In this document: one piece after another, positions 1 through 64,000 of the stretch
Numbering within the stretch: the stretch's first letter is position 1
How the letters are laid out: each line of letters starts with the position of its first letter
DNA from: Entrophospora sp. SA101
Lineage: Eukaryota > Glomeromycota > Glomeromycetes > Entrophosporales > Entrophosporaceae
Length of the DNA stretch: 64,000 nucleotides
Direction: 5' to 3'
Assembly (NCBI GenBank): GCA_958430865.1
Contig: CAUDNR010004245.1
Location: forward strand, 38,121 to 102,120
Translations under genes and position numbers: made by a program
Notes under the pieces: generated by a model
Seen by the model: the letters and a program-made list of their open reading frames with translations, nothing else
Told to the model about the DNA's origin: nothing
Databases searched by the model: none

Positions 1-1460
1 CATTTAGCTTTTCAATGGATATAAGAATTCTATTTCATTTTTATACCAGTTGCGATATTTATCTATTTATCTTTCATTTCTATAATTTTATATATTATGC
101 CTGCTTTAATTATATCAACTAAGGTTGCTTCGATTTCTTTTCATCAGGCTGTGAGGATATGATCTCTATAGAATTGACAGTAGATGGTGTGGTATTTTTT
201 TTGATCAATCACTATTACTATCTGTCATTTTGGGTAAAGTGTGTCGAATGTATTTATTAAACGCATACTTTTCTTTAAATTTTTAGTTTTTATTCCGCCA
301 TATCAAAATGCTTGGTGATGGATTATCTTTGCTCCCTTCTTAAAATAACGGTTCTGCCCTCTCTAAATCTTGTATGCACCCTGAGGGGTTCCGGGATGAC
401 TAAAAAACGCACTCCTTGTGCTTTTTGTGCAAACCTACTAATTCAATCCATAGCTTCATGTTGGGAGCAGGTATGTCATGAAGTGGAATAATTCCAATAG
501 TCGTCTCCGCCTATGTGCTGACTCCTAAAAATTCAGGCCGCCTGGGAAAAAAATACCAAATGTTTTTACACCAAAGTTTGGCTCTTTTCTCAAAATTCAG
601 CTTGTCTCCTGATGTATTGGTACCGAATTTCGGCCTACATCTTGAGCAAAGGGTACCAAAATTCTGCGCTTTCTTGTGCCAATGGTACCAAAATTTTTCG
701 ATGGGTCTGATTTATGATATATGTACTCGGGATATCTTTGCCTCAGACAGCTCACGTAATTAGCAAAAGATGTTTAGTATGCATGGAAATGACCCGCAAT
801 CCTCCGCTTTGCTTCGGATTTTGGTCTCAAAAAAGCATACTAATACGTTTTGTTTGCTTATTTCCGTGAACTTCGAGGACTACTATACGTCTCTCGAACG
901 AAAATGACGATGTATACATGAATCAGTCGTCATTTGATGACTAGGCACCATAAAAAGGTCTGAATGACGCTAGAATTATGCCTCTCTCAAATTATGAGCA
1001 TTAATAAACTTCAATGACGACGCATATGCGTTTTGCGCCAGGGCCTCCATTTTTGCCCATTCAAGTCATTTGTTTGGGTTAGCATTAATAAATATGAAGT
1101 TTTATATAGATAACCTTTGCATCTAACACTAATCAATTATATATAGCCTTTACTCTTTTCTTACCTTAATATCTCAATATATTTACACATATTAATATAA
1201 ATAAATATTTGTCATAAACCACTATTTTTAATATTAATATATAGTAGCCCAAAAATCACACAAAATTATTGAATGTGCATACTTGACATTCCAAATTTCA
1301 AAATAAAAAAAATTCCAAAGATATGATAATTATGAGAAGTTATTACTTTTATATAATATCACTATTAAATATAAATAACTAATTAACTATGATTTATATA
1401 GTAGCCAAATAAATAAAATAAAATAATAAATAATTTTAATACATAATAAAATGTCAAGAT
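1..1460. other. Unclassified sequence, no convincing gene
   Basis: The first ~1.07 kb is less AT-rich than the rest of the window. It carries short recurring motifs: the GGTACCAAAATT-like string appears several times between 625 and 700, and AATGACGA-like strings appear around 905-1020. Open frames here have no recognisable domain. From about 1080 the sequence becomes ordinary AT-rich DNA running into the 3' end of the kinase gene. The first kilobase is probably part of a decayed mobile element, but I cannot name the family. Confidence 0.35.
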
Positions 1461-2783
1461 TTAAAGTTCATCTGGTATAGTTAATGTAAAAATATCTGCT
1501 GAATGAAGAACATGCCCAAAATTGAGATTCACTGTGTATGGATATGGATCAAATTTTATTTCATCCATTTTATCAAATTCCTCCCTAATTGATTTTAATT
1601 CATCATGCTGTTCATTTGAGTATTTATGGTGTTTAAGGTTATTGATTACCTCATCATCAAATGAATTATTCCATAATCCAATAATATTACAAATTTCTTC
1701 AGCAGTTGGACGTTTATCTGGATTAGCATCCATGCATCTGTAAGCTAGTTCAATATAGAATTTTGGTGTGTTGTTTGAGAATTCAGGTCTTACACCTTCA
1801 CATATTCTCATTGCAAGGTCTATATTATGTGCCAAATTATTAAATGGTTGTTGACCAGTTGATACTACAGACATCAGAACTCCAAAACTGTATACATCTG
1901 ATGTTTTTGTATATAGATTCTTTATTAAAACTTCAGGTGCAACATATGGTAGTACTCCAAATATATCATTGTTTTTTGATGCAGCTGTTTGGCTAGCTAA
2001 ACATGATAACCCTAAGTCTGCAATATATGAACTCATACTTCCTTGAAGAATATTACCACTATGAAAATCACGATGAACAATCCCTTTTTCATGCATACCT
2101 TTTAAACCTTTAATAATTCCTTGAAGAATTACAATTTTATGTTTCCATTTTAAATTTTTAAATTCTTTTCTTAAATAATCTTGAAGACTTCCATTTTCCA
2201 TATATTCCATTACAAATATATATTCTTTTGTAATTGGATCTTGTGTTAATCCATAAATATTAATTACATCACTTTTATAATGAAGCTTCATATAATTTTT
2301 GAACTAAAATAACAAATAAAATATTTAATTACAATAATAATAATAATCAAAATTAATATTAATAAAATAATTTACCTCATTAAGAAATTCATCAGAAACA
2401 TTCTGTGAACCATGTATTTTTTTTAACGCCACAGTCATATCTTTATTATATCTTTTTTTATCACTTATGCCTTTATCACCATTTAACCAAGTAGCTTTGT
2501 GTATGGTTGTAAAACCACCTTCACCTATCTTTTCAATAATTGTTAGATCATTATATGGAATCCATTGAAAATAATCATTATTATAAGCTCTTGCTTTAAG
2601 TTGTGTGCTTTTAATCATCTCATCTAGTGTTTCATTACCACTAGTCCATCCTTCAGTTAATAGCTTTGGATCACATGATTGACACCATGAATAATCAGTA
2701 TTATATCTATTGCAAATTGGACACTCTCCATATCTTTTTTTTCTTTCTTTTGAATATTCATCTTTTTTTTTGATTTTATCCAT
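1461..2783 (-). CDS. Protein kinase, TKL-like, with N-terminal CxxC motif
   Basis: Predicted Ser/Thr or dual-specificity kinase of the large TKL-like families seen in glomeromycete fungi. Two exons, 2376-2783 and 1461-2303, with a 72-nt GT-AG intron in phase 0, give 416 residues. The start is the ATG at 2783; upstream codons in frame are only TTG. Residues 21-37 hold a CPxC...CQSC pair that may bind zinc. The glycine loop GEGGF is at ~87-91 and the VALK lysine at 121. The catalytic loop reads HRDFHSGN (213-220). The Mg-binding motif is DLG (232-234) rather than DFG, and APE is at 258-260. All key catalytic residues are present, so it should be active. The C-terminal ~80 residues beyond the kinase lobe are not recognised. 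Substrate and pathway cannot be read from sequence. Confidence 0.9.
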
Positions 2784-5395
2784 TTTCAAGGAAAATTTTT
2801 TTAAATACAAAAGTTTTTTTAACCAGTTATAATAACATAAAAATAATTTACTTACGGTTTAATTATTAATTTGTATAACGAATCAACATTTTGTGGGACC
2901 AAATACAACGAATTATGAAAAGAATGTAATTAATGTTATTCTGCAAGTAACAAGAAAAGCATCAAAAGGAACATTTGTTTATTACAAGGTTATTGTTAGG
3001 AACTATATGTGTTGCAAAATACGCTAATTCAGATACCATTTCAACTTCAACATTAAATCATCGTTTAGCATCCGGAAGAACATCTATATATATATACATT
3101 ATCATTTATTATACATTACACGCATACATTTATTTATTTATTATCCGATGTGTTTGAAAAAGTTCAAGAACATCCACGATAAAAAATGAAAGACCTGCAT
3201 CTTGCCAGCATTGAATGAATCGTACTAGATTCTTTACCTTTTAATATACTTCAGAGAGAAGCTTTCAAAATATTTATCAAGAAATCATATCCCTAAATTT
3301 CGTGTACCAAATAATAAATAAGATATTGTTGAAGGCAACTCCCCAAGTAAAAACTCATTCCGAGTCTTTATAAAAAAATTCATTAATATTAATTAGTTTA
3401 AAGTGAAAATATTACCAAGATCGTCATAATGAAAATTCTCCGATAATAACTTGTTTGGCAAATACAGTCTGCGTATTAAATTATTTAGTGTTATCGTTAT
3501 CAGTTAGAAATTGAAATCTATAATTAATATGGAGGAGTTTAGTCTTCACGTATCAATATGCGAATTGCATTTTCATTCTCACAATGCTTCAGCAAGAATA
3601 GATAATGATTATTATAGCATTACCACAACCAACAATTCCCAAGTTATAAATAATAAAATATTAAAATTATAGTGAAAATTTACCAAGCGTATTTCACAAG
3701 GAGACGAAATTAAAGGAGATGCCAGTAGAAATGATGATAATATTGAGGTAGATGGGTAAATATAAAAGTTGTGCCAACAGCTGTTGTCGACGACGATGAT
3801 GATTATGATGATGACTTTCTATTTCTTTTTTGATCGATAAACATAATTAGGATAGTTATGTTCATGTCAATGAGCCAAATAATTGAAAATGTGTCTAATT
3901 TCTGCAATAGAAATTCCTACATTCATTGGACGCGAATTTTGAAGCATAATCATGTTTAGGTTTATGTTCTGGACCTATTAACCTTGCTTGTAAATTCCAA
4001 GGATAAATTACAAATGGATTTATGGTCTGGGTATTTTTAACAAAGAGAAGGAAATGCCAAAGGTGTTGAAGATGATGATGGTGAATGTCTAGTTCTTCTT
4101 GAAATGTTTTAGTATATAATGATGGATCTATCAAAGAAATTAAAGCATCAAAATACTTTTTTTCGTTGTTTTTTTTTTGTGAAGTCAAGTAAAACAAGAG
4201 ATAGATAATTTATTTTAAGTTGAATATATTTGAAATAAGAGTCATTATTTCACGACAGAATAAACAATTTATCCTTTCTAGAGTTTGTTTGATTTTAATG
4301 CGCCTGTTGATATAGATATTTTGTTTCAATGGAAGTGAAAAGTTTGGCTGGTAAAGTAAATAGTGGGAATTAATTAATTTATTAATTTACCTTTAATTAG
4401 CTAAATTAGTTTTATATCATTTACTTTACAATTAGACCACGAGTGATGATGGTAAAAAGCTTGAACATCAAGGAATCAAAATTTGATTATGATTTACTAA
4501 AAATAATAATAGTCTATATTAAAAAACCAATGAAAGTTATCACGAAATAAGCATCAAGACGTTTAATAGATATTGTAAACGAAAAAGATATACGGGTTTA
4601 TTCATATCGTATACCATCAGACAACAACAGTTCTATAAAATGGAAGTTGATATTGAGGATTGTTTGCACATAGAATTTGAATATAATAAATCAAATAAAT
4701 TATTTATTATTCGTGATTGGTATTATATTAATTTTTAGTGTTTGTGATTGTATAGATTATTCATAAACAAACTGGTGGAGGTAAGTAAATAAATGTCTTC
4801 AACTTGTAATTAAATTATAATTGAATTGAATTCTTCTATATGGTTGAATTCTATGCTATGATAATAATAATTTTATTGTTATAATTATCAAAGGCTTCAG
4901 GTCAATAATATATTCCAATTCGTCTATTTTCTCCAATTTTTTCGTGATGTGGATAAAAAATTTTCTACTTGTTATTATTTAAATCCTGTTCTTGTTGACG
5001 AAGAAAATAATCCTTTTTTTTTTTACACAGATGATGGATTAATACTTTGACACAATTTCAAAATAAGCAATGGAAAACCTGGATTTTTTTAAAGATGATG
5101 GCTCAATTCAATTTTTCTATAGTAATAGTTGCGGTTGTGACTCGATATACATCAAAATACCAAGAAAATTTCAATATTATGTAGTAATATATACTAAATA
5201 TGGAGTTGGATAGAAAATCATTTATTTACAAAACGGGATTTACTTGCTGAATATTTTAATGTTTATATTGTTTATTCCCGAAATAATCAATTTGTTACAC
5301 CCGCCCAAATATTTATTTTTTTTTGGAAGAAATGTATAATTTCAATTATTTCATAGTTCAATTATTAATTTGTTCTAATTTTGTTGATCATAAAT
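2784..5395. other. Intergenic region with decayed coding-like text
   Basis: No intact gene was found. Several stretches read like eroded coding sequence with frequent stops, for example plus-strand frames near 2990-3090, 4470-4690 and 5220-5300, and a minus-strand open frame at 3895-4197 that lacks an ATG. None matches a family I know. The region separates the divergently transcribed kinase and potassium-channel genes, so it must also contain both promoters. I saw no clear promoter motif. Confidence 0.4.
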
Positions 5396-8300
5396 ATGGA
5401 AAAACTTGCGACAACTCCAGAACAAATTGAAGAAACAAACCATGTCAGCTTCATTCTTCCTTCTAAAAAATCATTAGAAGGATTAAGTAGGACTCCCTCT
5501 TTAATGTCAGTTTCTTCTGATAATTTCACTTTAAAACAACCACATTATCATGCTCTTTATCAACCTTCATGGCGTGAAAAATTGGCTGTTGAGCTTGATA
5601 ATACTGCTATCGGTAGTATCTGGAAAATAGTGGATGCTTTTCTCAACATTTTATTATGTATGATTTATATAGCACATACTGGTCATATGATGAAATCTTT
5701 GCCGCTGGTGAATGTGTGCTTGGAAGTAATAGTATCATTGCTGTTGATAATAGAATATGTTCCAAAATTTTACATTTATGAATTTGAATCATGGAAGTCA
5801 TTTTTCACTAGCCCTATTCCACTCCTAACAATCTTAACAGTCTTTCCTTGTGCTGCCACTGCTCATGATCCCGTATTCCAAGAAACTCGTTACATTGTAT
5901 TTTTTTATCCTTTTCGATTTATTCGATGCTATTTATCTGTATATGATTGTTTAGTTAGAAGCGAGAAATCTATCATCAAAATTGGTCAAGTTACCAGTAG
6001 GGTATTAATCTTTTTGACATCCATCATTTTTCTTGTATTAACTGGATCAACTTTGTTACATGGTGTTGAATATGCATATATGGTAAGCAAAATATCTAAT
6101 ATATATATATATATATATCTGTCTCTATCTATTTATCTATTGATATATTTATCATATATATTTATATATGTAGGGTGCAGATAATATTACATTCTTGGAT
6201 GGTAATAGTTTATTGATGTATAATTTCTCCATAGGTTATTTAAAAAATTGTATTAACTTGATAACTTTATTGGTAATAGCTGTTTTCTTCACAACTATTA
6301 TGTTGGGCACTGTTGGTTATCTTAGTGACATAGTACCTGATAATGCTTTTCCTAGAATTCTTCTTTTGGTGATATTTACAACTGGTCTTATATTTATTCC
6401 GGTAATTAATCAAATTAATTTTCTTAAAAAAAAAAAATTAAAACAATTACACATGAATTAATTCATTAATTATCATTTATTAATTACTCGTCTAGTATTC
6501 TATATCTGAATTGATTATTCTAATACGTTCAAAATCTATTTATGATAGACCATTCAGAAAAATATCACAACAACCCCATGTCATCATCATTGCTCCAACT
6601 ATAGAATTACCCTCATTAAAACATTTTTTAAAGGAATTTTATTCATTAGCGCATGGTCTTGCAACCGTTAATACAAAAGTATTGCATCAAATATATTTAA
6701 AAATTCCATGCAAAACTTTAAATAATAATAATATTTTTTTTTTTATTTATAATTTTTATTTTATATTATTTTTTTAAATTATAGGTAGTAATTTTAAATC
6801 CTGCACAACCAAATGACCGTGTAAAGTCATTTTTATCAGATCCTTTATATGCACATCGTGTACAATACATTAGGGGTAGTTCACTCGAGTCGCGTAGCTT
6901 AAAAAAAGTAAATGCAAAAAAAGCCTCTGCGTATTTTATTTTAGCCAAAAAATTTACACAACAAAGCGATACTATTGATGCAGAAAATGTTTTAAAAGCA
7001 ATGGTAAATAAATCACTTTTTTTTTTAAAAATAAAAAAAAATAAAAAAAATAATTCAATATAATAATCTAATTGAAATAATAGGCATTAAGTAAATACGA
7101 TGAAGGTCCTAAACTTTATATTCAATGTATTCTTCCAGAAAATAAAATTCATTTTGAAAGTTTAAGTATGTTACAAAAATTATTTTTTTCCTATAAAAAT
7201 ATTTAATTAAAATATTTAATCAAATAAATAAATGAATATTGTTTGTTTTAGATCCTGAATTAATATTATGTATAGACGAGTTAAAACTTGCCATACTTGC
7301 TCACTCATGCTTAACTCCTGGATTTTCAACACTTTTATATGGTCTTACAACTACGTTCACTTATGAATCAACTCACGAATTGAGAAATATTAAAAAAGAG
7401 TCATCATCTCGTTTGGAAAATGACTATATTGAAGATTATATCGAAGGCATCTCTCAATCTATCTACACCACAACCCTATCAAATTATTTTGCTGGTTCTA
7501 CATTTCATGCTGTTGTTGGTTAGTAGATTGTAAATTTTTCATTAAAATTTTCCATTAAAAAAAAAGCAGTTAATTTATTATACCCATGAACGAATGAATG
7601 CGTAGGTCGTTTGTACGAAAGTTTAGGTGTTGTACTATTTGCTATTGGTATTCCTCAACAACATTTTCCAATTGGATCATCAAATAATACATCACATGAA
7701 GAGGGCGATTGTGACGGAGATGCCAAGAACTATATGGTTTTAATTAATCCTGGAAATTATATTGTAAAAGGTGACGAAGTTGGATTTATAATTGCTTGTG
7801 ATGGTGCGCTGGCTGAAGGTGTTTCCAATTATGAATGGCATAATTTGCATGTTCTAAACAATGAGAATATATCTTCTGAGCCACAACAAATTCCTTCAGA
7901 AAGACAACCATTATTGTCATCCGACACGTTGAAAAATAATAACGGTGGCTCATATTATGATATAAAGAAAAAATCGGGCCGTCCTACAAGCCCTGATAAA
8001 ACCCATCACGAATATCCTTACAAACCAGATACTATTACACGTCATCAACGCGCGCTTTCTACCCCTCTTGCTTTTGCATCAGACTTTGATCATAAACAAC
8101 ATTACAAGCAGCACCATCATCACACTATAGATCCCTCTTCCTCCTCATCAAATGCTCTTGATAGCGAACACATAAATTTAATATTGGATACAATCAATGA
8201 ACATATCCTCTTGTGTGATTATTCAACTGCAACTTTTCCACGTAATTTGGATTGTTTTGTTAGCCCATTACGTAAATCACATTTGGATAAGTTTAAACCA

Positions 8301-9349
8301 ATTGTGATTCTTTCACCAACAAGACCTACAACAAGTCAATGGAAAATTTTAAGTCAATTTGATCAAGTATATTTTGTTCAAGGAAATCCAATGACACGAG
8401 AAGGTCTTGAACTTGGCAGAGTTAGATTTGCAAAACAAGCTGTGAGTGTCGTTAATAATTTTAATTTGTTAAAAAATCTTTTAAAGCTAACAACGATTAT
8501 TAACAAAAATAATTTTCTTTAATCATCATTTATATTGTTATTAAAATATCAGGTTATATTAACCGATTCTACTAAAATTTTAAAGTAAATATATTTATAT
8601 ATATATGTATATATATAATGATTTTTTTTAAAAAAAACTTTTGATCTAATTCTTTTACTTAAAAATTAAATTATCAAGAGATGGAGAAAAGACTGAAGAC
8701 GCACCAGCGATGTTGGTTTACTTGAACATTAAGGCAATGTCTATCGAGGAAGACATAGATGTGATTGTAGAGTTTGTACATACGAACAACATGAAGTTCG
8801 TTTCAGAAGACACGTCAGCAGTCATTGATAAGAATATTAATGGTAATTAATTATCTATTATTGTTTTTTTTTTAATATGCCAAGATATACATATGCTAAA
8901 TTATATATATATATATATATATTTAAATAGCACATAATTCACCAGCTTTCATGGCAGGAACTTGTTTTTCTTTATCCATGTTGGATAGCATAATATGTCA
9001 ATCATTCTATCAACCACATCTAGTTGCTATCATTAACCAATTACTTTTTGGAGCTCCTCCACTTCAACTTTCTTCAGGTACAACTTGTTCTGCGCCCGCT
9101 CATTCACACATTTTTCAAATTCCTGTCCCCGTAAGATTTATAGGTTCACAATATGGATCAATGTTTCATTTCTTATTGGGCGAGAAAAGAGCTATTCCTT
9201 TGGGTCTATATCGTACCAATAAATTTATAACACCAAATGGTAAAACCAAATATTCTAAATATGTATATACTTGTCCCAGATATAATGTAATGTTGAGAGA
9301 TGATGATAAAGTTTTTGTGTTGAGTAAACAAATTCCATCTATATTGTAA
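5396..9349 (+). CDS. BK/Slo-type potassium channel with two RCK domains
   Basis: Membrane potassium channel of the calcium-activated BK (Slo) class. Eleven exons: 5396-6082, 6174-6201, 6280-6401, 6496-6678, 6785-7003, 7084-7165, 7252-7518, 7606-8441, 8553-8584, 8679-8842 and 8931-9349. All introns are GT-AG and the frame holds throughout, giving 1012 residues, close to the usual BK length. Six membrane segments occupy ~73-282, with few arginines in S4. The pore-helix and filter segment is at ~239-255, and S6 is followed by SELIILIRS, as in BK channels. RCK1 spans ~297-560 and RCK2 ~745-1010, including the conserved FxAGTCFSLSMLDSI-type block. The filter reads TVGYLSD (249-255) instead of TVGYGD. 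No Asp-rich calcium bowl is obvious. The start is the first in-frame ATG (upstream codons are TTG). A short low-complexity His/Ser stretch lies in the RCK1-RCK2 linker. Confidence 0.92.
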
Positions 9350-10510
9350 TCTATTTTTTTTTTATTTTGTTTTTTTTTTTTAGTTCTTTTTCAATTGTAA
9401 ATGATTTCATTAAAAAAATAATATATATACGATGCTATTATTCAATTTATAAAACAAGTTTTTGTTTGTTTTCTTTCAAGTAATCAATTACCTTTTTTAC
9501 TTCAAGAAAAAGTCTGATATAAACTTAGAAAGAAGTCCATACATATCCCAGCTATATCTGTTATATCAGAGATAGGAGATTACCAAGATTATTTTAATAA
9601 TCATTCAAAATTTGTTGTTAATGAAAATTCTAATGGACATAATTAACTGCATGTGAAAAAGAACTAAACAGATATGAAACTTAAAAAAGTTTCAATCATC
9701 CGAGATGAATAATATATTGTTTTCTAATATTTTCTGTGTACACAGATATTTCTTGCTTAAAGATAATAATAATGGAATCCTGAAATTGGGTTCCAGGAAG
9801 GATGTACAATAGTAATATCATTGCACTGTTTTTTGATGATCGCACATCCTTATTAAAGGATTGTCTTTTAAGACAGTGTATTCTAATTATATAATGCTAT
9901 TTTCATCAATTACGTCTTTAGATGGTTTGTTTTGCTTGTTATTCTTTTACAACAGTGGTAAAAGTAGTAGCTAGTAAAGTATTGAAGATTTGAATTTATA
10001 TACAGTATATTGAAACATCAAGAAAAAAATGAAAGTCCTTACAAATTACACAAGTAATTGTAATCATGAAAAGGCTGTAGATGAGATCTCAACGATTCCA
10101 ATTCTTTATATACATTGCCGTGTTTTAATGCAACGAAGGTTTTTAATCAGTTTGGTTTGTCATTTTTATAGGAACAACTGCCAAGGTACATTTGCTAATT
10201 GGCGCGTCCAGTTTTCTTAATAATGGAATTTGATATTTCAGAAGAAGTTGCTGTATCTATATGTATCTATACCAAATCAACTGCAAGAATGTTAACATTG
10301 CGAGTAATAGCTGCTGATCTTTAATCTTTGTATGGTGCAAGTCACCTAGTCCCGCAACTTGCTGCGCCTCGTGACCAATTTTGGGAAAAAACATCAAAAC
10401 TCAGAATTGTAAGTTATGCTCAAAAATGCAATAAAATCTTTATATCACGTGACATTTAATGGTGATACAAATTAAAAAAAATATTTATATTAATATTAAT
10501 AATATATATG
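9350..10510. other. Intergenic, no gene seen
   Basis: AT-rich sequence downstream of the potassium channel. Poly-T runs directly after the stop codon probably belong to its 3' UTR. Short open frames (for example 10029-10220) have no domain and look like chance. Confidence 0.5.
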
Positions 10511-10627
10511 GGGCATGCTGCAACAAAACCAGACAAAGTGAACATTGGTATTACCAAGAATTTCAGGGATCAATATTATTTTTTAACATCACGATTGTAT
10601 CACCATGTAATGTGATCATGATATTTG
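10511..10627 (+). repeat. Dispersed ~110-bp repeat, copy 1
   Basis: The segment starts GGGCATGCTGCAACAAAACC and ends near ATGTAATGTGATCATGATATTTG. It recurs at 29110-29218 and, more diverged, at 39561-39660 and 60037-60136. The conservation stops at about 10627, just before the foreign-looking block begins. In the later copies it follows the end of a surface-protein-like frame, so it may derive from the 3' end of a gene family or from a mobile element. Confidence 0.7.
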
Positions 10628-10647
10628 TCTAGACAAAAATAGTTAAT

Positions 10648-10905
10648 ATGAAACTCATTTACATCCTATCTGTTATGGAACCCAAAAATTATAGCACTAT
10701 TAGAAGTATTCTAAAAAAAGAACAAGGTGAAAAAATTGTTCCTTACATTTTCAAAATAAATGATACTCAGACACTGGAAGCTTATCTAAAAAAAGAAAGG
10801 ATTACCTATGAAATTTACCATGAAGAAAGAAAAATAATAAGCAATAAACGAACCTTAACATCAGCTCATGATGAACCAAGAAAGAAAAGAAGACTGGCAG
10901 AATAA
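10648..10905 (+). CDS. Small hypothetical protein, 85 aa
   Basis: ATG-initiated open frame of 85 codons, not recognised. The product is rich in Lys, Glu and Ile and ends in a basic cluster (PRKKRRLAE). No membrane segment or signal peptide is seen. It contains no Trp codon of either kind, so the genetic code cannot be tested. Its stop lies only 15 bp from the stop of the convergent code-4 gene, and the host repeat ends 20 bp before its ATG. That tight packing suggests it belongs to the foreign, bacterial-like block, but a fungal origin is not excluded. No good ribosome-binding site precedes the ATG. Confidence 0.45.
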   Translation: MKLIYILSVMEPKNYSTIRSILKKEQGEKIVPYIFKINDTQTLEAYLKKERITYEIYHEERKIISNKRTLTSAHDEPRKKRRLAE

Positions 10906-10920
10906 ACAATCAAATCATTA

Positions 10921-13900
10921 TTAATCATCATCATCATCATCATCATCCAATTCATCTTCTAAATCGGAAGGAGAATTTCATCATTGGAGAAGGGTTTTTC
11001 TTTTGCGAATAATTCAAATAATTCCTGCTAAGAGTAAAAGTAAGCCCAGTCCACCTAGTCAAGCAGCAAGATTATTCATTCTTCAAAAGCTTTCTTTGGA
11101 AGTAGGAGTTAATTTTTGGGTTTGATTTTTAGCATAACTATGGTTAATTCCGCCGAGTTTTTCGAAATAGTATTTTTTAGTTCCTGCTTCATTTGGACTA
11201 ACTCCATCTCCATAAATGTTCCAATCTAAACTTTTAGTTTTATCTGCTGGATTTCGATCAGCTCTCATTTCAGTTTCAATTTCTTCTTTCTTAGCATTGT
11301 CAGTTTTGATGTGATAATCAGCGACTGCTCCAATTACATACTGTGGACTGAGAGTAAAGAAATAGTTTAATTTATCTTGTTCAGCAACATTATCCTCAGG
11401 AAAAGGAGGAATTCCTTTTTTATCTTTTAAATAATCTTTGAGATGAGTAAAGAAAGGCTCAAAATCATCCAAATCATTCACAATACTTCCAATCTTTTTT
11501 AGTTCTAATTCATCTTTTCTAAAGAGTTTTTGGTCTCCAAAATTCTTTCATTGTTCTACTAAAGAAGTAGTAATATCTGCATCAATCTTGAAAACTGAAC
11601 GAAGATTTTCACTTCTTAATTCTGGATTAGTTAAGTAATTAGTAATCGCCAATAATTCTGCTTCTTCTTCTAGACTAATACCGATGATTTGCTGAGCATT
11701 ATTTAACTCACTTTTTAGTAAATTAAAATAAGTTGTAATGCTTTTCCCAGTTAGGTTTCTTCCTTCTTTTTTTTCTCAATTATTTAGTCTTTCTCAAAAA
11801 CTAGCACCTAAACCTTGTCAAGTGCTATAAGTAGGAAGTTTAGCATTTCGAATAGCTTCTAACTGTTCTACTTTAGTGAGATATCCTCTTTCAGTGGTTG
11901 TAAGGAGAGTTTCTAGTTTGCCTTCATTTTCTAAATCAGTTAAGAAGTAAATCAAAGTTCTAATCGCAATCGTTTCTTGATAAGTGATAATTTCTTGATT
12001 AGATGGATCAGTTAATTTATCTCCTAAATTTTTAAGTTGAGTTCGTAAGTGATTAATTTGATTAGTTTCAAAATCCTTAATTTGATTTTGGATTTGGATC
12101 AGTTTTTGTTTTTTATCAGCTTTTTGAAGACTAATTTTAGTTAATTCACTCCTTTTTTTTCCTAATTCCGCATGAATACTTTCTAAACCTACTCGTTTAT
12201 CAGCTGTAATAGTTTTTCATTCATTTCACACATCTATCATTTCATTATCAATTTCTTTATTCTTGACTTCTCTAGTTAATCATTTGGCTTGATAAGGATT
12301 AAGTTCATTACTTCTAACTTTTAATTCATCAAAACTTAAACCTTTCGCTTCCTCTCTAAATTTTACAAGAGTATCCATAGCCTTTTTCACTACCTTTTGG
12401 CTAATTTTAGTTCATTTGAGACAAAGCTCGTTAACCTCTTCCTCTTCAAATAATTTTTTCCCAGTCGCATCCAATAAATTACTGATAAATTTCTCGACAT
12501 ACAAAGTATAGTTTTTTTTTGCAATATGACGGTTAAAAATTGATGATGAACAAGTTAATTTCTTCTCATAAATGGTTATTTCTTCCTCTCTAATTCTTTC
12601 ATCCATAATCCCATCTTTACTAATTACCTCATCATAAGCATTAAATTCAACGGCTTCATCACTATTATAAACTTGTCAAAAGAATTTGGGAATTTGACCA
12701 TTAGCCCAAGTTAAGTGTTTTTCTTCAACATCAAAAGGAGCTTTCAACACATTTGTGCTATTATCAACATATTTCTTTCCAATAATACTTGCATCAGCTC
12801 CTCGTCAATACATTGTATAAGAATTATCTAAACTATAGCCATTCTTAAAAGGTAAACAACTCTTTTGACCTTTTTGTATGAAAGGACTATTTTGATAGTT
12901 GCTATCTTTGGGAAAGAGAGCATGCATGACATAAAAAATATCACTAATATACCTTCTTCTCTCTTTGAACTCTCCTTTACTTATATTCTTCTTTCTTTTT
13001 GTATTAGAATAAAGATAGCTCATTAAATCTTTATCACGTTCATTTGAAATTTTAGCATTTCAGTTTATAACTCTCTCAAAAGCACCTTTAAATTTTTTCT
13101 TATCACCAGCATCCCAAGCACAATCTGAAGAATCAATATATTTGAAAAGTTTATCTTTATCAATATCTTTGAGAATAGTTCAAATTTGCCCTACAAAATC
13201 AGTACTCAAATAAAGTGGATGAGTATAAGGTTTATTATTCCCATTATAACCAGTTTTGATAATGGAACCATAATGTTCAGTGGTAGCTGGAACATCAGAT
13301 TTATAATTTAATTCTGAAAAATTTTTACCATTTTCAATTATAAATTCTAAAAATTTACGACCTCCTGTGTTAACAATTCTAAGATCATCTTTTAAAGCAG
13401 TAACTGCAGTGTCAACCTTATTTTCTAAATTAGTTTGTTCTTGAAGAACTTGAGGATTATATTTTTTTTCTAACTCAGTAATTTCTTTGGCAACCTTTTC
13501 TTCTTCTTTTGATACTTTGGCAAAAGTAATTAATGCTTCCTTTAATTTTAAATCCAAAGTTTTATTGTTTTTTCTAAATAAGACAGTTTGGTATTCTTTT
13601 ACCATTTTATCAACTCTTCTTTCCTCATTTTCATCCTTTTCATTAACTAATTGGTAAGCAATGGAATTATTTCTTCTTTGCTCCATTAAAGCAACAAGTA
13701 AAGCATTACCATTAGTAGACAATCCTGTTTCAGAAGTTTTTTCAGTAACTAAATTAGCCTCTGCTTTTTTACAATTATTTAATAATTCAGCAGTATCTTG
13801 GAGAAGAGAAACATCCAAAATACCATTAGGAGTTAAAAGAGAACTATTAAAGATTTCTTTTTCTGGTTGAGTGAGTTCACCACCATGATAGTCAGGATAT

Positions 13901-13947
13901 TCCTTTGTTTTTTTGATTGTATTGATATCATTTTTATTGAATGTCAT
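10921..13947 (-). CDS. Code-4 gene: large coiled-coil-like, C-terminally anchored protein
   Basis: Read with UGA as Trp, this is one uninterrupted frame of 1009 codons (1008 aa). Read in the standard code it is cut by 17 TGA codons: 13180, 13060, 12805, 12676, 12412, 12280, 12226, 12217, 11818, 11794, 11776, 11548, 11083, 11059, 11014, 10984 and 10981 (lowest base of each). No TAA or TAG interrupts it. The chosen start is the ATG at 13947, which has AGGAAG 7 nt upstream; another in-frame ATG lies at 13986. The N-terminal ~900 residues are hydrophilic, rich in Lys, Glu, Leu and Asn, with helical stretches that look coiled-coil-prone. Near the C terminus a single hydrophobic segment (AAWLGGLGLLLLLAGIIW) is followed by RKRK and a tail ending in eight Asp. 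This suggests a tail-anchored or surface protein of a mollicute. Function unknown; no family recognised. Confidence 0.85.
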
Positions 13948-13954
13948 GATTTTA

Positions 13955-13960
13955 CTTCCT
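13955..13960 (-). promoter_or_regulatory. Shine-Dalgarno site
   Basis: On the minus strand AGGAAG lies 7 nt before the ATG at 13947. This is bacterial spacing and supports that start over the ATG at 13986. A TATAAT-like string lies immediately upstream but is too close to the start to be a confident -10 box. Confidence 0.6.
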
Positions 13961-14057
13961 ATATTATATTTTAATATTAATATCATTAAAAGATTAAATA
14001 TAAAGAATTTAATAAAAACTAATAAAGTAATAAAATTTGCAGTTGACTGAAATATTT

Positions 14058-14821
14058 TTATTCAATATCAGTATAAATTGGTTTGGGACAAGTGATATCT
14101 TTGTATTCATCTTTCACAAATGGGCGAATATTATGATAAAGATACTCTTGTCTTTTGTAGTCCAAAGGAGGTGGTGTTAACATTAAAATAGATAAAGCTC
14201 TAATTTCTTCAAAAATATCTGATTTCTTGGTTTTCAATAAATTGAATTCAGTAAAAGGTCCATTAGCAACTTCTTGAACTTTGACCACACCAAGGTTAGA
14301 TGCTTCAAAAAGAAAATGTTGATATTTTTGTATACTTGGTAATTTCTTGAAATAAATTCCCAAAATTGCTTTAATATCTAAATATTGAAAACCTTTTCCA
14401 CCTTCATAACATTGAGCTCTATTCAATCCTGCTGGACTAGACTTTTTTACCACCTCAACCACATGATCCAAACAATCTACTCTGGTTCTTCTATAGAGTT
14501 TTTTAATCATGCCAAAATTACCATCACATTTGAATTTGGTATGTCCTGGAACCATGAAATTTAGTTCAATGCTTTCATAATAACCACAAATTACTAAATA
14601 TAAATAAAACCAAACTGTTACATTATTTTTATTTTGCCCACCAGCATTATCACAGGTGATCTTTAAATGCTTTTCACCTTTGTTCAATTTCTTAATTCCA
14701 TCAAAAATCATACTAAGAGTGCCATTGGGTCCTTTTCCTATAGCTTCATCTTCATTAAGAACATAATTAATTTGTTCCCTTACTGCTTCATCTTGAATAC
14801 CAAATAAATGAACTTTACATG
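14058..14821 (-). CDS. DUF7869-type protein, 5' end lost in assembly gap
   Basis: An open frame runs from the gap edge to a TAA at 14058, at least 254 codons, with no start visible. From family knowledge it resembles the DUF7869 domain found in fungal and animal repeat-associated proteins. Key motifs are CDNAGGQNKNN, a hydrophobic segment, then FMVPGHTKFKCD...GMIKKLYRRT and later FKKLPSIQKY...FxF. The Asp of CDNAGGQ and the GHTKF motif suggest an RNase-H-like nuclease fold, which is inference. It contains a single Trp, coded TGG, so it does not reveal which genetic code applies. It lies 110 bp upstream of the code-4 gene on the same strand. Either it is a host gene at the edge of the foreign block or a host-derived gene inside a bacterial fragment. 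Confidence 0.75.
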
Positions 14822-14831
14822 NNNNNNNNNN
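14822..14831. other. Assembly gap (10 N)
   Basis: Ten N characters mark a scaffold join. The 50-60 bases just right of it are unusually GC-rich for this window. Confidence 0.99.
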
Positions 14832-15874
14832 TGGCTGCCGCAGTAAGTTGGTTCCGATTGATCGACATGCTCGGGACTTCTTCAGTCCTTATTTACAATC
14901 TCACAATATATATTACAAATGGTCTAATGTGATACTTCTGTATATGTTGAACAAAAAAAAATTTTTTAATAAAATTCATATATAAAAGTCGAAACAAATT
15001 CTTCTGAATATATAACTTGAGGATCCCTACAAAATTTACAAGATATAAAAAACTATTAGTTGAAGAAAATTTCATTTTTTTTCATTATTTAAGTTCACAT
15101 TCAAAGTTATTTCATTAGAAACCTTATCATTTCTTGTAACTTTATACAAAAATTCTTAATGACCATAGGAATAAATAAAATAGAACTTCTAGTTTCTAAG
15201 ATCTTTTAATAGTAAGTTCTGGATCTCAAATGTATTGGTTTAAAAAAGCAATTTTGTTAACCAACTATACAAAATTTCTTATTAATAGTAACCATAGGGA
15301 TATATAGAACGAACTTCTAGTTGTCTATTAATGAATATGCCATAAGTTTTCTTTTATCTACATTTACATGTAAGGATTACTTAAAATTATTTTTTTTTTA
15401 AATAACTTATTTATTTATTTATTTATTTATATATAATATATAAATTTATATATTTATTGTTTTATGAATTATTAGGAATATTATACCAATTTTTATATAT
15501 GTATCTATTCAATGGTAAAGTGGATAATTTAGTCATGATCAGAGAGCATAAATAATATTAATTGATTATTTTTATTATCAATTTTTTTGGATTAAATGAG
15601 ATATCAATGAATTTGCAGGTAAAGAAAAAAAATTATTGAATTTGTATATAATATTAAAATCATTTATCAGGTTACTGATTTTTATGTGTGTATATTATAA
15701 TTAATAGGTAAAAGGAAAACTTGGTCAGTTATAAATTATAAACACATTTATTTGTGTATATTAATTATATTTAATGGGTAAAAGAATAACTTGTTTGGTT
15801 ATAATTATAATAAACATTATTTTTATTAAATAACTATTACAGAAAAAATTAATGTGTACATATACATATATATA
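14832..15874. other. AT-rich intergenic sequence
   Basis: No gene was found. The segment holds simple repeats (for example TTTA repeats at ~15400-15430) and several imperfectly repeated AT-rich phrases (near 15660-15840). Confidence 0.5.
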
Positions 15875-16656
15875 CAGTGTGTTTCAAAAAAAACCAGAAA
15901 ATTTTATGTGAGCTAAAAACATGTATAGCTTCCCAAATTTAAATCTAATTTGTGCTTTATAAAAAATCAAAATAAACTTATGTTTCAAAATTAAATATTG
16001 AGATCTTCTGTAACTGATAATCTTTTTTGCCTGTTAAAAAAAATAACTATAACATGCCTACTTCGAGACAAGAAACACAATGTCAAGCCATATTACATTT
16101 ATGGAATAATGGTATATGTGAGGCCAAGGAAATAAACAAAAGAATGAATATACCCCTTTCTACCATCTACATCTGGAAAATATAAAAAAATTTTACATGT
16201 GTCAATTGTAAGTTTAATAATAAAAAAGTGTAAAACTTATGTTGGCACTGTAAGATTTACACAATATTATGTCGGCATCATAAGATTTATGCAAGTTTAT
16301 GCTAAATTAATTTCCTGATGTATGATAATATAAAAAATTAAAAACAACCAGTAATTTGAATCATGCTAGAGGAAATGGCTGTCAAAAAAAATTACTGCAG
16401 ATGCATCAAGAGCTTTGGGACAATATATATGCAGAGATACATCAGTTTCGACTAGAACATTGGCAACAAAGTTATCAATAAACCATGTACAAGTGTCTTA
16501 TTCAACCATTCTTAGACACATATATGAAAAGGGTTATAAAAAAGCTTTGCCAATAGCTATGCCAATGTTGACAGCTGTTCACAAAGAAAACCATGTACAA
16601 TGGGCACAACAACATCCTAATGACGATTGGAATAAAACATTATTTACTGATAAGTG
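15875..16656 (+). mobile_element. Truncated Tc1/mariner element, 5' half
   Basis: The left end reads TA then CAGTGTGTTTCAAAAAAAAC, matching the TIR style of the element at 17695. A transposase N terminus starts at ATG 16054, with helix-turn-helix text similar to the other copy (MPTSRQETQCQ..., NIPLSTIY). It breaks off at ~16185. A ~135-bp insert follows, ending near ATTTCCTGATGTA (~16320), which resembles the ends of the MITE at 30783. Coding resumes at ~16375 and continues to LFTDK at 16657, the region of the first catalytic Asp. The DDE core and right TIR are missing. Non-functional. Confidence 0.75.
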
Positions 16657-16782
16657 ATAAAACGAATGTCCATTATGCTTCCTCACATATGATTTTTTAT
16701 ATGTGTGCTCAACTATGTTTGTGTTTATGCTGATATGTAACACCCCAGTCATTTATACATTTTGATTAATTATGTTATTAAC

Positions 16783-16819
<37 letters not shown>

Positions 16820-16956
16820 CAATAAATAATAGATCATTGTTATTAACATTTTGTAAATCTATTGTTTTAAATATACAATATATATGATTATTTTATGATA
16901 ATTGCTTTATATCTAAATATATTCTTGCATCAACTTGAAATTCACTTATTCCATTT
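16657..16956. other. AT-rich spacer with AAT microsatellite
   Basis: A microsatellite of about 11 AAT units lies near 16782-16815. The start of this spacer (GATAAAACGAATGTCCATTATGC) resembles strings at ~17085 and ~20131, probably traces of another repeat family. Confidence 0.4.
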
Positions 16957-17597
16957 TGAAATTAAATTCTCCTCCGATATAAATTTATATTGTTTTCAAA
17001 TTGTGTAATGATCATCAAGCCAATAAATTTAATTTTTGCGTGATATCTGGAAGGGAGATCATCACAAAATTTAGCCAATGAAATTAAATGCCCATTATGC
17101 TATCCGAAACTTAGTCATTTTGTTGAAACTCAATCACTGTGCTGAAACTACAAATGAATGCTGAAACTCAATACATTGATTTGCTAGATGAATTTCCAAT
17201 CTACTAGGATAAGCTCTATCTCATCTCTAATGACAATATTTACAAGTTGCTTCATAATGGCCTTTGGTTTTTCATCTCCTTTTGTAAAATGGGTCCAAAC
17301 TTCTGACAATGGTCTATTGCCAGCATGTTTTCTTTTGTTATTTGACAATTCTGGTGTAATTGATGAAATTTCATATATATCATCATTTTCATGTTGAAAA
17401 TAATTATCTAAAGTATTTGATGTTCCTTGGTTTGATACCATTATTTTAAAATTTTTCAAAGCAATAAATTTTTACTATAAAAATATCTCACACACAAGTG
17501 ATATATCACATGGTAATAAATTTTATTGGCTTGAAGATCATTATGCAAATTTGAAAAACTTAATATTGGAGGGAAGGAAATTTAGTTCAAATTGATA
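16957..17597 (-). mobile_element. Non-autonomous hAT-like element with long inverted ends
   Basis: The two ends are imperfect inverted repeats of roughly 75-80 bp: ~16957-17036 and the complement of ~17518-17595, sharing ATGATCATCAAGCCAATAAA-type text. The interior holds only the beginning of a BED-finger transposase on the minus strand. This looks like an internally deleted hAT element. Exact ends and target duplication could not be fixed. Confidence 0.6.
17184..17441 (-). pseudogene. BED zinc-finger fragment of hAT transposase
   Basis: From the ATG at 17441 the frame encodes a Ser/Asn-rich leader, then NRPLSEVWTHFTKGDEK. This matches the start of BED-type zinc fingers in fungal hAT transposases (compare GRQFTGVWRQFIQGQEK at 47.6 kb). 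The Cys/His zinc ligands that should follow are lost and the frame ends after ~85 residues. Relic. Confidence 0.65.
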
Positions 17598-17694
17598 AAA
17601 ATAAAATGTTTATAATAAATAAAAAAATTTATATAGTATTTCTTTATTGAATGTTTATAATACATAGGCTTGTTTTTTTTGTTATAGTCTAATA

Positions 17695-18906
17695 CAGTGT
17701 GTAACAAAAAAAACTGTATATTTTTATAAAAAATGGGTCATTTGTAAGATAAAAACAACCAAATTTATTTGATAATAATTAATAAGAAATCCATTCTCCA
17801 TTCCTCTCAATAATAAGCTCACAACGTCATTTCATTGATTCTATTAAATTAATTAACATGCTTTCCAGAATTCTATTCCACTATTCCATCATAAATCTCT
17901 CTAGTTCACCAAGATTTTTTGGCATACGCCTTTCTACATTATTCTTAACAATTCCCCAAAGGTTTTCTATCAGATTTAAATCAGGACTATTCAATGGCCA
18001 GTCCATAACCACCAGAATGATTTCTTTCAGAAACTCCATAGTAAGATGACTCATGTGTTTTGGATCATTGTCTTGCTGGAGTCTCCATCTACCTCCAAGC
18101 ATCTTATTTACTTCTGGCATATGTTTCTGGAGGATTTCTACATAAAATTTGGCATCCATTATCCTCCTGAAACAAAATAAACTTGTTTTTCCAACTATGC
18201 AAAATCTGCCCATGCAAAGACACTTGTGTGATCTTTGGGCATGGAACAAATTGGCCATTCACCTTTGTACCAACATTTGATGGTGTTTCAGTAAAGTTGA
18301 AATGCAGTTTCATCAGAAAATAATGTCTTCCTCAAATTGTCATTAAGGTGTTGACATGCCCACTCAACATGCCTTTGCTTATGAGCTTTGATTAACATAG
18401 GTGTTTGTCTAGGCAATGCTTTTGAGTACCCATAAGTGGTCAGGTAGATCGAAATTATCATATGTGACACTTTTTGAGCTAAGGTCCATGTGGAAATTGA
18501 GTCATTTCTCCATATTGATTGTCCAATCATCTTGGAGTTATTTTCCTGGGCTGATCATTTCCTCATGTGTGCTCCACTGTCCCTTTTTCTTTTATTTTTT
18601 TAATGTTACCATAAATAGTAGACAGTGGGATGTTTGTTCGGCAATGAATTTCTGGCCATTGTGAATGCCCTTGTTCTACAAATGTAATATGCATTTGATG
18701 TTGCATTTCTTGCTTAGAAGCAGGCATTGTGTTTGTACATAAAGCAAAAAGTACACTAAGGGTCAGGGTTGTAAACAATGCTCAAATTTACTCCTGATTA
18801 TCATGTTTATTTTCCATTTTACATCTCTCAAGTTGGACAGAAAACAAACACATGAAATGCATTTATGTTGCATAAAAAAAAATCCAGTTTTTTTTGTTAC
18901 ACCCTG
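17695..18906 (-). mobile_element. Tc1/mariner element with near-perfect TIRs
   Basis: The 1212-bp element is flanked by TA on both sides. The left TIR is CAGTGTGTAACAAAAAAAAC; the right TIR reads, inverted, CAGGGTGTAACAAAAAAAAC. It carries one broken transposase frame on the minus strand. The TIRs are well preserved, so the copy is not very old, but frameshifts make it non-autonomous. Confidence 0.88.
17881..18727 (-). pseudogene. Tc1/mariner DD34E transposase, frameshifted
   Basis: The start is the ATG at 18727 (MPASKQEMQ). The N-terminal helix-turn-helix is followed by a stop near 18563. Other frames carry the central part ending LFSDET (first catalytic Asp) and the C-terminal part with QQDNDPKH...SPDLNLIENLW. 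There are 34 residues between the second catalytic Asp and the Glu, the DD34E spacing of Tc1-like enzymes. At least two frameshifts separate these pieces, so no functional protein is made. The same family gave the truncated copy at 15875. Confidence 0.88.
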
Positions 18907-18908
18907 TA

Positions 18909-21900
18909 TATTATTATATTATTTACTTTTCAACTTCATCAAATCAACATTTTACCTTTGATCATAAATTGTCATCCATTATATAATACTGTATATATAT
19001 ATCTGACATTTCCTATAAATAAATAGATAAATTGGTGACATAAATATAAATGAATATATGAATTTTGAAATAAAAAATAAAAATAAATGTAAATATGTAA
19101 ATATAAAAGAAATATATTTTAAATACATTTTTTAAATTGTATACATCACTCTATAATTACACCATGAGTATATCTGTTATTGTTGTTTAAAAATCCTTCT
19201 TGTTTTTTAAATGCATCATTAAAAAATCAAGAAATAATGTTTCTCTAATTAATCAAAATATATAAGTGACCTACTTTCAAAACAATTCTCTTGATAAAGA
19301 AAGAAAATAACAGTTAATTCTCAAATCAATACCAAAAACTATTTGTCAGTAAGATTTCCTATTCAATCTGATCTAGATATACACATAAAACGATTTTGTT
19401 TGTTATCAATCACCTTTTTTTAAATTTTTTTTTAGAAACCAAGTTATATATATATATGCATGTGTGTTTAAATAATTTTTTCACTATAATAAATAAAATA
19501 TTAATATATCAAGTTTATATATCAAAAAACTCGATCACAACACAAAAAAAAATAAACAATAATATTTACAAGTGAGAGTTTATCTTCCATCATAGATAGC
19601 TTTCTTGCATTTTTCTTTCTCTCCATCTCTTGTCAATAATAATGATGTTGTGATCAAAGAGGATGAACAAGAAGGTATAACATTAATACATGGTCATGGA
19701 ACTTTATAAAAAGGGTGTTGTCTCAAATATAAAATCCTATATAATAATAGACTATAAAAAGATAATGGTTAATGATAATTTGTTACATTAAATGAAGAAA
19801 TGATTATTTCCAAAATGCTTGTATGGTAAAATTTTAAATAAACATATCATAAAACAAAAATGCATGATTCTGAGTCTAGAATGTCTTACAATATACTTAC
19901 ATTGATCATTAAAGCTTGAAATATAGCTCCTATGTAACCCTTCAAAAGCAATTTAATCATTTTTCGCACACATACTGAGAACATAGAGAGCAAAATATAC
20001 ACATTAAAAAAATACATCTCAGGTTAAACAAGTTTTTGTGCGCAGTCACGCGACTTTTTTCTATTCTAAATTCAATTGAAGCCGCATGTTTCACAACATA
20101 AAAAAGATCAATGATCGATTTAGTCACATGTGATAAAACGAATGACCACTATGCTATTATTGGTAAAGTAATATTATCAATATGCTTTATGAATCATTGG
20201 GTACACAAAATGCTTGCACATTTTATAGTTTTGGCACATAGATTTAGTTTCACAAGTAGATTTAGTTTTGACATTTTGCTTGCTTGAAAATCAAAACTAA
20301 ATTTTTTAATTTGCTGAAACTATTGTTGAAATTTATTAGTTTAGGCAAACTTCTATATTGTAAGGTAAGATTTATTTTTAATAGCAAAATAAATCTTAAT
20401 CAAATCCTAAGATTAAATAAATTTTGATCAACAAATTTATGAGATCAGTTAATCAAATTTAATTTCTGAGGATGCCCTATGTTTGAAAGACCAAATTGAA
20501 ACACTGGACTAAATTCATATGCAAATAGTTGCCTAATTTGAATCTCATAATTCGAAAACCTTTTACCAAATTTTTACTTAATTTGGAAAGATAATCAGGT
20601 TTTTTAAAAATTGAAAGAGTTTACTTGTGATCAGCACCATTAGTAAAATTAAAATGTAAATCTTTACCAAATACATTGAAATCATTGTAGAAAATAAACT
20701 TTTTTACCAGTGTTTCGTTTTTATCTTTAAAAAAAAAAAAGCCACGTTTTCATATAAAAATTTCATATGATCCTTTATTTGGAAACGAAATTCATAGCAT
20801 ATGCAAACAAATGACTCTAGTTTAAATTTCATACATGGTTGATAAAAAAAACCCATTTTCAAAAAGTGGTTGGGGAGAAAGTATGATTACACCGGCAGAA
20901 AACATTTAATTCATGATTGTAAAATTTACGTAAAATTCAAAAGATTTTTCAATAATTGTAAAATACCTTGAAATTGTTAGAAAGGGGTAAAAAAAATTAT
21001 TGTAAAAACGGTTTGTCACTGTCAATGATTTTTCACCACATTACCAAATATATTGACGACGTTGTAAAAACGACATTATCACAAACATTTCATTATATGA
21101 AATCTAAACTTTGCTATCAGTATTAATCCAATGGAATGCATGAGGACAAAGGTTTATTGATTGCATTGTTATCATATACGCCATGTTCGTTCACTCTATA
21201 TACGAATCAACATATTTGTAGCGGAGGGCTTCTGACATACAACTCATATCATGCCATTTTCTCCCTACAAAGTTTTGAATACTGAAAATGTTCTCAAATT
21301 ATCAATGGAAAATTCGATGTATATAATACATTTTTTTAGTATAATTTCATACAACTCAAAAACTTAGTTTTTTTCCACTAGTACATTTTAGGTATATGAG
21401 GTATTACTTTTGAACACATTTCAAGTATCTAACTTTTGTAAGACTTTCCATATCTCTTACAGCAGTTAGTATTAATAAAAATTGCCTTTGCAGATTATTT
21501 ATTTTTTAAGGTAAAGGAGAAAGAATTGTAAGATTTGACAACCATTTAAAAATGTAAATTTGTTCAGATGCAATTGGACAATAATAACATCATCACAAAC
21601 GACTATTTAACAATAATAAATTTCATTATAGTAAATCCATTTTTGGCGAAAAAAGTTTATACCCACATGTCATAACTTGAGAAAAAAAAGAAAAAGGCGC
21701 TCAGGCCAAATAAACCAAATGTCTCACATGTAAACTCTGAAAAAGATATTGTCATTTGGTAATCTTTAACAAATGAAATTTGTGTGTGTTAAAAATGCCT
21801 AAATCGATTTAGTATTAGTGTTTATAAAGCAATTTACAAAACTGAGCAAATATCCGAAACTCAAAATGTAATCCCCGAAATCAAATACATGAAAAAAATA

Positions 21901-24900
21901 AAAATAAAAAAAAATTAAATTATGACATGCAAAGAAAATTGAATAAACTCTATTTTTATAACTTTGGTAAATAATTCTACTGCATTTAATTTTGGTCAGA
22001 AATACTATTAATTCCGACAATATATTAAAGAAAAATTCAGTAATAATATAATAATGAGGAGAAACATTTATGAAATCCCAAAAATGAAATAATGAAGATT
22101 TTCATATGAAGATTTACAAATATAATGTTATTACTATGAAGATTGTGACGATGAGGTGATCTTTTTCTAAGATCCGTATTTTTACATAACCCGTCTTTGC
22201 AAAGAAAAATATTATACTACCAAAAGAAATGGGATTTCGAATTGGAAAATTCTATTAGTATAAAATAATTCTATGCAAACATTACAGTATATTTTTTTAA
22301 AAAAAACAGATTAATGTTGCTTCTATGAGATAATAATTTTTATTTATAAATAATTTAAATAATTAATTATATGGTACAATCAATTAATTAATGTTTGGAA
22401 ATGTAAATCTTTATTCCATTTATCCATTCATTCAAAAATACTATTTGTAATAATTAATAATTAAAATAATGTGTCAGTTGGATGTCTACATATTATATAC
22501 TCCGAGATCGATGCAGTTTAATTTGCTATATTGCATTTTTTTAACGTTTTATCTTATTTTAAAATAATAAGTGTAACGATTCTATAATAATAATTTCTTT
22601 GTAAAAATAATTAATTGGTCATTTAAGGATTTACACAACATAATAAATCTAAAAATTATTTTTATAATATGGCCGTCACGTGACTATATAGACTCATCGT
22701 ACTGTGATTAACAAGATTCCTGATATATATATGTAGTGCTTGAAATTGGAATCGCTTCAATTCAAAATCATTTAACTAAGTGTAAACAAATTATTATTAA
22801 AAACAAAATTTTTTTTTGGAAAACCCGAATAAAACAGGCGAAAATAGATGTTGGATTGATTAAAAAAAAGTAATCAATCCCAATTCCTATTTATCCTATT
22901 CTTTTTTTATATTTTTGCTTAAATAGTAAAAAGTAAATAGTGTAGATATTATATAGATGGATGGATAGATATACTATTATGAAAAAAGATGCTTAAATAT
23001 TATGTCGATCGAGAATAAAACGCAATAATTGATAACGTTAATAAAGTGAGTGAGTGGATCGTTTTTATTTTTTAGGCGATTTACAATAAATAAAGATTTA
23101 ATTTTGGAAAGAAAATCAAATCATCCAATTAATCAACAATCAACAATCAATAATCGAAGACGAAGAAGAAAGAATATTATTCAGAATTTGTATGTAAACA
23201 ACAACAAGTATGGCTGATTGCTGATAGTAATAGCCGATGTAAATATATATACCAAACAAAAATAACGGTTTTATATTTTTGTATTTTTACATTTCTATAT
23301 AGATGTTATTAATATTGATGTAGCCAGCCAAATATTTACCATTAATAATTGCGAGAAAAGTTACTATTAAATAATAGAAAATGTTTTGAACACAAGTGTT
23401 TATATTTGAAACAGATGCTTATTTTCAACAGTTAAACTTTGTGATGTTGTTTGTCCTTAAATAGATTGTCATACGAATTCCGGATCACATTCGGATCGAG
23501 ACGGGGTTACCACCCATCCACATTTATAAAATATTAAAATATATGTCAACAACATTACAAATTTTGTAGTGTAATTATTATGATGATTAAATTGATTTAC
23601 TTTGCATGCATTTTTTTTTTTTTTGGTTTGATCATTAATATATATATATATATATACACTATATATTCTGTATACTATATTTGTAAATATTTATTCAACC
23701 ATTGATTTTATATGAAGATACCTCGGGATTATCCGTTACAAATTTTCATTTAAAAATTAACTATGTGTTTCTGATTCATTCATTCAATAGTAAAATTTGC
23801 TAATCTCTTGGTCTGAAACATGCTGTTTGATGTTGTTACCTAAGCAAGCAAGAAAATGAAAATTATTATTACATAAGACATTTAGCTTTTAAATTTGATT
23901 ATTATTTTTCTTCTTTTTTATAAGAAAATAAATATTAATTTTGGAAACGTTTAATTTAAAAAATGCATTTATCGAGATTTTAATTATGAAATGTGTGTGC
24001 GCACGCGCGAAAGAGAAAGAGAGAATGCGTGTGTTAGTGCGTGCGTGCGCGAGAAAGAGAGAGAGTGTGTGTGTATGCGTGCGCGAAAGAGAAAGGGAGG
24101 GAGTAAGAGAGAGAGTGTGTGTGTGTGTGCGTGTGCGTACGCGCGCACGAAAGAAAAGAGAGCATGTGCCTATAAGAGAGAAAGAGAAAGAGAGAGAAAA
24201 AATTTTTTTTCAATTAAATAATTAGTAATGTGAAATTTGTATGAAATGTGATGAACGATATACATCCGAGCTACATATAAATAATTAAATTATTAATTAG
24301 TTTTTCATATAAAAAAAATCCAATAGACCACATCGGGTAAATAAATAAATAAAATAAATACAAAGAAAATCTTACAACTACAAATATTATATTAATGTAT
24401 GAAAAAAATTATATATCCGTACTACTTCACGGGAGTCGTCGTGATATTTTTAATTTAACATTTATCTATTTTCCTTTAATGCGCGATTTTGAATTGATTT
24501 TTGAATTGATTTTTATGTTATACTATTATATAAAGTTTATTATTATACAAGTTTAATATTTATATAATGAAACTGTGGAAAAATTATGTCACACAAAAAA
24601 AAGGTATATAAAGAGTGATTTCTGGTTTTTAACACCGTGGTGGTCAAACGCACTCAAAATTTTTTACTTCTTTTGAATTCTCACCTTTTGTTAAAAAAAC
24701 TAAAAAAAAACATTTTAAATAGATATATATTTATTATATATAATAAATTATTCATATTATTTTTATTTCTAGTTATCTTATTATATTCATTTAAAAATTC
24801 TCTTTGTTTGAGAAGAAAAGGATTATTATTTCTTCTCGTTAGAGCGATTTTTAGACATATAATATATATATACTATATAATATTATATATATAATTATAT

Positions 24901-25036
24901 ATAGTTTCTTGAATTTTGCCAAAAACAGAAATTTTCTTTTGATTTTCATAAATATATTACTACTATCTGAAACATTAAAAAAATTTTTAAAAAGTTTGAA
25001 TATTAAAGCTTTACTTTTGTAACAGAACAAAAAAAT
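18909..25036. other. Six kilobases of gene-free AT-rich DNA
   Basis: No credible gene or RNA was found. Open frames (for example 21799-22020 minus and 24637-24894 plus) are low-complexity. Present are AT microsatellites (near 19450 and 23638), scattered poly-A and poly-T, a less AT-rich patch at ~23470-23520, and the GT/GA-rich minisatellite listed separately. The last few hundred bases should contain the promoter of the zinc-finger gene; a TATATAAAG string lies at ~24604. Confidence 0.5.
23990..24202. repeat. Composite GT/GC/GA simple repeat
   Basis: Alternating blocks of GTGTGTG, GCGCGC and GAGAGA fill about 210 bp, sharply different from the AT-rich surroundings. Long open frames cross it in two phases, but they encode only Arg/Glu/Cys/Val low-complexity text and are not genes. 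Purine runs and alternating GC tracts of this kind can adopt non-B DNA structures. Confidence 0.85.
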
Positions 25037-26224
25037 ATGCAGTCAAAAACTTATCTCCCTCCAATCAAATATCTTTTGGATTCTCCTATCGATGATGGTA
25101 TGTGTTTTAAATTTTTTAAACAAAAAAATTTTAAATTAAAAATTCTCACTTTTTTCTCATCAAATTTTTGATAAAAAACAGCCTCTTCATTCAATTTTCC
25201 TTCTATTCAACAACAAACATCTTTAATTAATTATAACAACAATAACAACAACAATGGTAACGGCAACAATAATAATAATGTCTATATTTCATCTTATCTT
25301 CCCTCAATCAATGAATCAAGTCAAAACTATAAACGATTGATGAATTCAAATGACATTCATCGTCATCCCAACAACAACAACAATTCTTGTTCTTCTTCTC
25401 ATGCCAGTATTAAGTCTTTGCTTTCACCTCCTGAATCGCCTGATATGACTACTTCTCATCAACAATCTCTATTTAATAATTATGCTTCACATAATCATCA
25501 TAATAATAATTACAATCACCATAGTCAATCACAATCGCAACAAATTGTCAATCATCCATGCAGTTGTTGTATAAAACCATCTTCTCCAACCCTTCCTTTC
25601 ATCTATTCTTCTCAATCTTCTTCACGTTATGTTCCATATCATTATCAATACTCACAAGATCCTCATAATCATCATAATCATCATCACCAGCAACAACAAC
25701 AACAACAACAACAAAGGTATCACAACTCATTTCCTTCTACCATTCAACCAATACCAATTTCACCATTTGATCATCGTAAACAATTATCAATTTCTACTTC
25801 TCCAACATCAACATCAACATCATCATTGATTTTACAGCCAAATCTTCCACGCATAAGTACGATTTCATCAAATTTAACTTCAACTCCTACCACAAAACAT
25901 TTCACACCAAAATCTCTACATCCATTATCATGTAGTCCCACCACAAGTAGTAATTGTAATGGTAATCGTTATCAATGTCAATATTGTTCAAAGAGATTTT
26001 CTCGCCCAAGTTCGCTCAGGATCCACACCTATTCACATACTGGGGAAAAACCTTTTGTATGTTCCGAGCCTGGTTGCGGTAGAAAATTTTCAGTACAAAG
26101 TAACATGAGAAGACATTTAAGAGTACATAAGCTGGGTAGACCAGTCAAAAAAACTCGTTATGATGGTGAAGTCGAAGGTGTTAAAATGTTGAGTCCTGCT
26201 AAAATCACTCGAAATTATTTATAA
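25037..26224 (+). CDS. C2H2 zinc-finger transcription factor
   Basis: Probable nuclear DNA-binding regulator. Exons 25037-25097 and 25182-26224, with an 84-nt GT-AG intron, give 367 residues. The start is the ATG followed by MQSKTYLPPIKYLLDSP; this exon would be missed if the gene were started at the internal Met codons. Two tandem C2H2 fingers lie at ~283-337: YxCxxC...HxxxxH joined by the canonical linker HTGEKPF to CxxxxC...HxxxH. The helices contain RPSSLRIH and VQSNMRRH. The first 280 residues are low-complexity, with runs of Asn, His, Gln and Ser/Thr, typical of activation or prion-like regions. A basic patch (GRPVKKTR) follows the fingers. The target genes are unknown. Confidence 0.92.
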
Positions 26225-29109
26225 TTTAAAAACTTCACTATACACGTAATCTCATTTAGAAAAAAACCGATCAGTTAAAATTTTATTTGGCGATTTATTA
26301 CATATATACTTGTTATTTTATTGATATGGGTGGGAACAAAAACGCGTATGTTCGTCATTAAATTCAAAATCATTATCATTTTATCATTTTCAATCAATCA
26401 ACTAAGCATAATATCATAATCATCATTACAACTCAATCATAATCATTTAATTAATTGCAATCGAACTTTAAAATTTTTTTTAATTTTCTTACGTCTTGAT
26501 TTTCTTTTTTCCTTTCATTTTTAATTATTCAAAAAACAAATCTCGTAACAAATCCTTTACACAATTATACACTCACACACATAACCTGTAACATTTTTTT
26601 CCTAAGTAACTCCATTTTTTTATTTGAATGGACTCTTTTTCGACCCTGCCTTTCTTTTTTTTCCTACAAGAAAATATAAAATAAACTCCAATTCATATCA
26701 CCTACCACCTTTTATTTCCTTTAATTTTCCATTCGTCTTCTTCTCTATCACCACTACTCTTACCACCATATCTCATATAAAATAATTGGTGTAAAATATT
26801 ATTGTTATTATTATAAACAAATTATTAATATTATTATTAATATTATTGTTATTAATATTAATAATAATCACTCAAATCAATCATATATACAGAATTTAAA
26901 CACTTGACAACAACAAAAAACAACAAAACACAAATATTACAATTACAAAAAAAAACAAATAGCTTCTCATCTTTAATTATGTTACAGGCATATACACATA
27001 TATTAGTCATGTTTATATAGAATTTTCTTTTTTCTTGATCATCATCATCATTTACTTCATATGCATTTTTTTTTTCCACCCCCTCCGCAAAACAATAAAA
27101 GAAAAAAAACCAAAGCAAAATTACAAGAAAAATTTACTTTAAATACTTTATTATGCAATAATTTCCAAATAAAATTTATAGATTTTTTTTTTTAATAATA
27201 ATAATAATAATAATTTTTACTAATTACTACTACTTACCTAATCACTAATTAATTAATTTCATCTTTATTTTAATATTTGGTTATTTTTTCTTTGATTTAT
27301 GGTTATTTTTGGGACGTTTGACTTTTTTTAATTTTTTTATGAAAAAAATACTTAATTATATGATTTTTATTTATTATTGATCAATTAATTAATATATTTA
27401 GATTTATGCTTTTTTTAATTCTTTCTCTGGCAATATAAAATCTGAACTTTTCAATCCAATCAATCACATTCACATTATACATTCCTTTTTTTTTTTTTTT
27501 GTTTTTTTTTTAAATAATAAATTTTAAATAATAAAAAAAAAATAATAAAAATATAACAAAAATAAAATAAGTATTATCATCATTATCCCGTAGATCCAAA
27601 TAAACAAAATTAAGTTAGGGGATTGACGTTGCCTTATTTGTATTTCATTCTATAAATAACAAAAAAGAGAGCTAATCATGGTGTGGAATGATGGCACATT
27701 TTATATGTGTATATTAATATATTCTTAGAATACCAATAGGAACTTTTTTTATTTGTTTGTAGGAAAATCCATGTAAAATTCCGACGTTCAACCCGATTCA
27801 TGTGGCACAAACAAGATTTATAAAATACAAACAAAAAATTTAAATCATAATCAATAATAAATTAATAATAATTCTTATTTAAAATTTCCAATTTAAGAAT
27901 GAATGTGTATCCCAAGATTTTTTCAATTCTACTCAATCCAACAGTGTAATATGTAAACTAGAACTAATTTTGGAAGAAAGATCCAGTAAATTCATCTTCT
28001 CGTTATTATTATTATCAATAAATGTTTGTTTGTCTGTTTGTTTTATTGCTTGTGATTGAGATAAAAACCATTCCTTGTAACATCCACATTAAATCCATAA
28101 TAATATGACTGTTAAATAAAGACGCCTATTTGTAACTAAGCTTATTATTATTATCATTATTACAAGTTTTTTACTGGAAATAATCTTTAAAAAAAAAAAA
28201 AACAAAACAAACAACAAACAACAGCAGCCACAACAACAACGACGATGACGACGATGACACAGCAACAACAAGAACTAATAATTGTTGGAATCTTCTATCT
28301 TATCTATCAAAAAAAATAATAATAAATAATATTTTTTTTTCAATAAAATTTGATTATGCGTACCATCTCAATCACCAAAATTATAATATTTGCCACAAAT
28401 TAAATTAATTTGCAACTAAACCTGTTATTAATCACGCATTGTTATTACATTATTATTATGAAGTTTACCTATGATATAAAAGAAGAAAGTCCTCCTGATT
28501 ATACAGAGCATTGATGTCATAAAATTTATTGGTACTGAATTGCAAAGTTTACACCAAATTTAATAAATTAAGAATGTATACATAGATGCGTGTGGCCCGG
28601 TTTAAAGAAAACACAAATTTAAAGATAATCAAAAATTTTTACAAGAGTTTTGTGGTCGCGATTGTGTGATGCTAGGGGGCGCAATTTAGATTTAGTGCAA
28701 AGTTTTTCATATAAAAAAGGAGAAAAGGAAATTTTGGTATTACAGAATAATTATGTTGTGTATATAGAGAGACAATTGATTTGCAAATTTACACGCGCGA
28801 ATTCAAATTAGCCAATCAAAATGTGTATTCAACATCCAAGTTCGAATTATGATTTTTTCATAATAAACAAAGCTTTATTATTAAATTATTAAAGCAAAGC
28901 AAAACTACACCATCAAAGCTTTCCAATCATCTTCTTTTATATCTAAAAAAAAAGTCTTAAAAATTGGCGAGAAGTTATGGTGCATGCAAGAGCCTTTTTG
29001 GTAATCTAGATAAAGACCCTTCCTTTCCAAACTCGATATTAAGAAAGAAATTGAGTGTGGGCGCTTGTGTTACATAAAAAATGCGCACATTTTGTTGATA
29101 AAATAATTT
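26225..29109. other. AT-rich intergenic region
   Basis: No gene was found. The first part is pyrimidine- and AT-rich and probably includes the zinc-finger gene's 3' UTR. ATT/AAT microsatellites lie at ~26800-26870 and ~27195-27215, with poly-T/poly-A runs near 27485 and 28190. A CAACAACGACGATGACGACGATG stretch lies near 28235. Open frames on the minus strand at 26858-27118 and 28089-28271 are low-complexity artefacts. Confidence 0.5.
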
Positions 29110-29218
29110 GGGCATGCTTGCAACAAAACCAGACAAAATGAACATTGGTATTACCAAGAATTTCAGGTTTGTTTAACATCACAATTGTATTACAATGTAA
29201 TGTGATCATGATATTTGG
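29110..29218 (+). repeat. Dispersed ~110-bp repeat, copy 2
   Basis: Matches the repeat at 10511-10627 over almost its full length, with a ~12-bp length difference in the middle (CAGGTTTGTTTAAC against CAGGGATCAATATT...). Its right end abuts the next repeat family directly at ~29219. Confidence 0.75.
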
Positions 29219-29790
29219 ATCATTAATTGCTTATAGTAACAATTGGTCAACTTCAAAATACTAAAACAAAAAAAAAATTATATCATTTTAAAAAATTTAA
29301 CCGATAAGTTTTATTGTTCATGACTCAAGCTTCAAAACTTATCGGCTGGTTTTTTCTTAAACTGAAAATTGGCAGAGCCTTAGCATTTTGAAAATTCCGA
29401 ATTTTGTTATACACTTAAGAAATTGAGACTAAGTAAATTTCGTGTAACAGCTTTTTTTCATAGAATATTTTCTACAACATACATTTGATTTATTTGACTT
29501 ATTTATTTCCTTTTTTTTATTAATAAATAAAAGTTCTTTACAACAAAAAAGTTTAACAAACATATTAAACATATTACATTAAAAGAAAATCATTGCCAAA
29601 TTTGGTTGTGAGATTCAAAATATTGTAACACGAAAATTATTGTTGCACTTCTGAGCATTACTTTCAAATTTAAAAAATCCATGAAAAAGGAAATTTGAGA
29701 CAAATTTTTTTTTAGATTAATAGACTCCCTTTTTAAAACTGAATTGAATGGTGGTGGGTTTTTTAAAATCCAATGTGTGGATCACATGAT
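29219..29790 (-). repeat. Interspersed repeat family X, uninterrupted copy
   Basis: Non-coding repeat of ~570 bp also present, inverted and interrupted, at ~44221-45720. It contains a short internal palindrome, CCGATAAGTTTT...AAAACTTATCGG. At ~29725 this copy shows the empty site (CTCCC next to a single target sequence) where the other copy carries an 863-bp hAT MITE. Confidence 0.8.
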
Positions 29791-29842
29791 ATTTCAAAAT
29801 TTTTAACTTTTGAGTATAGATGATCCGCACTGTATCTTTTCT

Positions 29843-29944
29843 GCCTATAAAAAATTTGGTATGGAAAAATGCGAATTTCCAGTAAAATTTGTACAGTTTT
29901 CCATAAGTTTTCTATACATTTTCCTTACCAAATTTTTTATAGGC
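29843..29944. mobile_element. Small palindromic MITE (CCTATAAAAAAT ends)
   Basis: The two arms are inverted: GCCTATAAAAAATTTGGTA at the left and TACCAAATTTTTTATAGGC at the right, about 100 bp overall. The ends resemble those of the larger hairpin at 30419-30635. Confidence 0.7.
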
Positions 29945-29984
29945 TATAATAATTAAATTCTTTTTTTGCATGATTAACATAATA

Positions 29985-30320
29985 AGAATGAACTTTAGCT
30001 AAATTTTCAATCATCTTTGTAAATAACCTGTTCCTTCTTTGCCCATAAAACCATTCTAAAATAGAAAAAATTCATTCAGCATTAGCCATATGTGGAATAA
30101 CAGAAAACAATTTGGTTGTCAATTTTTGTAAATGATTATAATCATATTCACATGTAGACCACCAATTAATTGGATTATCCAGTCTAGTGTCAACATTTGA
30201 AGAATTAAAAATTGCCAAAGAATTTGCTTCATCCAAAAAATTATCATTTTGATATTTATGTTGCAAGCATGCAAACTGAGTTTGATTAATTAATGTGATA
30301 CTCACTCTAGAATAATCCAC
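29985..30320 (-). pseudogene. hAT transposase C-terminal (dimerisation) fragment
   Basis: The minus-strand frame ends with NPINWWSTCEYDYNHLQKL...IPHMANAE, then a TGA replaces the usual Arg of the CER(M/I)FS motif, and the text continues IFSILEWFYGQRRNRL in the same frame. This is the conserved hAT C-terminal dimerisation region, comparable to SWWNTCEANPKHLQQL...SCERMFSTLGW at 49.3 kb but from a different lineage. The rest of the transposase is absent. Confidence 0.8.
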
Positions 30321-30418
30321 TAGTCCTCTAGTGACTTTAATTATGTTGCTTCTGGCCTTTGCCCCAAGATAATTAGAGATTTTCCTGCTATATTATTGCT
30401 GGTCTTTGCCTAATATCT

Positions 30419-30635
30419 CTATAAAAAAATAAAATACAGAATAGGTACAGAATGCAAAAAAAGTACGGAAAAAACATACAAAAGGTGCAAGGAAATGTAT
30501 AAAAAGTACAAAAACAACAAAAACAAATTTCCATACTTTTTATACATTTCTCCTGCACCTTTTGTATGTCTTTTCCATACTTTTTTTGCATTTCATACCT
30601 ATTCCATACCAATTTTGTATTTATTTTTTTATAGG
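30419..30635. mobile_element. Hairpin MITE, ~217 bp
   Basis: Nearly the whole element is an inverted repeat. The left arm runs CTATAAAAAAATAAAATACA...ACATACAAAAGGTGCA...GTATAAAAAGTA; the right arm is its complement with a few differences. A single-stranded copy would fold into a ~100-bp hairpin. Open frames on both strands are mirror images caused by the palindrome. Confidence 0.85.
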
Positions 30636-30782
30636 GTATAATGACCTTTTATATTGTTCTGGCTCTGCCCAACATAACCTAGGCTTTCTCTTTTATATAT
30701 TTTGTACTGGCCTTCACCTAATATATATATCTCTCCTTATTATACACACAGCTAGCTATTGAGCATTGAATAATTACAACCT

Positions 30783-30986
30783 ACATCAGGAAATTTTCCC
30801 TGCCATAATATTACATCCATAAATTTTAATATGTAGATTTGTAATATTTGCATAAAAAATTTACACTCAATGTAATAATTGCATAATTTTTGTATGATTT
30901 TTGCATAATATTACAGGGCCCACTGTAAACTTATGTAAATAGTGTAATAATTATGTAAATCCACATCAGAAAAATTTTCCTGATGT
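30783..30986. mobile_element. Short TIR element (ACATCAGGAAA ends)
   Basis: The left end is ACATCAGGAAATTTTCCCTG; the right end is CAGAAAAATTTTCCTGATGT. About 204 bp, non-coding, with repeated TGTAATAATTxTGTA-type text inside. A similar end occurs at ~16310-16320 inside the broken Tc1 copy. Confidence 0.7.
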
Positions 30987-31193
30987 TAACTATGCAAATA
31001 AGGTAAAATGTGTTTATTTAATCAAAGGTTATTTATTATTTGTTATTATATTATCATTAGATTGTTATCAACAATATTATTCTTTAACTTGGTATAAAAC
31101 TAATGACGCTGTCTGTAAATCAGATTTACAGAAGTTGTATCTAGCAACCAAGTTGTCATACTATTTGCAACCAAGTGCCAAAATCTGTAATTC

Positions 31194-31380
31194 TCTGTAA
31201 TATGTAAATGTATCTGTAATTCTGCAATCCTGTAATATGTAAATGTACCTGTAATTCTGCAATTCTGTAATATGTAAGTGTATCTGTAATTATGTAATTC
31301 TGTAATATGTAAATGTATCTGTAATTCTGTAATTCTGTAATATGTAAATGTATCTGTAATTCTGTAATTCTGTAATATAT
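31194..31380. repeat. hAT subterminal tandem array (left, element A)
   Basis: About six units of TCTGTAATTCTGTAATATGTAAATGTA (27 bp) with small changes. An inverted, near-identical copy lies at ~52590-52775. In hAT elements such subterminal repeats are usually transposase-binding sites. Confidence 0.85.
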
Positions 31381-31420
31381 ATAATAATAAATGAACTTTT
31401 GTGTAACAAAATTTTTTATA

Positions 31421-32053
31421 ATGAACAAGAGACCAAGAAAAGAACTAAGCAATTCTATTAATCATGGCAGACAATTTACAGGTGTATGGAGGCAATTTAT
31501 TCAAGGTCAAGAAAAAGGAAATGGTATATATGAAGGTGAATGTATAAGTAGTCATAAAAAATGGGCATTTGCAAAACCTGGAATCTTATGTTCTCATTTA
31601 GCAAATGCTGTATGGTAAGAAATGGCAAAATTTGTCAATCCACAACTTGAAAGTCTGGCTAAAGTTTATAGATATAATATATCAGAAGTTGCACAAACTA
31701 CTAATCATTTGAAGAGAAATAAGGTAGAAATAACACAAGATGAAATTCAAGATTTATTAAATAAATCTATGGAAGAAGAAGAAGAAAGGGAAGAAGAAGA
31801 GGGCGATGATGAGAATGATGTAGTTGAGAATGAAATTAGTATCACAACAGAAGAATCAAATATTCCAGATTGTGAATTAGATGTACAAGTTGTGATTGAA
31901 TTTAATTCTTGTGTTTTTGAAATGTTTAACAAAAACAATATAATAGAAGAATTAGATGGTGGATTTTTTGATGAAGAGACTGGAGGTGATGATTATGATC
32001 CCATAGAAGTAGCTCATGAATCAATGGGTTTTGAAGATTATTACAATGTATAA
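31421..32053 (+). pseudogene. hAT transposase remnant of element A
   Basis: MNKRPRK..., the BED-finger start, reaches HLANA and then jumps to the end of the dimerisation domain because of the internal deletion (stop at 31616-31618). The C-terminal part (LESLAKVYRYN, then a Glu/Asp-rich tail to YYNV) is in another frame and has a 1-nt deletion relative to the copy at 47.6 kb. One zinc ligand is changed (ECISSH instead of ECISCH). Not functional. Confidence 0.85.
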
Positions 32054-32488
32054 TAATATATATTTTTATAATTTTTTAAATTTAAAAAGTTTATGAATAA
32101 AGTTTATGATTTCATTTGTGTAAACTGCAAAAAATTTTGATTTGATTATAATTTTCAATTAAATAACATATTTATTACAGAATTACAGAATTACAAAATT
32201 ACAGAATTACAGATACATTTACATATTACAGAATTGCAGAATTACAGGTACATTTACATATTACAGGATTGCAGAATTACAGATACATTTACATATTACA
32301 GATTTTCTGACAATTGCATACTTGAAAAGTTGTCATATTACAGAATGGCCAAACTATTTACAGACGGGATCATTAGTATTGAATAATTTTTTTTATGTAA
32401 TAACAAAAATTTTTTTTATTCCACATGACTTAATGTAGTGCAATTTTCTATACCAGATTTTCTCTATAACGGATCTGCGTGGATTGTA

Positions 32489-33254
32489 CAGTCAAAGCTC
32501 TCTATAACGAACCCCCTGTCCCGAGAATTTTTGTTCGTTATAGAGAGCGTTCACTATAAAGAAAGTGTCGATCAATCATCACATTTATAGTCATGTGATC
32601 GTAATATAATTATGAAAATTGCACATTTATCTTTTTCTTTTAAAATCTCAGTTACTGTAGATTTTCCAACATTATATATATCTGCAAGTTCAACGTTAGA
32701 AATATTCGGATCCCTTTGTTTCAACAAACATAACTCTTTCTTTTGTAAAGCTGTCAAAGTAGTTCTTCTTTTAGTTGACATTTGGTTGAATTTTAAAATA
32801 TCTTTTTTTTTAAAAAAAAAATGCACACGGATATTTTATATATTTAACAAAAATTGGTATTTATTTTCTTTATTTTCATTAATGATTTAACAAAAGAGAC
32901 GTAGTGTGTAAGCAATCAGTCAATTGTATTCTTATCGCTTGTATAATGTTAATATTAATTTTGTTTTCGTTATAGTTAAAGAAAGAAGTCGGTATAATAT
33001 ACTTTGTATCAAATAACAATAATAAATTTTGATGGGAAAAAAGTTTTTTTTGTCAATAATGATGTTACATTAAAGTTTGAATGTAAATTTGTCATATGAT
33101 TTCTCAAAAACAGCTCGTTATATAGAATAGAGAATTTAATTATAAAGCTCGTTATACAAAGTAAAATTAACAAACAAAAAATCGGGACCAACACCTTAGT
33201 TCATTATAGAGAGCAGTTCGGTTTTTGGAGGTTCGTTATAGAGAGCTTTGACTG
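32489..33254 (-). mobile_element. Tigger/pogo-type element, deleted, copy 1
   Basis: TA-flanked, 766 bp. The left TIR is CAGTCAAAGCTCTCTATAAC; the right TIR is its complement (GTTATAGAGAGCTTTGACTG). Inside, on the minus strand, only the N-terminal DNA-binding domain of the transposase survives; the DDE domain is gone. The GTTATAGAGAG motif recurs in several smaller elements in this window. Confidence 0.88.
32572..32781 (-). pseudogene. CENP-B/pogo helix-turn-helix fragment, copy 1
   Basis: From ATG 32781 the frame reads MSTKRRTTLTALQKKELC..., then NVGKSTVTEILKEKDK. This is the Psq/CENP-B N-terminal helix-turn-helix used by Tigger/pogo transposases. The frame ends after ~70 residues without the catalytic domain. 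Confidence 0.8.
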
Positions 33255-33296
33255 TACACATTTGTCGATCAAATAACAATTTTATTATTTCTTAAA

Positions 33297-33691
33297 ATGT
33301 CTTCCGGTAATAATGGCAAAAAATGCATTGGATGCGGTTTCTGGGCAAGTGCTTATCATAAGAATGGTGTGGTTATCGCCACTTGTCGTCACTCCAGTTA
33401 AAAATTTTAAGAATAGTGAGACCATTCTTATGGATAGTTTGAAGGTCGCAATGTCATTCTATTAAGACATACGAAGCTAGTGATGAAGTTATAGTTATAA
33501 TAGAGTTAAAAGGCAAAGAAATAATAGTTATTCCCCATGAAGTGGGAGGTAACAGCAAGATTCGGAGAATTTTGCTAGCTATTTATCAACCGGACGTGGG
33601 GGATAAGAGAGTTATCTCCCGGGTGATAACTGAATTACATTTTACAACCAATATGAAGAAGAAGAAGTTGTATTGGCAGTTAATAGATTGA
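33297..33691 (+). other. Two short coding-like frames, copy 1
   Basis: Just right of the Tigger element an ATG at 33297 opens a 34-aa frame with KKCIGCGFWAS...ATCRH, a possible zinc-knuckle pattern. A second frame (33443-33691) encodes a Lys/Ile/Glu-rich text ending KKKKLYWQLID. The region is less AT-rich than its neighbours, as in real exons. I found no convincing intron joining the two and recognise no family. It may be a decayed gene. Confidence 0.3.
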
Positions 33692-34049
33692 TAACTTTTT
33701 TCCAATGAAATATTATTGAAAATTCTAAGTTATTATTTTGAAATTTGATTTTAATTTCTTAGTGGATTTTTTATAATTTGGAAAATTTATAATATTTAGG
33801 ATAAAAACAAATAATTATTATATATCAAAGTAAAACAAAAAAATAAATGTTGAAATGATATTTGACAAAGTATTTCGGAATTGATAAATTATTAATCAAA
33901 GCATTATCTTGTTTATTTGATTTACTTGATGAAAGCTTTTAGTGAATTAGCTTGTTGAATCGATTTACCGAGTGCCCAATTTGTATAAAATGGCATTGAA
34001 TTATTTTATGATTCTTTTCATTAATTAAATACTTTTCCGATTTAATTAC

Positions 34050-34500
34050 CTTTTGGCATTTTGATTCTGCCAATTCAAGGATATGTATTTATGAAGATAT
34101 TCCCAAATTCCCTTAGCAATAGGTCTATTTTCCACTTTAGATCCCAGCATTTCTTCATTAAATCACCATAGAATTCAGGTATGTCTTTAGTGATTCAGGT
34201 CTTTTATTTTCCAATATATTCAGAATTAGATGAGGATTATGTAAAATGGTTTCTTTCCCGTAGTATACTATAAACATATGATTCTTTGTATATGGTTTGC
34301 CTAATAATATTTCATTTAAGTGCCATGTATGGAATGACATCAAAGATCCATTTGTATTATCTTTTTTCTTTTAATTGTTGATATGATCCTAAATCTCCTG
34401 TTTTACCATCCCAAACAGTATATGAAAAATATTATCACTGTGCAAGTCATGATGAATGTAATTTTTCTCATTCATCTGATTCATTTAATTAAAAATTTAA
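34050..34500 (-). pseudogene. Protein kinase pseudogene, copy 1
   Basis: Pieces in several frames on the minus strand match a TKL-like kinase. They are NYIHHDLHSDNI (catalytic loop), LNEILLGKPYTK (the APE region, with the Ala-Pro lost), LHNPHLILNILENKRPE and, after a frameshift, LMKKCWD...ENRPIAKGIWEY. The N-lobe is absent. Several frameshifts and stops; dead copy related to the family of the gene at 1461-2783. Confidence 0.75.
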
Positions 34501-35839
34501 TATAAACATTTTGCTATATGTCTATAAAATAATAAATTCAATAGTAAAAAATATAAAATGAAATAGCCAAAGTGATTTGATTTTATCTTTCCAAATAATT
34601 TCTTTAAAATTTTGATAATTGATTGTGCTAATCTCTATTCTTGGCTGTAAGAATTACTTTTCAAAGTCAAGTAAAATACGTTTTTACAACAGATATTTTA
34701 ATTATTGTAAAAATACAAGTTAAGTTTATTTTCTTAAAATATATTCCTTTATATAAATTATACATAAAACAATAGTTATCTTATGATTGTTAATCTATCC
34801 AGAAGATATCAAAACATAATGGGAATAATAAGTTTGGTTATCTTGAATAAATTAGTGGTTATAATAAAATTAATTAAATTATAAATAAAAAAGTAAACAA
34901 ATATTGTTACACATGACTTGTTATATGTAATTCTATTCCTTTACGAATTGTTGCTACATTAGGATATTCAAATACCAACAGATGATTGTCCTCATTTGGA
35001 TCCCTAGTAACTTCATTACATCGATGGTGACCAAATTTTAATCCCTAAAATCTTTGTCTGTAGTATTCCCTAAATGTATTTTTTACAATACATTCATTTT
35101 CTTTTTCTAAATATATTTATTTTTAACAAGCGCATTTATTTATCATTGATCTTTTTCTTTTTTACAATAAATTCATTGTTTGATCTTTTTTACAAGACTG
35201 CATTATCATTTGACCTTTTTTCAATATTTTTATTTTTTTCCCCCTTTTTTACAAATAATACATCTGCAATTGCTCATTTGTCATATTTTATTTTATAGCT
35301 TCTATCCAAGATATTCTTTAAAGGTTTCAAATTGTAATGATAATAAATAAAATAAAATAATTGTCCTATTACTAACAATTGATGGAAATGTGGACGTTGA
35401 GTTTAACAATCAAGTAAATGAATGCCATTGATTTAATTGACAAAAATAGAGAAATGGAAAAAGAAATCTAAAAGTAAAAAAAATCCATATTGTGTTTTTT
35501 TTGAAGTGAATGGTTAGTTTATTTTAAAAGCATCAAATTGTTTTTCATTGATATTGAAATAACCTTATCACTTATGCCAGCTGAGGAAGAAATTGAAGAA
35601 AATGTTCAATGTTACCCCATATTCCAATTAAGATGTTGTTGCTGCTTTTGAAACTGTTCATAAATTTTTTGAACAAGATAACAATGGATTATAATGAACT
35701 CAAAGTTTTTCATGCATTTAAAGAAAAAAATTAATTTGTATAATTCTAAAAGTTTAAACCAAGGAAAATTAACTTCTTATTTACCAAACAACAATAGCAT
35801 CATATCACATTTGACTTCTTTTAATATTTATTAATATTA
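34501..35839. other. AT-rich intergenic sequence
   Basis: No gene recognised. Poly-T-rich open frames (for example 35074-35298) are low complexity. The stretch at 35580-35720 looks faintly coding (EEEIEENVQC-like text) but is broken by stops. Confidence 0.4.
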
Positions 35840-36520
35840 CAGTCAACCCCCTCTAAGTGCACCTCCCTCGGGAATGAGTGATAGCGTGCACTTAGAGGGG
35901 TGTGCACTTAAAGAAACAAAGCATTTCATTGGTTACACGTGATACTAATAAAGAATAAAATTTTTTTAATATTATGTATATTATCAATTACAACGTTACA
36001 TTATTGTCACCAAAAAATAAAAATTTATACAATTATTGATTAAGATAAGATTCCATTGTAATTTGCCTCATTGTAGTTATTAAATAAAATCTTGATTCAT
36101 GTCTTATTTATAATAATTTTGACTACATAAGCTTCTCTGCCTGCTTTCTTTGTTCTTTGTTCTAATAACAATAACCTTTGTATCTATTAAAAAAAAGAAT
36201 TCTTGTCACTTAATAAAGATGAACAATTCTTTATCCACCTGTTACAAAATAATAATTATTTATCTCTTACTGATAATAAATTTAATTCTTTATTCTTTAT
36301 CATCATTTACTAGGTATAAAATTTAATTCTTTACCATCTCTTACAAAAATCAATTATTTATCCTTTTTTTTTTTTTTGTTAACACAACAAAAATTATTTA
36401 AATTTATAACGTCACACGATTTTTATTGGACAACGATCACGTGAAATCACGGGCGTGCACTTATCTCTAATTACCAAGCTTGGGAATGAGTGAGAACGTG
36501 CACTTAGAGGAAGTTGATTG
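35840..36520. mobile_element. Pogo-like TIR element (CAGTCAACCCCCTCTAAG), copy 1
   Basis: Flanked by TA. The left end is CAGTCAACCCCCTCTAAGTG; the right end, inverted, is CAATCAACTTCCTCTAAGTG. Inside each end a second copy of the GTGCACTTAGAGG motif and of GGGAATGAGTGA lies close to the terminus. No coding content. The TA target and CAGT start suggest a non-autonomous Tc1/mariner/pogo superfamily element. Confidence 0.8.
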
Positions 36521-36886
36521 TATTGTTGTACAATTTTATTATCATTAATAATTAAAAAAAAAGTTATTTTTAAAAGTATCATCAATTACCTTGATTATCG
36601 AATACCTTGTTATAACGGATCATTGGGTATGTTCATTATAACAAGGTTTGACTGTATTACAATTTTGTTACACGAATTTCTGCACAATAGATTATTGGCT
36701 ACCTTTAACGTAACACGCGCCCGCACTCACTGGTATTAATCATAATAATAACTTACAATTATTATATCGAAATTTTAATTAAAAAAATTTTTATAGGTGT
36801 GACACATCATTAACGTAGAAAGAAAATCCCATAATTTTTAAAATTCGCAGTTTTGATATAAATATTTGCCATGGTTGTAACTATTG

Positions 36887-37078
36887 ATCCTTATCCTCTC
36901 AAGCCTTTTGGCTAAGATCAAGTGTAGTATCTGTTCTTTTCAGCTTAATATCTGAAATGATCCACACTGTGGATCTATGATATTAAACTAATTTTTTAAA
37001 TTGGGGGGGAAGTCCCTAGCTTGCTACACTTCTCTCCAGGGTGTCCCTAGTATTGCACTACCTCTAGGGATGCCCACC
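36887..37078 (+). ncRNA. U2 spliceosomal snRNA, copy 1
   Basis: Core RNA of the U2 snRNP, which pairs with the intron branch site. Highly conserved 5' half: GCCTTTTGGCTAAGATCAAG followed by TGTAGTATCTGTTCTTTTCA. GTAGTA at 36924-36929 is the branch-site recognition element. An Sm-like site (AATTTTTTA) lies at ~36999. Stem-loop III/IV sequences follow, with GGTGTCCCTAGTATTGCACT...CTAGGGATGCCC at the 3' end. About 192 nt, normal for U2. The exact 5' and 3' ends are estimated by similarity. An identical copy lies in the second duplicate. Confidence 0.95.
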
Positions 37079-38920
37079 TTTTTTTATTAAAGCGGGTTGG
37101 GTTATGGAATAAATAAATAAAAAATTTCTCTTCCGAAATTGCAAAAATTCATTTGAAATTTTTTTTTTTGTGGTTTTTAAATTCACGCAATTTTCGATTT
37201 GATAAAAACAATAATTCGTTTATTATTTATGAAAGAAAATGACGGATTAGTATACTTGTTAAAGAATATCATGGAATATAATACGATTTTATTTTTAGTT
37301 TCCTATTAGTGCAACAGTTTCGAAGCCTTGACGTTAACATATAATAGAACATCGACATTAAAAATTTTTTTTAAATAAATAATTGAAAGTTGACATTGAT
37401 ATTTGATTCGTGGTCCGCCGAATCTCACTAATAAGAACCGGGCGATCGTCATATATAAATTTAATATTAATAAAAAAAAGGGCAATACTTAAATCCACTT
37501 GTAACAAGAAATCCGCTGACGAGGTTTGACTGTAATAATAATCATATATATAAAAAAATTAATAGTAAACGATGATTAACCGGGTTTTCCGATTATAATT
37601 CATTCTTAAAAATCCAGTTGAAAATTTTCAATTTAATAATAATAATACTAATACTATTTTTACTTATTGTTATTCACTTTTTATAACGCTAATCTATTTG
37701 TTGTCCAAATGAAACCTTTTGAAACCTTAATTACTTATTATTTTTATATTAATAATGAAACTAACGATGTTAATATTAATTGTAGTAAATATGTGTTGAT
37801 ATTGTTATTGGCTCGTGTGTGCTCGTTCTAACATATGTACACATTACAGATCGTCCGTTTTTTTTTAAAAGTTTTTCTATATCGAGTTTAAGATGAATTA
37901 AGAGTATCGTTATTCTTACATGCATGTAAAGTCTGTATGATTTTTTCTGTAATAATTAAAACGACGAGAATGTTTTATTTTCAATACAACAGAATTAAAT
38001 TTAAATTGGTGCAACAAAAATTGTCTAAAACACTGTATATTTCGAAGAATGATAATCAAATAAAAATCAAATAAATCATTAAAAGGATTTGGCTGTTTCA
38101 CGAAAGTAAAAACGTTGTATAGAAATATTCAATATTCAATGATGAATGCCGAATAGTCAAGTGCTCGTTTTTTAAAAACGTAATTTTTGGGGAAGGTTGA
38201 ATTTCAAGGTATTTGTTATCGGAAATGTTTTCTGAATGTCTGGATTTTGATTCATGAGAATGATCGTCGCCTTTAAAAAAAAGTTTGAAAATAGATTTAA
38301 ATCTAACCAGAGTTGACTATGTAACTATCTCCCATTAGGTTGGATGATCTGCCTTTTGTTCAAACTAAATAAAACCAGGGCTCAAAATTATTCGGACCCT
38401 CCTTATGTGCAATATTACTTAGTTTGGTATGAATTTAAAATTGCCTTTAATTAATTTCCTTATTACCTTCAAAGGTAAGTTTTATCAATTAATATTAATA
38501 ATAATATATTTTATAACTTAAAAAGATATACGCTATCAATGTATATTTTTCAACAAAATAAATATTTAAATAATTAATTGTTAAATATTAATACTTTACT
38601 TTTCATAAAAAATTATTTTCATTAAGAAACTTTTTTTGGATAAATTGGGAAAGCTATATTCACACAACACACACGTCATACATATATACGTTATACATTA
38701 TACATGTATTTTTTTATTTAAAGATATTTATCTGGTAAATAAAATCATATAAAAAAAACCAAATATAAAAAAAGAAAAGATTAAGATAAAACAAGTGGTT
38801 GATTAATTTATATAGAAATGAAACAGTATCAATGTTGATGTCAATTTTTTTACTTCATTTCATATTAAGAGCAACACTTATACCCAATTTAATTGCAATT
38901 GTAATTTTGGAATAAATGCA
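37079..38920. other. AT-rich intergenic sequence
   Basis: No gene recognised. The phrase GAGGTTTGACTGTAATA near 37520 resembles the inner end of Tigger-family TIRs, so a small degraded MITE may be present. A 61-codon minus frame at 37916-38101 has no recognisable feature. Confidence 0.4.
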
Positions 38921-39594
38921 CAAGAATCCTGGTGATGCTACTACTGCACTCACAACACCTGTAAATACACAACCACCACCTAAAGTAACTTAACCTGTAC
39001 CTCCTACTATAACACCAAAAGATACTACAACATTAGATGATCCAGTTCTAATAACTCCAAAAACTTCAAACACACACCACACCAAAAAGTCAGCCAGTGA
39101 TTCAAACTTCACAAGAAAATCAATAACCTACAGTAACACAAAAATTCACAGTATTTAGTATAAGTAACTCAATAATCTTCAACAGCATCACTGTCATTAT
39201 CCAGCAAACCACTAATAACTATAACTTTAACTGCCACATTGAATCAAGCAGGATCATCTCAAAATGTTTAATCAAACCACTACACAAGATCCAAATCCAA
39301 AATCCTAATAATACACCAAGTGATATTGCTTCTGAGAATGCTAATGCTAATGCTAATAATGATGATAGTAGTTTGACAACTAAAACTGCAGTAAGATCTA
39401 TTCCTATAATTATTATGGTATATGCTATTATAGGTATATGGGAATATAAAAAATCAAATAACAATTTATTGATAAATGGAGATGAAGTTGTGTTAAGGGA
39501 TAGCCAAGGTGATGATATCATGGGTGATCCATTCAAAAATACACTGGGTCAATATCATGTGGAGCATGCCACAACAAACCAGACAGAATGAACA
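38921..39594 (+). pseudogene. Relic of a surface protein (Thr/Pro stalk, TM, tail), copy 1
   Basis: The broken plus-strand frame starts MHKNPGDATTALTTPVNTQ and is rich in Thr, Pro and Asn. It then passes an Asn/Ala/Ser stretch to a hydrophobic segment (IPIIIMVYAIIGIW) and a cytoplasmic-like tail (EYKKSNNN...DPFKNTLGQYHV). Several stops interrupt it. The layout resembles the C terminus of kelch-repeat cell-surface proteins common in this fungal lineage; no kelch repeats remain here. The tail runs straight into the dispersed ~110-bp repeat. Confidence 0.5.
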
Positions 39595-39660
39595 TTTATG
39601 TCACAACGATCAAAATTGTTTAACACTACAATTTTACTACAATATAACATGATATTAAAT
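39561..39660 (+). repeat. Dispersed ~110-bp repeat, copy 3 (diverged)
   Basis: GGAGCATGCCACAACAAACC, then TGAACATT and the ACTACAATTTTACTACAATA block, align with copies 1 and 2. It overlaps the end of the surface-protein relic, suggesting that the repeat is the 3' end of that family. Confidence 0.6.
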
Positions 39661-40529
39661 GAATGCTTTTGTTTCTTCCCACTTATTACTTAACTGATTG
39701 ATACACAGGATTATCACCATGTAAAAGAAAAAACATCGTTTACAAATGTTATACATTCAAGTCCTGCATTATGTTTGAGCATCATGAGTTCAGGCAAAGA
39801 AAAAAGATCAACCTACAAATCTTTCAATAATCATTGTTAAATGCAAATTTTATTCTGTTAAAAAAGCAAATAATAAACAATTTAATGGTGAACTTTTTTG
39901 TGTAGGTTGTTGATTTGGCTATTGTTTTTTTTTGAACTTAGAAAAAACCAACCCTATGACATAAATCAAAAACTTGATGATGAAATAATCAATAAGAAAT
40001 TGAAATCAATGGAAGGATTTCAAGCAATTATTTGAAAAAAGTTGAGCAAGACTTGGCCTTTTTGTTCAAAATGGTAATGAAATTCATAAATTACATGGAG
40101 AAAGAAAGGATGTTCATTTTGTTGGGGTTTGTTTCACCCAATTCAAGGATTGACAATCTCAAATGATGAAGTTCGATATTTTAACAGGACAGATTGGTGT
40201 TAAGGCCTAGAATTTTGTACCCTATTTTTAATTAGTAAATTGAACCAGTTAGAATACCTAGTGCTAGGGATTGACAGTCTCGAGGTTTGCCCTATATCTT
40301 GACCCTTGTGTTAGCTAGTTTTGTTATAGAATATCAATATAAGTTGAGCATTATAATCATCATCATCACACACACACATTTATTATTTAAACATTTTTTT
40401 AATTCACTTCATTACAAACTTTTTTTAATAATTGAGTGGAAGGGGAGATAGAATAATATATATATTTAATATTTAATATAAATGTTTGCTAATATAAATG
40501 TTATTATTATATATGTTATTGACTGAAAT
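39661..40529. other. Intergenic, faint coding traces
   Basis: Plus-strand text around 39880-40200 (for example NNKQFNGELFCVG, later FKQLFEK) looks like eroded coding sequence with many stops; family unknown. The final 200 bp (from ~40330) form the 3' flank of the P450 gene. Confidence 0.35.
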
Positions 40530-42341
40530 TTAATTTCTGTGAGTTAATTTGACCTTCAATTCAACACATTGACTACCACCAAAAGGTTGTATGCGCATAG
40601 GTTTATCACTTACCAATTCAAATTTATATTTTTTGTATAATAAAGCAACCATTAATTTAACTTGATTTATTGCCAGATGTCTTCCTGGGCATATACGCAA
40701 TCCACCACCAAAATGTAAAAATGTATTTTTAATAAAGGAATCTTCATCAATTCCATTATTATTGTCATGATTTTTATTTTTTAAGAATCTTGAAGGATTA
40801 AATTTGGTTGGCTCATTCCAATAATTTGGATTCATGTGTAAACTTTGAACATTTATTGATATTAGAGTTGAACCTGGGATTTTGTAATCACCTATTTGAT
40901 CAAAATTTGCTGACTCACGATTAATTGCTGTTGCAAGAGGGTTCATACGTAAAACTAAAATATAGATAAATTCATCATGTGAAACAAATTATAAAAATAA
41001 AATTTATAAATAATAATAAAAATACAATTATGAATTAATACCTTCTTTTATTACAGCTTCAATGTATTCAAATTTTTTTAAATCTTCATAATCTAAATTA
41101 GATTTATCTCCAAATACTTTTTTAATTTCTTTAAGAATGTTTTCTTCAACTTCAGGATAACTAGTTGCATAATATATAAGACATGATAAAGCTGTAGATG
41201 ACTTTTTTTTCAATGGAAATTTTGGTTATTAATTTAATTAATTACATTTAATATATATATAAATAAATATAAATATACATACAGTTTGAATTCCCCCACC
41301 AAATGTTTCACTAAGAACATCATTAATTTCATCATCAGTCATTGGTTTATCATTAAAATCATTTGCAATGCCTTGAGTAATATCTTTTGGAGTATTAATA
41401 GTTAATAACATATTCAACATATCAGGTGTCAGGTTTTCTTTATCACTAATATTTTCAATTTTATCCCTACGTTCATTGATTAAATTGTTAATATATTCTT
41501 TTCTTGATGAATATTTGTTTAATAAATAATCTGAATAAATCTTTATCAATGGCAAATTACGTATATATGAAGGAACCATTGCATAATATCTCATACAAAC
41601 TAGTGCATCTTTTGAACCATCTAAATATTCATCCTCAGCAGTTTTAATTATGTTGGAATCTTTTTTACTGGTTTTATAATAATTCAATAATATATTAGAT
41701 GGTCTGTTTGTTGTTAATAACATTATATTTTCAGTGAAAGTTCTTTTAATCCAAGGCACGATATCAATTTCCAATACTTTTTTTTGATGAATTTCTTGAT
41801 TTATAATAGATTCTCCCATTTCATCAATTAAAGAATCCCAATAAATTTCTAAGTCTTTAAAAACACAATTTACAATATTAGCTGAAAACTTTAATACATT
41901 TGGGGCCATTATAGCTTTAGTGAGCATTTTTCTATTATCGGCCCATTTGTTAATGTCTCTATTCAGAACAATTCCCTTGGTGCTTTTTCCCATTGCATCT
42001 AGTCCTTCATTAGGTGGAAAACGTAACATGTAATTATTATTTCTCACTGGCTTCATGATATGTTCAATGATTTGTAGATTGTTAGTGATCAATTGTCTTT
42101 TAGATCCACTGTAAATTTCAACCACATCACCATATTTTAAATGTAATGAGTGAAACCATAATGGATTGTTAAAACGATGATAAAAGAGTTGATGTAAATT
42201 TCCTAATAATGGTAAAGGAAAAGGCCCTTTATAAGGATTTGGACGAGTAAAATAATTGTAATAATATTTTAATGATGAAAAAATTATTGTTATAAATAAT
42301 ATTGTTGCAGATGCTGAAATGATTTCTTTTAATGAAAACAT
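40530..42341 (-). CDS. Cytochrome P450 monooxygenase, copy 1 (intact)
   Basis: Haem-thiolate monooxygenase, probably ER-anchored. Three exons, 41283-42341, 41042-41201 and 40530-40954, with introns of 81 and 87 nt (GT-AG), give 547 residues. The N terminus has a hydrophobic anchor (~4-24) and a proline-rich hinge (PNPYKGPFPLPLLGNLH). The I-helix motif is GGIQT in place of A/GGxD/ET. The K-helix ExxR (EVLR) is assembled across the second intron. PSRF stands for the PERF motif and FGGGLRICPGR is the haem-binding loop with the Cys ligand. Everything needed for activity is present. The substrate cannot be inferred. A close paralogue at 61006-62827 is broken. Confidence 0.93.
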
Positions 42342-42608
42342 TTTTTAAAAATTTTCTAAATCAAAAAAAAAAAAAATTCGTGAGTAAATTCATTTTATAA
42401 GTAAATGAGTTGAATTTTTTTTATTAATATGTAAATTTAAATTTAATTCGAAAACATGTAATGTATGAACCGTTGTATGTGAAATTGAAATTGAATGAGT
42501 CAAGGAGCTTATACAGATCAAATCACACAAAAAAGCCTCTTTTTACCATATAGACATTTTAAAGCAGTTTTACAAATTCGGAATATTAATTATTGAAATC
42601 GCAATTAA

Positions 42609-43084
42609 GGGTAGGCTCCATGTGTAACATATATAACGCGGGTGTAGATCCTTATTATCCCTATTTTTGTCCACTAAACAATTTCCATTTATAGAAACAA
42701 GGTTTAAGGAACAAGGGATAAAAAAATCTATTGATTTTATTTAAAAAAAAGTCATAAAAGTTTTTGTTCGCAAATACTTGAAAAATTTTTTTTGCAATAA
42801 AATTCTGTAGATAAATAGTTGTGGCAGAATGAGTAGAATGCAAAATAGATGAGCAATCAAAAAATTTTTTTTACTTAAAACTTTTTTAAGAGAGTATAAA
42901 AAGTACAAAAAATGGTTTCATTATATAAATAACATATTTAATTAATTAATGAGTTTTTTTCGCAAATTTTGTTTCTGGTTAAAAGACTTGTACTAGTCAC
43001 ACAAGTTTTTTAAATTCTTAAAATTAAAATCCCGCGATTGGTACTAATTAACATATGTGTAACTTTATTGCATGGAGCCTACCC
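42609..43084. mobile_element. TTAA-flanked MITE (GGGTAGGCTCCATG TIRs)
   Basis: 476 bp. GGGTAGGCTCCATG at the left and CATGGAGCCTACCC at the right are perfect inverted repeats, flanked on both sides by TTAA. A TTAA target is the signature of piggyBac-type elements; the TIR sequence itself is not one I recognise, so the superfamily is inferred from the target site only. The interior is non-coding. Confidence 0.8.
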
Positions 43085-43779
43085 TTAAAAATTTTAATTC
43101 AATTTATTTAGTCCTAGTTAGAAGAAAATAAGTGTGAAGAAAAGAAACGCTTCTGACCTAGTGTATAATAACCAATATTTAAGCTAGACTTTTCTTTTTA
43201 ACTGTTGTTAAAGTCCCAATCTGGCTCTAAAAAATTTATTATGGTTGAAAATCGCTTGCTATATGAAAAACGGAGATTATAATTTGTTCGTGTAACGTTT
43301 ATATTGAATGACTAATAACGGATTAAAAGTTTGGTCCCGATTTTTTACTAGTTGAAATCTCTTTCTATAACGTATATTATTAATATTAATATTAATTAAA
43401 CTTTTTACGTATAGCAGATTGTATCTAAAAATCACTTCATATGACTTACATATAAATCAACACCGCCTATAACGGATTCACGTGAACTGAAATTTTTTCT
43501 CACGCCTCCGTATAATTAAAACCATAATGCATATCAACACACACATAAAAACGTAGTAATAGTAATTTTTATTCCTAAAAGTTTATATTTATTCTAGTAT
43601 ATATTATGGATATTATTTATAACAAATCATAAGAGCTTTAATAAAAAAATGGTTTTTGATAATAATAAAAAGAATAAAAGATAATGACCGACATATTTAT
43701 ATTAAATATAAAAAAACTAAGCTTTAGGCATAAATTTATTGTTTAAAAGGTTTTTCATAATAAAAACCCATATTATATA
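43085..43779. other. Intergenic, no gene seen
   Basis: AT-rich. Scattered GTTATA and CTATAACG motifs near 43330-43490 resemble Tigger-family ends and may be degraded MITEs. Confidence 0.4.
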
Positions 43780-43985
43780 CAGTTCACTCTCTCTATAACG
43801 AACCCTCTGTCCCTATATGTAATTTCTCTGCTTTTGGTCGTTATAGAGAGAGTTTATTAAGATGGTCGTTATAGAGAGAGAAATTAATTATAAAAAATTG
43901 AAACGGGGACAAAAGGGAAGTTCGTTATAGAGAAATTTTACTTAGTGGTCGTTATAGAGAGGGTCGTTATAGAGAGAGTAGACTG
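43780..43985. mobile_element. Tigger-derived MITE, 206 bp
   Basis: TA-flanked. CAGTTCACTCTCTCTATAAC at the left and GTTATAGAGAGAGTAGACTG at the right are near-inverted. Four further TCGTTATAGAGA motifs lie inside in the same direction as the right end. Same motif family as the larger Tigger elements at 32489 and 52966, so probably mobilised by the same transposase. Confidence 0.85.
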
Positions 43986-44220
43986 TATATATATGTTTGG
44001 TACAAAACAAAAACAAAAAAATAAATTTCTCTATGCTTTTTAATATTTCAATTTTATATGTAAAATCCTTGGAATCTGGCGATGCCCAATATAAAAGTTA
44101 GAAAAAACAAATCTTTAAGATTTACTTTATGTACCAAATAAAAAAAAAGTTATGAAAAAAAAAATTTTTTTTTGCAGTGTAATGTATGTCAATTGAGCAG
44201 ATTTTCGTTCAATTTTAAAA

Positions 44221-45720
44221 TTTTTAAAATATTACACACATCGGATTTTTAAAAAACCCACCACCATTCAATTCAGCTTTAAAAGGGGAGTTTATTATAG
44301 TGTTTGTATTCTAGGGTTTCTATTCGTAATACAAATTCTTATTCGAATTATTCGTAATACAGTTGACCTTTAAAAAATTTATTCGAATTAAAAGTTTAAT
44401 TCGAATTAATATTAATATTAAAAATTTAATTCACTTTATTCAAATTAAAAAATTTAATTCGCTTTATTCAAATTATTTGTTTTGTTTTATTTTATTCATT
44501 ATCGGAATCTTAGGTTTGTTCATTCATTTTATTAGATTATTTGGAATCAAGGGTTGTTCAATTACTTACTATATATACAACAAGGTTTAAGATTGATTTT
44601 ATTATTATAAAAATTGAAATTAAAAATGAAACTAATAAGGAAAGACTGAAACAAGATTCATGTTTCTTTTAATAAATAGCAATCTTTCCAGTGAGCTTGA
44701 ATTTAAACTGGACCTTAATTATTTGTTTTATCTGAATTAATTTTTTCGAATTATTTGCTTTATTCAAATTAATGTTAATATTAATATTAATCTCTTTATT
44801 CGGATTAATTTCCTTATTCGAATCAATTTCCTTATTCGAATTAATTCTCTTATTCGAATTAATTTCTTTATTCGAATCAATTTCCTTATTCGAATAATTC
44901 GTTTTATTCGAATTAAAATTTATTCGAATAAACTTTCAATGTAATTCGAATACTCAAATTCATAACGAATAAAGTGAATAATTCGAATAAACCTTATTCG
45001 AATAGAAACCCTATTACTATTACTATTACTATTGTATTCATGATATTCGAATATCATAAAATGATCGACATGATATGAATATCATCCGAATATCATGAAT
45101 ATCAATCACATGAATGATATTCGGACATTGTCCGAACAATTTGAATGAATATAAACACTAGTTTATTATCTAAAAAAAATTTTTGTCTCTAATTTTCTTT
45201 TCACAGATTTTTTAAATTTGAAAGCTATGCTCAGAAATACATATGTAAACTCGATAAGCCGGCAAAATTTTCGCCCCATTTTCTTAATTTAATTCGATAA
45301 GTCGGTCATATGAGCTCACCGACTTACATATGTACAACAATAATTTTCGTGGAATCTCACGACCAAATTTGGGAATGATTTTCTTTTAATGTAATATGTT
45401 CATTAAACCTTTTTGTTGTGAAATAACTTTTTATTTATTAATAAAAAAATCAAAAAAATCAAACGTATGTTGTAGAAAATATTCTATGAAAAAAGTTGTT
45501 ACACGAAATTTTCTTATCTCAATTTCTTAAGTGTGTAACAAAATTTGGACTTTTCAAAATGCCAATTTTCAGTTTAAGAAAAAACCAGCCGATAAGTTTT
45601 GAAACTCGAGTCACGAACAATAAAACTTATCGGTTAAATTTTTTAAAATGAGATAAAATTTTTTTTGTTTTAGTATTTTGGAGTTGACCAATTGTTATTA
45701 TAAGCAATTAATGATTATAA
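44221..45720 (+). repeat. Interspersed repeat family X, copy split by insertion
   Basis: 44221-44297 and 45161-45720 together match, inverted, the uninterrupted copy at 29219-29790. Shared text includes CCACCACCATTCAATTCAG, the CCGATAAGTTTT palindrome and ATTGTTATTATAAGCAATTA-like ends. The 863 bp in between are a later insertion. Confidence 0.85.
44298..45160. mobile_element. hAT-type MITE nested in repeat X (TTCGAATTA-rich)
   Basis: The ends are TAGTGTTTGTATTC and GAATATAAACACTA (13 of 14 inverted match). TAGTG fits the hAT YARNG rule. The target GTTTATTA is perfectly duplicated (44290-44297 and 45161-45168). The paralogous repeat at 29.7 kb has a single target copy, proving insertion. The interior is made of many TTATTCGAATTAATT-type tandem units and GATATTCGAATATCAT palindromes; the open frame at 44363-44590 is an artefact of these. 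Confidence 0.9.
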
Positions 45721-45782
45721 TAGATTTCTACACATGATCGGCGAAACACGAATTAATATTATTTTATTAATGAAAATTACTA

Positions 45783-46184
45783 CCATATTCTCTGGAATAT
45801 AAACACCACTCAAATCTAAGCACCAGTATGAATTTGCAATGAAAAACAAAAAAAAATAGAAAAATAAATATAAGCACCACATATATTTCGAATTATTTTT
45901 TATTTGATTTTATTTTTATATAATAAATAAAAAATAAGAAATTTTTTTATTTTGACTATTCTTTTCCAGAATCACCAGACTCCTCCTTTTCTAATTCATC
46001 TAATTCATCAGCTGAATCATCATTTCTATTTAATATTTCAGGTTCATCTTCCTCATTTTCATTTTCATCCCCATATAAATATAACAAATTATCTGAAATA
46101 AAATGTTTTGAATATAAGCACCACCCACAGTTTTGTCAACCAAAACGTGTCAAAATGGTGGTGCTTATATTCCAGAGAATACGG
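45783..46184 (-). mobile_element. TIR element (CCRTATTCTCTGGAATATAA), deleted
   Basis: TA-flanked. CCATATTCTCTGGAATATAA at the left, and inverted CCGTATTCTCTGGAATATAA at the right, with nearby GCACCAC motifs. On the minus strand the interior (46080-45955) encodes an acidic Glu/Asp/Ser stretch ending EESGDSGKE, like the C-terminal tail of a DDE transposase. Probably an internally deleted member of the Tc1/mariner/pogo superfamily. Confidence 0.7.
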
Positions 46185-46273
46185 TAATTGCAAAATAAAA
46201 AAAATAAAAAATGTTGTCTATAAAAATCCAACAAAAAAATTAAAACAATTATTTGAAATAAATGATAATTTCT

Positions 46274-47360
46274 ATGTCGAATTTCAATGAAGAAAATCAG
46301 GATGAAGAAGACATCGAAGATACATCTCCTATTTCAAGTCAAGATGCTTTATTGGCTATTGAAAAGGTAAACTTGTTTGTTGAACAACAGTTTAAGGAAT
46401 TTACAATAAGGAATTGATAAGGCTCCAAATGAATCAAATTGATCTGTAGCCAATTCGATTCGATTCGATTCGTGACTCGATTCGAATTGATTCAAATCAA
46501 ACCGGATTCCTAAATTTTTTTAATGTCATATTAAATTTATATTTTTAATTTGATAATTTAAATTTATATTAAACAGTGAATCTCAATTGCTGTGCCTCCA
46601 TTTAATGAATATTAATGGATTGAGGTCTAAGGATGGTTTAATGATAATAAAATTCTTCTTGATATGATATTTATTTGAATTTTTAATAATAACAGATTTC
46701 TTGATATTAATATTAATATTAATGGTCATGTACCTATATTATTAATAATGAGTAAAAAAGTAATGTTTTACAGTTGTACAATTCATTAAATCTAAAATAA
46801 TAAGTACTAATATTACTGTTGCTTCTTCAACTTCTTCAATTCTTCAACAAGAGATGCAATTATTGCTCCAGGTAAAATTTTTTTTTTGAATTTTACAATA
46901 TTTATACTATATAAATAAATATAAAATAAAAAATATTTTTGTAAATAAAATTATAAAATATACATTAAAATAAAGATTTTTCATTTATTATATATAGTGT
47001 ATTTGATTCAAATCAGTTATTATTATAGATTCGAACCAGTCAGTTTGAAACACATCAAATCAGTTCAAATCAAATTATATATTCGAATCAGTTCGAATTG
47101 TATCAAATTATATATTCGAATCTGTTCGAATCAATAATATATTTGAATCTGTTTGAATCGAATCAAATCAATCCGAATTCGAATCTGTTCAAATCAAATT
47201 ATATATTCAAATCAAAGTACAATTCAATTTGATACGAATTCGATTTGAATGAAACGAATCAAAAATTAAGTGATTCGATTCGAATTCGAATTTCATTGAT
47301 TCATTCGGAGCCTTAGGAATTGAAAATGTCGAAAAGAAAATTAAAAAATAGAATTCAATT
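46274..47360 (+). pseudogene. Tail of a Tigger-like transposase, split by hAT MITE
   Basis: From 46274 the frame reads MSNFNEENQDEEDIED, then SPISSQDALLAIEKVNLFVEQ. An acidic stretch followed by SxxDALxAIxxLxxFxxQ is typical of the C terminus of Tigger/pogo DDE transposases. The text is cut at 46417 by a hAT MITE and continues beyond 47316 (ELKMSKRKLKNRIQFNKT) after a one-base frame change. No catalytic domain is nearby. Confidence 0.55.
46418..47315. mobile_element. hAT-type MITE with perfect 8-bp target duplication
   Basis: 898 bp. The ends are TAAGGCTCCAAATGAATCAA and its complement with one change (GAATGAATCAATG...). TAAGG fits the hAT YARNG rule. GGAATTGA is duplicated exactly on both sides (46410-46417, 47316-47323). 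The interior is rich in TTCGAATC and GATTCGAA repeats near both ends, similar in style to, but different in sequence from, the MITE at 44298. Non-coding. Confidence 0.9.
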
Positions 47361-47615
47361 CAACAAAACGCTGTTTTTTAAATATTCGTATTGAATAATG
47401 ATGCTGTCTGTAAATCAGATTTACAGAAGTTGTATCTAGCAACCGAGTTGTCATACTATTTGCAACCAAGTGCCAAAATCTGTAATTCTCTGTAATATGT
47501 AAATGTATCTGTAATTCTGTAATTCTGTAATTCTGTAATTCTGTAATTCTGTAATTCTGCAAATCTTATATATATATAATAATAAACAAACTTTTGTGTA
47601 ACAAATTTTTTTATA

Positions 47616-49883
47616 ATGAACAAGAGACCAAGAAAAGAACCAAGCAATTCTATTAATCGTGGCAGACAATTTACAGGTGTATGGAGGCAATTTATTCAAG
47701 GTCAAGAAAAAGGAAATGGTATATATGAAGGCGAGTGTATAAGTTGTCATAAAAAATGGGCATTTGCAAAACCTGGAATCTTATGTTCTCATTTAGCAAA
47801 TGAATGCAATGAATGTGGAGAAGATGTTAAATGATATTACAATTGGATCATTACAAATAATATTCATGATAACTCTTCTGGTAATTTGTATGAAATTCCT
47901 GATGATTGGATGAGGTCTACATCAAATAATAGAAAAATTAGTAATAATGAACAATCTAAAGTTGATTCTTATTATGGTTCCACATCAATTGAACCTTCAC
48001 ATCAAAAACAAATTGATATAGCTTTATCTGTAGCATTTATTTGTTGTGGGCTTCCATTTAATATTGTAGAGAATCCTTTTTTTGTTAACTTATTAAAAGC
48101 ATTAAATCCTGGTTATAATTCTCCTTCTCGTGAAGTATTGTCAGGTAGATTTTTGGATAATCAAGTTGCATTTGTAAATCAAAAGATTGATAACATATTA
48201 CAAAATACAACCAATATTACTCTTGGGACAGATGGATGGACAAATCCAAATGGCTCGAATTTATGGAATTTCATGGTAATGACACCTGAGAGAAAAGAAT
48301 TTTTATATTGCATTTCTGATTTTTCTTCTGCCTCTCATACTGGTGAATTTTTAGCAGAAGAAATTAATAAAATTATTGAATGTATTGGACCAAAAAAGGT
48401 TGCAGCAATTGTTAGTGATAATGGTGCCAACATTGCCAAAGCTAGAAGGATTGTGACTAGCAAGTATAAGCATATTATTAATGTGAGATGTATAGCTCAC
48501 TGTATTAATCTGATATCAAAAGATGTTATTGCACATAAATTTGCAAAAAATTTAATTTCTAAGGCAAACATTATAGTAAAATATTTTAAAAAGTCCTCTT
48601 TGGCTAATAGTCTTCTAAAATCACAAATAGAAAAGCATAGAATTCAAGGTGGTATTATCAAAAGTTACGTGAAAACAAGATGGACACCTGTTCATGAATG
48701 TTTAGATTCAATTATACGATTGAAAAGATGTTTAGAAGAAATTCGTGATGAACATTCTACTTCAATTAGTAATAATTCAGTGATTAGTATTTTAAGAAGT
48801 AGAGCATTCTTTGAAGATGTTGGTTACTTGGCTAACACTTTATTACCAATCAAATTAGCTATTTTAGAAGTGGAGGGTAGAAGTACAAATCTTACAGATT
48901 GTTACATTTCATTATTAAGAATTGCAGCAGTAATAAGAAATTTACCATCTAATGATTATAAATTTTTTAGAAATCATTGTATTTCTGTTTTTAATAAAAG
49001 GTAAATTTTATAAATTTAGATTTAATTTTTTTATATATTCTCTAACCTTAAAAATTTTTTTTATTAAAGGTATAAAGAATTTGATGATCCGATTTATTTG
49101 TTAGCCTTTTTTCTACATCCAGCATATAAAGGGAATGGTGTTAAGTATGGACAATTTTATAATATTGTTAGTCATGCTGGTTCTATTTGGAAATCTTTAG
49201 GAAAAAATCGTGAAAGTTGGGAATCTTTGTCAACTCAGCTACGTCTATATAAACTTCAAAAAGATGATAATGGTGTTCCTAATGTTTATTCTGCACCATA
49301 CACTCCCAATCAAGATACTGTTATGAGTTGGTGGAATACGTGTGAAGCAAATCCAAAGCATTTACAACAACTTGCACTAAGAATTTTTTCAATTACACCT
49401 AGCAGTGCTTCATGTGAGAGAATGTTCTCAACACTTGGCTGGCTGTATGGTAAGAAATGGCAAAATTTGTCAATCCACAAACTTGAAAGTCTGGCTAAAG
49501 TTTATAGATATAATATATCAGAAGTTGCACAAACTACTAATCATTTGAAGAGAAGTAAGGTAGAAATGACACAAGATGAAATTCAAGATTTATTAAATAA
49601 ATCTATGGAAGAAGAAGAGGAAGAAGAAGAGGGTGATGATGAGGATGATGTAGTTGAGAATGAAATTAGTATTGCAACAGAAGAATCAAATATTCCCGAT
49701 TGTGAATTAGATGTACAAGTTGTGATTGAATTTAATTCTTGTGTTTTTGAAATGTTTAACGAAAACAATACAATAGAAGAATTAGATAGTGGATTTTTTG
49801 ATGAAGAGACTGGAGGTGATGATTATGATCCCATAGAAGTAGCTCATGAATCAATGGGTTTTGATGATTATTACAATGTATAA
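47616..49883 (+). pseudogene. hAT transposase, complete except one internal stop
   Basis: Exons 47616-49000 and 49070-49883 (69-nt GT-AG intron) give 733 codons including the final stop. The BED finger keeps ECISCHKKW...CSHLANEC zinc ligands. Codon 73 is TGA (47832), where the sense of the alignment suggests Trp. Downstream are the RNase-H-like core with TDGWT (first Asp) and SDNGAN (second Asp), then RCIAHCINL and the C-terminal dimerisation domain (SWWNTCEANPKHL...SCERMFSTLGW). A tail of Glu/Asp repeats follows. Only the single stop separates it from an intact enzyme. A restart at a downstream Met would lose the finger. It is the likely former source of copies A and C. Confidence 0.9.
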
Positions 49884-50014
49884 TAATATATATTTTTATA
49901 ATTTTTTAAATTTAAAAAGTTTATGAATAAAGTTTATGAATAAAGTTTATGATTTCATTTGTGTAAACTGCAAAAAATTTTGATTTGATTATAATTTTCA
50001 ATTACATAACATAT

Positions 50015-50172
50015 TTATTACAGAATTACAGAATTACAGAACTACAGATACATTTACATATTACAGAATTGCAGAATTACATATACATTTACATATTACA
50101 GAATTGCAGAATTACAGATACATTTACATATTACAGAATTACAGAATTACAGATACATTTACATATTACAGA
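50015..50172. repeat. hAT subterminal tandem array (right, element B)
   Basis: Five or so units of ACAGAATTGCAGAATTACAGATACATTTACATATT-type text, the inverted form of the left arrays. Together with 31194-31380, 32175-32300 and 52590-52775 it provides long homologous tracts for recombination. Confidence 0.85.
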
Positions 50173-50245
50173 TTTTCTGACAACTGCATACTTGAAAAGT
50201 TGTCATATTACAGAATGGCCAAACTATTTACAGACGGCATCATTA

Positions 50246-51383
50246 CAGGGGACCATATCCGGTACTTCATCATTGCATGACTTTTCCCTGGTCGATACTA
50301 TTATACCAATTCTATGACTTATATACTAACTTTTTTTCAAGTTGTGCAAAATATGGGATACCAACCATTTCATTGGATTAAATTTATTCCATAATTTTTA
50401 TTGTGTAATCTAAAAAAAAAAAATTCAACAGAAAAAGTAGGCTGTTAAATACAAGATGTATGACGACATACAAAGCTTCCAAAGCAAGTTTGTAAAATAT
50501 ACTGATGAACGTTTATCAATTATCGAACAGCTTGTATCGAAATAAGTGTTAAAAGTCAAGATCTATGAATCTGTTTGTAATGATCGCTTTATCAATTATT
50601 CAAATAATTATATAGGCGGGCTTGGTCGAAGTAAGTGTTAAAGTCAAGATCTATTTGCAAATCAAGTTTCCAAAACGAACGTTTATTATTATAGGCAGGT
50701 TTGATCAAAGTAAGTCTTAAAGTCGAGATCTATGAAGCTGTTTGTAAAATATATTTAATTAACGTTTTATTATTCAATAACTATATAGGCGGGGTTGATC
50801 GAAGTAAGTATTAAAGTAGTTGAGATCTATGAAACTGTTTGTAAAATATATTTATCAACGTTTTATTATTATCAATTATTCAAATAATTATTTATATAGG
50901 CGAGTTTGATTGAAGCAAATGTCAAAGTCAAGATCTATGAAGTTTGCAAAACGAATGTTTATAAAATATATTTATCAACGTTTTATTATTATCAATTATT
51001 CAAATAATTATATAGACGGGTTTGGTCGAAGTAAATGTTAGTCAAGATCTATGAAGTTTGCAAAACGAATGACCAATAAAAAGTTGTGGGACTAAGTGAC
51101 TTGCACTATATAAGAGTATGTCGAGAGATACGGTCAAGAGAAAAGTTAGAAAGAGAGTCGTTTTTCAACCAAGTCGAAAACCAACCCTTTAAATACATCT
51201 TCGAGTAGAACAATTTTATTTATTAGACTATTTTGAAGGTTTGTCGCATGCTTTCTTCCAACTTCTTAAATTTGAACCATTTGTTGAATATTTTTATTAA
51301 CTCTCATATGGTGCGCGAAGCCTATAACCACCATTTTTGCACGTGATTTTTGAAAGAATAGAAGTCCGTTTCTGTTGATCCTT
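50246..51383. other. Possible LTR fragment with tandem repeats
   Basis: No gene. After the tandem repeat (50500-51085) a TATA-like CTATATAAGAG occurs at ~51103, followed by AG-rich text and a TTTAAATACATCTTCGAG stretch. The segment from ~50442 (TGTTAAAT) to ~51307 (AACTCTCA) has the general look of a retrotransposon LTR whose body is lost in or beyond the gap. There is no second LTR in view, so this is a weak call. Confidence 0.3.
50500..51085 (+). repeat. Degenerate ~80-116 bp tandem repeat, about six units
   Basis: Each unit contains TATAGGCGGGTTTGGTCGAA, then GTAAGTGTTAAAGTCAAGAT and CTATGAAGCTGTTTGTAAAA, and an AT-rich part (TTTATCAACGTTTTATTATT). Unit starts lie near 50612, 50693, 50788, 50900 and 51016, with a partial first unit at ~50540. 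Spacing varies by internal deletion of the AT-rich part. Confidence 0.85.
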
Positions 51384-51393
51384 NNNNNNNNNN
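51384..51393. other. Assembly gap (10 N)
   Basis: Ten N characters. The gap lies between hAT element B and the second duplicate, so the distance between the two duplicates is not certain. Confidence 0.99.
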
Positions 51394-51429
51394 GGCTATT
51401 TTTTTAAAAGGTAGGACAGAAAATGACTT

Positions 51430-51961
51430 CTATACTTTTAAAATTTGCCCAAAATTTAGGAGGTCTTTAGGCCAAGCCAACCATATAACATTTCCATAAA
51501 AGCTTATGTTATCTTCAATACAATAAACATCTCCATTATTATGTTGTATTGCACATTCAGGATTCATGTTTCTACTTATTATTGAGACCTAGATAATTTA
51601 TTTTCATCAAGTTTAAAAATAATACTTTGGTCCTCTTCAATAAAATAATTTTTATCTGGAGAATATTCTTTTTTATTCCAACAAGCTGGTTATAGCCACC
51701 AATCAATTCACCAGTTTCTTTGATCTTCATAATAACCACAGTTTGTACTACATTATAACATTTCTTCTCCAAAACTGACCTAGAAAACCCATCACAAGAT
51801 CCACAAAGAATTAATTTGAATCTGTAAGGAACATCATCTTCATTATATGGGGCAATTTTCCAATCATCCCATTTAGAATCAATCCACTTAGAAATTAAAC
51901 ATTTCATTTCTAAATTTAACATTTTTCCAGATTCCACTCTTGAACCTTCATGAAGTGATAA
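51430..51961 (-). pseudogene. TLDc-domain gene fragment, frameshifted
   Basis: The minus-strand text starts SRLSLHEGSRVESGKML directly next to hAT element C, then KWDDWKIAPYN, FKLILCGSCDGFSRSVLEKKC, MKIKETGELIGGYN. This is the start of a TLDc domain as in the many BTB/TLDc proteins of this fungal lineage. A 1-nt deletion after GGYN shifts the frame (WNKKEYSPDKNYFIEEDQSI continues it), and a second shift precedes ISRNMNPECAIQHNNGD. The N-terminal part of the gene is missing; hAT element C sits at the break. Not functional. Confidence 0.82.
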
Positions 51962-51968
51962 TCTTGAT

Positions 51969-52852
51969 TAATGATGCTGTCTGTAAATAGTTTGGCCATT
52001 CTGTAATTTGACAACTTTTCAAGTATGCAGTTGTCAGAAAATCTGTAATATGTAAACATATCTGTAATTCTGTAATTCTGTAATAAATATGTTATGTAAT
52101 TGAAAATATTAATTCAAAATTTTTTGCTGTTTACACAAATGAAATCATAAATTTTATTCATAAACTTTTTAAATTTAAAAAATTATAAAAAATATATATT
52201 ATCATACATTGTAATAATCTTCAAAACCCATTAATTCATGAGCTACTTTTATGGGATCATAATCATCACCTCCAGTCTCTTCATCAAAAAATCCACATCT
52301 AATTCTTCTACTATATTGTTTTCATTAAACATTTCATTTAACATCTTCTCCACATTCATTGCATTCATTTGCTAAATGAGAACATAAGATTCCAGGTTTT
52401 GCAAATGCCCATTTTTTATGACAACTTATATGCTCACCTTCATATATACCATTTCCTTTTTCTTGACCTTGAATAAATTGCCTCCATACACCTGTAAATT
52501 GTCTGCCATGATTAATAGAATTGCTTAGTTCTTTTCTTGGTCTCTTGTTCATTATAAAAAATTTTGTTACACAAAAGTTCATTTATTATTATATATATTA
52601 CAGAATTACAGAATTACAGATACATTTACATATTACAGAATTACAGAATTACAGATACATTTACATATTACAGAATTACATAATTACAGATACACTTACA
52701 TATTACAGAATTGCAGAATTACAGGTACATTTACATATTACAGGATTGCAGAATTACAGATACATTTACATATTACAGATTTTCTGACAATTGCATACTT
52801 GAAAAGTTGTCATATTACAGAATGGCCAAACTATTTACAGACGGGATCATTA
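51969..52852 (-). mobile_element. hAT element C, deleted and with two right-type ends
   Basis: Same family as A and B but on the minus strand. Both termini carry the right-end sequence (AGTTTGGCCATTCTGTAA... and its complement); the true left end is absent. The inner part keeps the BED finger and the C-terminal tail; the middle was lost between GATGTTAAATGA and AATGTTTAA. Flanking octamers differ (ATCTTGAT left, GTATTGAA right). It is a recombinant between two family members and marks the left edge of duplicate copy 2. Confidence 0.85.
52210..52552 (-). pseudogene. hAT transposase remnant of element C
   Basis: From ATG 52552 the frame encodes the BED-finger region to ECGEDVK, where the same in-frame TGA as in element B follows. 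The deletion then joins the extreme C-terminal tail (NIVEELD-like text to the YYNV end), which also has a frameshift. Sharing the TGA with element B shows that stop predates the split of B and C. Confidence 0.8.
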
Positions 52853-52965
52853 GTATTGAATAATTTTTTTTATGTAATAACAAAAATTTTTTTTATTCCA
52901 CATGACTTAATGTAGTGCAATTTTCTATACCAGATTTTCTCTATAACGGATCTGCGTGGATTGTA

Positions 52966-53730
52966 CAGTCAAAGCTCTCTATAACGAACCCCCTGTCCCG
53001 AGAATTTTTGTTCGTTATAGAGAGCGTTCACTATAAAGAAAGTGTCGATCAATCATCACATTTATAGTCATATAATTATGAAAATTGCAATTAGTAATCC
53101 ATTTATCTTTTTCTTTTAAAATCTCAGTTACTGTAGATTTTCCAACATTATATATACCTGCAAGTTCAACGTTAGGAATATTTGGATCTCTTTGTTTCAA
53201 CAAACATAACTCTTTCTTTTGTAAAGCTGTCAAAGTAGTTCTTCTTTTAGTTGACATTTGGTTGAATTTTAAAATATCTTTTTTTTTAAAAAAAAAATGC
53301 ACACGGATATTTTATATATTTAACAAAAATTGGTATTTATTTTCTTTATTTTCATTAATGATTTAACAAAAGAGACGTAGTGTGTAAGCAATCAGTCAAT
53401 TGTATTCTTATCGCTTGTATAATGTTAATATTAATTTTGTTTTCGTTATAGTTAAAGAAAGAAGTCGGTATAATATACTTTGTATCAAATAACAATAATA
53501 AATTTTGATGGGAAAAAAGTTTTTTTTGTCAATAATGATGTTACATTAAAGTTTGAATGTAAATTTGTCATATGATTTCTCAAAAACAGCTCGTTATATA
53601 GAATAGAGAATTTAATTATAAAGCTCGTTATACAAAGTAAAATTAACAAACAAAAAATCGGGACCAACACCTTAGTTCATTATAGAGAGCAGTTCGGTTT
53701 TTGGAGGTTCGTTATAGAGAGCTTTGACTG
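52966..53730 (-). mobile_element. Tigger/pogo-type element, deleted, copy 2
   Basis: Same element as 32489-33254, same TA flanks and TIRs. It differs by a 9-bp and a ~10-bp indel and by several substitutions near the transposase fragment, the main differences between the duplicates outside the P450 gene. Confidence 0.88.
53015..53257 (-). pseudogene. CENP-B/pogo helix-turn-helix fragment, copy 2
   Basis: Same N-terminal DNA-binding domain as copy 1 (MSTKRRTTLTALQ..., NVGKSTVTEILKEKDKW). It differs by Ser/Pro and Asp/Gly changes (PNIPNVELAGIY against PNISNVELADIY) and in the residues after KDK. No catalytic domain. Confidence 0.8.
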
Positions 53731-53772
53731 TACACATTTGTCGATCAAATAACAATTTTATTATTTCTTAAA

Positions 53773-54167
53773 ATGTCTTCCGGTAATAATGGCAAAAAAT
53801 GCATTGGATGCGGTTTCTGGGCAAGTGCTTATCATAAGAATGGTGTGGTTATCGCCACTTGTCGTCACTCCAGTTAAAAATTTTAAGAATAGTGAGACCA
53901 TTCTTATGGATAGTTTGAAGGTCGCAATGTCATTCTATTAAGACATACGAAGCTAGTGATGAAGTTATAGTTATAATAGAGTTAAAAGGCAAAGAAATAA
54001 TAGTTATTCCCCATGAAGTGGGAGGTAACAGCAAGATTCGGAGAATTTTGCTAGCTATTTATCAACCGGACGTGGGGGATAAGAGAGTTATCTCCCGGGT
54101 GATAACTGAATTACATTTTACAACCAATATGAAGAAGAAGAAGTTGTATTGGCAGTTAATAGATTGA
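53773..54167 (+). other. Two short coding-like frames, copy 2
   Basis: Identical, as far as read, to 33297-33691 in copy 1. Confidence 0.3.
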
Positions 54168-54525
54168 TAACTTTTTTCCAATGAAATATTATTGAAAATT
54201 CTAAGTTATTATTTTGAAATTTGATTTTAATTTCTTAGTGGATTTTTTATAATTTGGAAAATTTATAATATTTAGGATAAAAACAAATAATTATTATATA
54301 TCAAAGTAAAACAAAAAAATAAATGTTGAAATGATATTTGACAAAGTATTTCGGAATTGATAAATTATTAATCAAAGCATTATCTTGTTTATTTGATTTA
54401 CTTGATGAAAGCTTTTAGTGAATTAGCTTGTTGAATCGATTTACCGAGTGCCCAATTTGTATAAAATGGCATTGAATTATTTTATGATTCTTTTCATTAA
54501 TTAAATACTTTTCCGATTTAATTAC

Positions 54526-54976
54526 CTTTTGGCATTTTGATTCTGCCAATTCAAGGATATGTATTTATGAAGATATTCCCAAATTCCCTTAGCAATAGGT
54601 CTATTTTCCACTTTAGATCCCAGCATTTCTTCATTAAATCACCATAGAATTCAGGTATGTCTTTAGTGATTCAGGTCTTTTATTTTCCAATATATTCAGA
54701 ATTAGATGAGGATTATGTAAAATGGTTTCTTTCCCGTAGTATACTATAAACATATGATTCTTTGTATATGGTTTGCCTAATAATATTTCATTTAAGTGCC
54801 ATGTATGGAATGACATCAAAGATCCATTTGTATTATCTTTTTTCTTTTAATTGTTGATATGATCCTAAATCTCCTGTTTTACCATCCCAAACAGTATATG
54901 AAAAATATTATCACTGTGCAAGTCATGATGAATGTAATTTTTCTCATTCATCTGATTCATTTAATTAAAAATTTAA
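54526..54976 (-). pseudogene. Protein kinase pseudogene, copy 2
   Basis: Same dead kinase fragment as at 34050-34500, with the same frameshifts. The damage therefore predates the duplication or has been homogenised. Confidence 0.75.
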
Positions 54977-56315
54977 TATAAACATTTTGCTATATGTCTA
55001 TAAAATAATAAATTCAATAGTAAAAAATATAAAATGAAATAGCCAAAGTGATTTGATTTTATCTTTCCAAATAATTTCTTTAAAATTTTGATAATTGATT
55101 GTGCTAATCTCTATTCTTGGCTGTAAGAATTACTTTTCAAAGTCAAGTAAAATACGTTTTTACAACAGATATTTTAATTATTGTAAAAATACAAGTTAAG
55201 TTTATTTTCTTAAAATATATTCCTTTATATAAATTATACATAAAACAATAGTTATCTTATGATTGTTAATCTATCCAGAAGATATCAAAACATAATGGGA
55301 ATAATAAGTTTGGTTATCTTGAATAAATTAGTGGTTATAATAAAATTAATTAAATTATAAATAAAAAAGTAAACAAATATTGTTACACATGACTTGTTAT
55401 ATGTAATTCTATTCCTTTACGAATTGTTGCTACATTAGGATATTCAAATACCAACAGATGATTGTCCTCATTTGGATCCCTAGTAACTTCATTACATCGA
55501 TGGTGACCAAATTTTAATCCCTAAAATCTTTGTCTGTAGTATTCCCTAAATGTATTTTTTACAATACATTCATTTTCTTTTTCTAAATATATTTATTTTT
55601 AACAAGCGCATTTATTTATCATTGATCTTTTTCTTTTTTACAATAAATTCATTGTTTGATCTTTTTTACAAGACTGCATTATCATTTGACCTTTTTTCAA
55701 TATTTTTATTTTTTTCCCCCTTTTTTACAAATAATACATCTGCAATTGCTCATTTGTCATATTTTATTTTATAGCTTCTATCCAAGATATTCTTTAAAGG
55801 TTTCAAATTGTAATGATAATAAATAAAATAAAATAATTGTCCTATTACTAACAATTGATGGAAATGTGGACGTTGAGTTTAACAATCAAGTAAATGAATG
55901 CCATTGATTTAATTGACAAAAATAGAGAAATGGAAAAAGAAATCTAAAAGTAAAAAAAATCCATATTGTGTTTTTTTTGAAGTGAATGGTTAGTTTATTT
56001 TAAAAGCATCAAATTGTTTTTCATTGATATTGAAATAACCTTATCACTTATGCCAGCTGAGGAAGAAATTGAAGAAAATGTTCAATGTTACCCCATATTC
56101 CAATTAAGATGTTGTTGCTGCTTTTGAAACTGTTCATAAATTTTTTGAACAAGATAACAATGGATTATAATGAACTCAAAGTTTTTCATGCATTTAAAGA
56201 AAAAAATTAATTTGTATAATTCTAAAAGTTTAAACCAAGGAAAATTAACTTCTTATTTACCAAACAACAATAGCATCATATCACATTTGACTTCTTTTAA
56301 TATTTATTAATATTA
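54977..56315. other. AT-rich intergenic sequence (copy 2)
   Basis: Matches 34501-35839; no gene recognised. Confidence 0.4.
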
Positions 56316-56996
56316 CAGTCAACCCCCTCTAAGTGCACCTCCCTCGGGAATGAGTGATAGCGTGCACTTAGAGGGGTGTGCACTTAAAGAAACAAAGCAT
56401 TTCATTGGTTACACGTGATACTAATAAAGAATAAAATTTTTTTAATATTATGTATATTATCAATTACAACGTTACATTATTGTCACCAAAAAATAAAAAT
56501 TTATACAATTATTGATTAAGATAAGATTCCATTGTAATTTGCCTCATTGTAGTTATTAAATAAAATCTTGATTCATGTCTTATTTATAATAATTTTGACT
56601 ACATAAGCTTCTCTGCCTGCTTTCTTTGTTCTTTGTTCTAATAACAATAACCTTTGTATCTATTAAAAAAAAGAATTCTTGTCACTTAATAAAGATGAAC
56701 AATTCTTTATCCACCTGTTACAAAATAATAATTATTTATCTCTTACTGATAATAAATTTAATTCTTTATTCTTTATCATCATTTACTAGGTATAAAATTT
56801 AATTCTTTACCATCTCTTACAAAAATCAATTATTTATCCTTTTTTTTTTTTTTGTTAACACAACAAAAATTATTTAAATTTATAACGTCACACGATTTTT
56901 ATTGGACAACGATCACGTGAAATCACGGGCGTGCACTTATCTCTAATTACCAAGCTTGGGAATGAGTGAGAACGTGCACTTAGAGGAAGTTGATTG
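56316..56996. mobile_element. Pogo-like TIR element (CAGTCAACCCCCTCTAAG), copy 2
   Basis: Duplicate of 35840-36520 with the same TIRs and TA flanks. Confidence 0.8.
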
Positions 56997-57362
56997 TATT
57001 GTTGTACAATTTTATTATCATTAATAATTAAAAAAAAAGTTATTTTTAAAAGTATCATCAATTACCTTGATTATCGAATACCTTGTTATAACGGATCATT
57101 GGGTATGTTCATTATAACAAGGTTTGACTGTATTACAATTTTGTTACACGAATTTCTGCACAATAGATTATTGGCTACCTTTAACGTAACACGCGCCCGC
57201 ACTCACTGGTATTAATCATAATAATAACTTACAATTATTATATCGAAATTTTAATTAAAAAAATTTTTATAGGTGTGACACATCATTAACGTAGAAAGAA
57301 AATCCCATAATTTTTAAAATTCGCAGTTTTGATATAAATATTTGCCATGGTTGTAACTATTG

Positions 57363-57554
57363 ATCCTTATCCTCTCAAGCCTTTTGGCTAAGATCAAGTG
57401 TAGTATCTGTTCTTTTCAGCTTAATATCTGAAATGATCCACACTGTGGATCTATGATATTAAACTAATTTTTTAAATTGGGGGGGAAGTCCCTAGCTTGC
57501 TACACTTCTCTCCAGGGTGTCCCTAGTATTGCACTACCTCTAGGGATGCCCACC
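57363..57554 (+). ncRNA. U2 spliceosomal snRNA, copy 2
   Basis: Same sequence as 36887-37078, including the GTAGTA branch-site recognition element, the Sm-like AATTTTTTA and the 3' stem-loop. The flanks are duplicated too, so both copies should have the same promoter. Confidence 0.95.
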
Positions 57555-59396
57555 TTTTTTTATTAAAGCGGGTTGGGTTATGGAATAAATAAATAAAAAA
57601 TTTCTCTTCCGAAATTGCAAAAATTCATTTGAAATTTTTTTTTTTGTGGTTTTTAAATTCACGCAATTTTCGATTTGATAAAAACAATAATTCGTTTATT
57701 ATTTATGAAAGAAAATGACGGATTAGTATACTTGTTAAAGAATATCATGGAATATAATACGATTTTATTTTTAGTTTCCTATTAGTGCAACAGTTTCGAA
57801 GCCTTGACGTTAACATATAATAGAACATCGACATTAAAAATTTTTTTTAAATAAATAATTGAAAGTTGACATTGATATTTGATTCGTGGTCCGCCGAATC
57901 TCACTAATAAGAACCGGGCGATCGTCATATATAAATTTAATATTAATAAAAAAAAGGGCAATACTTAAATCCACTTGTAACAAGAAATCCGCTGACGAGG
58001 TTTGACTGTAATAATAATCATATATATAAAAAAATTAATAGTAAACGATGATTAACCGGGTTTTCCGATTATAATTCATTCTTAAAAATCCAGTTGAAAA
58101 TTTTCAATTTAATAATAATAATACTAATACTATTTTTACTTATTGTTATTCACTTTTTATAACGCTAATCTATTTGTTGTCCAAATGAAACCTTTTGAAA
58201 CCTTAATTACTTATTATTTTTATATTAATAATGAAACTAACGATGTTAATATTAATTGTAGTAAATATGTGTTGATATTGTTATTGGCTCGTGTGTGCTC
58301 GTTCTAACATATGTACACATTACAGATCGTCCGTTTTTTTTTAAAAGTTTTTCTATATCGAGTTTAAGATGAATTAAGAGTATCGTTATTCTTACATGCA
58401 TGTAAAGTCTGTATGATTTTTTCTGTAATAATTAAAACGACGAGAATGTTTTATTTTCAATACAACAGAATTAAATTTAAATTGGTGCAACAAAAATTGT
58501 CTAAAACACTGTATATTTCGAAGAATGATAATCAAATAAAAATCAAATAAATCATTAAAAGGATTTGGCTGTTTCACGAAAGTAAAAACGTTGTATAGAA
58601 ATATTCAATATTCAATGATGAATGCCGAATAGTCAAGTGCTCGTTTTTTAAAAACGTAATTTTTGGGGAAGGTTGAATTTCAAGGTATTTGTTATCGGAA
58701 ATGTTTTCTGAATGTCTGGATTTTGATTCATGAGAATGATCGTCGCCTTTAAAAAAAAGTTTGAAAATAGATTTAAATCTAACCAGAGTTGACTATGTAA
58801 CTATCTCCCATTAGGTTGGATGATCTGCCTTTTGTTCAAACTAAATAAAACCAGGGCTCAAAATTATTCGGACCCTCCTTATGTGCAATATTACTTAGTT
58901 TGGTATGAATTTAAAATTGCCTTTAATTAATTTCCTTATTACCTTCAAAGGTAAGTTTTATCAATTAATATTAATAATAATATATTTTATAACTTAAAAA
59001 GATATACGCTATCAATGTATATTTTTCAACAAAATAAATATTTAAATAATTAATTGTTAAATATTAATACTTTACTTTTCATAAAAAATTATTTTCATTA
59101 AGAAACTTTTTTTGGATAAATTGGGAAAGCTATATTCACACAACACACACGTCATACATATATACGTTATACATTATACATGTATTTTTTTATTTAAAGA
59201 TATTTATCTGGTAAATAAAATCATATAAAAAAAACCAAATATAAAAAAAGAAAAGATTAAGATAAAACAAGTGGTTGATTAATTTATATAGAAATGAAAC
59301 AGTATCAATGTTGATGTCAATTTTTTTACTTCATTTCATATTAAGAGCAACACTTATACCCAATTTAATTGCAATTGTAATTTTGGAATAAATGCA
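57555..59396. other. AT-rich intergenic sequence (copy 2)
   Basis: Matches 37079-38920; no gene recognised. Confidence 0.4.
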
Positions 59397-60070
59397 CAAG
59401 AATCCTGGTGATGCTACTACTGCACTCACAACACCTGTAAATACACAACCACCACCTAAAGTAACTTAACCTGTACCTCCTACTATAACACCAAAAGATA
59501 CTACAACATTAGATGATCCAGTTCTAATAACTCCAAAAACTTCAAACACACACCACACCAAAAAGTCAGCCAGTGATTCAAACTTCACAAGAAAATCAAT
59601 AACCTACAGTAACACAAAAATTCACAGTATTTAGTATAAGTAACTCAATAATCTTCAACAGCATCACTGTCATTATCCAGCAAACCACTAATAACTATAA
59701 CTTTAACTGCCACATTGAATCAAGCAGGATCATCTCAAAATGTTTAATCAAACCACTACACAAGATCCAAATCCAAAATCCTAATAATACACCAAGTGAT
59801 ATTGCTTCTGAGAATGCTAATGCTAATGCTAATAATGATGATAGTAGTTTGACAACTAAAACTGCAGTAAGATCTATTCCTATAATTATTATGGTATATG
59901 CTATTATAGGTATATGGGAATATAAAAAATCAAATAACAATTTATTGATAAATGGAGATGAAGTTGTGTTAAGGGATAGCCAAGGTGATGATATCATGGG
60001 TGATCCATTCAAAAATACACTGGGTCAATATCATGTGGAGCATGCCACAACAAACCAGACAGAATGAACA
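59397..60070 (+). pseudogene. Relic of a surface protein, copy 2
   Basis: Duplicate of 38921-39594: Thr/Pro-rich stalk, hydrophobic segment and short tail, with the same internal stops. Confidence 0.5.
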
Positions 60071-60136
60071 TTTATGTCACAACGATCAAAATTGTTTAAC
60101 ACTACAATTTTACTACAATATAACATGATATTAAAT
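60037..60136 (+). repeat. Dispersed ~110-bp repeat, copy 4 (diverged)
   Basis: Duplicate of the copy at 39561-39660. Confidence 0.6.
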
Positions 60137-61005
60137 GAATGCTTTTGTTTCTTCCCACTTATTACTTAACTGATTGATACACAGGATTATCACCATGTAA
60201 AAGAAAAAACATCGTTTACAAATGTTATACATTCAAGTCCTGCATTATGTTTGAGCATCATGAGTTCAGGCAAAGAAAAAAGATCAACCTACAAATCTTT
60301 CAATAATCATTGTTAAATGCAAATTTTATTCTGTTAAAAAAGCAAATAATAAACAATTTAATGGTGAACTTTTTTGTGTAGGTTGTTGATTTGGCTATTG
60401 TTTTTTTTTGAACTTAGAAAAAACCAACCCTATGACATAAATCAAAAACTTGATGATGAAATAATCAATAAGAAATTGAAATCAATGGAAGGATTTCAAG
60501 CAATTATTTGAAAAAAGTTGAGCAAGACTTGGCCTTTTTGTTCAAAATGGTAATGAAATTCATAAATTACATGGAGAAAGAAAGGATGTTCATTTTGTTG
60601 GGGTTTGTTTCACCCAATTCAAGGATTGACAATCTCAAATGATGAAGTTCGATATTTTAACAGGACAGATTGGTGTTAAGGCCTAGAATTTTGTACCCTA
60701 TTTTTAATTAGTAAATTGAACCAGTTAGAATACCTAGTGCTAGGGATTGACAGTCTCGAGGTTTGCCCTATATCTTGACCCTTGTGTTAGCTAGTTTTGT
60801 TATAGAATATCAATATAAGTTGAGCATTATAATCATCATCATCACACACACACATTTATTATTTAAACATTTTTTTAATTCACTTCATTACAAACTTTTT
60901 TTAATAATTGAGTGGAAGGGGAGATAGAATAATATATATATTTAATATTTAATATAAATGTTTGCTAATATAAATGTTATTATTATATATGTTATTGACT
61001 GAAAT
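60137..61005. other. Intergenic, faint coding traces (copy 2)
   Basis: Matches 39661-40529; no intact gene. Confidence 0.35.
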
Positions 61006-62827
61006 TTAATTTCTGTGAGTTAATTTGACCTTCAATTCAACACATTGACTACCACCAAAAGGTTGTATGCGCATAGGTTTATCACTTACCAATTCAAATT
61101 TATATTTTTTGTATAATAAAGCAACCATTAATTTAACTTGATTTATTGCCAGATGTCTTCCTGGGCATATACGCAATCCACCACCAAAATGTAAAAATGT
61201 ATTTTTAATAAAGGAATCTTCATCAATTCCATTATTATTGTCATGATTTTTATTTTTTAAGAATCTTGAAGGATCAAATTTAGTTGGCTCATTCCAATAA
61301 TTTGGATTCATGTGTAAACTTTGAACATTTATTGATAGTAGAATTGAACCTGGGATTTTGTAATCACCTATTTGATCAAAATTTGCTGACTCACGATCAA
61401 TCATTATTGCAAGAGGGTTAATACGTAAAACTACAATATAGATAAATTTATCATGTGAAACAAATTAAAAAATAAAATTTATAAATAACAATAATAAAAA
61501 TACAATTATGAATTAATACCTTCTTTTTACAGCTTCAATGTATTCAAATTTTTTTAAATCTTCATAATCTAAATTAGATTTATCTCCAAATACTTTTTTA
61601 ATTTCTTTAAGAATGTTTTCTTCAACTTCAGGATAACTAAGTGCATAATATATAAGACATGATAAAGCTGCAGATGACTTTTTTTTCAATGGAAATTTTG
61701 GTTATTAATTTAATTAATTACATTTAATATATATATAAATAAATACAAATCTAAATAAATATACATACAGTCTGAATTCCCCCACCAAATGTTTCACTAA
61801 GAACATTATTAATTTCATCATCAGTCATTGGTTTATCATTAAAATCATTTGCAATGCCTTGAGTAATATCTTTTGGAGTATTAATAGTTAATAACATATT
61901 CAACATATCAGGTGTCAGGTTTTCTTTATCACTAATATTTTCAATTTTGTCCCTACGTTCATTGATTAAATTGTAAACATATTCTTTTCTTGATGAAAAT
62001 TTGTTTAATAAATGATTTGAATAAATCTTTATCAATGGCAAATTGCGTATATATGAAGGAATCATTGCAAAATATCTCATACAAATTAGTGCATCTTTTG
62101 AACCATCTAAATATTCATCCTCAGCAGTTTTAATTATGTTGGAATCTTTTTTACTGATTTTATAATAATTCAATAATATATTAGATGGTCTGTTTGTTGC
62201 TAATAACATTATATTTTCAGTGAAAACTCTTTTAATCCAAGGCACAAGATCAATTTCCAATACTTTTTTTTGATGAATTTCTTGATTTATAATAGATTCT
62301 CCCATTTCATCAATTAAAGAATCCCAATAAATTTCTAAGTCTTTAAAAACACAATTTACAAGATTGGCTGAAAACTTTAATGCATTTGGAGCCATTATAG
62401 CTCTAATGAATATTTTTCTATTATAAGCCCATTTTTTTATGTCTCTATTCACAACAATTCCTTTAGTGGTTTTTCCTAATTCATCTAGTCCTTCATTAGG
62501 TGGAACACGTGACATATAATTACTATTTCTCACTGGCTTCATGACATGTTCAATGATTTTTAGATTGTTAGTGATCAATTGTCTTTTAGATCCACTGTAA
62601 ATTTCAAACACATCACCATATTTTAAGTGTAATGAGTGAGTCCATAATGGAGTATTAAAACGATGATAAAATATTTGATGTAAATTTCCTAATAATGGTA
62701 AAGGAAAAGGCCCTTTATAAGGATTTGGACGAGTAAAATAATTGTAATAATACTTTAATGATGAAAAAATTATTGTTATAAATAATATTGTTGCAAATGC
62801 TGAAATGATTTCTTTTAATGAAAACAT
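61006..62827 (-). pseudogene. Cytochrome P450, copy 2, frameshifted
   Basis: Paralogue of the gene at 40530-42341 with the same structure: exons 61769-62827, 61520-61677 and 61006-61430. Exon 1 is full length (353 codons) and differs from copy 1 at scattered residues. Exon 2 is 158 nt instead of 160: where copy 1 has CTTTTATTACAG (plus strand, ~41045-41056), copy 2 has CTTTTTACAG. The frame shifts just before intron 2, the EVLR motif of the K-helix is lost, and a TAA follows within a few codons of exon 3. Exon 3 still encodes an intact haem loop (FGGGLRICPGR). As written the gene cannot make a complete enzyme. A consensus error in the T-rich run is the main alternative. Confidence 0.85.
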
Positions 62828-62892
62828 TTTTAAAATTTTCTAACACCAAAAAAAAAAAATTTCTTGAGTAAATGAGTTGAATTTTTTTTATT

Positions 62893-63060
62893 ATGATGTT
62901 CACTGTACATGATAAGATAACAGATAATCCGAATATCTCCTTAATATTAATAGTAATAGTCTCGGTATAACGGATATGTTTGTTCCAGAAAATTTATCCG
63001 CTATACTAATTATAATACCGAGATATCCGTGATAGTAATAGTAAAAAATCAAATTTTTGA
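62893..63060. mobile_element. Degraded hairpin MITE with GTATAACGGATA motif
   Basis: CTCGGTATAACGGATATGT at ~62962 and the inverted ATCCGCTATAC...ATAATACCGAG at ~62996-63022 form a palindrome, with ATATCC/GGATAT echoes outside it. The motif recalls the Tigger-family GTTATA ends. It sits exactly at the right edge of duplicate copy 2. Ends are uncertain. Confidence 0.45.
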
Positions 63061-63260
63061 TTAAATCATGTGATACATCTACGTAAAAAATTAATTTTAT
63101 TTTTAATAATATGAGTGCAAATAATAATGATGATAATAAAAATACATTTGGTAAAAAATTAAAAAAAAAACAATTCATTCACTTAAAACGTTGACATTGT
63201 AATAATCTCACATTCTTGTTTGCACTTGTTCTTGAGAATTTTTGTAAGAAATTTCACTTT

Positions 63261-63473
63261 TTAATCTTTGACATTTCTAATTACTTGAAAATCAATATCT
63301 AAAATTTTTTGCCATACATATTTAAGTATAGTTTCCGGAGCTTCTATAGCCTCCATATTAATGATCATCAGCTCAGGTTCATTTGTTTCATTTGTTTCAT
63401 CGTCATCAACTTCACTTTGTCCTTTTACAATATTTACGATTTTAGCATATAAAGAAATAAAAGAAAATGACAT
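63261..63473 (-). CDS. Hypothetical protein, 70 aa
   Basis: ATG-initiated frame (63473) of 70 codons. The product has a short hydrophobic start (MSFSFISLYAKIVNIV), an acidic middle (EVDDDETNETNEPE) and an Ile/Lys-rich end. No family recognised and no partner gene visible. Less AT-rich than its flanks, which weakly supports a real or recently lost gene. Confidence 0.3.
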   Translation of the reverse strand: MSFSFISLYAKIVNIVKGQSEVDDDETNETNEPELMIINMEAIEAPETILKYVWQKILDIDFQVIRNVKD

Positions 63474-64000
63474 ATTGATAGTGTCATCGCCAAGAAATAG
63501 CTAGAAATACGTTGGATTAAATTGTGGATGTATTGCTGATTATTACAATTTATTTCTAATTATTTTACATTCTTAATATTAATATTTAACAATTGCGTGT
63601 CTTACTCATATTTAGTCCAAAATAGTAAAGATCATCGTTATCGTAATATCGAGAAAATTTTATTATAAGTGACATATTAATATATTAGTCACAGGACATG
63701 TCACATCAATTGATTTTCTATGTGAAAATAAACTCGAACTTCGTTGTTAGAGTAAAATGAAAGTACTCCATTAAAGCTTTCTAATGAACACTCTTTCATA
63801 CCAAAAGGTCTTCTCTACATGAATCCATGACCATTCAAAAACGGTATTAGTTTTTACCTCAAAGCTCAGATTATTTCTCAATATTGCTTTCAAAGACTTG
63901 ATAGTAAATGAGAAGGTGTAAATTACTTTAAGCTTTCATATGGTCATTACTTTATGGGGGGTATTGGTTAATAAGTTTTAGAGAGGTTCACGAAAAACTA
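63474..64000. other. Terminal AT-rich sequence, no gene seen
   Basis: No recognisable gene, RNA or repeat in the last ~530 bases. Confidence 0.5.

What the first reader, a model, noticed from the sequence alone, without database searches (positions are those of the whole stretch)
10921..13947. A 1008-residue gene in the Mollicutes code (UGA = Trp) inside a fungal scaffold
Seen directly: one frame of 1009 codons on the minus strand with no TAA or TAG but 17 TGA codons, a Shine-Dalgarno AGGAAG at 7 nt, and a clean TAA stop. A chance frame would not avoid TAA/TAG for 3 kb in DNA this AT-rich. Known: mycoplasma-related endobacteria of arbuscular mycorrhizal fungi use UGA for Trp, and gene exchange with the host has been reported. 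Inference: this is endobacterial DNA, either truly inserted in the nuclear genome (then unreadable as protein there) or joined by misassembly. The protein itself, with a helical body, one C-terminal membrane segment and an octa-Asp tail, matches no family I know.
Basis: partly seen in the sequence, partly recalled or inferred. Interest (0 to 1): 0.92.

Follow-up and report, generated by a model that had tools for sequence, protein, structure and literature searches.

The report
Fungal transposon in a bacterial code
A family of jumping genes found in many copies in a root-symbiotic fungus's genome has its own mobility-type gene and its cargo written in a genetic code that the fungus is not known to read but the bacteria living inside it do.

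Summary
In detail: 10921-13947 (-) is a 1008-codon frame with 17 TGA and no TAA/TAG, far beyond chance. It is cargo of a DNA transposon, not a lone endobacterial gene. Eight full-length copies (8 of 8 with 15-19 TGA, no TAA/TAG) abut one sharp terminus; 12 copies show it with 11 different flanks. It occurs 1,337 times in the 101-Mb assembly. The adjoining DUF7869 (transposase-like) gene also uses TGA at Trp positions: 40 of 40 near-complete listed copies carry at least 2 TGA, 28 of 40 no TAA/TAG, and dN/dS is 0.07-0.13 read with UGA=Trp. Other copies carry a different TGA-coded cargo. Relatives occur across arbuscular mycorrhizal fungi. Host P450 genes do not use TGA so (0 of 125). The known UGA=Trp reader here is the Mollicutes-related endobacterium, present in the same assembly; but none of 11 endobacterial contigs I identified appears in the hit lists. 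Where the genes are translated is therefore unproven. Best guess: the endobacterium, as a nucleus-endosymbiont shuttle.

The parts
10510..14831 (.). Transposon copy in this window, from its end A into the assembly gap; end B is not resolved here
   Evidence: Homology to other copies starts here with different flanks; homology stops at the gap
10510..10548 (+). End A terminus GGGGCATGCTGCAACAAAACCAGACAAAGTGAACATTGG; shares ACAAAGTGAACAT with end B of four other copies (C1424, C1798, C313, C1061)
   Evidence: 1,337 matches of its first 22 bases (up to 3 mismatches) in the assembly, reversed control 0
10648..10905 (+). Small ORF, 85 aa, basic C-terminal stretch that looks like a nuclear localisation signal (by eye); recurs in C79, C543 and C313
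   Evidence: no family above Pfam cut-off
10841..14050 (-). Replaceable cargo cassette: homology to element C79 breaks off on both sides of this stretch
10921..13947 (-). Cargo gene of the finding: 1008 aa, UGA=Trp, one C-terminal hydrophobic segment, acidic tail
13955..13960 (-). AGGAAG, Shine-Dalgarno-like; conserved in 7 of 8 full copies
   Evidence: but 0 of 4 endobacterial genes looked at have such a motif
14058..14821 (-). 3' part of the DUF7869 (transposase-like) gene, cut by the gap; the part in this window has no TGA, other copies have TGA further upstream (W218, W314) and some at W407
   Evidence: Pfam PF25273 E=5.9e-16
14822..14831 (.). Assembly gap (10 N) that hides the rest of the element

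Best explanation
Shown here: the gene is cargo of a DNA transposon family that lies in fungal sequence of an arbuscular mycorrhizal fungus. The element reads end B - DUF7869 gene - cargo gene - small ORF (reverse) - end A, and the DUF7869 gene and the cargo are both written with UGA as Trp. Inferred from motifs (recalled, not tested): DUF7869 is a DDE-type transposase. Inferred: the family is a shuttle between the nucleus and the Mollicutes-related endobacteria. Its genes are translated, and so kept intact, in the endobacterium, the known UGA=Trp compartment here, where cargo is also gained and swapped. Copies that reach the nucleus integrate through the shared terminus, helped by incoming transposase or by standard-code DUF7869 sister transposases that sit beside the same terminus; in the nucleus they are mostly silent. 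The 1008-aa membrane-tailed protein would act in the endobacterium; its role there is a guess (surface or maintenance function). My odds: about 0.9 for a nuclear transposon family written in UGA=Trp, about 0.5 for translation in the endobacterium.
For: One terminus with 11 different flanks in 12 copies; 1,337 termini. 8 of 8 full cargo copies free of TAA/TAG with 15-19 TGA, dN/dS 0.30-0.53 in 27 of 28 pairs (the 28th has no difference). DUF7869: TGA at W218 in 4 of 4 and at W314 in 5 of 5 aligned copies, other Trp codons flip TGG/TGA; 40 of 40 near-complete listed copies have at least 2 TGA and 28 of 40 no TAA/TAG, where neutral decay would leave about 9% per copy free; dN/dS 0.07-0.13. P0064, the Rhizophagus homologue, has Trp at both sites. 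Host P450s: 0 of 125 matches with TGA only. Endobacteria in the same assembly with TGA:TGG 20:3 in four genes, like 17:3 here. Standard-code sisters beside the same terminus. Gene pair on contigs of equal length with consecutive gene numbers in Diversispora eburnea.
Against: None of 11 endobacterial contigs identified appears in the hit lists (for DUF7869, about 0.6 would be expected in the 537 kb of known length at nuclear density, so weak). No homologue is named as endobacterial, though most carry no name. 0 of 4 endobacterial genes have a Shine-Dalgarno motif. The two sister copies at the terminus (C33, C543) contain stops themselves. No target-site duplication found. No reads, transcripts or peptides seen.
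Confidence: 0.55

Rival explanations
1. The fungus itself reads UGA as Trp for these elements: a nuclear suppressor tRNA, a tolerant release factor or near-cognate reading by tRNA-Trp(CCA), perhaps stage-specific, so that the transposon is expressed from the nucleus in a private code.
For: The element is found in fungal contigs and not seen on the endobacterial contigs identified; strong purifying selection between copies at different nuclear sites.
Against: Host P450s do not use TGA as sense (0 of 125 matches with TGA only). The tRNA(UCA) genes found that ARAGORN confirms are bacterial, with encoded CCA; the looser pattern gave about as many matches as its control (30 against 23). But the matching pattern for CCA showed no clear fungal tRNA-Trp, so the test is inconclusive. 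15-19 UGA per gene would need near-complete decoding.
Confidence: 0.25
2. Passive fossil: endobacterial genes were captured by a fungal transposon and are carried along dead, mobilised by standard-code transposases.
For: Standard-code DUF7869 copies lie beside the same terminus; several copies are decayed (C1424, C313, C79).
Against: The DUF7869 gene itself is in the code, with dN/dS 0.07-0.13; cargo dN/dS is 0.30-0.53 even among near-identical copies; 28 of 40 DUF7869 copies are free of TAA/TAG.
Confidence: 0.12
3. Assembly artefact or contamination: endobacterial DNA joined to fungal contigs.
For: Endobacterial contigs are in this assembly, and such contamination is reported for Glomeromycotina assemblies (PMC10507103 section 10; PMC11423566 abstract and part of section 3). 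C185 and C1739 share a flank but differ inside the element.
Against: Same terminus with 11 different flanks; 1,337 termini in 101 Mb; homologues on Geosiphon contigs up to 2.36 Mb; none of the 11 endobacterial contigs appears in the hit lists.
Confidence: 0.05
4. Mitochondrial element: translated by mitochondria, where UGA can be Trp.
For: [quoted passage not shown]
Against: The same paper says mitoviruses of these fungi use mostly UGG and rarely UGA (passage), unlike 17 TGA to 3 TGG here; AGGAAG leader.
Confidence: 0.03

Closest known systems
DUF7869 (Pfam PF25273) transposase-like proteins, e.g. Rhizophagus irregularis P0064 (GLOIN_2v1484099)
   Same: Same domain, 36-39% identity, conserved Trp at W218 and W314
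   Different: P0064 is annotated in the standard code and is longer at the N-terminus (660 against 588 aa); the element's copies use TGA at these Trp
Genes of Mollicutes-related endobacteria (Ca. Moeniiplasma)
   Same: UGA=Trp with TGA much preferred (20:3 in four genes of C293 against 17:3 here)
   Different: The gene lies in a repeated fungal transposon; no endobacterial contig identified carries it
Nuclear copies of UGA=Trp mitoviruses in plants (PMC4393810, seen as a search listing only)
   Same: Nuclear sequence written in another compartment's code
   Different: From my recall those are scattered RNA-virus fragments; here a DNA transposon with over 100 listed DUF7869 matches under purifying selection
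Starship cargo transposons of fungi (listings only)
   Same: Transposon with cargo genes
   Different: 4-6 kb element with a DUF7869 gene and a foreign code; a tyrosine recombinase was not specifically sought

Membership tests
Terminal-inverted-repeat DNA transposon | Fixed ends with unrelated flanks | tested here: met
   End A: 12 copies, 11 flanks; end B aligned in five copies
Terminal-inverted-repeat DNA transposon | Inverted repeats at the two ends | tested here: inconclusive
   Both ends hold AAAACC and ACAAAGTGAACAT in inverted order in C1424, C1798 and C1061, but end A is longer and end B is degenerate in C145 and C79
Terminal-inverted-repeat DNA transposon | Target-site duplication | tested here: inconclusive
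   None recognised in C145, C79 and C1061; inspected by eye only
Terminal-inverted-repeat DNA transposon | Encodes a DDE transposase | tested here: inconclusive
   DUF7869 domain found; a DDE-type reading of its conserved Asp motifs is recalled; PDB profile search gave one weak unrelated hit; structure prediction off
DUF7869 family (PF25273) | Pfam gathering score | tested here: met
   59 bits for the window part and 64.2 for C145, cut-off 26
UGA=Trp (table 4) coding | TGA at conserved Trp positions, TGA/TGG interchange, TAA/TAG avoided | tested here: met
Gene of a Mollicutes-related endobacterium | Lies in endobacterial sequence | tested here: not met
   Flanks look fungal; 0 of 11 endobacterial contigs in the hit lists
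Plasmid or phage gene | Relative in annotated plasmid or phage records | tested here: not met
   No match of the 1008-aa protein in 72,556 plasmid and 50,697 phage records

The most novel reading that the evidence does not exclude
A trans-kingdom mobile element: a eukaryotic-type transposon that has adopted the genetic code of the host's endobacteria, is selected for function inside the bacteria, and repeatedly seeds the host nucleus through a terminus shared with standard-code sister transposons. It carries interchangeable bacterial-code cargo genes and is spread across arbuscular mycorrhizal fungi.
Probability: 0.4. Interest if true: 0.97.

Novelty: new variant of a known kind. Interest (0 to 1): 0.87.

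Why it matters
I know of no nuclear transposon family whose own mobility-type gene can be read only in another organism's code; the paper searches listed none (open-licence PMC papers only). If selection acts in the endobacteria, this is a natural DNA shuttle between a bacterium and a eukaryotic nucleus, and the code difference becomes a tracer of direction and timing. If the fungus reads it, these fungi have an unknown UGA-decoding route. Either way the question is now directly testable. It also shows that at least some public gene models of these fungi skip stretches around the Trp codons that are TGA in the copies read here.

Tried and rejected
Lone endobacterial gene or misjoin: rejected as the main reading by terminus, flanks and copy number. 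Phage or plasmid: no match of the 1008-aa protein. Viral-contig hit L028 (28% over 98 residues): the frames there look like phage tail proteins, one with a chance MAFNKND start; set aside. Viral scan with the DUF7869 alignment: no relative. Prokaryote genome scan with the cargo alignment: none. MRE 16S primer in genome contigs: 0, so no external endobacterial genome could be compared. tRNA inside the element: none in ten loci or the window, ARAGORN with bacterial settings. Structure prediction was off: no fold seen for any protein. Target-site duplications: looked for by eye, none recognised.

Results against my reading: 0 of 11 endobacterial contigs in the hit lists; no homologue named as endobacterial; the CCA control pattern showed no clear fungal tRNA-Trp, so the tRNA test says little; 0 of 4 endobacterial genes have a Shine-Dalgarno motif; copies C1424, C313 and C79 have frameshifts or TAA/TAG; 12 of 40 near-complete DUF7869 matches have TAA/TAG; C185 and C1739 share one flank, so the eight full copies represent seven sites; sister copies C33 and C543 have stops.

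Limits and dropped rows: score only the best candidates (106 of 1,131), so counts are lower bounds and absence from a list is not absence from a contig. One search lists only 100 of 1,337 places, all exact, up to contig C734; of the endobacterial contigs only C293 and C624 fall in that range, and neither is listed. Alignments under 150 bases were dropped and under 60, where only ten contigs were printed. One search compared 75 of the 103 proteins, nine of them. In one search one C-terminal pair (C1739-C1838, 9 codons, out of frame) is disregarded and the script stopped with an error before the remaining pairs. One search scored only 8,000 candidates.

Full report
1. The observation. The frame at 10921-13947 (-) is as described: 1008 residues by table 4, 17 TGA, 3 TGG, one TAA at the end, AGGAAG 7 nt before the ATG. 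Random 64-kb sequences of the same composition gave TAA/TAG-free frames of at most 307 codons in 200 trials, against 1069 here. The protein matches no Pfam family (E up to 0.1), no PHROG or NCBIfam family (E up to 0.01), no PDB sequence and no phage or plasmid record. A search of 5.8 billion proteins, with 8,000 candidates scored, gave 13 relatives: 12 are gene models of arbuscular mycorrhizal fungi (Entrophospora, Funneliformis, Diversispora, Dentiscutata), all shorter than this protein, and one is a metagenome protein, P0008.

2. It is multi-copy. The window is part of contig C1739 of a 101-Mb assembly of 2,123 contigs; I take the organism for an Entrophospora-like fungus from the best hits. 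The assembly holds 18 matches on 13 contigs. Eight are full length, at 98 to 34% identity; 8 of 8 carry 15-19 TGA and no TAA or TAG. Of 11 columns that are Trp in every copy present, 6 are TGA in all, 5 mix TGA and TGG, and 0 are TGG only; a further 25 columns have Trp in some copies only, a few of them CGA-to-TGA changes. dN/dS under code 4 is 0.30 to 0.53 in 27 of 28 pairs; the remaining pair, C1709 and C1398, has no difference in 994 codons. Copies look like mosaics: C1709 shares 85-95% of the flanking element sequence with the window but only 34% of the protein.

3. It sits in a transposon. Homology between copies stops at window 10510. Twelve copies have the terminus GGGGCATGCTGCAACAAAACCAGACAAAGTGAACATTGG or a close variant, with 11 different flanks, C185 and C1739 sharing one. 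Its first 22 bases, with up to 3 mismatches, occur 1,337 times in the assembly; the reversed control occurs 0 times. The window's other genes are of kinase, P450, hAT and potassium-channel type by Pfam; the flank frames of the other contigs I judged fungal by eye. C79 shows the architecture without this gene: end B - DUF7869 - another cargo - small ORF - end A. Its homology to the window breaks off at 14051 and 10840, so the cargo is a replaceable cassette. C145 carries a 4.05-kb element with an open DUF7869 gene of 588 codons and a coiled-coil-like cargo whose first frame has 11 TGA and no TGG; its end B is degenerate. That cargo family has 134 matches in the assembly.

4. The transposase-like gene uses the same code. 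In the aligned copies W218 is TGA in 4 of 4 and W314 in 5 of 5; W91, W139 and W407 flip between TGG and TGA; C145 has TGA at W218 and W314 too. A 388-residue piece has 109 listed matches in the assembly. Of the 40 that cover at least 370 residues, all have 2 to 7 TGA, and 28 have no TAA/TAG; neutral drift at the observed divergence would leave about 9% per copy free of them. dN/dS is 0.07 between C145 and C1798 (77 synonymous and 31 non-synonymous differences in 374 codons) and 0.11-0.13 in five C-terminal pairs of 160 or 250 codons. The Rhizophagus homologue P0064 has Trp at both sites. Diverged sister copies beside the same terminus have TGG at W218 (C543) or Trp in the standard code at W314 (C33); both contain stops. 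In databases, eight proteins (P0031-P0036, P0043, P0070) end exactly before residue 218 and two (P0021, P0022) before 314, as expected where TGA is read as stop. The Gigaspora model P0020 skips W218, W314 and W407. In Diversispora eburnea the models of the two genes carry consecutive numbers and both lie on a contig of 23,585 bases, so the pairing is probably old. Geosiphon homologues lie on contigs of up to 2.36 Mb; their codons could not be read.

5. Who reads UGA as Trp? Host P450 genes do not: of 125 matches none has TGA as its only in-frame stop type. The assembly contains endobacteria: three 16S genes with an exact match to a recalled MRE primer, 83-96% alike, on C293, C923 and C1138; TGA-coded genes on C293 that I recognise as housekeeping genes; tRNA(UCA) genes with encoded CCA on C792 and C1735, which ARAGORN calls SeC under the bacterial code; and TGA-only class I synthetase matches on C792, C1138, C293 and six more contigs. 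Trp usage in four genes of C293 is 20 TGA to 3 TGG, like 17 to 3 here. Mitochondria are a poor candidate, since mitoviruses of these fungi rarely use UGA (passages of PMC10470734).

6. The gap in the argument. None of the 11 endobacterial contigs that I could identify (C293, C923, C1138, C792, C1735, C1734, C624, C1611, C2013, C2074, C1204) appears in the hit lists. The five of known length sum to 537 kb, where about 0.6 DUF7869 matches would be expected at nuclear density, so this is weak, but it is not what a reservoir predicts. No homologue is named as endobacterial, though most have no name. The search for a non-bacterial UCA tRNA was negative, but its CCA control was poor. I put the descriptive core (a nuclear transposon family written in UGA=Trp) at about 0.9, the whole shuttle explanation at 0.55 and fungal decoding at 0.25.

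7. Literature. Gene flow from fungi to MRE and MRE contamination of fungal assemblies are in print (PMC10507103: outline with abstract, section 10 and passages; PMC11423566: abstract and first part of section 3). PMC10512289 (passages) describes assemblies from sorted nuclei, among them a Claroideoglomus. DUF7869 is in no paper of the library. Searches listed no report of a transposon in a symbiont's code; other papers were seen as listings only.

8. Verdict.

Noticed in passing
G000 contigs C293, C923, C1138, C792, C1735, C1734, C624, C1611, C2013, C2074, C1204 (L035-L041): The fungal assembly contains contigs of Mollicutes-related endobacteria of at least three 16S types (83-96% alike).
   Followed up: partly
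window 10510-14821 against C185:32797-37089 (L015, L016): C185 and C1739 share a 99.9-100% identical fungal flank and the first part of the element, then differ inside it by about 5%: two haplotypes or an assembly switch between copies.
   Followed up: no
C1739 87188-88003 and 85955-87124 (window 47616-49883): A hAT-type transposon (DUF659 and hAT dimerisation domains).
   Followed up: no
window about 39100-42350 and 59600-62850: Two near-identical P450 genes, each with the same 154-aa frame upstream, about 20 kb apart: a recent duplication.
   Followed up: no
C1010:1-3391, C1289:1-1387, C1838:86000-93530 and 98531-105999, C1061:42179-47516: Long N runs abut or interrupt element copies, two of them at contig starts: gaps or masking, cause unknown.
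   Followed up: no
C145 cargo family, 134 matches: Coiled-coil-like cargo proteins share a similar N-terminal stretch of about 40-50 residues but differ strongly further on, as if the bodies were exchanged.
   Followed up: no
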